Shown: in pieces, positions 1 to 64,000 of the stretch | Layout: each line of letters starts with the position of its first letter | Position numbering within the stretch: the stretch's first letter is position 1 | DNA from: Kondoa malvinella | Lineage: Eukaryota > Basidiomycota > Agaricostilbomycetes > Agaricostilbales > Kondoaceae | Assembly (NCBI GenBank): GCA_039545315.1 | Contig: BCIM01000014.1 | Span: forward strand, 310,001-374,000 | Direction of reading: 5' to 3' | DNA: 64,000 nucleotides | The notes under the pieces: generated by a model | The model's database searches: none | What the model saw: only the letters and a program-made list of their open reading frames with translations | What the model was told of the DNA's origin: nothing | Translations under genes and position numbers: made by a program

Positions 1-1242
1 TGGCGATAGCACCTCCCTTAGGGTTGACCTTTTCTTCGGGTACTTTGCATACATCCATTGTAGCTAGTGCTTGTGATGCAAAGGCTGCCAGAGAATGATT
101 GAGCATCACAACCAAGATCGGAAGGACCAGCTGACCTTCGTTCAACTCAAAGAGGTCCACATCATCCACAGTAATGTCATGCTTCTTGAGGAGAGCAGGT
201 AGAGCGAATGCTGGACCAATGCCCATAATGTTTGGCGGTACGCCAGCTACTGCAGTGCCAATGAACCTTCCAATCGGTTTCAAGCCCAATCTTTCAGCAA
301 CATCCCTTCTGCATAATGTCAAGGCAGAAGCTCCATCCGAGATTTGAGAGCTGTTTCCTGCTGTTGATGTACCAGTCTCGCTGAAAGCCGGTTTGAGCTT
401 GCTTAGACTCTCCATGGTAGTTTGTGATCGAATGCCTTCGTCCGCAGTAATAGTCCGCTCTTTTGTCGAACCATCCCCTTTGGTGTCTGTCCATTGTACG
501 GTAGTAGGAACGATCTCGTGAGACAAGTGACCTTGATCCCGGGCAGCAGTAGCTTTGGCTTGTGAACGATTGGCGAATTCATCTTGTCGTTGACGGGTGA
601 TGCCGTACTTTTCTGCTACGTTTTCTGAAGTGATACCCATAGACATGAGGCAGTCACGCGCTTCTTGATTGGGTGACTTCTTGAGCTCTTCAGAGATTCT
701 GGCTGGAATAGCTCGAGTCTGTCTAGAGATTAGCTGTGTATCGAGAGCGACAACAGCGAGCTTACTCCGTAATCTTGTGTCATGCTCTCCACACCGGCTG
801 CGATACCCATATCAATGGTACGGGTCTGAATAGAAGCAGCAATGTCGGAGATAGCTTGTAAAGAGGAAGCGCATGCTCTGTTGACTGTCCTGAAGGCTGT
901 TTCTTGTGGGAAGCTACTGGAAAGTCAGAGCAGCTCATGCTGACATAGACAGACTGACCCAGCATGTAGCGCTGCTGTTCTCCCGCTCTTATGTCCACCG
1001 AGTTCCATCAACACATTACCAGCCGAAATGTCATTGATGTCTCCCTGTGACACATCCATTCCCTTTTGCTCCAGTCGCTCTTTCGTAGCACCAAGGATCT
1101 TAGCTAGCAAAACTTCAGGGTTCGTGTCCTTGTAGGCGCCATTGAAACGGGCGATAGGTGTTCTGAGCGCTGTGACAACCACCACATCATCGGGTGACTT
1201 CTTCAGGATCTCTTTCAAACCCTTCTTGAGTGCGAAAGACAT
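1..1242 (-). CDS. 3-ketoacyl-CoA thiolase, C-terminus cut by window edge
   Basis: Thiolase of fatty-acid beta-oxidation: cleaves 3-ketoacyl-CoA to acetyl-CoA and a shortened acyl-CoA, normally in peroxisomes. Four exons are read on the minus strand (959-1242, 766-913, 136-718, 1-84) with introns of 45, 47 and 51 nt. Visible motifs are VVVVTALRTP near the start, NRACASSLQ with the acyl-accepting cysteine, GVESMTQDYG, FELNEAFASQA across the last intron, and VNPKGGAIA at the edge; the GHPLG and C-terminal cysteine motifs lie outside the window. The start at 1242 is the first ATG in frame; the frame stays open to about 1410 but with no ATG. I see no PTS2 signal (R/K-L-x5-H/Q-L) in the N-terminus, so peroxisomal import is inferred from the family only. 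A cytosolic or mitochondrial acetyl-CoA acetyltransferase is the main alternative. Confidence 0.9.
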
Positions 1243-2066
1243 GGTGCTGGTGCTTGTAGCGAAGAGAGCTCGAGAGAATGGAGACACTCGGGAACGCGGA
1301 GTCCGCGCTAATCGTTTATCCACGACGGTGTTATGGACAGCGAACAGCAAAAGGAGAAGAGCTTCCGTTGAAGCAGCAAGACGAGCAATGCGTTGTCGGC
1401 GAAGAAGCACTCCGAAGCGGATGTGGACGGACGGACACAGAAGAGGGGAAAGATCGCTCGGAAAACAAGCGGATCAGTGGACAAGAACGAAGCTTGTCAG
1501 AGCCTCCCAAGCGGCGAGAGAATGCACATGAATGGCCGTACCGAAAGCAAGGCGTCACAATATCGCAAACTAAAGTTCTCTGTCGACTTGGAGCAGTCGA
1601 CTCTCGAGCACTCTCGCGCAAATATCCCTCCCCTAGCAGTCCACTTGGGCCCTACTACGCGGTCGGGAGGCATCGACGAATGCCTCTACCACTTTGAATA
1701 CTCGGTCCAAGCGCTACTCATTTAGAGTTTGACCTTCCGTCGATGGAGGCCTTTTCTGCCTCTTTTTTCTTTGCTCTCTCGTATGCCTATAGCTATGAAC
1801 AGGCGTTCAGCTACTGCAGGATGATTCCATTTTGAACATTTTCGTCCACGTCGGAAATTTTGGAAGACTCTTTGATCTCGATTTACCGTGTACGCAAGCA
1901 ATGACAGGTATGACTGTAAAGGCGTTTCACCCCTGGATGTCTTCCAACGCAGCAGCTTTTTTACTTCTTTTGCTCTCGTTCATCCACTCCATTCACTTCT
2001 CGCATCCCTCACACTTCTCTTCATTCATTCTTGCGTTACACACACTTCCATCTTCCGCATTCACTC
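1243..2066. other. Intergenic region between divergent genes
   Basis: No convincing gene. Overlapping open frames on both strands (to about 140 codons) have no family features and lie on the thiolase 5' side. From about 1950 to 2060 the plus strand is rich in pyrimidines, as often seen in front of fungal start sites, and may be the promoter and leader of the CCCH gene. Confidence 0.5.
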
Positions 2067-4224
2067 ATGTCATCCTCCGTCAGTACTATTACCTTGCTCG
2101 TGTTAAGCAACTCATTGAAACATGCATGAGGCAGAACCAGATCCTCGCTCAAAGAGTTCAACAGCTCGAAAAGCTCGTGCTACCATGTAAGCTTGCAGGA
2201 CTCGTCTAGGTATACTGGCTGAGGTTGCACGCGTAGCCGAAAACAGCTCTGAGAGCTTTGTGAGTCCAGAGCCAAGCCTTTTCAGCATAGCTGATATGGT
2301 GCGTTGCCTGTCCACAGAACTACCTTCAAGAAAAGGTCAGGACGTCTGGAGAGAATCACGTACGCGTCGAGCAAAGCGTCAAGGTCAGTCTTTCCCTGGC
2401 TGACATGTTTCTCAAAGCTGAGAAGGAAGTACAGAGTAAATCATTCTTCTGCGTAGCCATTATCGACGCCGAAATTCTAAGTGAGCATCTTTCTTCTGCC
2501 TATGCACAAGCTAACGCGTCTTGTAAGGCTTTGATCCAAAACATCTGCGCGGCGGCAAAGAGCAAGGCAAATTCGTTCGTCAAGCTGTCAAGGAAGGCTT
2601 GGAAATCTCTTTGTCGCACATGGGCGTCGTGAGTCCTGCCTTAAATTTTGCAGAGTATAGCTAACTACGTGGTCTAGAATACCATCTTGCCCGGTCAAGC
2701 AGCTCCAGAACACCCAGAGATCCATCTCTTCTTGCTCACCGATGCTGCTCATCGTCCAAAACGCGATGTCTTTGATCACGGTACGTATGCTCTCTTGCGT
2801 CTGTCACATATATTTAAGCGAATGCAACAGACTATGTTGCCGAGCCTGGTCTCATCAATGCATTCTACCAAGGCTTTCATGATTCAGACAACTGCTTGAT
2901 GATTGATGGTGACGCTCAATTGCGCGAAAAGAAGATCCAAGGTAAGCACTGCTCTTCCCCTTCGAATCAAAGCTGACGAAGGGAACAGGCCTTCTTGACT
3001 TCTTCTTGCCTCAAGCGGATTGTCGACGCGTATTCCTAGGAGGCTGGGCCCCGCCTGCTCGATGGCGTCCATCTCCAGAAGAGTTCAAAGCTCGCTCTGC
3101 CTCGCCACAAAATCAGCCAATGCCTTACGACAAACTTGTGCTCTTGCAGCAAGCTGGCGGTGATTCTCAGTCTTTTGTTTGTGTCGACAAGTCTTTTGGT
3201 CCAGAGAATGTGCTTTGCTTCAGTCGTACCGAATTGCCTTGTGTTTTCCGACCAATCAAAGCTCCACGAAGGCTCAAATCCGCTTTTGACTTCAAGAGAC
3301 TCAAGTCGCGCATCAAAGAATTCGCATTCTCGGACGAAGAAGATACTTCGTCATCCTCAGACTCCAACAGCAGCTTCTCAACACCTCATGCTTCACCTAC
3401 CCAATCTCTTCTCAGCTGGACTGAAATCCCTTCTCCTACTACTACCGTTTCCACTTCTTCTCCTATGGTCAGCCCCAAAGCTTACTGCAACACTTCATCT
3501 CCTACTCGTCCAGCTCGTACCCGTTCTGCTACATCACCACAATCGAAAGTTGAAGCAAAATCACCTACTTCTGCGGACATGAAACGAAGCGTCATGAAAC
3601 GAAGCGTCTCTCAAGTCTTTCCCCCTTCTACTCCGCCTCGAAAGCATGTCCCTGGTATGGTTGAGTACGATGCCTTGTACTCTTCCGCAGTCAAGCCGAA
3701 GCCTGTGAGCTATGCTGTCTACTTGGCCGATGTCGCTCGCAATCCTTCTTTGGCTCGTAAGTCTGCCCTACTTACGCATAACAATGCTGAGGCACATTAC
3801 CGGCTTACAGATCAAGGCACCGTTCACAAAGTCAACCCTCATCTTCCCATGTCGAAGCAAGCGATTCCTCCTTGGTAGGTCCTTCTCTTCACGGTATGAC
3901 TTGCTTGTCCTAATGCGACGCTTAGCAACAACTACTACCTCTCTGATACTGGATGCACCAATCCCGCCAAATGCAAGTTCTCGCATTACTTCATGCTCAC
4001 TCCAGGTCAAGTCGAAGAGCTCAGGTGAGCATGATCTGCCTTATTGATAGCTTCAAGTCTGACGGGCTGGAGTTTCACAGGAAAGGAGCCAAATCAGCAC
4101 AGTGAGCACACCACTTTCACTTTCCCCTCTGCCTTTGACGCTGGTCTTGATGTCTTACAGATGCAAGAACCTTCGCGACACTGGCAAGTGTGCATCAGGT
4201 GACGAGTGTCTATTTGGTCACTGA
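2067..4224 (+). CDS. CCCH zinc-finger protein with N-terminal coiled coil and NYN-like (DUF7923-type) domain
   Basis: Spliced gene of about nine exons. It begins with a short coiled coil (QNQILAQRVQQLEKLV), continues with a domain carrying FFCVAIIDAE and LINAFYQGFHDSDNCLMIDG (an alpha/beta fold of the NYN/PIN-like type as I recall from fungal CCCH proteins), then a Ser/Thr/Pro-rich low-complexity stretch (about 3330-3650), and ends with two CCCH fingers (C-x7-C-x5-C-x3-H at CNNYYLSDTGCTNPAKCKFSH, minus its last residue here, and CKNLRDTGKCASGDECLFGH). Introns at about 2191-2230, 2252-2310, 2491-2528, 2629-2679, 2781-2830, 2942-2989 and three near the fingers keep the frame. Likely an RNA-binding or RNA-processing protein. 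The start is uncertain: ATG at 2067 needs a 29-nt intron (2079-2107); ATG 2126 is the alternative. Confidence 0.8.
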
Positions 4225-4992
4225 GCTGCTTTGCGAATCGCCTCGCATTGTGTACATTTGTCGAAACTCTCCTACGATGATCTCTACGCTACGATCTCTC
4301 GCGCTCACGCAATTCCACGAACGATCTTTCACGCATCACGACACTTTTATTCACGACACTTCTTCGCGCATACGACACTCCTCACGCTCACGACCATTCA
4401 AATACATACGACTTTCTACGCAAACGATCAACGCCGGTCGGTGTACAGCTTCAACAATCCGTTTCGACCAGTCTTCAACAATATCACAACAATATCACTA
4501 CTACAGCAATTCAGTAACAAACACTCTCATATCACATTCGTTCAGTCAGACATTTGGATTTTCATTTGGGAGGATGTAGAAATAGGTTTTTTTGGTCTGA
4601 GTTCTTTACAAGGGATAGGTCGAGCCTGCGCGCTATCTTCGCATTATTGTCCCGATCACCTCGATCCCTTATAGCATGCCTGAAATGTCCATCACTCTTA
4701 ATCCTTTGAACATGTCTCGTTCCTTCCTCTTTCTGATCTACTCTGTTGGCCTCTGCCTGGTACAGCACTCAATACCAACCCATCGCACTTGACTCCTCGA
4801 GATCTGTATTCGACTTTGGCCACGAATCATAGCGTCTGCCTCGGTCGCTTCCTTGCCAATTCAGCATAATGCGCAGCCGACAGCTTCTCCATTGTATGTT
4901 TCCCTTTGACCACTATGACTTCTCCTGTACGGATGTTCTCTGCTTCACTGATTACACGTTTAGCACTGTTCTTAAGGTGCCGGTGAGCCTTA
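4225..4992. other. Intergenic region between convergent genes
   Basis: 3' flanks of the CCCH gene (plus) and the unknown gene (minus). Only short open frames of biased, Ser/Thr/His-rich composition occur (for example 4231-4674). I see no gene, repeat or RNA here. Confidence 0.5.
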
Positions 4993-6336
4993 CTAGTCAT
5001 CTGGCCAGATCAAGTCATATTGCCATTTCTGAGAGTCTGGCTGCAGATAAAGTCAGCTTTTGACTTTCAAGAGCACGTTTCCGAGAGCTCACATTAATCC
5101 ACAATTCTGTACCGTCTAAGATCGTGGTATCGGGATTTGCAGAAGTAGTGCTCTGCGTTGATCTTGATGATCTAGATGGTTGTCGAGTTGCAGTACTGAC
5201 AGCGACAGCAGGCGGCGTCTCCTTTGAAGCAGCTGCAGTGATGCTCGAACGCGCTTCTTGCTTGATGCCCCATTTCGGTTTGGCAACGTAAGGCTTGACA
5301 TGCAAAACATGATGCTCCGACTTTGGTACCCTTTCAGATGAAGTACTCCTTCTCTTGCGTTTTCTATCTGACAAAGCGTTCGAGGTGCCAGCAGACGCTT
5401 CGGGCTGAATAAGCGGGCCAGTAGGCAGTACGGGTTGAGCCGTTTGTTCTTGCCTGACGGGAGATGTGTTAGACGTAGGTAGTCCGTGATCGGACTACTT
5501 CCCAGATTCAGCTTAGAATGTGGCTGTAAGAACGACATACAGTATAATCTAGCTGATCAAGACGTTTGTCCGAGGTTTCAGAGTTCCGACTAAGTGGTGC
5601 ATTCTTGCGAGGGTCACAGATGAGTTCGTTGGGCAAGCCCTCACCAGCTATGCGCATGATTGGAGTCTGAGACTTTTTGGTATCACGAGGGTCCAACACA
5701 GGATCGTACATCAGTCGAAAAGCTGGCTCAAGGGAATGCACAGGGCTAGGCGTCGCACGAGCGTTGTTGGAGTCGGAATCTCCAATCGCAATTTGCGTAT
5801 CAAGATGCTCAGCTGGTGAAGTGGGATTGGACGGTACAGGTTCTGGTTGAGCTGGAGAAGAGAGCTGGGCCAACAAGACCGAGCCGCCTTCACCTGCAGT
5901 AGGGAGTATAGGCAGTTCACTGGTAGATGGAGACGGCGTAGAAGTAGAGCGAGACGAGTCTTGCAAAATAGCGGCTGGCACAGGTTTGAGATCCTCCTCG
6001 ACATTGTGTACCGCTGAAGGTGGACAGAAAGCAGCACTTGACACTTCTATAGCTCTTCCTCTCTGTGTAGATGCCTCTGTCGTCAAGCTCGTTGCCCTGA
6101 AACTGCTCTGCTGCCCTCCGGCTTCAATCAATACCAAGTTCTGGCGGAGGATCTGTTGGCAAGCTTCGAAAGGCGCTTTGACCAATTGCAAAGCCATTGA
6201 GACTAAAGCGATACGCTCCTTCAAGCTCAAAGTCCTCGAGAGCGTTCTGCAGAGTTGCTTTGATCGTCTGCTCGCGCTGAACGAGCAGCTTGTCCGTTTG
6301 CCAGCATACGAGGACATGCGAGCGTTGGGCGTCCAT
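4993..6336 (-). CDS. Unknown protein, Ser/Pro-rich
   Basis: I do not recognise the family. Reading from ATG 6336, exon 1 encodes HVLVCWQTDKLLVQREQ and a compact charged segment; a proposed intron (gtattg..gacgacag, about 58 nt, ending near 6081) leads into a long Ser/Pro/Thr-rich, probably disordered region. A second intron (about 5496-5541, gtatgt..gtag) leads into a basic part with KRKRR, a possible nuclear signal. A third intron (about 5040-5091, gtgagc..ctgcag) removes an apparent tail and gives the C-terminus ELWINPDSQKWQYDLIWPDD. All three junctions keep phase, and the last two have a good branch site or donor. Length about 370 residues. The conserved-looking parts are the two ends. A nuclear scaffold role is only a guess from composition. 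Confidence 0.6.
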
Positions 6337-6805
6337 TGTGGTTCCGTCAATACAGTGCTTAGACGAGCTGTAGCTCGGTTGTTGCTTTACAACTTACTTA
6401 CTAGTCGAATTTTCTTGATTGCGGATTCAAGCTAGCTACAGATCTACCCTAGACCTGTGTGTCTACATGCGCTATGATACCACACGCAGGCTTTGAGATA
6501 CCTGCGTGCTGAAAACGCGTCCTTTCTGGCTGGAGGACTGCTTGCCTGTTGTACTTACGCCAATCCCTGGCTTAGCGTACTTCTACACCGCTTTCTTGGC
6601 TATTTCTGATGTCTAAGAGCCCTTTAAACCGCGTCTCTTCGATACATTCCAGTCGACAGCCTTATTCGGAAAATGTCTACTTTGATGTGCCTAGGCTGAT
6701 CAAAACCGCGCTCGCACTGCTCTTCTCTTCTTGTTCCTCACCACGATTGTCAAATCATACGCTTCATCTCAAAAACGCGTCCTTGTCATGACTAAACTAT
6801 CAAAC
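6337..6805. other. Intergenic region
   Basis: 5' flank of the unknown minus-strand gene. Only short frames of 60 to 75 codons. Nothing recognised. Confidence 0.4.
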
Positions 6806-7424
6806 ATGTCCTCAATGATTGCTTGCTTCAACAAGACCTCTACCGGTCCTATGCGCACATTGTCTACCACTCGCCAGCTTCGCCGAGGTCAATCTGGCGT
6901 ATACCGTCCAAAACATCGTCTACCATTTCGTCGCTGCCGCTTCATTTTCGCTTAAGCAAATTCGATCACCCAAGAAGCTCGCATCACGCCCTCGACAGCT
7001 TTCAGCCGCCTTCCGCACTGAACTACAACTTGCAGCCAAGCGCATTCAACAAGCTCACTGCGAAAGACGCTGTCGCGATGCTCAGATCAAGCTTCAGCAA
7101 GCTCGCCTCCAGCTCATCAGTCAAGATCGTCGTCTCGCTGCACTACCTCTCAACCAGCATCAAGTCGCTCGTACCTATGTGCCTATGCCAGAAGTCGTTA
7201 CGCCTGTCGCTTTCCGCAAACAATTCACTTTCAAAGCATCACCTCTCTCGCAATCAATCTGCACTTGCACTGCTACAGCACCAGCGACCTATCAGTCGGG
7301 CTCATCATGGTCAAACGACGAGGATGACATGAATTGCGACTTTGATGTGCCTGCCGACTGGGGTCTCATCGATGACCAGCTCGCCCGATATGAAGCTGAC
7401 TCGTGCATTTGCCTTGCTTTCTAG
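6806..7424 (+). CDS. Doubtful hypothetical protein
   Basis: The frame that stays open to the stop at 7424 encodes a Gln/Arg-rich helical segment (AAKRIQQAHCERRCRDAQ) and an acidic tail (SNDEDDMNCDFDVPADWGL). The frame has no good ATG at its 5' end (it opens with TTG at 6819), so a first exon beginning at ATG 6806 is likely, but I could not find a splice that keeps the frame. A second frame (6823-7332) overlaps it and is Ser/Leu-rich, as expected for a shadow. No domain recognised. It may be a lineage-specific gene or chance. Confidence 0.3.
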
Positions 7425-8190
7425 GTTTGCCGATCACATAGCTATCAAGCAAATGCAAGTCCGCGATGGCTCGTTACGATGTCGAGCCTTTAAGCTGGTC
7501 TCTCGATTCATCTGTTACTAGAGCGCATTGGAGCATTCGATCGTCCTGTTGAGCCAATTAGGCGTTCGACTCAAGACGCGCAATATGATCTGGCTCGAGC
7601 TGAAGCCAAATGATTCCGAGCAGGCGTGATGGTCTCTTCTACAGTCATCGACTGCTCAAGCGAGCTTCCTAGTCATGCTTAAATCTGGAACACCTCAGTG
7701 AAGGCGAGAACGTCGACAATTCCTCTTGCCTCGGCTCTATTCCCAGCTTGCGTACCGTCGTCATCTTCACAGCGACCCTTCGGAAAGCTTTGCCGGTGTG
7801 GTGACAAGTCTGCAAGGCACAATCCGCAGATGGCAGCAAGTTGCGAGGTCGTGCTTTGTTTTGAAGTCTACACTCTGTCGCCTCAGGATGGAGACATGTT
7901 GTTTTAGGGTTCAGGACTGTCTGGACGGATGGACGGAGGGAGATCGGGGTTGATGGTGGTGGAATTGGCAAATGAAGGTCGGCTGGTTGACGAAGGGATG
8001 TGAACAGTGCGACGTTTGGATACTTGGCTTTTGGAAGAGGAGAGGCATCAGGTGAAGGGAGGCGCAGGTCGACAGAGGCAGTGACTTTGCCAAGCTTGTT
8101 TGAACAGAACCATTCTGCTCCGGCTTATGTTATAACGAAGATGTGCCCTCGACCCACACAGCAGTCGCTTATCGACACAATTACTGCCTG
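7425..8190. other. Intergenic region
   Basis: Between the doubtful ORF and the ketopantoate reductase-like gene. Short overlapping frames on both strands (for example 7669-7971 minus, 100 codons) have no features. Nothing recognised. Confidence 0.4.
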
Positions 8191-9303
8191 ATGTCCACTG
8201 TTCGCGTGCTAGGCGGTAAGCGTCTTGTCTCGATGCTTTTGGAACTCAAAGTTGAGTTCACATGAAGTGGGCTCGTGAGCCATCTCCTGCTGTTCTGGCT
8301 TCATATCTTCATCCTTGGGCTATTAGTATTGGCTCTCTGCTGACTCACCATCTGCGCCAAGCTCATATACAGCCAATTCTTCTATCGCGAGAGCATTCTC
8401 CTCCTGTTGCGTCTACCAGTCTGGAAAGCGATGGCGTGTCTAGTACCCATCGAAACTTCCGCGAAGAGCCTCTCGAGAGCTCTAACCCGATAGAGATCCT
8501 GCTGGTCTGCTGCAAAGCACAAGCATCCGTTGGGCTACTGAAACAGCTTTCACCTCGTCTGACAAATCTTCCATCCTTGTCCTGTTACAGTATGGTCTAT
8601 GATCTCTATTCTAAGTTTGCCTAAGCTCGGTTGATAGAAACGGGATGGGTCTCGAAGAGAAACTCAGAGCTGAAGTCTTTACCAACGGGAGTACACCGCA
8701 TCTTATTCCGACTTCGATAATGCAAGGCGTGGTAAGTATAGAGTCAACGCCACATACGGGTCCTGACTGACTTTCTCGTAGTATCTCAAAAGCTCCAGAC
8801 CAGACATTGAAGCGGTCTGGGCTGCAAAGTGTCAAATTGTCTACTCTTTCCCGCCTGAACTCGACAAGACCAGCATACTCCCTGCGACACAGCTTCTTGA
8901 CTCTCTCGTTGGACTGAATATCTCACAACTACCGTGGCATGACTTTGAGCGTGTACGGATCAAGAAATTGCTGATGAACGTTACTGTCAATCCCCTTACC
9001 GCGCTGCTACAAGTCCAGAATGGTGTTCTGCTGAAAGCGGAAGAAACAAAGTCATTGGCTCGTTCCATCATCAAGGAAGCTTGTCAAGTCTTTTCAGCAG
9101 AAGTACCGGAGGTCATGGCAGGCGAAGGGATGACCGGGGATGAGCTGCAGAGTTCACTTCTGTACGGAACAGGTTTGCCTTCTTCATCCATCCTGCAACA
9201 CCATAAGCGCATGACAGAGAAGAGAACGAGGAAAGGACGAACTGTTCCTCCGGCATGTCGCGATCGAGTTCACCTGATTGTCGCGGGTTCATTGTATCAG
9301 TAG
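8191..9303 (+). CDS. 2-dehydropantoate 2-reductase (ketopantoate reductase) family protein, ends unresolved
   Basis: ApbA/PanE-type reductase, which uses NADPH to make pantoate for coenzyme A synthesis. The start ATG 8191 gives STVRVLGG, a Rossmann-fold beginning, then an intron at gtaagc. Downstream frames give SIGSLLTHHLRQAHIQP, PIEILLVCCKAQAS and, across an intron (about 8595-8640), LVLLQNGMGLEEKL, the family signature. The C-terminal domain has KKLLMNVTVNPLTALLQVQ, holding the catalytic lysine and the two spaced asparagines. Two parts do not work out: no AG acceptor joins exon 1 to the SIGSLL frame in phase, and after about 9170 I cannot find the usual Ser...GRxTEI segment with the second catalytic residue (glutamate). 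The true end is therefore uncertain, and the copy may be divergent or damaged. Confidence 0.7.
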
Positions 9304-9539
9304 CAGACTGGAGTCTGAAAATGTCAAATAGTGTCTATCTCGCTTTACCAGTCCCTTGTCTACTTTGCTGGTGACTGGAATTTGCAACATACTGAGAAAG
9401 TTAAGGTACGCACGCAGTCGAAGGGCGAGTATGCTCGGAACGGTTGTTGGAGGGCGTGTATGCTCAAACCCGCTGACTATATTCAAACTTATCCATGCAT
9501 TGAAACAGCAGCATATACCCAAAACAACCAAAAACCCTT

Positions 9540-11241
9540 TCAAGCCGCACTCCACGGCGACCTTTTCAATTCGTAATCATCCGTCTTGTAGACTTCCATT
9601 GATTCGTCCGCTAAACTTTCCGCATCGATTTGCGTTGACTGGACGATAGTAATAGCCACGCTCCCGTTCGACGCTTGAATGTGACGAGCTCCTTGTCTGA
9701 CCGCGCGACTCTGGAAGCATTGCCAAAGCAACACAGCGGAGATCGGCGTGCCGACCACAGCGTAGACGACAAAAGGTCCAGCTGTACATGTCGTTCAGTA
9801 GAAACTCGCTACAAGTCTCGGAACGAGGACGAACCGATGAAGGTTTGATAGAGAGGAGCCTCCAATGTCAATTCCCATGGCTTGATGATAGGCAACAGCA
9901 AGATCCCGATGTCGAAGCAGACGATTGTAAGGATTGCGATAGCTGAGACGGCACGTTTCTTGCAGACCGATACCAATCGAGCGATAGTCTGTTCGGTTGC
10001 AGTCGCCAGTTGACTCGTATGCGTCGTTTGTCCAGCGAGATTGCTTTTGATTTGCAGGCCGGTGTTTCGTAAGACTTTGATTTGGTGCAGAATCATAGAG
10101 ATGTGCGAAAGTAGGAAAGGTAGCCAGATCTGCGCCACCTTGTCAGCTAGGGCTTTGATAAGGGAGAAGGGAGACATACTAGCAACAGCAAGAGCAAGAA
10201 GCCTAGCCCAAAAGCAGCCGCGGCAACGATGTAACCAATAAACTTTGTATACTGGTCATTGAATCTACCAAAGAGATCAAGAGCTGTGACAACAGTAGAG
10301 GCTCAGCGACTGATGCCGCAAACGACTGCTTCCTCACTTTTCGCGGCAACCTGGATCTCCATGCGACCTCCTGTCCACACGTCGCTCCGACTCGATAGCA
10401 TCTCCAACATGGTTCTTAGAGCTCTGATAGCCGCCGTATTGTGCTTGTCGAGCAGGATGATGAGCGGCAAAAAGACGGCGATGAAAATGATGGGCAAAGC
10501 GCAAAGGATCGTATCGACAACTCGAGGCCGGAGGTTGAACATTCTTTTCGTCGAGTGTCTGAGCAAGTCTTCAGCTAGATCCGATGCGTTGTAGTGTTTT
10601 ACGTACACACCGCCTTGCTGAAATGAAATGCTTGAAAAAACGCAGCCGTAGCATTCTGTCCAGCCAGCCAGTATCAGGAACCCTTCGCTGAGTAAGGTGA
10701 GAAGTTGTAGATGGTCAAATAGTTCTGGTAGGGTGCGCATAGCCTGCAACCACATTGCCGGTATCGCTGTCGAACAGTAGATGGAAGCGAGGACGGCCAA
10801 TGAAGCTGTACTGTTGAGACAGAGGTAGCTGCCTTGTGGAAGACAGACTCGCTTGATGATCCAGAATTGGCCTGTAGCAGCAATTCATTCGTGATGTCCT
10901 TTTCGCAAATGAAAGATTTACTGACGATCACGAATCTTTTGAGCGACAATGCCGAGGTTGCATACTAACGCGATAATGTGCGATGCAATGGCAAAAAAGA
11001 GGAGTCCTTGGAAAGTTGTGCCGCCCAAGACTGGTATCTCTGCTTTGACGCTAGGGAAAGGTTTAGGAATAGCAACAGCCTGGATGAGTCAACTGACGCA
11101 TCGTGTAGCCATTGATAAGGACTTTTGAGGTTCAGTAATAGATAAGATAGCAGGACATCTCGCTCACTTGACGTCTGGAGGTAATCTCGCCAGCTGTGCT
11201 GCGAGCTGAATGCTTCGTTGTGGGTCGACTACGTGACTCAT
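9540..11241 (-). CDS. Polytopic membrane protein, unknown family
   Basis: Six or so exons from ATG 11241 (SHVVDPQRSIQLAAQLARLP) to the stop at 9540. Hydrophobic segments are visible in order: LLFFAIASHIIALVC, ASLAVLASIYCSTAIP, LLTLLSEGFLILAGW, ILCALPIIFIAVFLPLIILL, IGYIVAAAAFGLGFLLLLLL, AISAIAILTIVCFDIGILLL-like, and FVVYAVVGTPISAVLLW. This is about seven membrane spans, with a short hydrophilic tail. Introns (for example about 10868-10917 gtaaat..ctacag, 10128-10180 gtatgt..gcgcag, 9784-9834) keep the frame. The topology resembles fungal seven-span receptor-like proteins, but I see no diagnostic motif and do not assign a ligand or coupling partner. Confidence 0.75.
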
Positions 11242-12006
11242 TTTTTTCGGGTACACTTGAGGGTGAAAGAGCTAGATAAGGAATGCGAGCGCTTGGTGGT
11301 TTGCGGACAAGATGCGCCTCCTCTAAGCAAGGACCCTGCTGCGTTCCACTAATAACAACACGTCTTTAGGGTCGAATGTTTGGGAAGGTAGCAACAGGTC
11401 GATGAAGTCGCGCGGGCTGAAGAACGTGCTGGTGAAGAGAATAGCCTGTGAGACAGCAGGGCTTGATAGTGCGAGAGCCTTGACCGACGCGGAAATGTGT
11501 TGCATGGTGCGACCCATTTATTGGACCTTCCGATCACTGAGCAGTGCAGAAATTTGCGCAGAATTGGGCCAGCGCGGCTTTATGTCCACCAATACAGGGG
11601 AATAGCCAGTCTAGAGAGCATGCGAGAGATATCAAATCATGTTGACAGCACGTCACAGAGTCTTTCTGCCGGATGACAAGGACTTTGCCGCATATTGCAG
11701 TATAGCTGAATACAGTGGAGAGCTGGGACGCTGCATTTCGCGAGACCTCAGCCGGACGGGGTGGTCGCGTTGGGCAGACAATCTTGACTCTTGATTCAAA
11801 GCGTCAAGTGCCAGTGAACGATACCTCAGCTCGCTATGCCCATGCTATAGCATTGATACACAATTCAAGGAGATACCTGTTTACTAGAATCGCGCAAGGC
11901 AAGGCAAGCAAGAAAGACCGACGATCTGAGCACCTCTCTATAGTCAAGCTACCTTGAGCGAGTCCATTGCTGCTGTATCAGAAGATACACCTGCTACAAG
12001 TCCATC
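11242..12006. other. Intergenic region between divergent genes
   Basis: Divergent promoters of the membrane protein (minus) and the SAPS gene (plus). Short frames on both strands overlap and have no features. Nothing recognised. Confidence 0.5.
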
Positions 12007-15000
12007 ATGAGCTTCTGGAAATTTGGCAGCTTCACGCAGCAATCGGCTATCGATACGCTCCTCAATGCCGCGTCCGGTCCTCCTACACCAGGCTCTGGTT
12101 CCTTCTTGGACCCATCGAATATGTCTGCTGGGAGCCATGGAAGCAATTCAGACCATGTCCCAATTCTTACGTTGGAGCAGCTGCTCGAGGAGGATGACCT
12201 GCTTCAAGAATGCAAGAATGGGCACAACAAGCTTGTAGGCTGGCCCTATATCCGGACGTCAGCTTCATTGGAACTAAGCGTCGTGTATCAGGTCGACTTT
12301 CTTGGAAGACCACGCATAGTGCATCGTCTACTAGATTATGTCGATGGTTCCGCGTTTGAAGCAGACGACGAGATACCAAGCACGCCTTCAGAGCACGAGA
12401 ACCGGCAGCGAAAGCGTCTGAAGTGAGGATTCACTGCTACTCTTATACTCGCGTCTGATATCCGCCTGCAGATATCCGCACGTCTGCTCTGAAATCATTC
12501 TGTGCAATGTACCTTCTGTAATGCAAGAGCTGTTCAAAGATCTAGACGTGTATATCAGTGAGTTCACTCTCCTTCTCTCAAACCCTTCAATGCTTACATT
12601 CGATAGAACCATTTTGGGCAACGGTGCTCGACCGCTTCGAAACTCACGACGATCCCCATCATCTCGCAGGCACCACCAACACTGTCCAACTAGGGTATTG
12701 GATTAAAGTCAACTCCTTCTTCCTGGCAGAACGGCCTTTCGAAATGATTGCCTACTTCAAGTCAAATCCGAAACTCGTTTCTCGTCTCATCCAGCATATC
12801 CCATCCTCAACAGCTATATCAGATCTCGTCTTTCGCTTCCTACAAACAGAAGAATCAGGCATGGGTCGAGGCATGATAGAACACATCTGCACACATCCAG
12901 ATTTACGCCTCGTTTCTCGTCTCATCGACTATCTATCGCCTGAATATCCCGCAGAAACTCACAATCACGTAGCTGAATTCGTTAAAGCAATCATCAACTT
13001 TTGCAGTACGGCAAATTCGAACGCGGCCACTGCTGAATTTAGTCAACCGCCTTCGAATTCAGGTCAAGGTGCACAAACTGCTTGGGGTCAAGCGAAGGGC
13101 AATGGTCATCAAGAAGATGAAAAGCCTTCGCATTGGGTCGATAGTCGACTTTTGCGCGAGTTGGCTAGTGAAGATTCTGTTGCAAGGTTGTTGAGCTACA
13201 TGTTTGATGTGCTGCCCGTGGTGAACTCACAAAAGACTCAAGCGGAAGTAACAATCCAGGAAACCGATGCAGACACTCTGCCAAAGAAGGAAGATCCCAT
13301 TACTCCGACAACAAGCACATTCAAAGATTTTGTCTCGACCCCAGCTGGATCAGCAGAAGCGTCTTTAGCTACCTCTGTCGCTTCATTACCTGTCACCCAA
13401 TCTCATCTTACACCAGCGCAACCGAGCCTGTTGCAATTACCTACAGTCCCGCTGTCTCCATTCTACAGATCAAGCCCAACACCAGATTCAGTCACGTCAT
13501 CACTTACCAACTCCCTAGCTATTCTCATCGACCTGATACGAAAGAACAATTCCGATTTCTCTGAACAGCAAATACTGCATTATCTCCGTAAACGAATTCC
13601 ACCGGATCCTGATCCCTCAGATGGTAAAGAAGAAAAGTCAACGACTGAGCGCATCAAGGAGCACCTAGATGATGGACCCACTGTCGTATATCTGGGGCCG
13701 CTTCTCCGCCTTGTCAGCGACCGGTTGGGCGATCTTCAAACACTTCTCAAAAATCCGAGATCGGATGTGGGTCTTCCCACGTTTCGTATATGTGTTACAA
13801 TGGAATGATAGATGTTATTCAGACTACGCCATTACACATGACCCAGGGCACGGTCATTCCGCTCGCGCTGGAGCGGTTCCGAATTTGTGAATTCTACGCC
13901 GAGCTGCTTCACTGTTCCAACATGGCGCTGCTGAATCGGAAGCACAACGAAGGGCCACAATATGACGCGAATGGTCATCTCACACCGAGCGAGAAAGCTA
14001 TCGATGTTCTAGAAGCCGCCATCTCGAATCCACCAGCCGCTAGCGACGAACTTTCTTCGCCAACTGCGGACCCGGCATCGGCACAAACATCAACCTACAA
14101 TTCACCTCAAGTGTTCTCTGATGAATCGTTTCAGCTTCCTGCGGGCATGGAAGACATTTCGCTTGATTCGCCTGCTCAAAGTCCAGCCCAACCCAAGAGT
14201 GCTACCTTCAGTGGGACCGACGAGTCAGGCAAGGATCAATCTATTGATCAAAGCCCGAGAGCGTCGATGTCAGCTGGAAAGAGCAAGTCACAAGCGGAAG
14301 CGATAACGGCAGGCCAACTTCTCAAGACTAGATTACTTGAGCACAAAGTCACCTCTGTTCTGATTGTTCGTCACTGATAGTTTGATAAACTCCGTGAGAC
14401 TGATGTATGGTATAGGACCTATTCTTCGAATACCCGTGGAACAATTTTCTACACAATGTGATTTACGACCTACTACAGCAGACTTTCAATGGCAGAATGG
14501 ACAACAGTCTGTGTCGACAATTATGCCTGCATGTCTTTACGGAAGACAACTTGACCAGTCGGATACTGCAAGGTCAGGCTGAAAACGACAAAGCAGCGTG
14601 AGTCATGTCTTTCTGCGCTACGAGCCATCTGACGACTCTAGATTTTCAGTCAGTCAAGCAAGGGTGTCCGTATGGGCTACATGGGGCATATGTCACTCAT
14701 CGCCGAAGAGATAGTCAAGGTCTTCAATCATTACCCAGAAGAAATTTTCCGACTAGTCAAGGACACTATGGACACGGAAGCTTGGGACAGCTACGTCACT
14801 GATATCCTGCGCATCACTCGACAGAACGACAATGCTTTGCTCGGCGGAGGTGTCAGCGCTCATGCCAATGATACAATCTCTTCCAGCAGCGGCATGTCGG
14901 ATGATGATGACGAATTTCCAATGTCGAATCGCTCTTCCAGGATCATGAGTCTGAACGCGAATGAAGGCTCAGAGCAAGAAGCGAAAGCTGCATCTTTGGT

Positions 15001-15923
15001 TGGGAATGCAGAGCCAAACGGCACGTCGAGCAATAAGACGAACGATCAGGTACGTGCATTGTCACTGAATCAGAGACGCACTGAGCAAAGAAGCAGTTTG
15101 CGCGATACCTCATACAGCAGATGTCGAGTGACCTTCCGGACAAGTTCACGACAAGTTCTGATGAGGAAGAAGATGAATGGCATTCTGGCTTTGATCCAAA
15201 GGACTCTGACTTTGGTCTGTGGGAAAGCGATCGCAAAACTGCGCCGCTCAACGTTAGTCCATTTCTTGATCCCGGTTTGAGTAGCTGACGATAATCTGCA
15301 GACTTCGGCTGAGGATGACTTTGCCGACTTTGAAGCATCTTCATCGGACAAGAAAGGTTTTGATGATAGTTTTGGCTCCACCAAGCAGAATCTCACACCA
15401 GCAGAGTGGGTCATGCTCTCCTTCGTTGGTATCCGCTTAGACTTAACATGACACTCTAGCTGGAACAGCGATTTCAAGACGAACTACGACAGTACTGCCA
15501 ATACACCAGTCAGCGAAGGCGAAGGCGAAGGCGATCCGTTCGCGAGTGCAGAAGATGATGAAGATGACGATTTTGGAGACTTTGCTGAAGCACCAGAAGG
15601 CCAAATCAGTCTACCGTCATTCGACGATAGTTTTGACTTCAACGCAAGTGCTTCTGGCTTCCCATCGTTTGAAGATGCTGGCTCGTCAGTCTTTGATCCG
15701 GGGGCGGCTTCCGCTGCAGCTTCTGGCTTTAGCAAACTTGCCGTCAGTCTTATCGTCTCTTCTTTGCGTCGTTTCTGACTTACTCCAACAGGACGTCGTT
15801 GATCCTTCTAAAGAAGTTGACCGTGATGATGGACTGGTCGAGGTGGATAACAAGGAGGAGCCAGGCAGCAAGCTCGTTGTGCCGAGAGATGAAGCAGAGG
15901 TGGCCAGAAAGACAAGTCGCTAG
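12007..15923 (+). CDS. SAPS family (Sit4-associated) phosphatase regulatory subunit
   Basis: Relative of yeast Sap155/Sap185/Sap190 and fission yeast Ekc1, which bind and direct the PP2A-like (PP6/Sit4) phosphatase. The start MSFWKFGSF is typical. Signature regions appear in order: LLEEDDLLQECK, RPFEMIAYFKSNPKLVSRLI, LRLVSRLIDYL, VVYLGPLLRLVSDRL, VIPLALERFRICEFYAELLH, LFFEYPWNNFLHNVIYDLLQ, and GHMSLIAEEIVKVFNHYP. The C-terminal third is acidic and Ser/Asp-rich with repeated DDEDDDFGDF-like segments. About eight introns were traced: for example about 12424-12473, 12556-12604, 13772-13820 (gtgggt..attcag, which removes an apparent frame break) and 14365-14415. About 1,050 residues. It lies 140 bp upstream of the FAHD1-like gene on the same strand. 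Confidence 0.93.
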
Positions 15924-16063
15924 ACTCAAGCTATTGTGCATACTGTATTTGCCCTTGACGGGCGCATCTTCTTATGCGAGTTCCGACATGATGTTTACTT
16001 TTGGTCGTCCTTCAACATCTCAACGCGATAAGCTAGGACTTCTTGCAGAAACCTGACAGCAAT

Positions 16064-17292
16064 ATGGCGTCCAACTTTGTACAGACAGGAAAGAAGGCGA
16101 GCGCAGCCTTGTGAAGCAAGCTGAAACCCAGCTGATTGCTCATTTAGCTCGTGTGTATTGGTCGAAACTACGCTATGTGGGCATGCGAGCCATAGGCAGA
16201 GCTCACCAGAGCTCATCAATGAGATAGGCATGCAAAAGAGCTAGGCAATCAAGTCCCCAAAGAGGTGCGGACCTCCGCTGAATTGGACACTGCCCACACC
16301 TGATTGCTTTCTGCAGCCTTTCTTCTTCCTCAAGCCGTAGGATTATCAGCTCTCGTATATGCAAGCTAATCAGCAATGCAGGACGACGAGCTATCTGGCT
16401 AATGGCGGAACAGTCGAACTCCCGCAAGGCGAGAATGTACACTACGAGGTCGAGCTGGGTGTTGTAGTAGGACAGAAGACCAGAGATGTAAGGGCCAGGC
16501 AAGCGATGGACCATGTCGCTGGATATACTCTGGCTGTGGATATGTGAGCTTTGTGCTCGCGAAGTCTAGCTTCGACTTAAGTGCTCCCAGGACTGGCCGA
16601 AAGCTACAGGAAGCTGCCAAGAAAGCTGGATTACCGTGGAGTGCTTCGAAAGGTCAGCCGTTTGAGTTTCACTCGTATGCGCATGCAAATATTTTCCCCT
16701 TTGGCAGGCTTTGATACTTTCGTGCGGCATCTCATAGACTATCAAGCCTGATTTGACCTTCAGTAGACTCCCATTGGCGACTTTATCCCGAAATCAGATA
16801 TTAAGGTGAGCTCAATCGTCTAGCTTGTCCGAAGATTTGACGCTGAAATGAGCTGTTAACAGGATCCATACAATTTAGAACTCTTCTTGCAGATCAACGG
16901 AAAAGATAGGCAGCGTGAGACAACGGGTAAGATGTCTCCCATTCTCCGTCATCAGATGTAGCTAACCTTATGCAGGCAACATGATTTTCCGCGTAAGGCT
17001 CGAGCGGTTCCTTTATAAATACATTAACATCCACTACAGATTGCGGAATTACTACAACATTGCTCCTCAATCATGACGCTTGAAGAGGGTGACCTTCTGT
17101 TGACTGGTTCGTCTTCACATTGCCGTCCTGGCTCTTGAATCCCATTCGCTTTCAGGAACGCCTTCTGGCGTTGGCCCGATCGTGGATGGGGACAAAATGA
17201 CGGCTGGCATGCTTGATCTGTCGAACAAGAGGGAGCGCTTGGCGTTATGGGAAGGTCGGGCAAAAGATCGCGTTGGCGGCTACAAAGCATAA
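16064..17292 (+). CDS. Fumarylacetoacetate hydrolase-domain protein (FAHD1-like acylpyruvase / oxaloacetate decarboxylase)
   Basis: FAH-fold hydrolase of the FAHD1 type (mitochondrial or cytosolic; known members cleave acylpyruvates and decarboxylate oxaloacetate). Start MASNFVQTGKK is joined by a GC-AG intron (16097-16147) to LVCIGRNYA. Further exons give MHAKELGNQVPKEPFFFLKP, EVELGVVVGQKTRDV with the metal-binding E-x-E, HVAGYTLAVDM, GFDTF, PIGDFIPKSDI, LLLTGTPSGVGPI and the C-terminus RAKDRVGGYKA. About 220 residues, as expected, in about ten exons. The stop codon at 17290-17292 is only 2 bp from the stop codon of the convergent carnitine acetyltransferase gene, so the 3' untranslated regions must overlap. 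Confidence 0.92.
16097..16147 (+). other. GC-AG intron in the FAHD1-like gene
   Basis: 51-nt intron starting gcgagc and ending tttag. Only this junction joins MASNFVQTGKK to LVCIGRNYA in frame; using the nearby gtgaag donor breaks the conserved sequence. Confidence 0.8.
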
Positions 17293-17294
17293 AT

Positions 17295-19749
17295 CTACAA
17301 TTTAGCTTTGGGCGGGATGTCATCTTGCATGAGAGCCATCAGAGTGTCGGCAGCCCGTTTGCTACAAGCACATCAGCTGCATATCTCAATTTGAACAAAG
17401 AAACGAACATGTTTTGGGTCAGCTTGTAAAGGAGTCAGCTCAAAGTCACAGCGGGCGAGAAAGTACGTACTTCTCCAGAAGGCGAGTCTTTTCTGCTAGT
17501 GACCGTAAACAGCAAACTTTCTGGCTGGATCATGTCTGATTCTCGTCCTGTGAGTATGAGCAGCGGTAGGATCGAGTGCACTGACACGGAACACCATAAC
17601 CACCATCGGTCACGCAGCCCCATCCTAAAACAAAGGCATGAGCGGACCCGATCTGCTGTGAAAGAGACTGCAGACCTACCATACGCGGGGAGATGACGAC
17701 CGTAAACTTGGGAAGTTGACAAAAGCCAGTGACTAGACTTGGCGAGCAGCGGATCCGAAAGGAAAGGTGGAGTTTCTTCGCCTTCCAAGCAGAGCTTCAT
17801 CCCTGCTTGTGTTTTCAATATGGCACGGTACGGGAATACGGCGAACGAACCAAGCAGATGCCTGTCAATGCCTTGAGCTGCACTTGCCTCCTTCATGTCC
17901 AGACCATGCTGAGCCAGAGCTTTGCGGAAGAATCCTCGCCGCTGATCATTGTTGTACGAGTCGTCGAGCATAGAGTCGCACCACATCTTGGACTCTGGCG
18001 AGCAAACACGGACGGTCTCTGTTCGTCCGAGATGGAAGCGTCTAACCGAAGCTGACTCATAAGTGGCTGCTACTTGCCCTTTGTTGGTCAAGGCATAGGC
18101 GAGTTGAATGACCATTTGTACCCTGCAGGAATATCAGAAGATCAAACCCAAGCCGAATAAGGAGGACTCACCATCCATCTGGTGAACACTTGACTTTCTT
18201 GATTTGCTCTTTACCGTACGTATCGTAGAACATGTAATGTAGGACATTGGCATTGATGTTCTTGACATGATCTTCTGTAGCTCGATTGATATGGGACAAA
18301 GTAGTATCGTCCAATTCGAATGGCAGAGATGCGACAGAGATAGGGGAAGAAGAAGGATCAGAAAGCGTAGGTAGCTTATTGGCCATTAGGTCTAGCGTCA
18401 TGTCGTTGTTCAAGCGGGCAGTCGGAGCTGAGGCAGAGATGAGCGAACCGAGGTTGGTACCGAAGACTTTTCAGACTTACTGCCGTCCATCACCGAGTGT
18501 TCTCCCAGAATACCGCTTTCGCCGTTGTCTGAGAGCGCAGGGTATGAGTAACAGCACACTTAAAGAAGCGGAGTACTTGCCAAAGATGACCCATTGAATT
18601 GGCTTGTCCCAGAATCTCGGACTCTTCTCTCCTCCATGCCACAGAGCTTTGCTGAAGGAAGCGTCTTTCGTAGATGGTCTGTCTTGATCGAGGCATACAA
18701 CAGCAATGGCCTGTTCGACCGCTCCTAGTGATGCGACGTTGGTATCGGATTCAATCAAGTGTGCCCTTGCAGTCGCCCAATCATCTCTGTTCCATGCCGT
18801 CAGATTGCCGAGAGGTGGTCCTTCTCCTTCCTTGTCGGCCATAGCGTAGATAGAGTAGAAAGCTTCTCTCAGACTCTCGGCAGATGCGCGCTTGCCGTCT
18901 TTGCCCACAATCGGTACTTTGTAGAACCGGTTCTTCCTAATAGCTACAACATGATCACCTCTTGAATCCGTTTCTGGAATCTTGACGCTGTAATCTTCGT
19001 TAGGAGCAGGAATACGACAAGCGTTGAAGAGCCATTGGAAAGCTGCCATGTCTTGCTTCGCGCCTCCCGCTTGATCTGGTTCGATATCACCAGAGATGAT
19101 CTTGTCTCTGTAATGAGCAGCATAGTAGGCGATGAAAGCAGCTACGTAGGCCGGGTCGTCCTTGGTCGAGCTTGAGCTCGGCGGACTTTGTGGTAGCTTG
19201 GCGAAACCGCTACAAGAGACCTTAGCAGTGTATTGGATACTCTATAAGACTACTCACTAAAAGTAAGAGACGTTGATAACGACTGGAGCGCGGTAGGCTA
19301 AACCACGAAATGAGCCCCAGCTTCCTGGTCATACAAGCAGCGCGAGGCTTACTCAGGTATGCGAGCTTGTCCCAGTCTACAGCGAGCCAGTTGCGCGACT
19401 TTGCTGCTTTCTCTTGTAGGCGTGCGTGCAGCCTTGGACCATCTTTGACCAGAAAGTCCTTTGCTTTAGCTTGAAGCTCGCCCAATTCTTGATCGTTGGC
19501 GATAGCAGCGCATGAACGGACAGCTTTGTGAATAGTCCTCTCGAGTTCTGGTACAGGCAGCGAGGGAATAGAATCTTCATGAGCTCGCAAAGGGCTGTCT
19601 TTTGGAGCAACAGGTTGGGGTCCGTAGCGCCATTCTTCGAATGATGGTACGCGTGTCGACATGGATCTAATTAGTCGACTATATGCTGGACGCCCTATAG
19701 CTCTTGTACGACTTAGCATTGGATGGCTGCTCGGGAGCAAGAAAGACAT
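17295..19749 (-). CDS. CAT2: Carnitine O-acetyltransferase with mitochondrial and peroxisomal signals
   Basis: Choline/carnitine acyltransferase that moves acetyl groups between CoA and carnitine, allowing export of acetyl units from peroxisomes and mitochondria. Motifs seen: PSFEEWRYGPQP, KSRNWLAVDWDKLAYL, AAFQWLFNACRIP, FWDKPIQWVIF, GEHSVMDG with the catalytic histidine, MVIQLAYALTNKGQVAATYE, and SSHWLLSTSQV. The protein ends in AKL, a PTS1 peroxisomal signal, as in yeast Cat2. Three in-frame ATGs (19749, 19719, 19662) precede the domain. The longer starts add an Arg/Ser-rich, acid-free leader like a mitochondrial presequence; the 19662 start (MSTRVPSF) would omit it. One intron (18529-18580) is GC-AG. 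Convergent with the FAHD1-like gene, 2 bp between stop codons; its longest start lies 37 bp from the stop codon of the next minus-strand gene. Confidence 0.93.
18529..18580 (-). other. GC-AG intron in the carnitine acetyltransferase gene
   Basis: 52-nt intron starting gcaagt and ending ctctcag. It joins QWVIF to DNGESGILGEHSVMDG in frame, restoring the catalytic histidine motif. Confidence 0.85.
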
Positions 19750-19786
19750 GTGAAAACATGATAAACGCGTCAAGAGCACCAATGCA

Positions 19787-21553
19787 TTACTCTTCATCGC
19801 TCGCTTCCTCCTCGCTGCTGTCCCCAGCACTCAATATCATCCCTTCGACGAGCAGACTGGCACTCGGAACCAGCCCAGCGCTTTCCAATGTCATGTCCTT
19901 CGCTTCGCCAAATGGCAACCCCCTCTTCGGAAACATGCACACCACCGTAAAGCCATACGTATGGTCATACTCTGCTGGTTGACTTCCACCACCATCCAAT
20001 TCCGGCTCATAAGCTTGCGTATCGATCCAAGCATAAATCTGCTCCATCCTTACATCCTTACCAAACTTGCCTTGCAACCTTCTTCCATCCGGTAGCTTGA
20101 CGCTCAATCTACTACCTTCTCCTTCAACCGGTACGAGATGCGCTTTCGCCCATTTCCTCCAAGCCCGCTTCTTTTCCTCTAAACTCAGTTTCTCCTTTTC
20201 CTCTTTCTCTTTACGAGCAGCTTCTTCCTTTTCCGCACGCATAGAAGCTTCCTTCGCTCTGATTCGTTCAAAGTCTTTTCGACCTGCTTCAGCATAGGCT
20301 CGATCTTGATCTGCTTTATATTGTCGTTCCATTTCTCTATTGCGCTTTTCTTTCTTTTGTCTTTCTAGGTATGCGGATGTTCGAGGTAGAAAGACAGTGT
20401 TGATGTGCGTTAGGATGGAAGTAGCGGAAGTGTGCGTTAGAGGTGAGCCTTCGAGGCGGGAGAAGAGCGTCATCTTTGGTGTGGAACCTGGAGAAGGTGA
20501 ACCAGGTGTGGAGCGTGGTGGTTGAAGGGTAATAAAAGCCAGGAAAGGAAAGGTCGTGGCTTCGAGGATTTGAGAGGCTGCAAAAGAAATGAGCCAGATG
20601 AGAACGTCTAAGCGATTGGACGCACTCTGATAGGCATCCTTGTACTTGACATCTCCTCCCCAAGTGATGAAATTCTTGTTCTCCAGCGTGGATAGAAGAT
20701 CTGTATCACACAGCGTTTCTTTCTTGAATGCCGCCGCATCATCATGTTCCGACGAAATGAGCACGACAAGTAGTGGCTTCATCTGTTCTTTCGCCAAGGA
20801 TAGAGCAGACTCGTACGAGCCAATATGAAAGTTGGGTAAAGATCTTCTGGGTGATTGCGAAGTCGAAGCCGAAGACGAAGGGCCAATTTGCACACCAGAC
20901 GCGACAGAGTATGTTGCAGTGTTCCCAGTCTCTTCTTCTAGATCACGAACAAAGTGTTCTGCTGCTTGTCTCGGATCTAGGACGCGTGTATGCTGCGCTG
21001 ACGGAAAACGAAGAGAGAATGAAGGTAGGTTAGGTCTAACGCCAAAGAGTCGAGCTATGAGCGAGATGGCGGATGACAGAGCATATAAGATCAAAGTGAA
21101 CGGGAGGGCAAGTAATTGTAGAGGCGTGCGCAGGAGCTGCATCACGACCGGATCCAAGTTAGTGGGAACAGTGCACTAAGATAGGCGAAGAAGAGCTTAC
21201 ACGTCGCGCGGATCCAAAGCCTACATTAGCTGGCGAGTATCCAGAAGGTCTGCGCTTGCTATCTCGGCCAGTAGATTGCTGCGAGTCATCCATCATGAGC
21301 GGCTGTCGTTCGACGTAGGCCTCTTCTACAGCTTCAGGCTCTTGATCTTGTCTGATGGATATGGGATCGTCAAACAGGTTGGCTACTGCTGCCTGTAACC
21401 CTGTAGCTCAGCTTATGGCCGGTCGAGCGACTCGATGACACGCACTTGCAAGTTCCAATCCGACTGGGCGAGCATCTCTTGAGCCGTTTCATCATCGCAA
21501 GCTGCTATATTCTTGAATTGCTCAAGGGCTGATGCTCTGTCTTCACCATTCAT
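19787..21553 (-). CDS. UBA-UAS-UBX domain protein (FAF2/UBXD8 type, fission yeast Ucp10-like)
   Basis: Membrane-anchored Cdc48/p97 adaptor of ER-associated degradation. Order of parts: UBA-like helix bundle at the start (ASALEQFKNIAACDDETAQ, then EMLAQSDWNLQ), acidic linker, hydrophobic hairpin (LLALPFTLILYALSSAI), thioredoxin-like UAS domain (KPLLVVLISSEHDDAAAF, FITWGGDV), a long charged coiled coil (about 20170-20360), and a C-terminal UBX domain (RLSVKLPDGRRLQGKF, LVPSASLLVEG) with an acidic tail. Introns lie at about 21405-21446 and about 21138-21201, the latter with a CTAAC branch site. Start ATG 21553 is the first ATG after an in-frame stop. Divergent from the TMEM184 gene, 189 bp between start codons. 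Confidence 0.92.
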
Positions 21554-21742
21554 TGGCACCTGTAGGTAGTCGTACAAGTCCAAAACTGGTGGATGCCCCT
21601 TGTCATCGCACGTCGACTCGCCCGCTTCACCGGCTTCCGTATACCTTCATTGACTGCAACAAGAGCAGTGTAATTACCCAAATGAGCTTCTAACCATTGG
21701 AAATATACCATATTCCGACTTCAATAACGGGCGTGTCACAGC

Positions 21743-24353
21743 ATGTCGGACTCTGGTTCTGGCTTTGGGTTGCCCAAATCTGTCCTGATCGTAGCTACAG
21801 CCTGCTCTCTTCTATCAACTGTCCTGTCCATCTGGGCAATATGGCTCCAATTGAAGAATGTACTTCTATTTCGTGTGCTACATCTCTTTACGTTCTCATA
21901 CCTTGGAGTACAGTATCGCAAGATACACCTTCAGCGATGGGTCGTCCGGATCATGGTCATGTCGGTTCTTCACGCAGGTAAGAAAGCAAAGAAATGACGT
22001 GTTTGTCTGGCAGGGTGCCCGTCTATTCCATCTCATCCGCCATCTCGCTGTATTCGAGTGAAGCAGCCTTCTTTGTGGATGCACTGAGAGACATCTACGA
22101 AGTACGTTTGTTCGTCTGCTAAGTTCTCGTGTGCTGATACGTAGATAGGCATTCGTTATCTAGTATGCCGACATCCAAAGCTCTGAGACGAGCTGACTTT
22201 GTTACAGCTGTTTCTTCTCCCTACTAGTAGAATACCTGTACGTCCTATCAACCGAGCTAGGTTTATAGACTCACAATAGTACAGAGGTGGAGAACGCTCC
22301 CTGATCATCTTATTGCATGGTCGACCACCAACACCGCACGTCTTCCCTGTCAACTTCTTTTCTCAACCAATAGATTTATCGGATCCGTTCGCGTTTCTTG
22401 GTCTGAAACGAGGTATATTACGTATGTTGTCTGCTCTGCTTTCTCCGGCAGGAGATATACAGTGCTGAAAGACTCGTACAGAATATGTTCAGCTCAAACC
22501 GATCCTCGCTGGTATTACTATGGTATTGAAAGCATTGGGCAAGTATCAAGAAGGAACTTTGAAAAAGGATAACGGGTATACTTATATCAGGTGCGTTTCT
22601 TGTCCATCATCGCCCTTCAGGCATTGATCGGGTAGAATTGTGCAGTGTGGTATATAATATCAGGTGAGATTATCGATTACATTCGCACAAATCAGCGATA
22701 CTGATGTTGAACCAGTGTTGCTTTGAGTTTGTATTGCTTGGTGTTATTCTGGTCGTGTACGCACGACGATCTCAAGCCGTACAGGTAAGTGGAGCGTCAG
22801 GATCGAGATCGTTAGCTAATTCGGCGAATAGACCCCTTCCGAAATTCATCTGCGTCAAGGGCATCAGTCAGTAAAGCTTCCAGACTACAAAATCCCTGAC
22901 TGATGAACTTCAAATTGACAGTCTTCGCAACCTTCTGGCAATCTTTCCTCATCTCAATCTTGGTCTCTACTGGCGCCCTCAAATCAGACGTGTACAGCAA
23001 AGAAGATTTCTCCCTCGCCATTACCGATGCACTGATCTGCATTGAGATGCCCTTCTTCGCCGTCCTCCACCTTTACGCCTTTTCTCACAAAGATTACATA
23101 GACCCCAACAACCTCTTTTCAGGTCGCATGCCTTTCTACTATGCTGTTCGAGACTGTTTATTCGGCTTCAAGGATGTTTTACAAGATTCCCTCACCACAT
23201 TCCGAGGGACTGGTTTCTCATACCGCACGTTCGAGCCTGCAGAAGGTGGTGTCCATCAGGGACAAGCACGAGATCGACGTGTAAGAGCAGGATTGAGGTA
23301 TGCGAAAGGTGGTCAGGCGAAATATTGGTTACCTATGCCTGGGGCGGAGACGGGTGAAGCGTATGGGAGGAAGAAAGCTACGGGAGCAAAGACGGATTGG
23401 AAGGATTGGATGAAGAACCCGTTGGATGAGACTAGAAAGAAGTTGGAGGAAGAGAGAAAGTTGTTGAATGGCTATGCGCCATTGAGTCCTGAACAGGCCG
23501 CGGATGTCGTACATACCGAGTAAGCTGCTCTGGCTGAAACTACAGAGCGTATGCCGACTTGTATTACAGTCCAGCGGAACTAGAATCTGCGCTGCGAACA
23601 GAAGGTCGATGGGAAGACGATGCCATGATCCGACAAAGCGGTCCAGCAGTTCCAGATGAAGCATCGAGCGACTCGAGCATTGAATTCAGCGACCCAGAGG
23701 AGGAAGACGAAGAGCTCTTCGACGATGCTCGCAAACTAGAATTCGGCGATTACAATAGTCCGGTAGTCGACGCTTCGAGGGAAGCAGCTCGAAGACGAAT
23801 ACGAGACGAAGAGGATCAGATAGTGCACAACAATCGGTTCAAGGGCAAATCGGTAGATAAGGTGCTGGATAAAGTCAAGCGAGTCAATCAATCGACTATA
23901 GCTCCTCCTGCTGGGCAGAAACAGAAGCGGTATAGGAGAAAGAAGTCTTCGCTGCCTGATGGCTGTGTCGATCTTATGGTCGAAGACGAACATGCGGAAG
24001 AGGAAGCTGATGGACAAGCACGAACGAAAGGCGATATCAACCAGCTTGGAGGACGGCAGCGCAAGATATTCCGCAGAGTGTACAAATCGCAAGAACGAAG
24101 TTCAGACTCGCCTGATCCAACGACTGAGCACGCGGGTGCGCCATCTGTAGTTGTAGACGGCGAAGCTTTCGAGGTTTCCGTGGATCGCGATCCCGAGCAT
24201 GCAGATGCTCAAGCACAAGGAGCTGTAAAGACAGGCGACGTCAAGCTAGCTAGGGAGTCTTCAGAAGACATACCTAATTTCATCGAGGAATCCGGGTTGC
24301 AGGGGGAATCGAGACACGATGGAGATGTAGACAATCCGTGGCACGAGGAGTAA
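21743..24353 (+). CDS. TMEM184 / organic solute transporter-alpha family protein (Hfl1-like)
   Basis: Seven-span membrane protein of the DUF300 family; fission yeast Hfl1 is a vacuolar member that recruits Atg8. Seen: SVLIVATACSLLSTVLSIWA, MVMVPVYSISSAISLYS, FVDALRDIYEAFVIYCFFSL, LVEYLGGERSLI, PVNFFSQPIDL, LFWSCTHDDLKPYRPLPKF, VFATFWQSFLISIL, and IEMPFFAVLHLYAFSHKDY. A second junction (at about 21959, donor gtcggt) was needed to keep MVMVPVYS in frame. After the last span a hydrophilic tail of more than 350 residues follows (about 23150-24353), acidic and Ser/Asp-rich, with WLPMPGAETGEAYGR and EYADLYYSPAELESAL. About eight introns. Its stop codon is 50 bp from that of the convergent Fyv7 gene. 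Confidence 0.92.
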
Positions 24354-24403
24354 TTGTACAATTAGAGCTTACTGTTACATAGACTATTTACACGTTCAAG
24401 CAT

Positions 24404-25272
24404 TCACGTAGCCTTGCCATGACTCTTTTCGATTTGCTTGAGCATAACTCCGATTCCTGTGAGCACAGGGTATGAGCTTACTCTACTACTCTACACGGTC
24501 AGCCTCCACTCACTGCTATTGAGGTTCAGCTGGCCCTTCTTCGTCTTGCGATTCCAAGCCTGCTTGTCCACCTGTCTCTTTGCTCTGATGACTTCCAGCT
24601 CATCCGGCGTAGGTTTCCACTTCTTCTTGGGCGGTTCTTTAGCTACTCGTTCAAGTGCTTTGCCTTTCTTCCGCCTCGAAGGATGAACGAAAGGTTGTGC
24701 TGAGGTAGAAGGTATAGAAGAAGCGGTTTCCTCTGGCTCAGGCGACAGACAGTCCGACTTGCGCTTCGAGATCTTGCTAGAGTCTTCATCCATAAAGTCT
24801 GCAGCTCTCGCCCGAGCTTTGCCTTTGTTCTGACTTGGTCGAGGAGAATCTATCGCCATGCCTTCTACCTCGTTCTCTTGCTGCTGCGTCGGCTCATCCG
24901 TTTCCATGTCTGCAGACCTCGTCGCAGGCTCGTCCACACTCATGCCCTCCTTCTTTAGTAGCTTTGCATAACTCTTGCGAACTAAGAACAGGGAAACTTC
25001 AGCTTCCAGCTCCCAATCCCAGCTGTGCAGCACCCACCTTTCGCTTTGGCAATCAGCTTCTCCTTGAGTCGTATATAATGTGCTTGACCACTGTATTTGA
25101 GCTCTTGCGGCTTGGGCTGCAATATTATCGCACAAATCAATACTTGGAAACATTTTTATACGGTGGAGGAAAGCAAGCTGACACCGATAGTTGCAAAGCT
25201 ACGTCGCTGCTTATCCGCTTGTGCAGGTCTTTCGCTCGTCTTGGGCGGTTTTCTAGCTGCTGAAGGAGCCAT
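24404..25272 (-). CDS. FYV7: rRNA-processing protein Fyv7
   Basis: Small basic nucleolar protein needed for 18S rRNA maturation. Start APSAARKPPKTSERP; exon 2 gives RLKEKLIAKAK, joined by an intron (gtggg..cttag) to VRKSYAKLLKKEGM, the family hallmark. The middle is acidic and Ser/Pro-rich. The C-terminus has RKTKKGQLNLNSRIGVMLKQ across the last intron (about 24447-24508), matching the conserved end of the family (KKTKKGQPxxxxRI). About 230 residues, four exons. The first intron (about 86 nt) is longer than most here. Convergent with the TMEM184 gene. Confidence 0.85.
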
Positions 25273-25397
25273 GGATGATGGTTTGATGACGAGAATACCC
25301 CGTTTGAGCTGAAAGATACAGTGTTGGCGAATGCTGCACGGTAGTCTAAGGTGGTGCAGGACAAGCTATATATCCCTCCCTATTACATTGCATTGAT

Positions 25398-27335
25398 CTA
25401 CGGTACGCCCTCGAACGGTTGAGCTCCGCCAGCTGTAAGTACTTCACAGCCAGTCTCTGTTATCAGCAGCAGCTCTTCGAATTGCGCAGAACGCTTATTG
25501 TCAATGGTCGTTGCAGTCCTGTAAAGACAGGTCAGGCGGATAACAAACGATACTTGGACCAGCGCACCAATTGTCCGGCCTAAACAAAGAATCAGCGCGA
25601 ATACAAGCGGGAACGAGTAGTAACCATACCAGTGCATATCTTCTCCACTGCCCAGACACACCATCCTGAAGGACGATCAGAAAATTGTCGATTAGAGCTG
25701 TGATGGACTCACGGCTCGATCGTGAATGTCATGCCAGGCTTCATGGTATGAGGCTAAGAGGCAATTCGAGAATCAGCAAAGCGCAGTGCTCTTATGGAAG
25801 CAGACTTACCGCTTTGTTGTTTGCGTAGTGCTATACTATCGAGTCAAACAAAAGCTGCGACGGTTCAAAGTGACATACCGGTACATTCGGCGCGCAGTGA
25901 AACAGCTCTCGTGTGCCGTGACCGCAATATCTACCTCGCCCGTCAGCTGGAATCTATTCCGAATCACCGATGCTTACCTTTTGTTAACAGAGCACCCATT
26001 CTTAATAGCAACAGGTTCGATCGCTTTCCCAATATTCCTGAATGGCACACCAGGTTTGCAAATCTTGATCGCAGCTTGTAAAGATTCCCTAGTCGTTCGT
26101 ATTAATCGTTCACTGTCGGCATCTATTTTGCCTATTGGGTAAGTAGCGTTCAGGTCTGAATGGTAGCCTTTGTGGTAGAGCGAGATGTCTAGGTTGACAA
26201 TGTCGCCTTCTTCTAGTGGACGGAGGTCGGGTATGCCATGACATATCACTTCGTTGACGGAACTGAATGAGAGTCAGTCTGTTAGCGATTTATCTTGACC
26301 TAGGACTAACGAGCAATGGGATTTCGGAAAGTTCGCCTGTCATAATTGTTAGCATCAAACACAAATGGAAACAGACAGCTTACATAGTTAAGAGGGCTGG
26401 GGTAGCATTCGCGCTCGACGGCAGCATCATGCACTATTTGGTCTATCTCGTCCGTCGTTATGCCAGGTTTCAAAGCAGCGGCAGCGATTTCTAGAACTTC
26501 TCGACCAAGCTGCAAAAGGCATCAGAAAGAACTCAGTTGCATATGCAGACAATCATACCTTGCAAACCACACGCATGCCTTGTACTTCTTCTGCATTTAG
26601 GCATTTTATGCTTCTTTGTGCATAGGCTGACGCTTCTGATCTTGAGGATCCCTTTGCTATCAGAGACTCAGCACCAGGCTAGGTGACAGCAGTTTAAAGC
26701 GCACGGTGATCTGCGTAGTCGGGTCTGCCGATGTGAGAAGGTACAACTCGCAACTGTTATTGGATCAGCAGAGTGCTCGTGAGGCTATATAAATGGCCAC
26801 ACACCGACCAAGGCTTCCTTGGGTATACTGCTCTCAAGCTACCAGCGTATTCAAAGCCTTGAACTCGTATCCACGGATCCGTTGCTGTGCGACATCAGCT
26901 CCCTTCGACGTAAGATACTGCTGACTAACTTGGTGAGTTTGGATCTTCTTCTGGTATAACCTTTGACTTTGCCTTATGTACTGTTTTGTGTGCGTTCTAC
27001 TAGCCTGGTCAGACTAAGCTGGAGCGTGCGTAAACTGCCCTACCCCTAGTAGATCGATGAGCTAGATACCGTACAGCTAATGAGACCACTGACAATTCCG
27101 TTTCAGGCATTCCTGAGAGCAAAACGGAGCTCTAGCCAATCCTTGCTTCTTGCAAGTTGGGCAAATTAAAGCTCCAGCTTGATTTGAGCAGTCTGCACCG
27201 GTACATGGGACTCTGTGGCTTTATAAGCAGCCTGTCTGTATACTCTCGAATTCAAGCATACTCTATCGTAACGGAGCTTTGAAATTTCTGGGCCAGGCTG
27301 GCAGACATTTCTGACACAGCAGGCGTTTGCTGCAT
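25398..27335 (-). CDS. MAP1: Methionine aminopeptidase 1
   Basis: Removes the initiator methionine from nascent proteins at the ribosome. An N-terminal zinc finger of the MetAP1 type is seen: [20 protein letters not shown], then [10 protein letters not shown] and [10 protein letters not shown]. Next come [12 protein letters not shown], and the pita-bread catalytic domain with [33 protein letters not shown] (two metal-binding Asp), [19 protein letters not shown] (His), PGMTFTIEP and [16 protein letters not shown] (two Glu). All metal ligands are present. About ten exons. Start ATG 27335 ([16 protein letters not shown]) is chosen because an intron beginning gtatgc near 27258 joins it in phase to the zinc finger. 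Ends in [12 protein letters not shown]. Confidence 0.92.
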
Positions 27336-27926
27336 CTTGGGCTACTTTGAAGTGCTTTCTAGGTATGCTGTGTGCCAAATTGATAGCGAAGTAGCTCTAC
27401 CGAAGCAATTTGAATTTGTCGACTGGAAGAAGTTGCCCGCCTCAAGCGGACCAACGCAGGTATATCAGCAGCGGGTATTATGCGCAGCTGCTCAGTGTTG
27501 AGAGAGAGCGCTAGCTATTCAGCGCAAGATATACAAAGGTTGGATGCTGGGGGCAGAACAACAGAAGTCCGCCAGCGGAGTTCAGTGTCCAAGGCATATG
27601 TACAAGATCAAAGCTCGATAAGACTGAATTCCTCCATTCAATCTTCGCAACTCCCTTCTAGCGAGCCGTTCTGATAGTCGCTGCAGTGAACAGAGCTGGG
27701 AAAGATTTGACGCTGAGACAGGTAGATGTGCCGTGAGCTGGGAATTGGAGGTGCAACAGAGCGCGAAGCTGAAGAGACTAGTAGCGTACGTGGAGAGATG
27801 CTTGTGAAGTATTGAGGCGCGCTATGCTTCAAATATGCACGGTTGACAGCCTATGAAATCGATCGGTAAGGCTCAATTGCTTCGGACGATTGAACTTAGC
27901 CTGATATTAGGAGACCGAAAGAAATG
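27336..27926. other. Intergenic region
   Basis: 5' flank of MAP1 and 3' flank of the F-box gene, both on the minus strand. Short frames of 60-65 codons only. Nothing recognised. Confidence 0.5.
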
Positions 27927-29399
27927 TCATACACGCTCTCGCCAGCCCGTCTCTTCCCTTACCAAGCTCTTGAAGAAATTTGACTTATGGCGACAACTGG
28001 AGTAAGGCTGGATGATGATTTCCGCTTGAATGTGGAGCGGGAGTATCGCAGAGTCCTCTTGAGTAATAGAAACAGCATACAGATACTCCTCGGTCGGGGC
28101 GTGGCCAGCAATTTCCAACTTCAGGTGACAACGCTTGAGCGCAGGAAACAACACAGGATGGTACATTGCCCAGGCAGATTCCTGTTGCGCTGGGGAACGT
28201 TTTGCGGCCGTGTCTCTAGCCTGTAGGCCAGAAGTGGAAGAGATACCGTGATGGTCAGAACGGTGACTTCAGACCATGAGGACGCTGGCGGCCACGAGCG
28301 CCCATCGAGCTGTACAACGTTGTTGCATAGTTCAATGTGGAAGCTTTTCAAAGCTGGTGCGAATTGGACTAAGGTTTGGATGTGTTCTGGCTTGATACTA
28401 GCATCGGCCTTCACCACGAGTTCAGTCACCCAATTTGTGGAGGCGAGACTAGCGACCAGATTTCCCCCGTTCAACCAGTCCACAGGCATGTTCAGGATCA
28501 AGCGAGAGACACACGGCAGAGACTCAAGTTCCGTCAGGAATTCCTCAGTATCGACATAAGCCTCCTGCCATCCGTCTCTTTCCAACCTCACGAAAACTGC
28601 AGCTCTTTCAACTTGGATTTGCCAGAGTTGTCAGCCAACTGCATTTTGAGAGGCGAAAACAGCTCTTCGTGGTAAAGTCAACCAAATTGACCTTCTCTAG
28701 CTGTTCCGCGGCAACGATGATTTTGCCGAACGCTTCAGTGTCGAAGCCGTCGCACGGACTTTGCAGATAGGAATCTGACTCGCTAGACCGAAGGCACAGC
28801 GTACGCAGGCTCTTGATGCAGGGCATGGCCAGAAGATCGGCAGCGAAAACTGAAGGTAAAATGTCGTCAAAGCTTGGACTTCCGAAGTACCCGTTGGCCT
28901 TATAGATTGGATCTTCTTCGTAAGGGATATCCCAAAAGCTAAAATCGAAAGTAAGGCGTTCCAGATTTGTGCAGAGATCTAGAAGTGTAAACGCTTTCTG
29001 CAATCGACTTTGCGTGATTTTGCGCGCCATCTTCAACTCCGCAGGTTGCCAATCCTTTTCTCTGCACAAAACAGACAGCCTGAAGCAAACATCAACTGCC
29101 GTCTGCCTAACGCTTGCGCCCAATGCTATTCCTGAATGTCCTCGCAAGCCAATTTTCGCCCGGTTGATGTCACACGGGATCTCTCTGAAGACTGAAAACT
29201 GAGCAAGCTTGCAGAACAGCCGGTTCACACGGCAGAGCAATGCCAAGGTTCTTCTGTCGCCTTCATGGTCGAGGGACGAGACTATTTGCATCAAAGTTTC
29301 GACCGGAAGGTGAGAGATGCCTGATGGAGATGTAGCTGTCGCTAGGTTGTCTGATACATGCGCGGCTGATGACTCTTCGATGGCCAAAGGTCGCGACAT
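27927..29399 (-). CDS. F-box protein
   Basis: Substrate adaptor of an SCF ubiquitin ligase, judged from an F-box near the N-terminus (ISHLPVETLMQIVSSLDH, LLCRVNRLFCKLAQ). The rest has Leu-rich segments (CTNLERLTFDF, MPCIKSLRTLCLRSS, VSRLILNMPVDW, APALKSFHIELC) resembling the degenerate leucine-rich regions of basidiomycete F-box proteins. The reading frame shifts twice. At about 28231-28167 an intron (gtatct..caacag) joins VLTIT to ESAWAMYHPVLFPALKRC. At about 28666-28600 a weak intron (gttttc..ctgcag, with gctgac inside) best joins LVDFTTKS to FFVRLERDGWQEAY; this junction is uncertain. About 440 residues. The substrate cannot be inferred. Confidence 0.75.
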
Positions 29400-30534
29400 A
29401 GGGACGGTCCGTGCGATTCAAGCTTGTGCGAATTTTTGTGTAGGCAAGAGAGCGATGACTCTGCGTATTGGGTATCGACAAGACCTGGTATCAACGGTAT
29501 ATTCGCGAGGTATTCACGAGAATGTAGACCTTTCAAGCGGGTGTTCGGGAGCAAGAGACGAGAAATCACTTTGACAGCGAACCGCAAAGATCGACACAGT
29601 ATTTGGACAAGCTGAAGATCAAATGCAGAACAGTCACAACAGATTGACGGGTGCAGCATGGCAGACAGAATTGGCACACCCTCGAGCTACCGCAAGAAAA
29701 AAACAAAGCAAAGACTATCGCGTCTACCGCCTTCGGTCTATCTGTTACAGGCTGTGCAGCAGCGTGTGAACTCGTATTTCAAGCTACAGACGAGACCGCA
29801 AGCGCTCTTTGATGTTGATCTCGAAAGTCCACGAATATGCTCAATTCGCATTGGCAAATCTGCATGGCCATACTCGAACGTAGACATTCTGACACCTATC
29901 TAGGCCAGCTGGTCAGCTGCCTCTCTTTGTCTTGCATCACAAAGATCTCTTCTCTTCTCTGTGTCCGAATCTGCCTCACCGCGGGCAAGATTCTTCCGTG
30001 ATTATCTTCCTCTATCCAGGCCGCGAGGCGTGCCGTCAATGTCCATCAGTACAGCATGTAAGTTGCAGTTCATCCTGAAGAGCAGCGGCTTGGCGTATTG
30101 GATGCCTTGCTTAGCAACTCGGCACTTGAAACTGTCTCTGACTAGTTTTACCGTACACCTGCAATTGCTGAAGACGCGCTATGCCTGAACAAACGCTCGG
30201 GAATCGTTAAGAAACCTGCGCAAAGACTCTGCGTATTCTCCTTTGTGCGGTTTCGCGTATATCGAACATCCTTCCGAGTCAAGTCAACAATGATTTCATT
30301 CAAGCTTGGCTCATCATCCACCCTCTAGTTACCCATGCCGAGCTTGCCACAGTGCGTTCCCGCGTGCAAAAAAGGCTTCTTGGCCATTACGTATTCCAAG
30401 GAACGATCGGGGTTCCGCAGCTACTACTTGAAGAGGAATATCTCTCGCTCCAGCTCTCTTCCTTCCGCACTTCTATCTAAGCCAATCTTTCAAGTCCTAG
30501 CTCAACTTCTCAGCTAAACTTCTCCCATCTCATT
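29400..30534. other. Intergenic region between divergent genes
   Basis: No supported gene. Short overlapping frames on both strands (60-111 codons) lack features. The last 60 bp before 30535 are pyrimidine-rich, probably the leader of the secreted repeat protein gene. Confidence 0.5.
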
Positions 30535-32321
30535 ATGTTCAAGTCCACTCTCGTCTGCCTTGTGCTTGCACTCTCCGTTCAAGGTGCTGTCCTTCCCCGC
30601 AACAACGGCGGAGACAAGTGAGCTCTTGTTGTCCGTTGCTTTACAGGCTTCCCGCTGACTGCCTTTGTCTGCTAGACACCCGTTCGTCAAGCATTGGTTT
30701 GACCCGCTCTCCAACTAATATGCGAGTAGGGAACCTCAAATCGAGTACAAGACTGTAACTAAGGAGGTCGAGAAGCCAGTATAGTGAGTTTTTTATGATG
30801 CATTATCGTTACAGTGCTGATTAGAAGCTCTGCATAGCAAAACGTTCGTGTTGCCCAGCCGCATTGCCGATGTTGCTTACGGTGCGCATGCAGTGTTCAC
30901 AAGACCGAGTACAAGACCGATGTCAAGTACCAGACGTGAGGGATACTAGCTGTATTACCGGATCTCGAGCTTATTTGACTTTTCTACAGGAAAATTGAGT
31001 AGCAAGTCCCCCTTGATTTCTACCACTGCTTCTTCTGACCTTTCCTTCCCCTGCAGCAAGACCAAGACTCCAGCTCCGGTCACGTATGTATCGTGTCAAA
31101 GATGTCCGAGGCTTGCTGAAATCATCAATACAGCAAACATGAAACCAAATATGAGACCAAGACTGTCAAGGCCGATCCTATCACAGTGACACCTGCTCCA
31201 GAGGTCAAATAGTCAGTTTTACCCCTCACTGAGTCAATAACTTGCTGATTTTCGCTTTCATCTGCAGCGTAACCAAGCAGTACGCCGCCAAATTTCTTGC
31301 TCAGTCCCTGGCTGCTTGCTTATGTTTGCATGCGTAGCGAGACTAAAACCGTTCAAGCCCCAGCTGTGACTATCACTCCAAAGGCATCCACGATCTAGTA
31401 AGCTCTTCTTCCTATCAGCGATCACATTGGCTGATCTTTCGCTCTTCCCGTAGCAAAACGTAGCATTTCTGTCTTCCACCTCTTGCCGTCGGTCCTGACA
31501 TCTTTCTCTACAGCGAAACACCCAAGGCTTCCACAAAGTACGAGACAAAGTATGAGACAAAGCAGTGAGCCTACAGCCTTCCATCCTGCCTGAAAATGAC
31601 GCTGACCTGCTGCCTTTACTCAGTGAAACGTAATTCAGCCACTCACATGCTTGAAAATGTGCTGATGCCTTGTCCTGACTGCAGCAAGTACGTCGACAAG
31701 TACGTCACCAAGACGTAAGTTCATCCTTATTCTTGTCAAGATTATGCTGACTTTCAGCACAGTGAGGAGAAGAAGGTTTATGTCACCAAGAAGCCTGAAG
31801 CCACAACTGTCTACAAGGAGCCCAAAACGTAATTCGCTCTTACTGCTTGTCCTATCCGTGCTAATCTGTCGGAATAGTGTCACAGTAACCGCTCAGCCAA
31901 AACCAGTCTGCAAAAAACATGTCGAATACTACGACGAGAAGGCTGGCAAATGCCTACCAGTCTGCAAGGAACACGTTGAATACTACGACGAGAAGGCTGG
32001 CAAATGCCTACCAGTCTGCAAGGAACACGTTGAATACTACGACGCCAAATCCGACTCCTGCCTTCCAGTTTGCAAAGAGCACGAATACTACGATGAAAAA
32101 TCCAGCAAGTGCGCTCAAGTTCCAAGATGCAAGGAACATGAATACCTTGACGAGAAGAGCTACACTTGCAAGCCCGTCGCTGAACAGAAGCCTGAGCCAA
32201 AGAAGGATGACGGCAAGACAGAGCACGAGGACAAGAAGGAGTGAGTGCTTGCTTTACTTGCTTTAGCCCGACTGACCAGACTATCTTCCTCAGGTACCGC
32301 CGTCGCGCCATCTGGGCTTAG
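30535..32321 (+). CDS. Secreted repeat protein encoded by 17 phase-2 (micro)exons
   Basis: I do not recognise the family. Exons: 30535-30617, 30676-30696, 30730-30783, 30838-30843, 30894-30935, 30990-30998, 31057-31083, 31134-31211, 31268-31279, 31338-31397, 31454-31459, 31514-31564, 31624-31629, 31685-31714, 31763-31828, 31878-32240, 32294-32321. This gives 942 nt, 313 residues. All 16 introns are GT-AG, 33-59 nt, and all interrupt codons after base two, so each internal exon (6 to 363 nt) is a multiple of three. Exon 1 encodes a signal peptide (MFKSTLVCLVLALSVQGA). The middle is Tyr/Lys/Thr/Val-rich with Y-x-T-K and ETKYETK motifs. Exon 16 encodes five Cys repeats of about 18 residues (CKEHVEYYDEKAGKCLPV). 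The end is basic (YRRRAIWA). Likely a cell-surface or extracellular protein. Confidence 0.85.
30838..31629 (+). other. Span of three 6-nt microexons (30838-30843, 31454-31459, 31624-31629)
   Basis: Each is flanked by AG before and GT after, with introns of about 50-59 nt on both sides that have their own branch-like sequences. Two have the same sequence, CAAAAC; the third is TGAAAC. Each adds two codons' worth (K-T or E-T in the Y-K-T / H-E-T pattern). Omitting one leaves the frame open, so sequence alone does not prove inclusion. Confidence 0.65.
31903..32178 (+). repeat. Five tandem 54-60-nt coding repeats (Cys-His-Tyr repeat)
   Basis: Units start at 31903, 31957, 32011, 32065 and 32119. 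Each encodes P-V-C-K-x-H-(V)-E-Y-Y-D-x-K-x-x-x-C. Units 1 and 2 differ at only a few bases, and units 2 and 3 share their first half exactly, which points to recent duplication; units 4 and 5 have lost the Val after His and have diverged. Confidence 0.9.
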
Positions 32322-33576
32322 GGTAGTAGACCTTTGCTCGTGATTGTCAAATTTCAATGTAGATAGGATGGACTCAAACCACCAATTTTGTGTAAATAGA
32401 ACGTAGTATCCGCAATGTCACTCTTTATTGCGTTGCTTTACTTTGGTTGACCCTTTCGTTCTCTTGCTTCCGTGCCATTGCTCGTGTCTCCTTGATCGCG
32501 CCTTGCATTCGTTATATGAGTGTAGCTCTAAATCAAAGCACTTTTGCCTTGGGAGTTGGCTGTACTTATCTCGCTGCGAGTCTGTCCATTTCTCGTGAAC
32601 ACAGGCCTCGGCTGCGTCAGGTAAGCGATTGAAAAAGGCGAAAACGCGACAGAAAGATGCTGCTCTACAGACAAGATCGAGGAAGGCATTGAAGCTCATT
32701 CGCTTCTGAGCCAGAAGTTCTAAAGTATCGCAGACCGCAAGAGGGCACTGAGCCAATCACATGTCGTCGCACGGAAGATCGACAAGGAGCAAACAGGGGA
32801 AGGAAAGATGTGCTTGCGAAAGGGTAGAGCAAATGCGGCAATGCCTGCTCGGCAACACTGGTATCTCAAGGGTGAAAAGTCGTCGAGAAATGCGATACAT
32901 GGCTGACAGCGAGTAGTTGCAATACTGAATCTGCGCCTTTTCACTCCATAATCCTAAAATCGCTACGAATCGTCTGCTACTTGCCGACTGCACGCCAAAA
33001 AGCGACCAACGTGAATGAGCATAGACTCAATCAGGAACGCTTTGATACGCACATGTACAAGACCTGATTAGGCGTCGAGCTATTAGAGACTGTCTGGTAA
33101 TTGCGCTTGAAACATACATTATTACACCTATCAAGCTCGAGATTAGTATTTTGCAGCATCTAACCCTGCAGCATCAGCTCACCTTATGAAGACTTCTCCT
33201 AGAGATCCAGCAGATTGATCATTCTGCCATTCCTCGGTATTTGCAAGCTGTGAGACGGTGTGCGGCTATAAGACTCTGTAAAGCCTTCAATGCCAGACCG
33301 CTCTCACCTGCAAGTTCATGTAGCTGTCCACGCTAACCAGATAACCCTTGTACTGCATTCCCCATTTCAGCTTGACCCTGTGAAAGTAAAAATGCAACAT
33401 CAGCGCTGTGTTCTGCCTCTTGCTGCGGTTCGTTCGTCGACTTGCATGCATGGCTGCCCTACGAGACCTTGAAGGAACGGCCTAGGGTTGACTATCTTAT
33501 CCGACATGGCGTTTGAGAGCAAGAGTCTCCTCGATTGTATTCTTTGTTTTGCAACCGAGACAGGCGAGCTGCCAAA
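32322..33576. other. Intergenic region
   Basis: Long gap between two plus-strand genes. A minus-strand frame at 32418-32756 (112 codons, Cys-rich) and several shorter ones overlap each other and have no features or splice pattern I can support. No RNA gene recognised. Confidence 0.4.
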
Positions 33577-34408
33577 ATGTCAGACAACGAAGCTGCTGGC
33601 CCGTCTTTGGGTGAAGGTGCGTGTCTCATTCACTTTGCCAAATGAACGACTCTGATGCTTCGAGCGCTGAAATAGACATTGACTTGCCAAAAGCTACAGT
33701 AGCCAAAGTGAGCTCTCCTGCTCTTATAAGATGTGCAAGCTCATTGCAATGCTCTGTAGCTCATCAACGGTGTGTTTTCTTCCTCACAAAGGTCATCTCA
33801 GAGCTCATGTTGATTGCACAGAATACCTGCCTGTGGGCCTCACATGCGCGAAGGACGCTCGTGATCTCGTAGGCGATGCATGTAAAGGTATATTCAGCGA
33901 ACAGCCCCACCATTTATGCTGAATGAGGGTGTAGAGTTCATCACTTTGGTCTCGTCAGAAGCTCAGGATATCTGCGAGAAGAGTCAGAAGAAGACTATGA
34001 TGCCTGAGCAGATTGTGCAGGCTTTGAAGGTACGAGCAGTGTAACTGATTCAGCTTCTGGTTGATTGATAGTGTGCTGGTCGTACAGACACTCGGTTTCG
34101 AGAAGTACGTCGCTGAAGTAGAGAGTGCTACTGATGAAGTCAAGACCAAAGCGAAGGTCAGCATGGCTACGGCATATGTCAATTAATGACTAACGCAGAG
34201 AACTATGCTGACAGACCGATAAAGTCAAGAAGGCAAATCGGAACAAGCCTACAGGAATGACTGAAGAAGAGCTTTTAGCTGAGCAGGAAAAGATGTTTGC
34301 AGCTAGTAGAGCGAGGTCCGTGACACAAGCTGCGTCTCATCCGGACTTGCGACTGACTCGAGGCCTGACAGGATGGACATGGAACAACCTCCGCAGCCGC
34401 AGGAATAA
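33577..34408 (+). CDS. NCB2: Negative cofactor 2 beta subunit (Dr1, histone-fold transcription repressor)
   Basis: Pairs with NC2-alpha by a histone fold and binds TBP on promoter DNA, blocking TFIIA/TFIIB entry. Start MSDNEAAGPSLGE, then DIDLPKATVAKLINEYLP, the conserved beginning of the NC2-beta histone fold; DARDLVGDACKGVEFITLVS; SSEAQDICEKSQKKTMMPEQ; and QALKTLGFEKYVAEVE. A short basic/Gln C-terminus ends PPQPQE. About 150 residues in about eight exons. It converges on the pfkB kinase gene, with 49 bp between stop codons. Confidence 0.93.
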
Positions 34409-34457
34409 GTGTATTGTATTTGTGTTCGTCCATTGGTAATTGTATTACATATGTCCT

Positions 34458-35611
34458 CTACGCTGTTCTTCGCCTTAGCTCCTCTAATCTTTCTTTCGGC
34501 TGTTTCGCATTTCCATTCCATCTTTCCGTTGTCTTGTCGTATGAGCAAATGCCATACTGTTCTAGCACTAGAGAAGCTGAAACACTGCCATACAACATCC
34601 CTTCTAGCAAGTTGTCTTGATGTAAAGATAGACCAGCGATTAATCCTCCCTGCCATTCGATTAGCTCTATGCCATATTGGAGCGTAGATCATACCAAGAA
34701 AGCATTTCCAGCACCAGTAGGATCCACAACCTTCTTCTGATCTGTCGTGTATGGACGAACCCAAAAGACTTTGCCTCCCTTTTCCAGTCCACAGCTACCA
34801 AGGCTCCCTGATCTCACGATAACTCTCTTTGCTCCCATACCAACAAAGTCTCTACATAGCTTCTCGATTGATTCCCCACTTCCATCGCCTGGACCGAAGA
34901 ATGCTTGCCCCTCTTCATGATTCGGCGAGAACACATGTACTTTCCCAATCACCTTTCTCAAGTTTTCCACTTCGCTAGGCAGACAAAGATCCGGTATAGG
35001 TTCATAGACAATCTTCGGGTTCCAGTTGAGTGCTTCCAATTCGTCTAGAATAGAAGCTAATCGATCCGGAGCGCAAACGCAATGTAGATAATCCGCTTGT
35101 AATTCAGGGTGAAGATCAGATGGTTCCAGTCGACGCTTGGGTGTCAAGTAGGCAAAGTCTCGGCTTTCGCCGTGGTAGGTGTTTATGGCTTTCGTAGTAA
35201 GACGAGTTTGGTCATTGCGGTAATGAAAGATGTTTCGGAAGGTATTGAGTTGCTCTTGGATCCAGGAAGGCCAGTCGGAGCCTCTGTCGATAATCATACG
35301 GACTCGGTTCGCTGGTAGCCTGGCTTAGGGTCAGTCAGTATGCAGAAGAGACCCGAAAGGACAGACCACATGTCTGCGCCTAGCGCTACATAGACACCTC
35401 CACCACCTGATACGACACATAAGAGAGGGAACAGCGCTGAAGGCGATCAAGCTACCTATAGCCTCGTCTGGTACACCCTTGGTATCGAAGGAAGCTTCTC
35501 GGACGTCAAAGGTGTCAACGCTACACCAGCCATGAGCACAGAAAGGTTGCTGATAAGAAAGGAGACGCACATGAACATACCAAGAGTGGTACATACGAGT
35601 TGATCTGGCAT
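34458..35611 (-). CDS. pfkB-family carbohydrate kinase, Mak32-like
   Basis: Ribokinase-fold kinase related to yeast Mak32, a protein linked to maintenance of the killer virus; its substrate is not known. Start MPDQLVCTTLGMFIVDTF is joined in phase by an intron starting gtgcgt; then GGGGVYVALGADM, LPANRVRMIIDRGSDWP, HVFSPNHEEGQAFFG, and the signature VVDPTGAGNAFLGG with the catalytic aspartate region DPTGAGN completed across the last intron. The end is YGSVSASLVLEQYG...RLEELRRRTA. About 320 residues, five exons. Confidence 0.88.
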
Positions 35612-36641
35612 GTTGCGAGAGAGAGCGGCAGCCTAGGCGGATTGAGTAACGCGAATTCGATAGGAATAACACTGGCTGTGTCGAACGCACGGAAGAGCAG
35701 GAGAGACAAGGGCGTAATAGCTACACAGCGCGGCGCAATGAAACCGGAATCAGCATCCAGCTCTTCACGTTTCTTCCTATGCACACCTACAGGCTGTCGG
35801 CAGCAGATCAGCTGGCTGGCCGCTTCTTCGCCTGTCCACCAACTTCGCTCTGCTATGATGATACAGAAGTCTTGTTAGAGCCTTGCGCGCAAGCTTCAAG
35901 TTGACATGTGGCTTTGCTACGCTGCGGCGGACAAGCAAAAACAAGCGGTACAGTGCAAATGCACGAAGGAGCAGCAATGAACAGCACCAAGCGTCGCTGC
36001 TTTGAGGAAGTTCAAGCTGAATGCAATCAAATGCAGGGCCCAACAAGATCTGAAGAAACAGATTTAGCTCAGGGCGGAAGCAGCGCGAGCAACGGCAAAG
36101 GACAAGATGACCGTGCGTCTGCTCAAGGCTCGTCTTGCTTCGAAGAGCAGCGGCTATAATGGAAGCTCTTTCGACTTTTGCAAATGGCAACCCGAGTCCT
36201 ACTGCAGGCCCCTATGCTATGGTCCAATCTCGCGCAAGATGCTCTGCGTTCTTCCATCGCTCGGCAAGACGTCTTTTCAAAAGTTCTCCAAGGGCGCAAA
36301 GTCTAATGGAGGGTCCTAGAAGAAGGTCATTCTATCCGTGTCTTTGACTGCTGCTAGGGCTTCGTATTCTCTGCCTCTCTGAGCTCATTGCATGCCATAT
36401 CTGATCGCTTTCACTTGCTTTTCCGTTGCATCGTCCCATTTCAATGATGCAGTCAGCTCTCTCTACAATGCAGCGTCAAGTCTCATATGAATCATTTAGC
36501 GCCGCAGTCAATATTCATGTTTCATCATCAGTAACAGGTCATCAGCGCATCTATACGCAGCTGTAGGAATTTTCAATACTTTATCCAGAAATTCACCCTC
36601 GCGCATCGGTCGTGCTTTAGTAGCTATACCATCTGCGATGT
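35612..36641. other. Intergenic region
   Basis: 5' flank of the pfkB kinase and 3' flank of the RTA1-like gene. A plus-strand frame at 35908-36159 (83 codons, Gln/Glu/Ser-rich) and a minus frame at 35777-36190 (137 codons, no good ATG support) overlap; neither has features. Nothing recognised. Confidence 0.4.
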
Positions 36642-38180
36642 TCATTCACTGTTGTCGAAGTCGCTCTCCTTCTCAATCTGGCTCGAATAAGCTATTCGCC
36701 TACAACAGGGCTTGTGACGAGCCGAGTCCGATTTGCCATCGTAGAGAATCAGATCGAATGCTTCTCTAATTTCTTTTGAACGCTCAGTGGCATTCTCGGC
36801 GAGGCGGATGGACGGAAGAGGAGAAGAAGCAACGTGCGGCGCAGAGCAAAATATGAGTACTTCATTGCATATAAGACTCTGAGGACTATTCCAGCTGATC
36901 TTGTCTTCTTCCACGGGTTCAAGCTCCAGTGACTCTGGCTCTTCTTGCAGCCGCTGATGATAAGTATGTTTATTACGCTTGTGACAACAGCAACAGAGAT
37001 GCCGAGACAGCCAGGAAGGTGGCATCTTTGCGTCAGGTCCGCGAATAAAGCGACCAGGATGAATAACGTTCCAAACGAGAATAGAGAGCCACATTGGTGC
37101 TGATTCCAAGACGTACAGAAGCGGTTCGTTGCTAGCGAGTGGATTGCTTGGGCCCAAGCCAGAAGAGAACTCGACCAGGCGATAGACGATTCGAATGGTG
37201 ATAGCGAGCAAGCATAGGTAGAGAGCCCAGACCAATTGTCTCCATCCAGCAATCTTATCCGCTCGTAAAATGCCACTCCTCATTGCCCGAAGCTGATCCC
37301 GATGAAATTTCACTGCCAAGCCAAAGAACAGCGCAATAAACCCTTCTTGCATCCCTATTCCACCCATGTACAAGTCCAAGCCCTTCTTTTGTGATTCCGG
37401 GCTTGCTCCAGGTCCTGCCATTCCGCCGCCAATGAGTTGAACAACGAAGGAAATCAGGTCAAAGGTGACAAAGACGAGAGCTAGACTGGAAGGCGAGAAG
37501 AACCAGACTTTTCGGGTGGGCGATTAGAAATGAGCGATGCGCGCAAAGACCATGTAGGCGAAGGCGTTCACCCCCAGTCATTGGGTATCATCAGCACGCA
37601 GATTCTCAAGCACAAAGACTTGAGGGACCTACATATAGGAGCTACCAGTACTAGTATCTGGGCAACCAAAGCGATTCCGGTGGATTGCTGATCCTTGGAC
37701 CCCAATGCGCGAAACAGATAAGCACCAGTCTCCCAGAGAGCAGCCATTGCGACGACCCAGCAGTAGCCATTACGATGAACGATTGCTTGACCCAAGTGGG
37801 CGATGAACAAGATGCCAAACAGGATTGATAAAGCTACTGCAGCAGCGAAATTCGGGAAATAGACCCATAAAGCGTTGCAAGCTTCAGCAGGAACATAGCC
37901 ATCTTTTCCAGGGGTTGCGTATGCGCTATATCCGGGCGTACATGTTGCAATTGGAAGATCCAATGACAGGGGTGGTATAGATAAGGCCGCAATGGAAATG
38001 GTAGGCAAGTTCAACGAAAGCGTCGGGATGCTTGGTTCGTACTGGCGTCGCGAAGGTGCTTGTATACGAGATGGCGACGCGGTGATGGCCGGGCATAGTC
38101 TGATGAGGAGTCGCATAGGCTGAAGCTGTTGTTGTTCCAGGCAACAACAAGGCGACCAAAGTTAAAAGTTTGCTTCTCAT
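36642..38180 (-). pseudogene. RTA1-like (lipid-translocating exporter family) gene with in-frame stop and damaged splice acceptor
   Basis: Seven-span RTA1-family protein (yeast Rta1/Rsb1 relatives, implicated in lipid and sterol stress). Start ATG 38180 gives a signal-like LLTLVALLLPGTTTASA. Later parts: GKDGYVPAEACNALWVYFPN, AAAVALSILFGILFIAHLGQ, NGYCWVVAMAALWETGAYLF, IALVAQILVLVAPI, NAFAYMVFARIAHF, LALVFVTFDLISFVVQLIGG, QEGFIALFFGLAVKFHRDQL, WALYLCLLAITIRIVYRLVE, and PMWLSILVWNVIHPGRFI. Two lesions: the intron starting gtaggt near 37629 has no AG before NAFAYM (it ends in GG), and the next exon runs HF-stop(TAA)-SPTRKVWFFSP at about 37523-37525, in frame with both sides. The N-terminal intron is also uncertain. 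Either a recent pseudogene or sequence errors. Confidence 0.7.
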
Positions 38181-38705
38181 TGAGCTGCACTATTCGTGTG
38201 AGAGAACGCTTCCTCGCGACTTGACGCGTTCGATGAATCACCAAAGGATGCAAGTTGTAATTGCTGGTTGTAGCGTCCAAGTAAGAGATGGTTGCTTCCA
38301 AAGGTCGGTGAGTTTCCTCGTCTTGTCGAACTTGTCTTGGGCCAACGGTGCGTCTTTAAGCGTTGGTGTTTAGAAGCATCCATCTGTAACGGAATAGGCC
38401 ACCAGGCCTTCCGACCGGGAGCGACGGTCATAGCCACAAGCTCGCTGACGAGGAGGATGCCGACGCACATGAACATCGCAAGAGTAGTGGTAGAGTTGAG
38501 CTTGCGTGGACATGTTTGTCATTCATGCAGCAGATAGAAGTTTATATAGATGAGCGTGTGATGATGGATGAAATTCAAGCGCAGGCAACACGACGCGGAA
38601 GGCCAGCTACGATACAGCCAACCAAGAGAATAAGATCAAAAGACGGCACAAAACATGCTCGCACGAGAAGAAGGAGTATTTGACGTCAAACAGCGAAGTT
38701 CAAAC
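38181..38705. other. Divergent promoter region
   Basis: Lies between the start codons of the RTA1-like gene (minus) and MRE11 (plus). A minus-strand frame at 38177-38476 (99 codons) overlaps the RTA1-like start and has no features. Nothing else recognised. Confidence 0.5.
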
Positions 38706-41678
38706 ATGGCCGACGAGTGAGACATGCGAGCGCGCTTTGGAGCATAGCTGAGACATGGAACAGACAGGATGAGCTCATGCCGTCGCAGCAAAGCAATCAG
38801 CCGCCTTTTACGCAGATAGACAACGAACAGGTCGAGCCTGAGAATTGCATCAAAGCGAGTTGGCATGACGCGTGTTTTGCGTCTGGATTGATGTGGCCGC
38901 CGTACACAGATCTTGCTGGCAACAGACAACCACATTGGGTACAGCGAGCGCGATCCTGTCCGTGGTCAAGATTCAATAAACACCTTCAAGGAAATTTTGG
39001 AGCTCGCAGTCGAGAATGATGCACGCCTATACGCTGTCTAGAGAGGTAAAGAGCTTACCTATTGATGTTGCAGGTCGATATGCTGCTTCTGGCGGGCGAT
39101 CTGTTCCACGAGAACAAGCCGTCAAGAACTTCCTTGTATCAGACCATCTCTCTTCTGCGCGAACACACCCTAGGCAGAAAGCCAGTCAGCTTGCAACTTG
39201 TCAGCGATGCTGGTGTGGGCCTGGGACATCAGTACAGGTTCGGTTGCATGAGCCGCACAGGGCACCTAAGCTCATGCATTCTGTAGCTTCCCGCAGATCA
39301 ACTACGAAGATGAGAACTTTAACGTTGGACTGCCCGTCTTCTCTATTCATGGCAATCACGATGATCCTCAAGGCTCTGGACCTGTTTGTCGTCATTCCCA
39401 GGGCATCACGAGACGCTCATCTTGTTGCAGGATGGAGCTCTCTGCGCTTTAGACATTCTGTCTGCTTCTGGCTTACTCAACTACTTTGGTCGTCAAGAAC
39501 TCCCTGGTGGAGCTGAAGATGACGAAGAAGCTGTAGACCAAGGCATTCAAGTCAAGCCTGTGCTGCTTCAAAAGTGAGTCTGCATTGTTGAGAGCGCTCG
39601 TAGCTCTTCTTGATGCCAAGCTCTCACAGAGGTCGCACCAAGCTCGCCATGTACGGGATAGGCAATGTCCGCGATGAGCGCTTTCACGCCGAAATGCGTA
39701 AACAGCGAATCTCAATGTTTAGACCTGAAGAAGATCCAGACTCGTGGTTCAACCTGCTTCTTATACACCAGAATCGCGTAGCGCATGGACCAAAGAGCTC
39801 TGTTCCTGAAAATGGTTTCGGTGATGAAGTCCATCTGGTAGTTTGGGGGCACGAGCATGATTGTCGGATCACGCCTGAAGATGTCACTGGGAAGAACTAC
39901 AAGATCTGTCAGCCTGGTAGTTCTGTCGCTACTTCGCTTGCTGCTGGTGAATCTTTGACCAAGTGAGCACTTTCCTCTCCCGGGATGACACTGAGCTTGA
40001 TTCATAGACACGTTGCGCTACTAAAGATCCAAGACACAAAGTACAACGTCGAGCCTATCCAGCTACGTACCGTCCGACCATTCATCTTTGACGACGTCTG
40101 TCTCGCTGAAGCAAGAGAAGATGGTGTCAAGCTCGATACGAAAGTGCAAATCACAAAGTACCTCAAAGAGCAAGTCGAACAGCTAGTAACGCGTGCAAAC
40201 CAGATGTGGGACGAATCTCACGGTCCAGAAGAGGAGCGGATGTTGCCTCTGATTCGTCTCAGAGTGAGCAGGAGATTTAGTGCGGAAGATTGAGCTTAAG
40301 TTGGTCTTCTACTCACAGGTCGACTTCAGTCCTTCTGGTCCAGATGAAAACTTTGATGTCGGCAACCCTCAACGCTTTGGTGTGCAATTTGCGGACAGGG
40401 TAGCGAACCCGAAAGACATTGTCCAATTCCACAAGAAGCGAGTCATCAACCGTGCGTGGTCACATTACTCCGTTCAGATTAGTCTGATTAGATGATTTAC
40501 ATGTCACAGGCAAGAAGAAGATCGCAATGGATCAGCCTGAAGACTTTGAACAAGATGACGATGGCGGTATAGCAGACGAATCAACAGGTCGTATCGATAA
40601 AGTCAGAGTCGAGCAGCTAGTGCAGCAGTACCTCGAGGCACAGCAGCTTCAGGTCATCCCAGAAAATGGCATCATGGCTGCGGTAGAGGAGTTTGTTGAC
40701 AAGGATGACAAGGACGCGATCAAAGAGTGCGTCGTACACTTCTGATGCATGAGAACGATGCTTAGGATTTGCGCAGGTTTGTCAAGACTTCGCTGGGCGA
40801 AAGACAGGCAAACATCCTGAACAAGGTCATTGACGTCAATCTTGATTCGGAAGACGAGGTTATGGCTCAGGTAGGCTGCTCTTTGGCACTTGGGGCTTCG
40901 CTTATGGTACGAGACGAATCGCTTACAGATCACTGAAGCAAAAGGTGAAGCGGTCGATGAATTCGCGGCCAATCCAACTCTCAAGGTGAGTAGCTTCAGC
41001 ATTTGGATATTCGCACTCTGATGTTAGACGTCTACTTGTAGAAGGGAAAGAAGACCAAAGCTGCGAAGGGAAAGAGCAAAGCTGCAACAAGTGACGAAGG
41101 TAGCGATTTCGAAAAATTGTCCGACAGTCCAAAAGGCAAAAAGAAGGCTCCAGCTAAGAAAGCCACTGCTGCTTCTAAAAAGAAGAAAGAGGAGCTAGTA
41201 TGTATCCAATATTGCTGGATGCATTTCAGTTGATGCTTGATGCTCTGCAGTTCAACGAGGATTCGGATGACGAGTCTGATGAAGCGCCGAAAGGCAAGAA
41301 GAAGGCCGTGTACGTTATAGCGATCTCACTGAACTATGAAAGCTCACTGCATACATAGAGCAAAGAAGGCAACGCCTAAAGCCGCACCCAAGAAAGCAGC
41401 CCCGAAGAAACAGTGAGTGTTCGAGAGATCCAGGGTGCGATCTCTTTGACTTTCCCATACAGGGCTACAATCGACTTTGCGCCTCAAAGAGGATCTCGAG
41501 CTGCGTAAGTATTTATCAGGCTTTGATCCGGACATGATCTGACATTTCGCTTCACAGCGCGACGAAGGCTTCCAAGAAGATGGCTGTCGAGGTCCCTGAC
41601 TCGGATGAGGACGACATGAGCGTCGACTACCAGGGCTCTTCGAGTGATGGAGCATCAAAGAAGAAGTCGAAGCGGTAG
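38706..41678 (+). CDS. MRE11: Double-strand break repair nuclease Mre11
   Basis: Nuclease subunit of the Mre11-Rad50-Nbs1/Xrs2 complex. Start [16 protein letters not shown] leads by a GC-AG intron (38855-38909) into [11 protein letters not shown] (phosphodiesterase motif I). Then come [18 protein letters not shown] (II), [11 protein letters not shown] (III), [14 protein letters not shown] (IV), VVWGHEHDC (V), [13 protein letters not shown], and the capping domain. The C-terminal 200 residues are acidic then Lys/Ala-rich ([16 protein letters not shown]) with [15 protein letters not shown], the usual DNA-binding tail. About 730 residues in about 14 exons. The junction after AVEND (about 39018) is ambiguous: a gtctag donor adds five residues, a weak GC donor adds none. 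Confidence 0.95.
38855..38909 (+). other. GC-AG intron in MRE11
   Basis: 55-nt intron starting gcgagt and ending acacag. It joins PENCIK to [11 protein letters not shown] in frame; no GT donor nearby preserves motif I. Confidence 0.85.
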
Positions 41679-41871
41679 ACAAAGCCACTGCGGCATGACA
41701 CTTTCAACATTTCACTGTCTTATAGATTCTTGTACACGTACTTGCACTGCATTATTCATGAGCATACATTAATTTACCCCACTTGGCACTTGTTGACATT
41801 TGTCAGATGGAATTTGTTCCTCCGCAACGATAGCATGACAATATAACCCTTTCAGCGATAGCACTGACGAT

Positions 41872-44800
41872 ATGGCTTCCCAAGATATGGACCTATCGCC
41901 AGGCCCTACACCTACGCTCGCCAGCTCGTTTGAAGACGACAGCGGGACCTTCGACCGAGAAAGCTTGCGAAGGGAAACGAAACGTCAAGCGCTTCAAGCT
42001 GGCTTGCAATCTCTCGAGAACACTTGTGTCAAATCTTTCTTTGAGGCTTTTCAGTTTCCTGTCGCGATCTTTGAGCAGCGTCCTCTGGCCGATGCGCTCG
42101 TGAAAAGAGTGTCAATCAACAGACAACGCAATCCTGAAGACGATTTAGCCAATTCACTCTCTGTGCAAAGTCAAGATGCTCCATCTTCCTTGCGAGAAGG
42201 TCGTGAACGCCAACGAGCATTCAAGAGGACGAGGACAGCTTCTGCGAGGTCCGAAGCATCTGACTCGGCTGACTCAGCTTCTACTGCAAGAGAGTTTCCT
42301 GAAGCACACACAGCTGCTGCAGATAATCGTATCCTGCTGTCGGCGTTCGGCAATTCTCCTGCGAAGAGTCGAACAGCCGGCAGACAAGAGCAATTTTCAG
42401 GATTCTCAGGATCTGCAGCAGACGTGGGAATTGGGACGTCCCTTCGCGAGCTTCTGACACCGGTATGGGCCAATAAGCAATGGCAGAAGCTATCAGTGGA
42501 CTCCACGAACGTGCCAAATCCCTCACTACTGGACTTTCTCTCTGCGGAAGATGGCAAAGCGATCGCCGTGCACCTGCAAAGTGTGCTCAAGTCAGGCAGG
42601 GCTGGCGATCTTCTCAACATAACTATGGGCGACTCAAGTCCGGTAGATCTGGCCGTGACCATGCTCGAAGCCTCACCTTCGCCGCTCCTTGTCTTTACTC
42701 TCAATCGAATGCCGCTTTCGAAACATCCCAGTATTTCGCCGAAAGCGAAGCGAAGATTTATCGATGGTAATCAGCACACCGAAGCTTCCCTGCAGGGTCT
42801 CCATTCTGCTCAGATCCGGAATGAAAGACCAGAGCCGATCAGGGCAGAAACAGAAGTAATCTCTGGCTTCTTGGTAGAACATGCGGTCGGAGGTACACGC
42901 CCAAGGAAGCGCAGGCATACAGAAGAAGCCGAAACGTCCGGCATGGTTGTTGACATGTCTCGACAACCTGCTCTAGAATCCGACGGCTCAGCTCTAGTCG
43001 AAGACAATATTACGCCTCTCCTTATAAGCGAGTCGGATCTTAAAGACCCTTTCTACCAAATTCTGGCCAGATACGAGACCGGACGAATTATTTTGGCTCG
43101 GGACTGGAGCGCTACCACTTTGGGACCGATCGACAAGTGGTCGCCTGTTGCCAAAACGATCATCAGTCTGGCAATGGACTCGCCGAATCGCTGGGCTGTG
43201 TGGGTAGGTCAAGACATGTGCATTATGTACAACGATGCCTATAGCAAGTCAAATGCTTGACGATGCCTCGGATATAAGCTGATGTTTGGCAGTGTAGTCA
43301 GTACTGCTGGCAAAAAACATCCAGTCAGCGTTCTGTTGTATCGAGACATCTCCTTATGGCTGACAATGCGGAACAGAACATGATTGGACAAGCAGGCGCA
43401 GTAGCATGGGCCGAACTCTGGGATGAGCTAGGCAAGTCTTGTTTACGTATCCTCTCCTGATGATATAACTGATGTACGAAACCAGGTCCGATGGCTCTTC
43501 AACTACAGAATGGAGCGGTCTTCAGCAGATTTGACAACCTGCTCTGGAGTAAGGGGAACATTTACCTGACGCTGTCATAAGCTAACGTTATGCACGTAGT
43601 GGAGCGCGGCAATGCTGTCGAAGGTTGCTAATCTCATTCGATCTTTTGTGTACAATCTGAGCACAATAACTAGAAACCTACTACAGTTACACCTGGTCTC
43701 CTGTCTACGACTCGGAAGGCCGCTTCGTATGCGCTTCTAATCAGAGCTTCGAGACAACGAGTCGAATAGTAGCTGAACGAAGGCTTGGGACTCTTCGCCA
43801 ACTAGCGCAAATTACATCTACCGCCAAGAATGTTACCGATTATTACCAATCTACTTTGACTGCACTATCAACAAATAGCTTCGATCTACCTTTCGTTATG
43901 TACTACAGCTGCTCCACGCTCAAGTCAAACAAAGCAGACAAGGAGTCTTCCTCAAGGTACTCGTATGGGAAACGTAAAATCCGGTTGCACTTGGAGGGTA
44001 GCTTGTACGTCTTATCTTTGAGCCTAATCTGTGCGCCGCTGATGATCTTTGGTAGAGGTGTACCACAAGATCACCCATCTGTTCCGACATCGCTGTCTGT
44101 CAGGCTAGAGGGTTCAGTCCATTCGCTAGACGAGTCAACTTCAACGTCAAACAGTACAGCGAGCGCTAGTACTGCCACTGGATCGTATGTACAAGAGGCT
44201 GGTTTGGTGTGGCCTTTCGGCGAGGCGCTTTCATCGCGAAAGCCTGTCTTCATCCCAAAGTCAGTCGACAAAGATGCATGCCGCTTCTTCTAAAATGGAA
44301 TTCTTCGCAGCTTGGGAGACAGAACAGAAGGCTTCGAGGTCCGCGGATGGGACGAAGCTGCTCGAGCAGCGGTCTGTATACCAATACACACGGAAACGGA
44401 TTCGGATGCGCAAGCCGTCCTCATTGTTGGCCTGAACCCGCGAAGACCTTGGAGTGAACAATACGCCCAGTTCCTCCAGTTGCTTTCTCGTCAGATTGTG
44501 TAAGGCCTCCGCGATTTCAATCAATTGCTTACTGATCGTACCTCAAAGGACCGGCTTGGTGTCTGTGCGATCATTCGAAGAAGCTCACTCCAAGGCTGCA
44601 GAGTTAGCCCAACTTGACAGAGCAAAAACAGCCTTCTTCTCAAATATCAGGTAAAGCTCTTAGTCTAGTCGTCCGTCACAAGCTGATTACAAATCTTCAG
44701 TCACGAGCTGCGGACTCCTGTAACTCTCATACTAGGGCCGGTCGAAGACATACTGTCCGACAAGGACATCAAGCTCGAACCGCCGATGCGAGACTCGCTC

Positions 44801-47800
44801 AAGATCGTGTCGAGAAATGCTCAAAGATTGCTCAACCTGGTGAATACACTGCGTGCGCTGTTCGCGCGTAGTCTAACCAACAGCCTGCATATAGGTTAAC
44901 AGTCTGTTGGACTTCAGCAGTCTGGAAGCGGGTCGTATGCAAGCGACCTGGCGAGCAGTCAATTTCCCAGGCTACATATCAGATCTGGCATCACTTTTCC
45001 GGTTAGTAAAGCCAACGCTCCCTTGACAGCGCTGAGTGAATCATTAGATCCGCAATCGAGCGTGCCGGTATCGAGTTTGTGGTCGACTGCCCACCAGATA
45101 GTCGCATCTGGTAAGCGAGCGCTAGAAGGAAATGCCAATGCTGATATCTTTCAGCTATGTTGACCCAAGCTTGATGGAAAAGGTCCTGTTCAACAGTGAG
45201 TCCTACGGTGCAGAAGTCTAATGCTGCTGGACATAAGAGTTTGTTTAGTCCTTGGTAATGCCTTTAAGTATTGTCTGAAGGGTCGCATCACTGTGTCGAC
45301 AAGGGTCTCGAAAGACAAGGTCGTTTTTTCTGTAAAAGATACTGGCATCGGTATTCCAGCTGATGGTCAGAAGGCACCTGCACTTTAATCACTATGCTGA
45401 TCGACTTGCCAGAGCTCGAAAACATCTTTGCAAGATTTCATCGGGTGCAGAATCAGGGAAGATCACAGGAAGGCAGTGGTATCGGCCTTGCGCTTACTCG
45501 TGTGTCCTATGCTTGATCTGTTGCGCCAGCTGACATGTCGGCGTGCAGTCGAATTGGTTCGGATCTTGCATGGCACCTTGAACGTCGAATCCAAGGTCGA
45601 TGAGGGAAGCACTTTCAGGTAAATTTTTTGCGGACACATGCGGACCTTGACTCACGAAATCTGCTCAGCGTGGAACTTCCCATGGGCAAAGATCATATTC
45701 CGCCAGACCGGCTTACGCTGGCCGATACGTGAGCACTCTGCATGAGGTAAAACGGCAGAAACTGACATTCAGTGATAGCGACATGGACCCTGAACCAAAT
45801 CGCCTGCGCTTCGGGCTAGCCATGATAGATGAAGCATCTCAATGGACTGTCTCAGACACTGTCTCACCTATGGCTTCGGACTCGTCGTCAGGAGGCTCTT
45901 CTGGAGGCGATTTCTTCCTCGACAGTCGTCAATTGCCGGGCGCCTTGTCTACCAAGGATGCGGTCATACTCATTGCGTGAGTGCTCTTCTTTTGTTGATC
46001 TCTGTTGTGGCTGATCTGCTTTATAGTGACGACAATACCGATGTGCGTCCAGCCCGAGTCCAGCTTCGCACTTACCGATTTGCGTCGATTAGATGCGAAC
46101 CTACTGCAGAAATATCTTAAGCAAGCATTACACTTGTCTTGAAGCATCAGATGGTCAACAGGCATGGAATCTGCTGCAAAGTCGCCCTGGAAAGATTGAT
46201 CTAGTCCTCTCTGATGTGTAAGCTTCTCAATAATCAAATAGCTGAGCGCTGCTGATTATTCCATTCAATTCAGCATGATGCCCAAGTCAGTCAAAAAGAA
46301 TTCTGAGGTAGAATGCTCACGTTCGCATCATTACGTCCAGGCTCGATGGCTTCAGTCTATTAAGACATCTTCGGGAAGAACCCTCGACGGCTTTGGTGTC
46401 CTTCATCCTTCTCAGCGCCCGTGCTGGTGAGGAAGCACGCGTCGAGGGTCTGCTTGCGGGCAAGTTGAGATGCGCTATCGCTAAAGTGTACACTAACTGC
46501 TCTATGCAGGCGCCGACGACTACTTGGCCAAGCCTTTCGCATCCAAAGAATTGATCGCAAGGGTACACACCCATGTCCAGCTGAGCAAGATGCGTACCGA
46601 ACTGGAAAAGCAAGTTGATACCCGGACGAAGGCCTTGCTTGACTCTGAAGCTCGCAGCAAAGAGCTAGCTGAGCATTTCAGCCTGGTGCTTCATACCAAT
46701 CCAGCCGGCATTTTTGCTGCTGCAACAGATGGCACCCTAACCTTCGTCAATGCTGCTTGGTAAGCTCTTACGCATGTCGTAAGATGTACGCTGATGTGGC
46801 GCTTGCAGGCGTATGATGAGCGGCTATGACGAGTCTTCAATCACAACAGCTGACTGGATGCAAGCGTGAGCTGAAAGCATTTCCTCGTATGGCACGGGCT
46901 GAATGTCTCATTAGTGTACATCCGGATGATCGTCAAGCGGTCCAAGAGATCTGGCACAATACAGTTGTTGACCTGAAGCAAGACGTGAATCTGTTTGAGT
47001 TCCGCTGGCTGCATGCTGATGGCAAAGTCATATGGTAAGCGACAGCTGTCCTTTCTTTGATCTTCAAACTGATGCGGTGACCTACTTCGTAGGGCTCACA
47101 TGAATATAACCTCTCGCGAAGGTTTGCCTATTTCGATGATCCTGTTGGCGAATACTTACTATTGCTTCAGGTCTTGAGTCTGGACCCATAATCGGATCAA
47201 TAGTGGACACCACCAAAATCAAAGAGCTCGAACAGCTTCATATCAATGCGTGCGCGGCTCTCCGATCCAGAATGGCTTTGCCTGATGCTGTTCTGTCACA
47301 GAGTGGAACAGCGTGCCTTAGATGCAGACAAGGTCAGTGCTTCAGCTCGATGGTATTACTCTGTCTGATATAACTTTCTCCCAAATGCAGATGAGGAAGG
47401 CCCAAGAGTTGAACGTCGACCTCGCTAGTCACGAGATTCGCAATCCGCTCTCGGCCCTGTATCAGAATGCAGAACTTGTCTGTGACAGTCTGTCTCGACT
47501 GGCTGAAGGTCTGGACCCTCCCGACACGCCAATCAACAGGGACCACTTGAAGCAAGAGCTTGAACTGAATCTTGAAGCGGGAGAAGCCATCGTCATATGC
47601 AGCACACATCTTAAACGTATCTGTGATGACATCCTAGGCTGGTCCAAACTCTCGACTGGGCTGCTTCAGCTGCACAAGACAAGCTTTCATCTTCCGGGCT
47701 TGGGCAAATCGCTGTCTTTGATGTTCGAGCTGGATGCAAGCTCGAAAGGTATCTCAATCAACCTCGATCTTGATTCTTCCTTGGATCGGCTCGATGGCAA

Positions 47801-49224
47801 CTGGTTGATCGCAGATTCGCACCGTCTAACGCAAATTCTGGTAAACTTTATCACGTAAGTTTATCTCGAATCTCGAACCTCAGCAACTCGGGAGCTCATA
47901 GTCTATTAGTAATGCGTTCAAGGCTACCGTACGTCTTCTGTGCTCTTCGAAGGCACAGCTAAACGGAACTGTACAGGTGGATTCGCCTATCAAACGAGTG
48001 ACCCTACAATTCGCAGTCTCGGAGACCATGCCAGAGCAAAGAGAAGGTGTAATGCGCGTCACATCGCCAGATCGACAGACAGCTGTAAGCCCTCCAGCGG
48101 ACAGCCTCTACCTTTCAGGCTCAGTCATCGACACTGGCCGCGGACTTGATGTCGCGGACCGCTCAAAACTGTGAGCGCAACCTCTATGTCCGTTATTCGC
48201 ATGCTAAACTACTGACAGATTCCGAATCTGGAGTCAGCTCGATCCTGAAGGTATTAGACATGCTGTTCTCAAACAGCTCGAGCTGACCTGTTTGCCGATA
48301 GTCGATTCGTCAACAGGATTCGGCTTAGGTCTCTTTGTGTCACAAAAGATCGTCGAGCTTCAGTAGGTCATGAGCACGTATTGTTGATCAAAGCTGAGCT
48401 GTCCAGTGGTGGCTTCGTCGAGGTCGAAGGGGAAAAAGGCCGAGGCACCTGCTTCCGCTTTGTCATCCCAGTTCGTAGAGGCGAGAAACGCGACATCTCC
48501 AAGGAAGAAGTAGTGCAGACGACAGGAGGCTATCGTCGAATGCGCTTGAACAGGCACAGGTCGTCCATATCCAACACTGCCGCTGAAGATATGCGGCGAA
48601 TCGTGGGTATTGAGCAAGAGAAGCCCAAGAAGAAAATGATACTGGTTGTAGAAGACAACATCGTAAAGTGAGCAGTCGATCCGCAACGCTAGGAAACGCT
48701 CTGACAGTCACTTGCAGTCAAAAGGTCCTCACGCGCCAGCTGAAGCTGCAAGGTTACGACACAGAGGTGGCTTCTAACGGAAGAGAGTAAGTCAATATAC
48801 TGGTGTATGGAGATCCGGCTCACACGAGAACGCAGAGCACTCGACATTCTCTATGGCATCAAGAAAGTCGACCGCTTACCAGATTGCGTGCTCATGGACA
48901 TCGAAATGCCCATCCTCTCTGGGCTCCAAGCCATCGTTGAGTTGCGAGGAAAGGAGCAGCAAGGTTTAATTCGAAAGCATCCCGTTATCGCTATTACAGG
49001 TCAGTCCTTGCTACTTGCCCGCTAACTTTTGGTTATTTTGTCGTTGTTAGGCAATGCGCGACAAGAGCAGATTGACAGCTGCAAAGCCTCTGGCTTCGAC
49101 CGAGTCAAGGTGAGCAAGCCTTGTGCTGTTATACAGACGTTCTTACGATTGTCGCACAGGTCAAGCCATATTCGCTCCAAGACATTTGTCAGAATATCGA
49201 GGAGCTCTTGCGGATCGAAGAATA
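41872..49224 (+). CDS. Double hybrid histidine kinase (two kinase and two receiver modules, Tco2-like)
   Basis: Sensor of a His-Asp phosphorelay. Domains in order: long Ser-rich N-terminus with a histidine at no known site; PAS-like segment (DWSATTLGPIDKWSPVAKT, WVGQDMCIMYNDAYS, YTWSPVYDSEGRF); GAF domain (about 43780-44500); HisKA 1 with AFFSNISHELRTPV (about 44640-44720); HATPase 1 with NILGNAFKY and DTGIGIPADELENIF; receiver 1 with ILIADDN, LVLSDVMMPKLDG and AKPF (about 45950-46580); PAS (HTNPAGIFAAATDGTL); HisKA 2 with LASHEIRNPLSALYQNAEL (about 47410-47480); HATPase 2 with NFITNAFKAT and GFGLGLFVSQKIVELHGG; receiver 2 with VVEDNIVNQKVL, CVLMDIEMPILSG and VKVKPYSL (about 48640-49210). All four phosphate-carrying sites are present. 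More than 25 introns; one (43432-43485) is GC-AG. Cryptococcus Tco2 has the same double layout. Confidence 0.93.
43432..43485 (+). other. GC-AG intron in the double hybrid kinase gene
   Basis: 54-nt intron starting gcaagt and ending aaccag. It joins WAELWDELG to PMALQLQNGAVFSRF. The alternative GT donor two codons downstream leads to a stop. Confidence 0.85.
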
Positions 49225-49416
49225 GACGGGCGACTATGCCTCAATGTATTTATATAGCTGATGGCTACAGTGTACATCGTCAAGCAAATGTAGAATGCAG
49301 TTGTAGAATAAATTATTGAATTCGCTCTGGCTTGAATAACATTTGATAAACTAGCGTATGTACATTTGCTCTCCATTTATAGCACTCGCTGCAAGTGCTC
49401 TTGATTCCTTGAACGA

Positions 49417-51373
49417 TCACTTGGTCTTCTTCTTCTTCTGCGCAGCAGTCGACACACCACCACGGAAGACTTGCGCATTGATTTTGCTATCTCTAATTTG
49501 AGCTTGACTTCTTCCGCATCAAAACCAGGCGTACCTCAATCGAGCAGTAACAGCCAACCAAACAATCTTGGCGACGGTAAAGTTAGGCCAAAACATGTCG
49601 ACTCTGCTTTGGTAGACTCGGTAGAGCGGGTACTTGGATGAAGAGATGTGTTCCGTCAAGAGGGTGGATGAATACTGTACGATGGGTCAGGATACATCCT
49701 CCGAGGAAATGTCTGACTGTACGCACAAAGAGGATAGTGACAGCGATTGGTGAGAGCAGAGAGTAGTTGATAAGATGAGGACCTATGCGATAGATGAGCT
49801 GGAGCACGCGATCTCCAGATAAAAGACCTACCGGTCTCTTTAGCCAACTCGATCAAGCTATCCGTGTCGATGCTCTTGTTGTCAATCGACTTGCTAGTGA
49901 TTTGTTGCAGAGCAGAGAAGAGGTGTGTGAAGACCGCCTTTGGTACAGTTACGCGCAGAGTGAAGAGGTACAAGACCCAGTAGCTTTGCATTACGCATCA
50001 GTCAGATTCCATACTATGAAGGCTGTACTTACTTGAACTGCTCGCAGGCAAAGTTGGGGTGTCTGGACCAAGCGAAAAGTCCATCAGTTCGGAAACCTCG
50101 GTTCATCTTGCCAGCTGCGATAGTTTGTTCATGCTGCGATTTACCAACAGTCTTTTCGCGAAGCTTAGGGTCGCGCTTCCAATTCTGTCCAAGATACGAT
50201 GTCACGTTCAGCACCGACACATCATTGAAGTGAGTAACGACTGACCTGGTACTCTTGTTGCTGGTTATCACCAATCTCCTCAATGACCAAAACAGTCAGG
50301 AAAAGACCAGCAATGACACCATCGACCCAGTTGAGTGGTGGAGGAGCATGAGTAGGGTGTCGGTTCGCTCGAGCGGTCATGAGCAGGTATTGAGGTAAAG
50401 CCATGACGACAAAGAGGATCTGTACGACCAAAAAACAGCGCTTAGTCGCATGAAGCGACAAACAACAGTAGGGTCCGTACGTTTTGCATAAAGGCGATAA
50501 ATGTAAGGGCCAAGATCTTGAACTGCCATTTGGACAATCTCTGTCTCAACCAAGGCCAACGATAATCTTCTTCCACAAACGAGGTAAAGAAGCCTCTTCC
50601 AAGGGCATGAATGGTCAGACGAGCACACCAAAGGACTTGCAAGACGACAATCAACATCATTCTTGGGTCGGTCCCTTCTGGCATGAGCATTTCTTGCCAG
50701 GTCGAGTTGCGACCGGTGTAGGAGAGGAATGTTTTGGTGAATGTGCCAGCGTGCAAGTGGTCATAGAAGGTATAGTGGATGGTGTATGCCAAAGCTGCGC
50801 GCGCGAATGAGCCCTTGTACTTAGTTGTCGTGAGCTGTGCACTTACGGATGAAAGTCCACAATCTGTCCGTACAAGATTCAGCAAGTCTGAAATCAGACA
50901 TGATGAAAGCAGCACGGACCGATCGACCACAGACGCGTTGCCAGTGATTTCACCCACAATCCAGCAAAAGACAGAAAGGTAGAAACAAGCTCCCAAAACG
51001 AGGTTGAAAGGATCGTGGGTCATGTACCAATTGGATACATGCCCGTTAAAGTTGCGTAGCGTGTCCCATGAGAAGATGGAGACTGCTACATCGTACAACT
51101 TGTCGGCTTCAGATCACAACATCAGCACACTTTTGACCGGAAAGAATATGGACTCACCTGTGAGATCAGCGACGTTGACGCCTTTGGGTAATAGTTGATT
51201 ATAGTGCAAGCCCAAGCCGTCGCCATTATTGAGGAAACGATGTAGCTTTACTCGTCCAAACGGTCAGCCGCCATGTCAAGCTCCAATTCTGGCAAAGCAC
51301 TCACTTGAGGCAAGACATGGTTATGCGGGTCCAACGCAGGATGCAGCTTGGTTACGTGATGCAGGCCCAACAT
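49417..51373 (-). CDS. DUF1295 (steroid 5-alpha-reductase-like) membrane protein
   Basis: Multi-span membrane protein of the DUF1295 family, related to steroid 5-alpha and sterol reductases; substrate unknown. Start ATG 51373 (MLGLHHVTKLHPALDPHN) follows an in-frame stop. Visible: YMTHDPFNLVLGACFYLSVF, CWIVGEITGNASVVDR, AALAYTIHYTFYDHLH, ILFVVMALPQYLLMTARANR, EEIGDNQQQEYQ, and the family hallmark FRTDGLFAWSRHPNFACEQ. The C-terminal part gives YRVYQSRVDMFWPNF and a basic tail (STAAQKKKKTK), a possible ER-retention-like end. About ten exons. Its 5' end lies 90 bp from the stop codon of the next minus-strand gene. Confidence 0.85.
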
Positions 51374-51463
51374 GTTGTCGAGTCGGCCGTTCGTTGAATA
51401 CAAGCGAATGACGTTTTAGACAAAATGGCTGAACATAACTACTACACATACAAGACAGCACTT

Positions 51464-52956
51464 TTAACGTACAACTTTCCTATCTTCGTCGTACACCGCT
51501 ACGGTTACAGGTTTCCTATCAACCTCGTTCCCTTCCCGATCGAGGAAAACTAGTTTCGCTTTCGTTGCCAAAGGTTTCAAATCATTCACTGGATCTGTAT
51601 CGTCCATCACATCTGGTGGAAGAGCGATAGCGCCGATAGAGTTCTCGTTTGCTGCGTCGGCAAGTTCGTTCTTCCAGGCGTATCGGATGAGCTAGCCCCA
51701 GAAATTCGTCAGAATACTAGGCTGACAGGGTTGAAGTGTACACTTACGACTGGAATGAGCACAGCTGCTATGATTCCTCCTAGACCGAGAATATTCTTGA
51801 TCTGAGAATGATCATGTCATGGGTTCTGAAAAGTCAAAATGTACCCGAACTGACCGAAAACAAGTGGAAATCGGCTGTACTGCTCATTTCATCCAACGTC
51901 AAGCCAATGCTGACGTGCTATACTCCGGAAATCACTTTAACCTGGGTTCAGGGAGCAATGGAATAGGCGACGCACAATATACGAAACACCCATGACGCCC
52001 AAGAAAGTGGATATCCAAAACATGGGCAGGCTAATTCCCAAATGCGGGCAAACGATATTAACTACCCAATGCTGCGTTCCATCCTTAATCAGAAGTTTGT
52101 TATAGGGAAGAAGAGCACACGCACAGGAGGTAAAGGCGCGATCCTCAATACAATCATATAACTAATCAGATTCTCATTTTGGGCTGCTATGCGAGTCTTC
52201 CATGCTTCTAGTCGATTACGCCAACGGGAAGAAGCGAGTAGTAAAGCTGGACCGAGCGAGGCGGAAAGGAGGTAGCAGAGTGAAGCGCCTGATGCGACGC
52301 ACTGCATAAAATTAGTATAGAGAAGGGAGAACGGAAAGAGATACTCACAGCGCAGACGAGAAACAACGCTTTGAAGCCGTACATTGCTCCAGAGAGGATG
52401 GACAAGTACATGCTCCCAGGCAAAGAGAATGCTTGGAGAAATAGATCTGGACCACCGATCAGTTGCATCACCATCTGGGAGACCAGAAACATACAAACGA
52501 TAGTAAAGCTACTCAACACTCTGACACTGTTGCGCTCTTTGTAAATCTGCAAGACGGCGTTTAGATTCTTGAGATCTTCAAAACTCTTTGGTATTTTGAC
52601 ATGCTCCCTATCCGCGGCGTCTATAGGCGGCAACAGAGTCTTCAAGCTAACGACCATAAAGATGATGGAGAGGGCAAAGATGAGAAGGAAGCGTAAAGCC
52701 GCGCCGAGTAAAGGTCGAGTGCTTCGTTGGTGCTTCAGCCAAGGCGTGTATGAGCGCGGTGCTTTCCATATCAACACAGGCGTTGGCTCTTCAGACTCTT
52801 CTGGTACGCCTAGAGGCATGTCTAGCGAAATGGTATCGCTCAGATAGGAAGTGCCTCGACTGATCAAGCTCGGTCTCTTTGTATGCCTATCCCACCGGCG
52901 TGTATCAGCTGTGCTCTGATCCGTGTCTGTTCGATGAGTTGCTCTCACTTTGACAT
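51464..52956 (-). CDS. VTT-domain (SNARE-associated Golgi / TMEM41-like) membrane protein
   Basis: DedA/VTT superfamily membrane protein; animal TMEM41B is an ER phospholipid scramblase used in autophagy and lipid-droplet formation. Seen: ALRFLLIFALSIIFMVVSLK, FTIVCMFL, FSLPGSMYLSILSGAMYGF, SLCYLLSASLGPALL, and SYMIVLRIAPLPPHWVVNI with the conserved Arg, then HLGISLPMFWISTFLGVMGV. After the last span an extension follows (LIRYAWKNELADAANE, PDVMDDTDPVNDLKPLATK) ending KVVR. About seven exons. The likely start is ATG 52956, with a 35-nt intron giving MSNTADTRRW; MPLG at 52819 is the alternative. The start lies 22 bp from the start codon of the divergent CNS1-like gene. Confidence 0.85.
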
Positions 52957-52978
52957 GACGGAATAGAGCGGCCGTACA

Positions 52979-54298
52979 ATGACAACCTCAAGAGTTGCCC
53001 CAAAACCACTAAGCCCTGACAGAATGATCGGACCGGAGCCAGATGCGCCAGACTTTAGCGAGATGGACAACATTCCGCTGTTCATGAAGCGAATGCCAAC
53101 ATCTGGGCAAGGTCAAATAGAAAATAACCCAGCTTTAGAAGCTTTGCAATCTCTAGTGTACGAAGGGGGTCCAGAAGGTACGGTCCTTCTGCTACGACTA
53201 CATGCGCAAGAGCTGATGACGAGGGCGAAGGACAGCTACTGCCGCAAACTTGAAAGAGCAAGCGAACGAGCAATACAAGGCTAAAAGGTACAAAGAGGCA
53301 TCAGGGTTTTATTCCCAAGCTATACAAGAACTAGGACAAGATTTGGCAGTCAATACTTTGAGGACTTTGCTCGCGAATAGAGCTGCATGTCAACTTGAAT
53401 TGCGTACTGGCCCCCTCTTTATTCTACCAGACACAACTGACCGTGTGATAGAAAACTACGGCTCATGCATAAAAGATTGCGCATCAGTCTTTTCGACCTC
53501 AGTAGATCCTATAGCTACCGAAGAAGAACGAAAAACCTACGAAGCAACTTCTCGCAAAGCTTTATTTCGATGTGCGAAAGCTTTAAACGCTTTAGGGAAA
53601 TACGATGAAGCTTTAGACGCCTTGGAGAGGTTGGGTGAAATGTCTGAGAAACCGGATGTGGCCGCGAGTGCGCTTTTGGAGTCTATTAAAAAGAAACTGG
53701 CTGCTGGGTTAAAAGCGACGCAGGAGAGGGAAGCTAGGGAGGATGCAAAGAGACGACAAGATCTAGCGCTTATTACTCGATTAAAAGTGCGTTTCTTTTC
53801 CCTTTACCTTGTTTGAACAAGCTTTAATACTATGAGAAGGAACTCAAAATCTCCCTTCCGCCTTCATGGACTTACGACCAAGCTCGGTCACTTGCACCTG
53901 GTGATTTCGCCCCTCCACAATTCTCTGACTACCCATCATCCACAACGATTCTCTTCCCCGTTTTCCTACTTCGACCCTATTATTCTCCGCCAATGCGTGA
54001 TTTCATACCCAATTGGTCAGACGATACTACACTGAATGAACAGCTTCAAATCTTGACGCAGCAAGACCCTTCTTTCGGTTCATTAGAATACTTTACCATT
54101 ACTAAAAAAGGGAGGATACTGAAAATAGGGCGGAAATTATCTCTTGCTCAAGTATGCAACGCCGCGCATAAAGAAGGGGACGGGATGGAGTTGGTTGGTG
54201 GGTGGAGTTTGGAAGTCTATGCTTTGCCTGGTGAAAGAGCAAAAGAGTGGGCGGAAGAAATGAAGCTTGATTTGAGGAAAAGAGGGTTGATGGGATAG
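52979..54298 (+). CDS. CNS1: TPR co-chaperone Cns1/TTC4
   Basis: Hsp90/Hsp70 co-chaperone with an N-terminal TPR domain and a C-terminal wheel domain. The N-terminal segment has FSEMDNIPLFMKRMP and NPALEALQSLVYEGGPE. An intron (about 53180-53230) joins this to ATAANLKEQANEQYKAKRYK, the start of the TPR repeats (EASGFYSQAI, TLLANRAACQLEL, ALFRCAKALNALGKYDEALD), followed by a charged helix. A second intron (about 53787-53837) leads to the wheel domain (SLPPSWTYDQARSLAPGDF, TTILFPVFLLRPYYSPPMRD, DPSFGSLEYFTITKKGRIL). Ends LDLRKRGLMG. About 405 residues, three exons, few introns for this region. Convergent with NDUFA12, 33 bp between stop codons. Confidence 0.93.
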
Positions 54299-54331
54299 CA
54301 AATGAGATTACAATGTACAATGCATGCTAGA

Positions 54332-55232
54332 CTACGATCCGGTGCGCTCAGCGGGTTGTCCTTGCCAGGCGGTGACCTTGGGCGCTGTGGTGCTATATGT
54401 TTTGAAGGCGCCCTGTGTGCCAGGTAGTATGTCAGCTTGAAGACAGCATGCAAACAGCTTCACATACCCTTGTACCGGTAACATTTTCGAACCATCCCTG
54501 TAGTCCACAATCACATGGAACAGACAGAGAGCGAAGGCAAACTCACAGACTGCCATTTCTGCTTTGACATTTGTAATTGCTCATCCTGAGGCGGCGGTGG
54601 TCCACGAATATGACTGAGCCATGCTCTCCATTCTGTGCAACGTTGGGCATCAGCTAACAGTGAAAGTACAAGTCGAGCGGAAGAGATGTACCAGGTGGCA
54701 CTTGCGTCTGCGCCCTACATCAGTTCAACACACATGGAACAGAGAAATTGCATACAGCGTTAAAGTCATGCTGTACGCAAAGCCAGGACTTAGCGCTAAA
54801 TGCGCAAAATCTCAACGCTCGACGCACCTCGACATATTCAACCCATCGAGTTCGGCCTGGTACTTCATCTAGGTTCTCCCAGAACTTGTTGCCGAATCTT
54901 GGCAGCTCTCAATGAGCTACAGAGTGGGTGAGAAAGCAGTATAATCACGTACTGGTCTACGCCTTGCAGATTGCCATATTTTGTTCTGTGATAGAGATGA
55001 ATATGAGCTGGGCCTTCATGTGTAGGCCATACGCACGTTCCGATATAGTTCTGTGCTATGGTTGTTAGCAGTAGCCTACAGGAGGCTTCCTCGACAATAA
55101 CGCACCAAATCTCTGAACCACTGCTTGAAGCCTGTCAGATGGCCCAGCGTTTATCAGCACTACGCTGAATGCTCGCTCATTCTTGCACTGACCAGTCTTC
55201 TTGAAGTTCGAGACGAGCGTCAGGAAACTCAT
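54332..55232 (-). CDS. NADH:ubiquinone oxidoreductase subunit NDUFA12
   Basis: Accessory subunit of mitochondrial complex I (B17.2 family, about 132 residues here). Ten exons: MSFLTLVSNFKKTG, FKQWFRDL, NYIGT, TKYGNLQGVDQ, FGNKFWENLDEV..RTRWVEYVE, HDFNA, TQVPP, EWRAWLSHIRGPPP..., GWFENVTGTR, and GAFKTYSTTAPKVTAW... to the stop at 54332. Three exons are only 14, 15 and 16 nt; joins keep the frame and restore the family motifs GNKFWEN, TRWVEY and VPPEWRAWL. A distant NDUFAF2-type assembly factor is the other member of this Pfam family; the short length and YSTT motif favour NDUFA12. It lacks an obvious presequence. Confidence 0.88.
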
Positions 55233-55389
55233 GTTGGCGGTTGTTCTTGCAATAGACGCTTTTGAACTTCCGATTAGGATTGCACAGAACTGAAAGTACA
55301 CTGCTAGACTACTGGTTTCCCCCTTGTTATTATGATTGATATATGGTATCGTCCATTGAATATTCCTGCAACATCCCTTTCCGAGCGCT

Positions 55390-57807
55390 TTACTTGCTAG
55401 GGCTGAAAGCGCTCTGTTTAACACATATCAGCAAGGATGCCATTCCGCGCAAGATGGTACTCACTTTAATCTTCTTGAAGATGCTGCTCTTGCGTTCCCT
55501 AGCAGCAGGTTCACCAGGTGTGTAGTTACCGGGCGTAGAAGGCGTAGACGGAGCAGTCTCATATTTGGTACCAGATTGAGGCGTAGAGTATGTAGAAGCA
55601 CTTTCCTTCTTTGGTGTCACTGGTGCAGCGGTAGTAGCTTTGTTTGAAGTGGAAGAGGATTGTCGACCTAGTGTGGAGAAACGTTTGCTCTTGGTTTCTT
55701 TGGCTGGAGTTGTAGGTGGGACGGGTAGAGAAGTGTGCTTGTCTTCTCTCTTTGACTCATCGACTACGACTGTCGATGCAGGGACGCTAAGCGCCGGTGT
55801 AGAGAAATCAGAGAATGTTGGTCCAGAACTGGAGGTTGACGTTGGCAGTTGCGCGGCAGAGGCTGGAGCTTGCGAGGTAGAGTTGACATTGGTCCTAACA
55901 TCTTGAGCAACGGAACCGTGCTGTTGCGTAGCAGAGACAGCTGGCGAAGTAGGAACTTGGGACTTGATATCCGCCAAAACTCCGCTCTTGTTACCGACTT
56001 CCTCCTTGCTGTGAACCTCTTTTGCATCCGCGATAACACCTCTAGCAGTCTCCCCACTTGACGTGGGAGCAAGATCGACCTTTTTATGAACTTCAGCGAG
56101 CATGTCATGCTTGTGCTCTACATCCCCAGATTGGTGACCTGCTTCAACAGCAGCTACTTCTTGTCTTCCACTAGTTGCAATGTCCATGTTCTTGGTCTGT
56201 TCAGTCAGAGCTGGGACAGTGTCGATTTTGGATTCGAGCTGATGAACGAGGTTGTCCTTTTGCTGAACGGTTGAATCGGGCATCTCTTCCTTAACATGCT
56301 TCACATCCTCTTTGCCGCTCAATCCCTCGTTCGTGCCGTTCAATTCTCTAGTTGAAGCTACAGGACCTGAAGATTTGGCGGTTTGAGCTAATTCATCCAA
56401 AGCGGTAGTAGCTGATTCTTCTGGTGTTTCGACATAGTGCACAGCTTCCGTTGCGGCTTTGGAGATTACACCTGCGGCTTGAGAAGCGCGTGTAACAGCG
56501 GCTTGTCCGAGCCCTTGAACAGCATTGACGATCGAAGGGTAGTTGATGGAAGGCGCGAGGTTGTCATATTGCTTATGAGCGGCAGTTGCAGCTTTCTGAG
56601 CAGCTTCAACGGCAGCGGGCGCGAGATCGTCATAGGTTCTCATTATGCCTGCTCCAATAGTACCCTCTGCTGATGCGGCGTGTTCAGTAATATGACTGAC
56701 AGGTCGAGCAGAGATAGGTTGAGCAGTTTCGACTGTTCGATCGATTTCCGCAACGAGGGCTTGTTTGTGTTGAACATCTTCAACTGGTTTTGAGTGTTCG
56801 ATAGCGGCAACGTCTTTCACTCCGCTCATTTCTGATTGTTCTGGCGCAGAGGACTTGCTCTCAGCGGGTGCTGCAGAAGGAGGCTGAGGAACGACAGGCA
56901 AGACACCATTTGATTGCTGTGCAGTTGGTTGGGAAATAGACACTGGAGCAGCAGAGGTTTCAGGGACAAGCGGAACGAAGGCTGTCTCTGAAGATTCCTT
57001 CTGTAATGCGGAAGATAGCGCGTCGCCAGAAGGTGGAGAGCTGATGCTCGATTGAACAGCTGGAGTTGGTGCTGGATCAACAGGCTTCTCTGAGACTCCA
57101 GGAACAGTCGCCCGGCTAGTCGATGATTCAGGAGCGGTTGGCTCTGATAGAATAGCTGAAAGGCCTTGAGCGGATGAGCTTTCAGATAACTGATGGTAGC
57201 TGTTTGATACCGAGTGCGCAACAACGTTGGATGCTTGAAGAACGGCTGCTTCGGCTGCGGCTGCAAAGCTGGATAAAGAGGCAGCAATGCCTTCCGCTGG
57301 CAAATGGACTGTATGGAATGAGCATCCCGCGATGTCGAAAGTAAGATTCGCCTCACAAGATGATGGTATGCTAGCTTCTTGAGCCTTTTCGCTGGTGACA
57401 GGCTGGACAGGCGCTGCTTGTTGCCGGGCTTTGTATTCCGGAGTATCTTCTTCGCGAGGTATTTGCAGGACATTGTTCACGTTGCCTGCGCTATCCGATT
57501 CGCAAGGCTCTTGCGGCTGATGCGTCCAGTAGCCGTCAACGATATACTAGTTCATCTCGTTTCAAAGGCGCCAACTTAAAATTTCTGTTGAGTCGGAACT
57601 TACTTTGAAAAGTACTTTGGATCCATATGGCAGGTCAACGTGCTTCTTGAAATGACCGTCTTCTCCCCTCTCTAGGTGTATCGAGCCTTGCCAGTTTTCC
57701 CAATCTCCAGCTACCGACACCGAATTTGGCGCGTTTGAATCCCTAAAAAGCGCTATACTTGAGCCGCCGGACTCTCGTATTGCTGCACGATAGAGGATAC
57801 GGACCAT
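55390..57807 (-). CDS. CBM48 (AMPK glycogen-binding) domain protein with long repetitive disordered tail, Mdg1/Crp1-like
   Basis: An N-terminal AMPK1-type carbohydrate-binding domain is seen (SIALFRDSNAPNSVSVAGDW, ENWQGSIHLERGEDGHF, VLFKYIVDGYWTHQP, SAGNVNNVLQ), close in layout to yeast Mdg1 and Crp1, which bind cruciform DNA or act in pheromone signalling. An intron of about 60 nt (near 57545-57602) splits VLFK from YIVDG. The remaining 680 residues are Ser/Ala/Thr/Pro-rich and hold four degenerate copies of a charged unit. A last intron (about 55417-55465) gives the end SIFKKIKSAFSPSK. Start ATG 57807 (MVRILYRAA) is the first ATG in frame; a further 5' exon is possible. Confidence 0.82.
55940..56790 (-). 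repeat. Four degenerate protein repeats in the CBM48 protein tail
   Basis: Units at about 56725-56790, 56205-56280, 56069-56126 and 55940-56005. They read DVQHKQALVAEIDRTVETAQ, TVQQKDNLVHQLESKIDTVP, DVEHKHDMLAEVHKKVDLAP and EVGNKSGVLADIKSQVPTSP. The shared pattern is V-x-x-K-x-x-L-x-x-x-(I/L/V)-x-x-x-(V/I)-x-x-x-P. Confidence 0.75.
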
Positions 57808-58692
57808 ACAAATGCGTGTGAGACCGGCATGATGCTTGACCTTGTTTGTTATGCGCGACAAATCTTCTCAAAGCTGTTATGCATCGTCAAACCGGCCCTT
57901 TGCGCTCCCAACGAGTAGGGACTCACAACAGTAAGAAGTGACTGATCGCTGTAATTGATCAAGCGGGTAAATTTTTCGTCGAGTTGGCGTTGGACCAATA
58001 CGAGCAAGAAGATGCCTTCTGATGATACAATTCATACGCTGTCTCGTAGTTGGTCGCGGCTGAAAGCGACACTCAAGCTTTGTGCACTGCTCTCGCGGTT
58101 ACATTCGCCTAGTCGAACATATTTCTCCATCTCTACATGATCATGCGCTTCTCTGACCAACGTGGTGTTGTCTAGCCCCCGCAATTCTATCCAATCAGAG
58201 GTATGGGCGGACGTCAGCGAGATTTGATCTGGCTTTTGATTTGTCTGCTGCTTTATGCTTTTCGCACTATCTAATCCCCACACATTATCTGGCAGTGCTT
58301 CGGTAAATCAGCTGAGGCTGACAAGAGCACTGCCTGTCCCGAAGCTGTCCTTTCTGTATCTATATCATGTGCCGCTGTCCTCACCTCGCCCTCAAGCGCG
58401 TCTTGTATCGTTGGACAGGACATCACCAGGTTTCTTTCATAATTTGCCATCGGTTTCATCTCCAGTTTCCGCAATCTTCGTTTCTCGGCTTGAGCCTTGC
58501 CAGCAAACTTTTTCATCTGTCCTTCTTCATTCCGGGTCGACCATTCGCAAGCTCTCTAATCTCGACCCCAGCTGCCCTCTCTAGTCCTGCACCCTTGTAC
58601 TCTGACGTGCTGTCTTGGGAGGACCCAAAAGCTTTTCATTAAGCAAATCTCCAGACTTGTCTTGTTCCCTCCCGCCTTGACAAGCTTTCGAC
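57808..58692. other. Divergent promoter region
   Basis: Between the CBM48 gene (minus) and the GATA factor (plus). Frames at 57955-58140, 58255-58584 and others are short and overlapping. The stretch before 58693 is pyrimidine-rich, as in a leader. No gene recognised. Confidence 0.4.
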
Positions 58693-60226
58693 ATGTTCAA
58701 GTCACGGCGCAAGTCAACTGCCAGCAATCAAGACCAGCCTGGCTACTTTGACATCAACACGCCCAGTCCCACGTTCTCGACCTATAGCTCTCCTCGGGAT
58801 ATCCAGCAAAGGACTTACTCAGCTATTGGCTACAACAGCTTCTCTACCGGCTCAAGAGATGGCACTCGACTACCTTCTCTGAATGAAGCTTTAAATGGTT
58901 CTTCATATCTATTGGACAGCTCTCCTGCTTCTTCTATGCTTTCTTTCAACGTCCCTTCCTACGCTAGCTCAAACGGTTTCCCACAAACTCCCGCTTCACC
59001 AAATAGCTTTGACCCCAGAAAAGCATCGCCTGGCAGTGTATGTCCTCTTCATTTCGTCCCCCAAATGCAGTGCTATAATCTCATCCTTCTCCGGATATCT
59101 CTTAGTTTTCCCGAAGAGCATCAGATGTCGCTTCTTACAACCCGTATGGCAATGAAGATATGCGAAGCAAGAAACCTAAAAAACTTTCACCTGGTTCTTG
59201 CCAAGTTTGCGGTGCTACGAGTACACCCGAATGGAGGTGAGCCATTCTTCTTCTTGTTTGTCATGTTGGACTTGTCTTATAATGAAATCTTTGCAGGAAA
59301 TCGGTCGCTGGTCCGAGGTGTGTCAATCTCCGAATGAATGGTAATTTATCGCAACGCTAATTATCAATTATCGATTCTAGGACACTCTGCAACGCATGGT
59401 TCGAGACTTTCTATTTCGTCATTGACGTTTGACTGATTTCGGTACGGCAGCGGATTGGCAGCTGCGAAGATCAGCAATGGATCTGCGGAACCGACAAGCT
59501 TGAATGAGGTCTTGGATGCATTAAGGACGATTGGCAAGATCCGCTTCAGAGTTGTTCAGGTATGTTCACCAAATGAACATTAGCTTCAATTGCTCATTAT
59601 CGGACCTTACACCTCAGTTCGAACTACCACCTGGAGCACAGGAACGAGCCGCAGCGACCTGGAATCCTCCTGCTGATTCAGCCTCGAGCGGCTACAGCAG
59701 CTATTCATCCTCAGGCCGCAGCTCAGTCTCCATACCCGGCTCAGCATCTTCCTACAACTCGACCTCATCATATTGTCCACCTACACCTTCATCTTACGCT
59801 TCTCGCCAGTCTTTCAGCACATCACCTCAAGAGACCGATGCAGCTTTCACGCTAGCCAGCCTATGCGGATCCAGCCCACCTTCGATCAATAGCGCTCAAT
59901 CGTCATTGACGACTCCTCCAGTCATCGACCGAGGTGGCTATTTCAGTCTTGGGCAAAGACCTCAAAGCTCCATGTCATTGAGCTCTCCATATGGCGCTAG
60001 TCGAGATCTCGATCGTCAAGCTAGGCGACTGTCAGCAATGAGTTTGGACTTGCAAGCCTCAGAAGCACCAGCACCAGATCCACCTCGCGCATCGACAGAT
60101 TCTGGTCGAATGTCCCTCGCCTCTTTGATGAATCCGCCAGACACCTCGTCATCCCGATCTCGCCGCTTCAGCTTTGGCTCTTCATCCTCTTCATCATCAA
60201 AACGACCCTCTACTTTCTCCTTTTGA
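58693..60226 (+). CDS. GATA-type zinc-finger transcription factor
   Basis: Start MFKSRRKSTASNQDQPGYFD, then a Ser/Pro-rich region. A single GATA finger is split over four exons: LSPGSCQVCGATSTPEWRKS, then VAGPR, TLCNACG, LAAAKI. Its spacing is C-x2-C-x18-C-x2-C, the plant/white-collar-type loop of 18 rather than 17 residues, with TPEWR and LCNACGLA. The finger is followed by NEVLDALRTIGKIRFRVVQF and a long Ser-rich tail ending SSKRPSTFSF. No PAS domain is seen. Introns (for example about 59059-59128, 59237-59297, 59324-59381, 59561-59618) are in phase. Target genes cannot be inferred; WC-2 relatives work with light receptors but usually carry a PAS domain. Confidence 0.88.
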
Positions 60227-60680
60227 TACGACCTTCCAGTGTCTATAGATCACTATATCCGCGGCTCGACATCGATTCCCCATTCTTCTGCTTCCCCGAT
60301 CACCTGAAACAACTTCAAGAAACGAAAAACGTATTGTCTCATAGAATTTAATATCAGGGCTTGGTGCTTGTTCCTGTTTGGTGCTTCGTTGATTTCAAGC
60401 CAAGACCTTGTTGTTGTGTCTTGGCGAATTGTATAATAGATTTTGATCAGTTGCGTAGTGAAAGGGGCAATATTGAATGCAGAATCGATTCCCAGCCTTA
60501 CTATAGTACATTCTCTTACAACCAGTCTGCAAGCTATACATTAAACGCCTGTACATATCCGTTTACACGTAGCCTGTCGACAGGCTACAAACCCGAACCA
60601 GCAAAGGTCGAATCGATTGAGTGTAGATTCTCCAGCCTGAGGGGGACATCAGCGAGCGAAGTCGTTACTGGGGTGAAAGC
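60227..60680. other. Intergenic region between convergent genes
   Basis: 3'-flank sequence of the GATA gene (plus) and the Zn2Cys6 gene (minus). One frame at 60361-60705 (114 codons) has no features. Nothing recognised. Confidence 0.5.
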
Positions 60681-63600
60681 TTACTCGCTCAACTGTGATG
60701 AATAGTTGTTGGTGAAGGCGGTCCATGCTGATGCTTCCATCTGTCGAGAGAATTAAGAAGGTCGTCAAACTCAATGAGAACGACATACCGAAATGGGCAT
60801 CTCGTTCCAGAACAGCAGATCGGCAGAATTGTGATCTTGCTGAAAGCCCCATAGTCCTTGGACGGAGACGTTGGAGTTGCCATTAGTCATTGCTAGTGGA
60901 CTGGGCGCCATGTCTGGGGCCGAAGCAGGTGCGGCTGAGCCAGGCAAATGTATCGCCGAATGACCGACGGCAGGCGAAGGGGCACGAGATTGTGAGCTTG
61001 ATTGAGGAACCCGACTTGCTGTGAGCTCGTTTTGACCGACTTCATCCAATTCCAGCAAGATTTGACGGTGGTGAGCAGCTAGCGTCCAACTTCCAGAAAG
61101 CTCTTCCAGCCAGCCCATGCACTGCTGTAAAGACCGTTGCGCTTTTTCGGCAAGCTGTGGATCTGCGCTTGCTCTATTCGCGACTTGCATAGCTGCTGCA
61201 GTGAAAATGACATAGACCATCTGAGTCGAAACTTTACGGAAACCAAAGTTGCGATGATAGTTCTCGGCAATCTTGCATATTGAGTCGGCTGCGTTGGTGC
61301 AGATCTGGTGCGAGCTTGGCATCGGAATACCCTTGTACGTCAGGCTAGGTGCGACCGGAATGTAGGTACGGTGCAGTAATAGGTGACAGAGGAAGAAGAC
61401 CTGAAAGCCAATGTCAGCTGTGTCGACAGCCGACAGCATCGTGTGAAGCTCACCGCATTCATAACCAGCAGATGCGAGCCCATGCGACTGATATGAGGAC
61501 CCCATGCCAGATGCGGTGGCAACTCAGCTCGCCAATCTTCCAGCTGTGCAGAAATCTCTTGTAAAGTGATGTGATTCACATCTTCTCGCCATTTCCTCCT
61601 TCTCTGGACTGAATAGACTCCAGTAATGATGTTCTCTAAAATACAAGCCAGGGAGGCGAAGGCTTTGAATGCCGATACACCGCAGAGCTGAGTTGAGGTG
61701 TTGAGATTTCCTCCTGATAAACCTCTGAGGTAGCTGATGTCCCAAGTTCCGGTCTCGGAAAGATCGTTCTTGTCCTGCACTCGAGGCAATGGGCACTATG
61801 TGGCCAGAAAGACATTAGTGACATTGCGCCGACGAATACTGCACATACGTCAAGATCTTCAGATCTGAGCAGAACAGGTCGACCAAGTACAGCAGAACAC
61901 ATTTTGTCTGTACAGCCTATGAGTGATGTCCTAAGCTGACGATAGCACACTGACCGAGGATATAGACGCCCCAGAACGACCTTATGCGCTCTTCGGTTTC
62001 GACTGGGCTAAACTTGAAGCCCGCTGCAGTGTTGACGTCCGGATGTCGATGCAAGCCTGAAAAGCCATTAGCTAGAGCAACACAGAGGCACACGCTTCGC
62101 ACCTAGATCAAGCGCCATGCGACTAGCGATACCTATGGCCCAATATCGAGATGAGCTATCAGCGCCGAATTTGCGAAGATTGACATACCGCTATACTGCC
62201 AACCCTGCGCACTTCTACCCGTTCCCATCTCTCTCAAGGTCATGAAAATCAACCCTTGCAGCACCGGAATAGAACTCTCGTTATTACTCTGAACGAGATG
62301 AAACCTCGCTCGATTGTGATAAAGCGTGCCCAAACTTCTACCAGAATACCTTACTGGATCTTCGCCTGGCGTATCTTCCGGTAAACCTTCTAATGTTCTA
62401 GCAGCTATCGCACATGCCGCGTTGAACAAAACAGGTTCGGAAGATAAAGCTTCTGAAGTCCTCTCTCGACCATAAACGACTGGCCAGAGTGAATGCGCAA
62501 AAGTGAAAAAGATGGAAATGAGTCTTTCGACGACGGCTTGTGGGACTTCTTCGTCGAAGGGTAGTTCACCTGGGTCGGGTGCGGAATTGTTTGATCCTGT
62601 TCCTGTTGGACTGACGTCTTTTAAAGCATGCGAGAGGAAAGAGCGATCCACTGAGCGTTCATAGTCGTGCAGGATTGCGCTCCTGTTATCCCAATCCTTT
62701 ACATCAGCAGATTATTGTGTTAAGACAAGATTGGACCTACAGACTAGTCTTGGGCGGTGGATTGAGATTCAGCGTAGATGAAGCAGCCGCATGCCTTCTC
62801 GCCAGCGCAACCCTCATGGCATCAGGTACGTTCCCTCTCGTGCTATCAATCGCCGGCAACCCACTCGTACTCCCACGATAACCCGCATCGATCCTACTCA
62901 TAGCTACATCACTCGATTCCCAACTTTGGTTCGTCAATTGATTCGAGAGACTTGGTAAGCGGGTAGTTTGAGGTGTATTGTCTATTGCGCCATGCAGAGG
63001 ATAAGCGGATAAAGAACTTGAAGCAGGTGAGCGAAGGTCTGATTTGAGAGCTAGTAGCGATTGTGATGCTGCTGCGTCCATGTCGCCCGCATAGGTCGTC
63101 TGAGGTCTTGTATTCGGATGAGGGTAGTTTGACATTGTTGATAAAGCGGGCCAAGGATTCGAGTCGACTGGGGAAGCCGGCATGACCATATGAGGAGTTG
63201 TCGAAAAGTTGCTTATGCTCGCTCCTGGGTACTTTTGGGAAAGCGGTTGCAAGCCTGGTAGAGACATTGAGAAGTTGGGTGTTTGCGTGTATTGAGAAGG
63301 AGGTTGCAAGTACGGGTCTGGGATATGAGGTACTAGACCTGAACTGCTACTACTCGCTTGTGGAGCGACAGAGTACTGCGAAGTAGGTAGAGAAGTGTAG
63401 GCTGCAGGATCTCGAGAAGGCATGTCGTCGAGTGGATCTGGCTTTGAAGTTGATGTTGGAGGCATAGAGTACGCAGGTACAGAAGCTACTTCTTCACCTG
63501 CTGATTGAGCAGATACGGAATCCTTCTTGGTACGTGTATATCCTTTTGGCGGTCCTCTCTTTTTGGCAACGCGGTATTCTGCTCACATACGCTCAGCCAA

Positions 63601-63890
63601 GCCGCACCGTGCAAATGCAATGGACGAGGACTGACCACAAGTATCTGCAATCTTTGCATTGATGCAGCTTTTGCAAGGTTGCTGACCATCGCACTATCGG
63701 CAAACAGTCAGCCTGTCTCTCTTCTCCTCTGCTCTGTACATGTGCAGGTCACCTTTTGCTTTCTTGTACCACAAGTCTTGCAAGCCTGCGCTATCCTGCT
63801 TTTCTTCTTTGGCCTGCTTTCATCTTGACTATCGTCTCTCTCATTGTCGGAATTCGTTTGTTTGCCGTTGCTGTTGCGCCTGCCCGACAT
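60681..63890 (-). CDS. Zn2Cys6 binuclear-cluster transcription factor (fungal_trans domain)
   Basis: Gal4-type regulator. Start ATG 63890 (MSGRRNSNGKQTNSDNE), then ACKTCGTRKQK across an intron (about 63694-63754) to CDGQQPCKSCINAKIADTC, giving C-x2-C-x6-C-x5-6-C-x2-C-x8-C with RVAKKRGPPKGY, the linker typical of RGT1/xylanolytic-activator relatives. A Ser/Pro-rich region follows, then the fungal_trans domain (ERLISIFFTFAHSLWPVVYG, ALDLGLHRHPDVN, RIRSFWGVYILDKMCSAVLG, RPVLLRSEDLDV). The C-terminal part has SICKIAENYHRNFGF and ends MEASAWTAFTNNYSSQLSE. About nine exons. Regulated genes cannot be inferred. Confidence 0.9.
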
Positions 63891-64000
63891 GTTCTCGCTA
63901 TTGTGAGCCTTCAATTAGCTGTTGAAGGCATTCGCTGAGGCACTTGCTGGTGCTGGCAGAACACGGTATTCGGACAAGAGGGATTGTTTTCCCCACACTG

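What the first reader, a model, noticed from the sequence alone, without database searches (positions are those of the whole stretch)
30535..32321. Fungal gene with 17 all-phase-2 exons, many of 6-66 nt, resembling a micro-exon gene
All 16 introns interrupt codons after base two, and every internal exon is a multiple of three (21, 54, 6, 42, 9, 27, 78, 12, 60, 6, 51, 6, 30, 66, 363 nt), so any single internal exon can be skipped and the frame stays open (I checked all 15 single skips; only joins of exons ending TA to exons starting G would make a stop). The product has a signal peptide and a repeat-rich secreted body. This is the layout of the micro-exon genes of schistosomes, which produce variant secreted proteins by exon skipping. 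It suggests a gene built to vary its secreted product, or one grown by tandem exon duplication.
Basis: partly seen in the sequence, partly recalled or inferred. Interest (0 to 1): 0.9.

Follow-up and report, generated by a model that had tools for sequence, protein, structure and literature searches.

The report
Fungal secreted-repeat gene with tiny exons
A fungus carries a gene, predicted to encode a secreted repeat protein, whose best-fitting model has 17 exons, six of them only 6-12 bases long and all cut at the same codon position, likely because intron-bearing repeat units were copied rather than to make variants by exon skipping.

Summary
The gene is real. Four protein fragments from a marine-eukaryote assembly (source 'merc') share 25-28 of its first 28 residues and read on where the window has introns, so they are most likely spliced products of relatives. 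In the best model all 16 introns are phase 2 and 48-59 nt. Homologues firmly support micro-exons 4 and 6 (4 of 4), weakly 9 and 13, and give little or nothing for 2 and 11. The host looks like an intron-rich basidiomycete (5.8S judged by recall), a group with published micro-exons. The real oddity is the uniform phase: phases in a 264-kb sample are near one third each, longest same-phase run 7. The schistosome MEG criterion fails: 11% of coding bases lie in 6-36-nt exons, against about 80%. No exon skipping is shown; known differences between relatives lie in stretches that are single exons here. Best reading: a constitutively spliced repeat-protein gene whose introns share a phase by repeat ancestry. 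Its layout most resembles aphid bicycle genes, probably by convergence.

The parts
30535..30617 (+). exon 1 (83 nt): start codon, hydrophobic signal region, AVLPRNNGGDK
   Evidence: 25-28 of 28 residues shared with P0001, P0002, P0004, P0005
30676..30681 (+). micro-exon 2 (6 nt, ACACCC), optional or doubtful
30730..30783 (+). exon 3 (54 nt)
30838..30843 (+). micro-exon 4 (6 nt, CAAAAC)
   Evidence: 0 of 2000 shuffles; supported by 4 of 4 merc homologues
30894..30935 (+). exon 5 (42 nt)
30990..31001 (+). micro-exon 6 (12 nt, GAAAATTGAGTA), followed by GC-AG intron 31002-31056
31057..31083 (+). exon 7 (27 nt)
31134..31211 (+). exon 8 (78 nt)
31268..31279 (+). micro-exon 9 (12 nt)
   Evidence: 0 of 2000 shuffles; weak support from P0001 and P0002
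31338..31397 (+). exon 10 (60 nt)
   Evidence: little or no support from homologues (0-5.5)
31454..31459 (+). micro-exon 11 (6 nt, CAAAAC), signals only
   Evidence: shuffle P 0.0045; donor score -0.9; no homologue support
31514..31564 (+). exon 12 (51 nt)
31624..31629 (+). micro-exon 13 (6 nt, TGAAAC)
   Evidence: shuffle P 0.001; P0002 supports, P0001 barely
31565..31684 (+). introns 12 (31565-31623) and 13 (31630-31684), similar to each other: trace of a duplication round micro-exon 13
   Evidence: alignment score 34.5; maximum of 741 control pairs 24.0; family-wise P 0.010 in 500 shuffles
31685..31714 (+). exon 14 (30 nt)
31763..31828 (+). exon 15 (66 nt)
   Evidence: P0001 spans it
31878..32240 (+). 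exon 16 (363 nt): five Cys repeats, each predicted as a beta-hairpin
   Evidence: repeats; P0011 has three repeats; model mean pLDDT 77
32294..32321 (+). exon 17 (28 nt) with stop codon
   Evidence: no homologue covers it

Best explanation
This is a real gene, predicted to be secreted, that is likely spliced the same way each time, and its introns likely share one phase because repeat units that each carried an intron were copied within the gene. The protein has a signal region, a Lys/Thr/Tyr-rich repeat body with no predicted fold, and five Cys repeats predicted as beta-hairpins; an extracellular or cell-wall role is inferred. Thirteen of the 16 introns split a Thr, Tyr or His codon after its second base, at the same place in the short Y-K-T-like unit, so any exon between two of them is automatically symmetric, and the tiniest exons are single two-residue units left between two introns. 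Splicing of micro-exons 4 and 6 is shown through homologues; constitutive splicing of the whole chain is inferred. Relatives vary mainly by gain and loss of repeats in the DNA (inferred from two cases).
For: Homologues P0001, P0002, P0004, P0005 align to the window only as spliced products: P0001 recovers introns 3-9 and 12-15 (11 of the 15 it spans) at three intron penalties, scoring 625.5 against at most 280.3 for 20 shuffled bodies. Micro-exons beat shuffles. All 16 introns are phase 2 while phases in the sample are 0.35-0.38 / 0.30-0.31 / 0.32-0.34, 29-35% of internal exons are symmetric and the longest same-phase run is 7. 13 of 16 junction codons are T, Y or H, which make up 53 of 168 residues of the body. 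Introns 12 and 13 resemble each other. Length differences among relatives lie inside single window exons. Micro-exons, 17-22 exons and a GC-AG intron beside micro-exons are published for basidiomycete yeast bglA genes (PMC9142197, passages).
Against: Only one intron pair is clearly similar; pair 8/10 is not significant once branch point and composition are kept (P 0.10), and no two-intron module shows (468 of 924 permutations as good), so the duplications would have to be old or few. Exons 2 and 11 lack homologue support and their introns score below all 39 training introns. P0002 aligns with four introns that are not in the model. Donors after the six micro-exons are weaker than those before them (all six below all six, P 0.002; P 0.008 on the intronic part), which could mean regulated inclusion. 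No RNA from this genome was seen. The gene finder and sample are rough.
Confidence: 0.58

Rival explanations
1. The gene works like a micro-exon gene: the spliceosome skips or includes the tiny symmetric exons, giving a set of secreted variants from one gene.
For: All 15 internal exons are symmetric; 30,404 of 32,768 skip combinations stay open. Donors after all six micro-exons are weaker than donors before them. Exons 2 and 11 are left out by most homologue alignments. Signal region conserved, body variable among relatives.
Against: Symmetry follows from uniform phase alone. Exons 4 and 6 are supported by 4 of 4 homologues. The two clear length differences lie within single window exons. Exon skipping is uncommon in fungi (recalled). 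No skipped and unskipped pair from one sequence was seen.
Confidence: 0.17
2. The introns were gained separately, for example as introner-like copies, always at the same short site in a repetitive coding sequence; the repeats supplied the sites and so the phase.
For: 13 of 16 introns sit in T, Y or H codons; most intron pairs are no more alike than shuffles. P0006, a distant relative, has an open frame across a stretch that matches window exons 1-5, but whether its contig is genomic or cDNA is unknown.
Against: Introns 12 and 13 are alike.
Confidence: 0.2
3. Some micro-exons are not exons: the larger exons are real, but exons 2 and 11 and perhaps 9 and 13 are chance signals inside introns of 110-126 nt.
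For: Exons 2 and 11 have little or no homologue support and the weakest donors but one. About 5% of predicted introns in the sample are longer than 89-93 nt at two settings.
Against: Shuffle tests 0-0.5% for every micro-exon; both halves of each gap make an intron of normal length.
Confidence: 0.25
4. There is no gene: the chain is an over-fitted set of splice-like signals.
For: Stricter gene-finder settings miss it.
Against: Homologues at E 1e-52 and 2e-33 with the same signal region and body; spliced alignment far above shuffled controls.
Confidence: 0.01

Closest known systems
Aphid bicycle genes (PMC9168663, passages)
   Same: About 17 exons, many micro-exons, almost all internal exons phase 2, signal sequence, divergent body. 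With the published gene-structure coefficients this gene gets probability 0.79 (0.21 without exons 2 and 11); 0 of 63, 42 and 28 sample genes reach 0.5.
   Different: A fungus, single copy in its genome against hundreds of family members; Lys/Thr/Tyr repeats; no sequence relation was found or expected.
Schistosome micro-exon genes (PMC5825161, passage)
   Same: Symmetric exons down to 6 nt; predicted secreted product.
   Different: 11% of coding bases in 6-36-nt exons against about 80%; no skipping shown.
Basidiomycete yeast bglA genes with micro-exons (PMC9142197, passages); Phanerochaete P450 genes (PMC1184071, passages)
   Same: Many introns of about 60 nt (45-55 in Phanerochaete), exons down to 5-6 nt, a GC-AG intron beside micro-exons in two bglA genes.
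   Different: Those are enzymes; no uniform phase was mentioned in the passages seen; here the product is repetitive.
SP7-like effectors of arbuscular mycorrhizal fungi (PMC11333574, passages)
   Same: Signal peptide followed by hydrophilic imperfect repeats.
   Different: Restricted to Glomeromycotina; one conserved intron before the first repeat is the shared trait described, not a run of tiny exons.
Microdochium bolleyi hypothetical protein P0003 and environmental P0007, P0008
   Same: Secreted-looking proteins with KYETK repeats.
   Different: Match only over short repeats (P0003 E 0.43); no Pfam family for P0003 or P0007 (P0008 not submitted).

Membership tests
Schistosome micro-exon genes | about 80% of coding region in symmetric exons of 6-36 bp | tested here: not met
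   105 of 930 bases, 11%
Schistosome micro-exon genes | secreted or membrane-anchored product | tested here: inconclusive
   hydrophobic N-terminus, predicted helix in the homologue P0001; no signal-peptide program was run
Schistosome micro-exon genes | protein variants by alternative splicing | not testable with these tools
   no RNA from this genome
Aphid bicycle genes | internal exons almost all phase 2, many small exons | tested here: met
   15 of 15 internal exons; structure classifier 0.79, or 0.21 without exons 2 and 11
Aphid bicycle genes | Cys-Tyr-Cys motifs and membership of an insect family | not tested
   C-x-YY-x-C spacing is visible in exon 16, but no alignment to bicycle proteins was made; the host is a fungus by its rDNA
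Basidiomycete genes with micro-exons (bglA type) | exons under 30 bp between introns of about 60 nt, occasional GC-AG intron | tested here: met
Introner-like elements | introns with near-identical copies elsewhere in the genome | tested here: not met
   whole-gene DNA search hit only itself; short introns limit its sensitivity
SP7-like effectors | conserved repeat-end island and conserved intron before first repeat in Glomeromycotina | not tested
   passages only; host rDNA looks basidiomycete (recalled)

The most novel reading that the evidence does not exclude
A fungus has independently evolved the bicycle or micro-exon gene plan: a secreted, fast-changing repeat protein built from a run of phase-2 exons, with weak donors after every tiny exon tuned so that two-residue blocks can be included or skipped at will, giving a combinatorial family of cell-surface proteins from a single gene.
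Probability: 0.14. Interest if true: 0.8.

Novelty: new variant of a known kind. Interest (0 to 1): 0.47.

Why it matters
If the copied-unit reading holds, the gene shows how uniform intron phase and micro-exons can arise as a by-product of repeat growth, which warns against reading symmetric micro-exons as evidence of variant generation. If skipping is found, it would be a fungal counterpart of bicycle and micro-exon genes. Either way such genes are likely missed: stricter settings of the gene finder built here lost this one, and I found no named database protein for it.

Tried and rejected
No gene or artefact: rejected by the homologues. Paralogues in the genome: protein search of the own genome gave 8 matches, all within this gene (its query used the 9-nt exon 6). 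A search with a piece of P0007 found nothing, without a positive control. Two-intron module (micro-exon plus neighbour): no signal, 468 of 924 permutations. Scan for chains of strong introns: the gene reached chains of 4-5, no more than other places. Pfam: nothing for the product (best NUDE_C E 7.2) or for exon 16 (best E 0.41). Solved structures by sequence: 0 matches. Foldseek in the PDB with the exon-16 model: 0 of 220 matches at E 0.001 or better. The model of P0001 is of low confidence (pLDDT 38.8), so no fold is claimed for the body. The tails of P0002 and P0005 leave the frame; whether that is mis-splicing, an indel or misassembly could not be told.

Rows trimmed before counts: the merc proteins were used without their 5' leader translation, P0002 without its last 15 residues, P0005 without its last 9, P0004 without its last residue. 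Training introns: 39 of 60, chosen by a motif score and by length 44-65 nt, so their typical length is partly by construction.

Literature: nine paper searches. No fungal gene with uniform-phase micro-exons appeared in the listings, but I read passages only, of nine papers. That 'merc' is built from metatranscriptomes is recalled; the passage seen says only that the marine eukaryotic reference catalog was assembled by Plass (PMC10864179).

Full report
What is in the sequence. At 30535-32321 (+) a chain of 17 exons gives one open frame with a hydrophobic N-terminus. Intron 2 fits better as 30682-30729 (48 nt) than as a 33-nt intron, and exon 6 fits better as 12 nt with a GC donor. The corrected coding sequence is 930 bases, 309 residues. 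All 16 introns lie in phase 2 and measure 48-59 nt. If kept in the mRNA, 14 of 16 bring a stop at once and the other two shift the frame (made before exon 6 was corrected).

Is it more than chance. Splice models were trained on 39 introns from 264 kb of this genome. The gene's introns score 9.7 to 23.4; random GT-AG pairs have a median of 4.5 and a 99th percentile of 18.5. Introns 2 and 11 score below all training introns. For each of six micro-exons (2, 4, 6, 9, 11, 13), 2000 shuffles of the gap gave an equal or better one in 0 to 0.5%.

Spliced homologues. Searches of 5.8 billion proteins gave P0001 (E 1e-52) and P0002 (E 2e-33) at first and, with an alignment, P0004 and P0005, all from the source 'merc'. 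I recall this as a marine eukaryote catalogue built from metatranscriptomes; a passage in PMC10864179 confirms that it was assembled by Plass. All four begin with Met-Gly, which I recall as the mark of a template-switch cDNA adapter. Their first 28 gene residues match the window in 25 to 28 positions, while residues 29-95 match in 44/60, 43/60, 38/60 and 32/41. A splice-aware alignment of P0001 chose introns 3-9 and 12-15 at three penalties, replacing 1-2 and 10-11 by other introns. Forbidding single exons shows firm support for micro-exons 4 and 6 in 4 of 4 homologues, weaker support for 9 and 13, and little or none for 2 and 11. P0002 used four introns outside the model. A more distant relative, P0006, supports exon 4 (7.5-11.5) and not exon 2. 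P0011, from a 944-base contig, corresponds to exon 16 and seems to be bounded by introns 15 and 16 as in the window (inferred from its first and last residues), with three Cys repeats instead of five.

Genome background. The 5.8S gene next to the 18S end on contig C4 looks basidiomycete to me (recalled pattern). In rough gene predictions, phases are near equal, 29-35% of internal exons are symmetric, and the longest same-phase runs are 7 (two settings) and 3 (third setting). Exons of 15 nt or less make up 27 of 500, 3 of 224, 2 of 130 and 1 of 58 internal exons at four settings, this gene left out. So exon number is not remarkable here; the uniform phase and the cluster of tiny exons are. Published basidiomycete yeast bglA genes have 7-22 exons, up to 10 micro-exons under 30 bp and, in two of the four genes compared, a GC-AG intron beside micro-exons (PMC9142197, passages), and Phanerochaete P450 genes have exons down to 6 bp (PMC1184071, passages).

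How it likely arose and works. Thirteen of the 16 introns split a Thr, Tyr or His codon, at the same place in a short Y-K-T-like repeat. Introns 12 and 13, on either side of a 6-nt exon, resemble each other: 34.5 against a maximum of 24.0 in 741 control pairs and family-wise P 0.010 against shuffles that keep branch point and composition. The other pairs are not individually beyond the family-wise limit, and no two-intron module was found. I therefore favour copying of intron-bearing repeat units, partly old, as the cause of uniform phase. Symmetry of the exons follows from that and needs no selection for skipping. Relatives differ inside single window exons: five against three Cys repeats in exon 16, and ten residues within exon 3. 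One result points the other way: donors after the six micro-exons are all weaker than donors before them (P 0.002; 0.008 on the intronic part), as regulated inclusion would need.

Product. The body is 20% Lys and 21% Thr without Cys; the C-terminal part has ten Cys in five repeats. A two-sequence AlphaFold model of exon 16 gives five beta-hairpins (mean pLDDT 77, pTM 0.46) with no significant fold match. The P0001 model is of low confidence. A role at the cell surface or in the matrix is inference.

Comparison. The schistosome micro-exon gene criterion is not met (11% against about 80%). The aphid bicycle structure classifier, with coefficients taken from the passage, gives 0.79, or 0.21 without exons 2 and 11, while 0 of 63, 0 of 42 and 0 of 28 sample genes reach 0.5. 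The likeness is one of layout; membership is not claimed. [quoted passage not shown]

Noticed in passing
window 49417-53073 (-): A predicted membrane-protein gene with 18 exons and seven phase-0 introns in a row (rough gene finder).
   Followed up: no
window 39019-41678 (+): MRE11-like gene (PF04152, PF00149).
   Followed up: no
window 34689-35297 (-): PfkB-family kinase fragment.
   Followed up: no
L030 845-2505: The 18S match to model positions 1362-1831 is spread over 1661 bases, so the 18S gene at the end of contig C4 seems to carry insertions.
   Followed up: no
P0007 and P0008 (database proteins): KYETK-repeat proteins whose listed frame appears to run through an intron into shifted repeats (read by eye); similar genes may be misannotated elsewhere.
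   Followed up: no
P0001, P0002, P0004, P0005: All four fragments begin with Met-Gly, as expected if a template-switch adapter was read as coding (recalled), which would mark true mRNA 5' ends.
   Followed up: no
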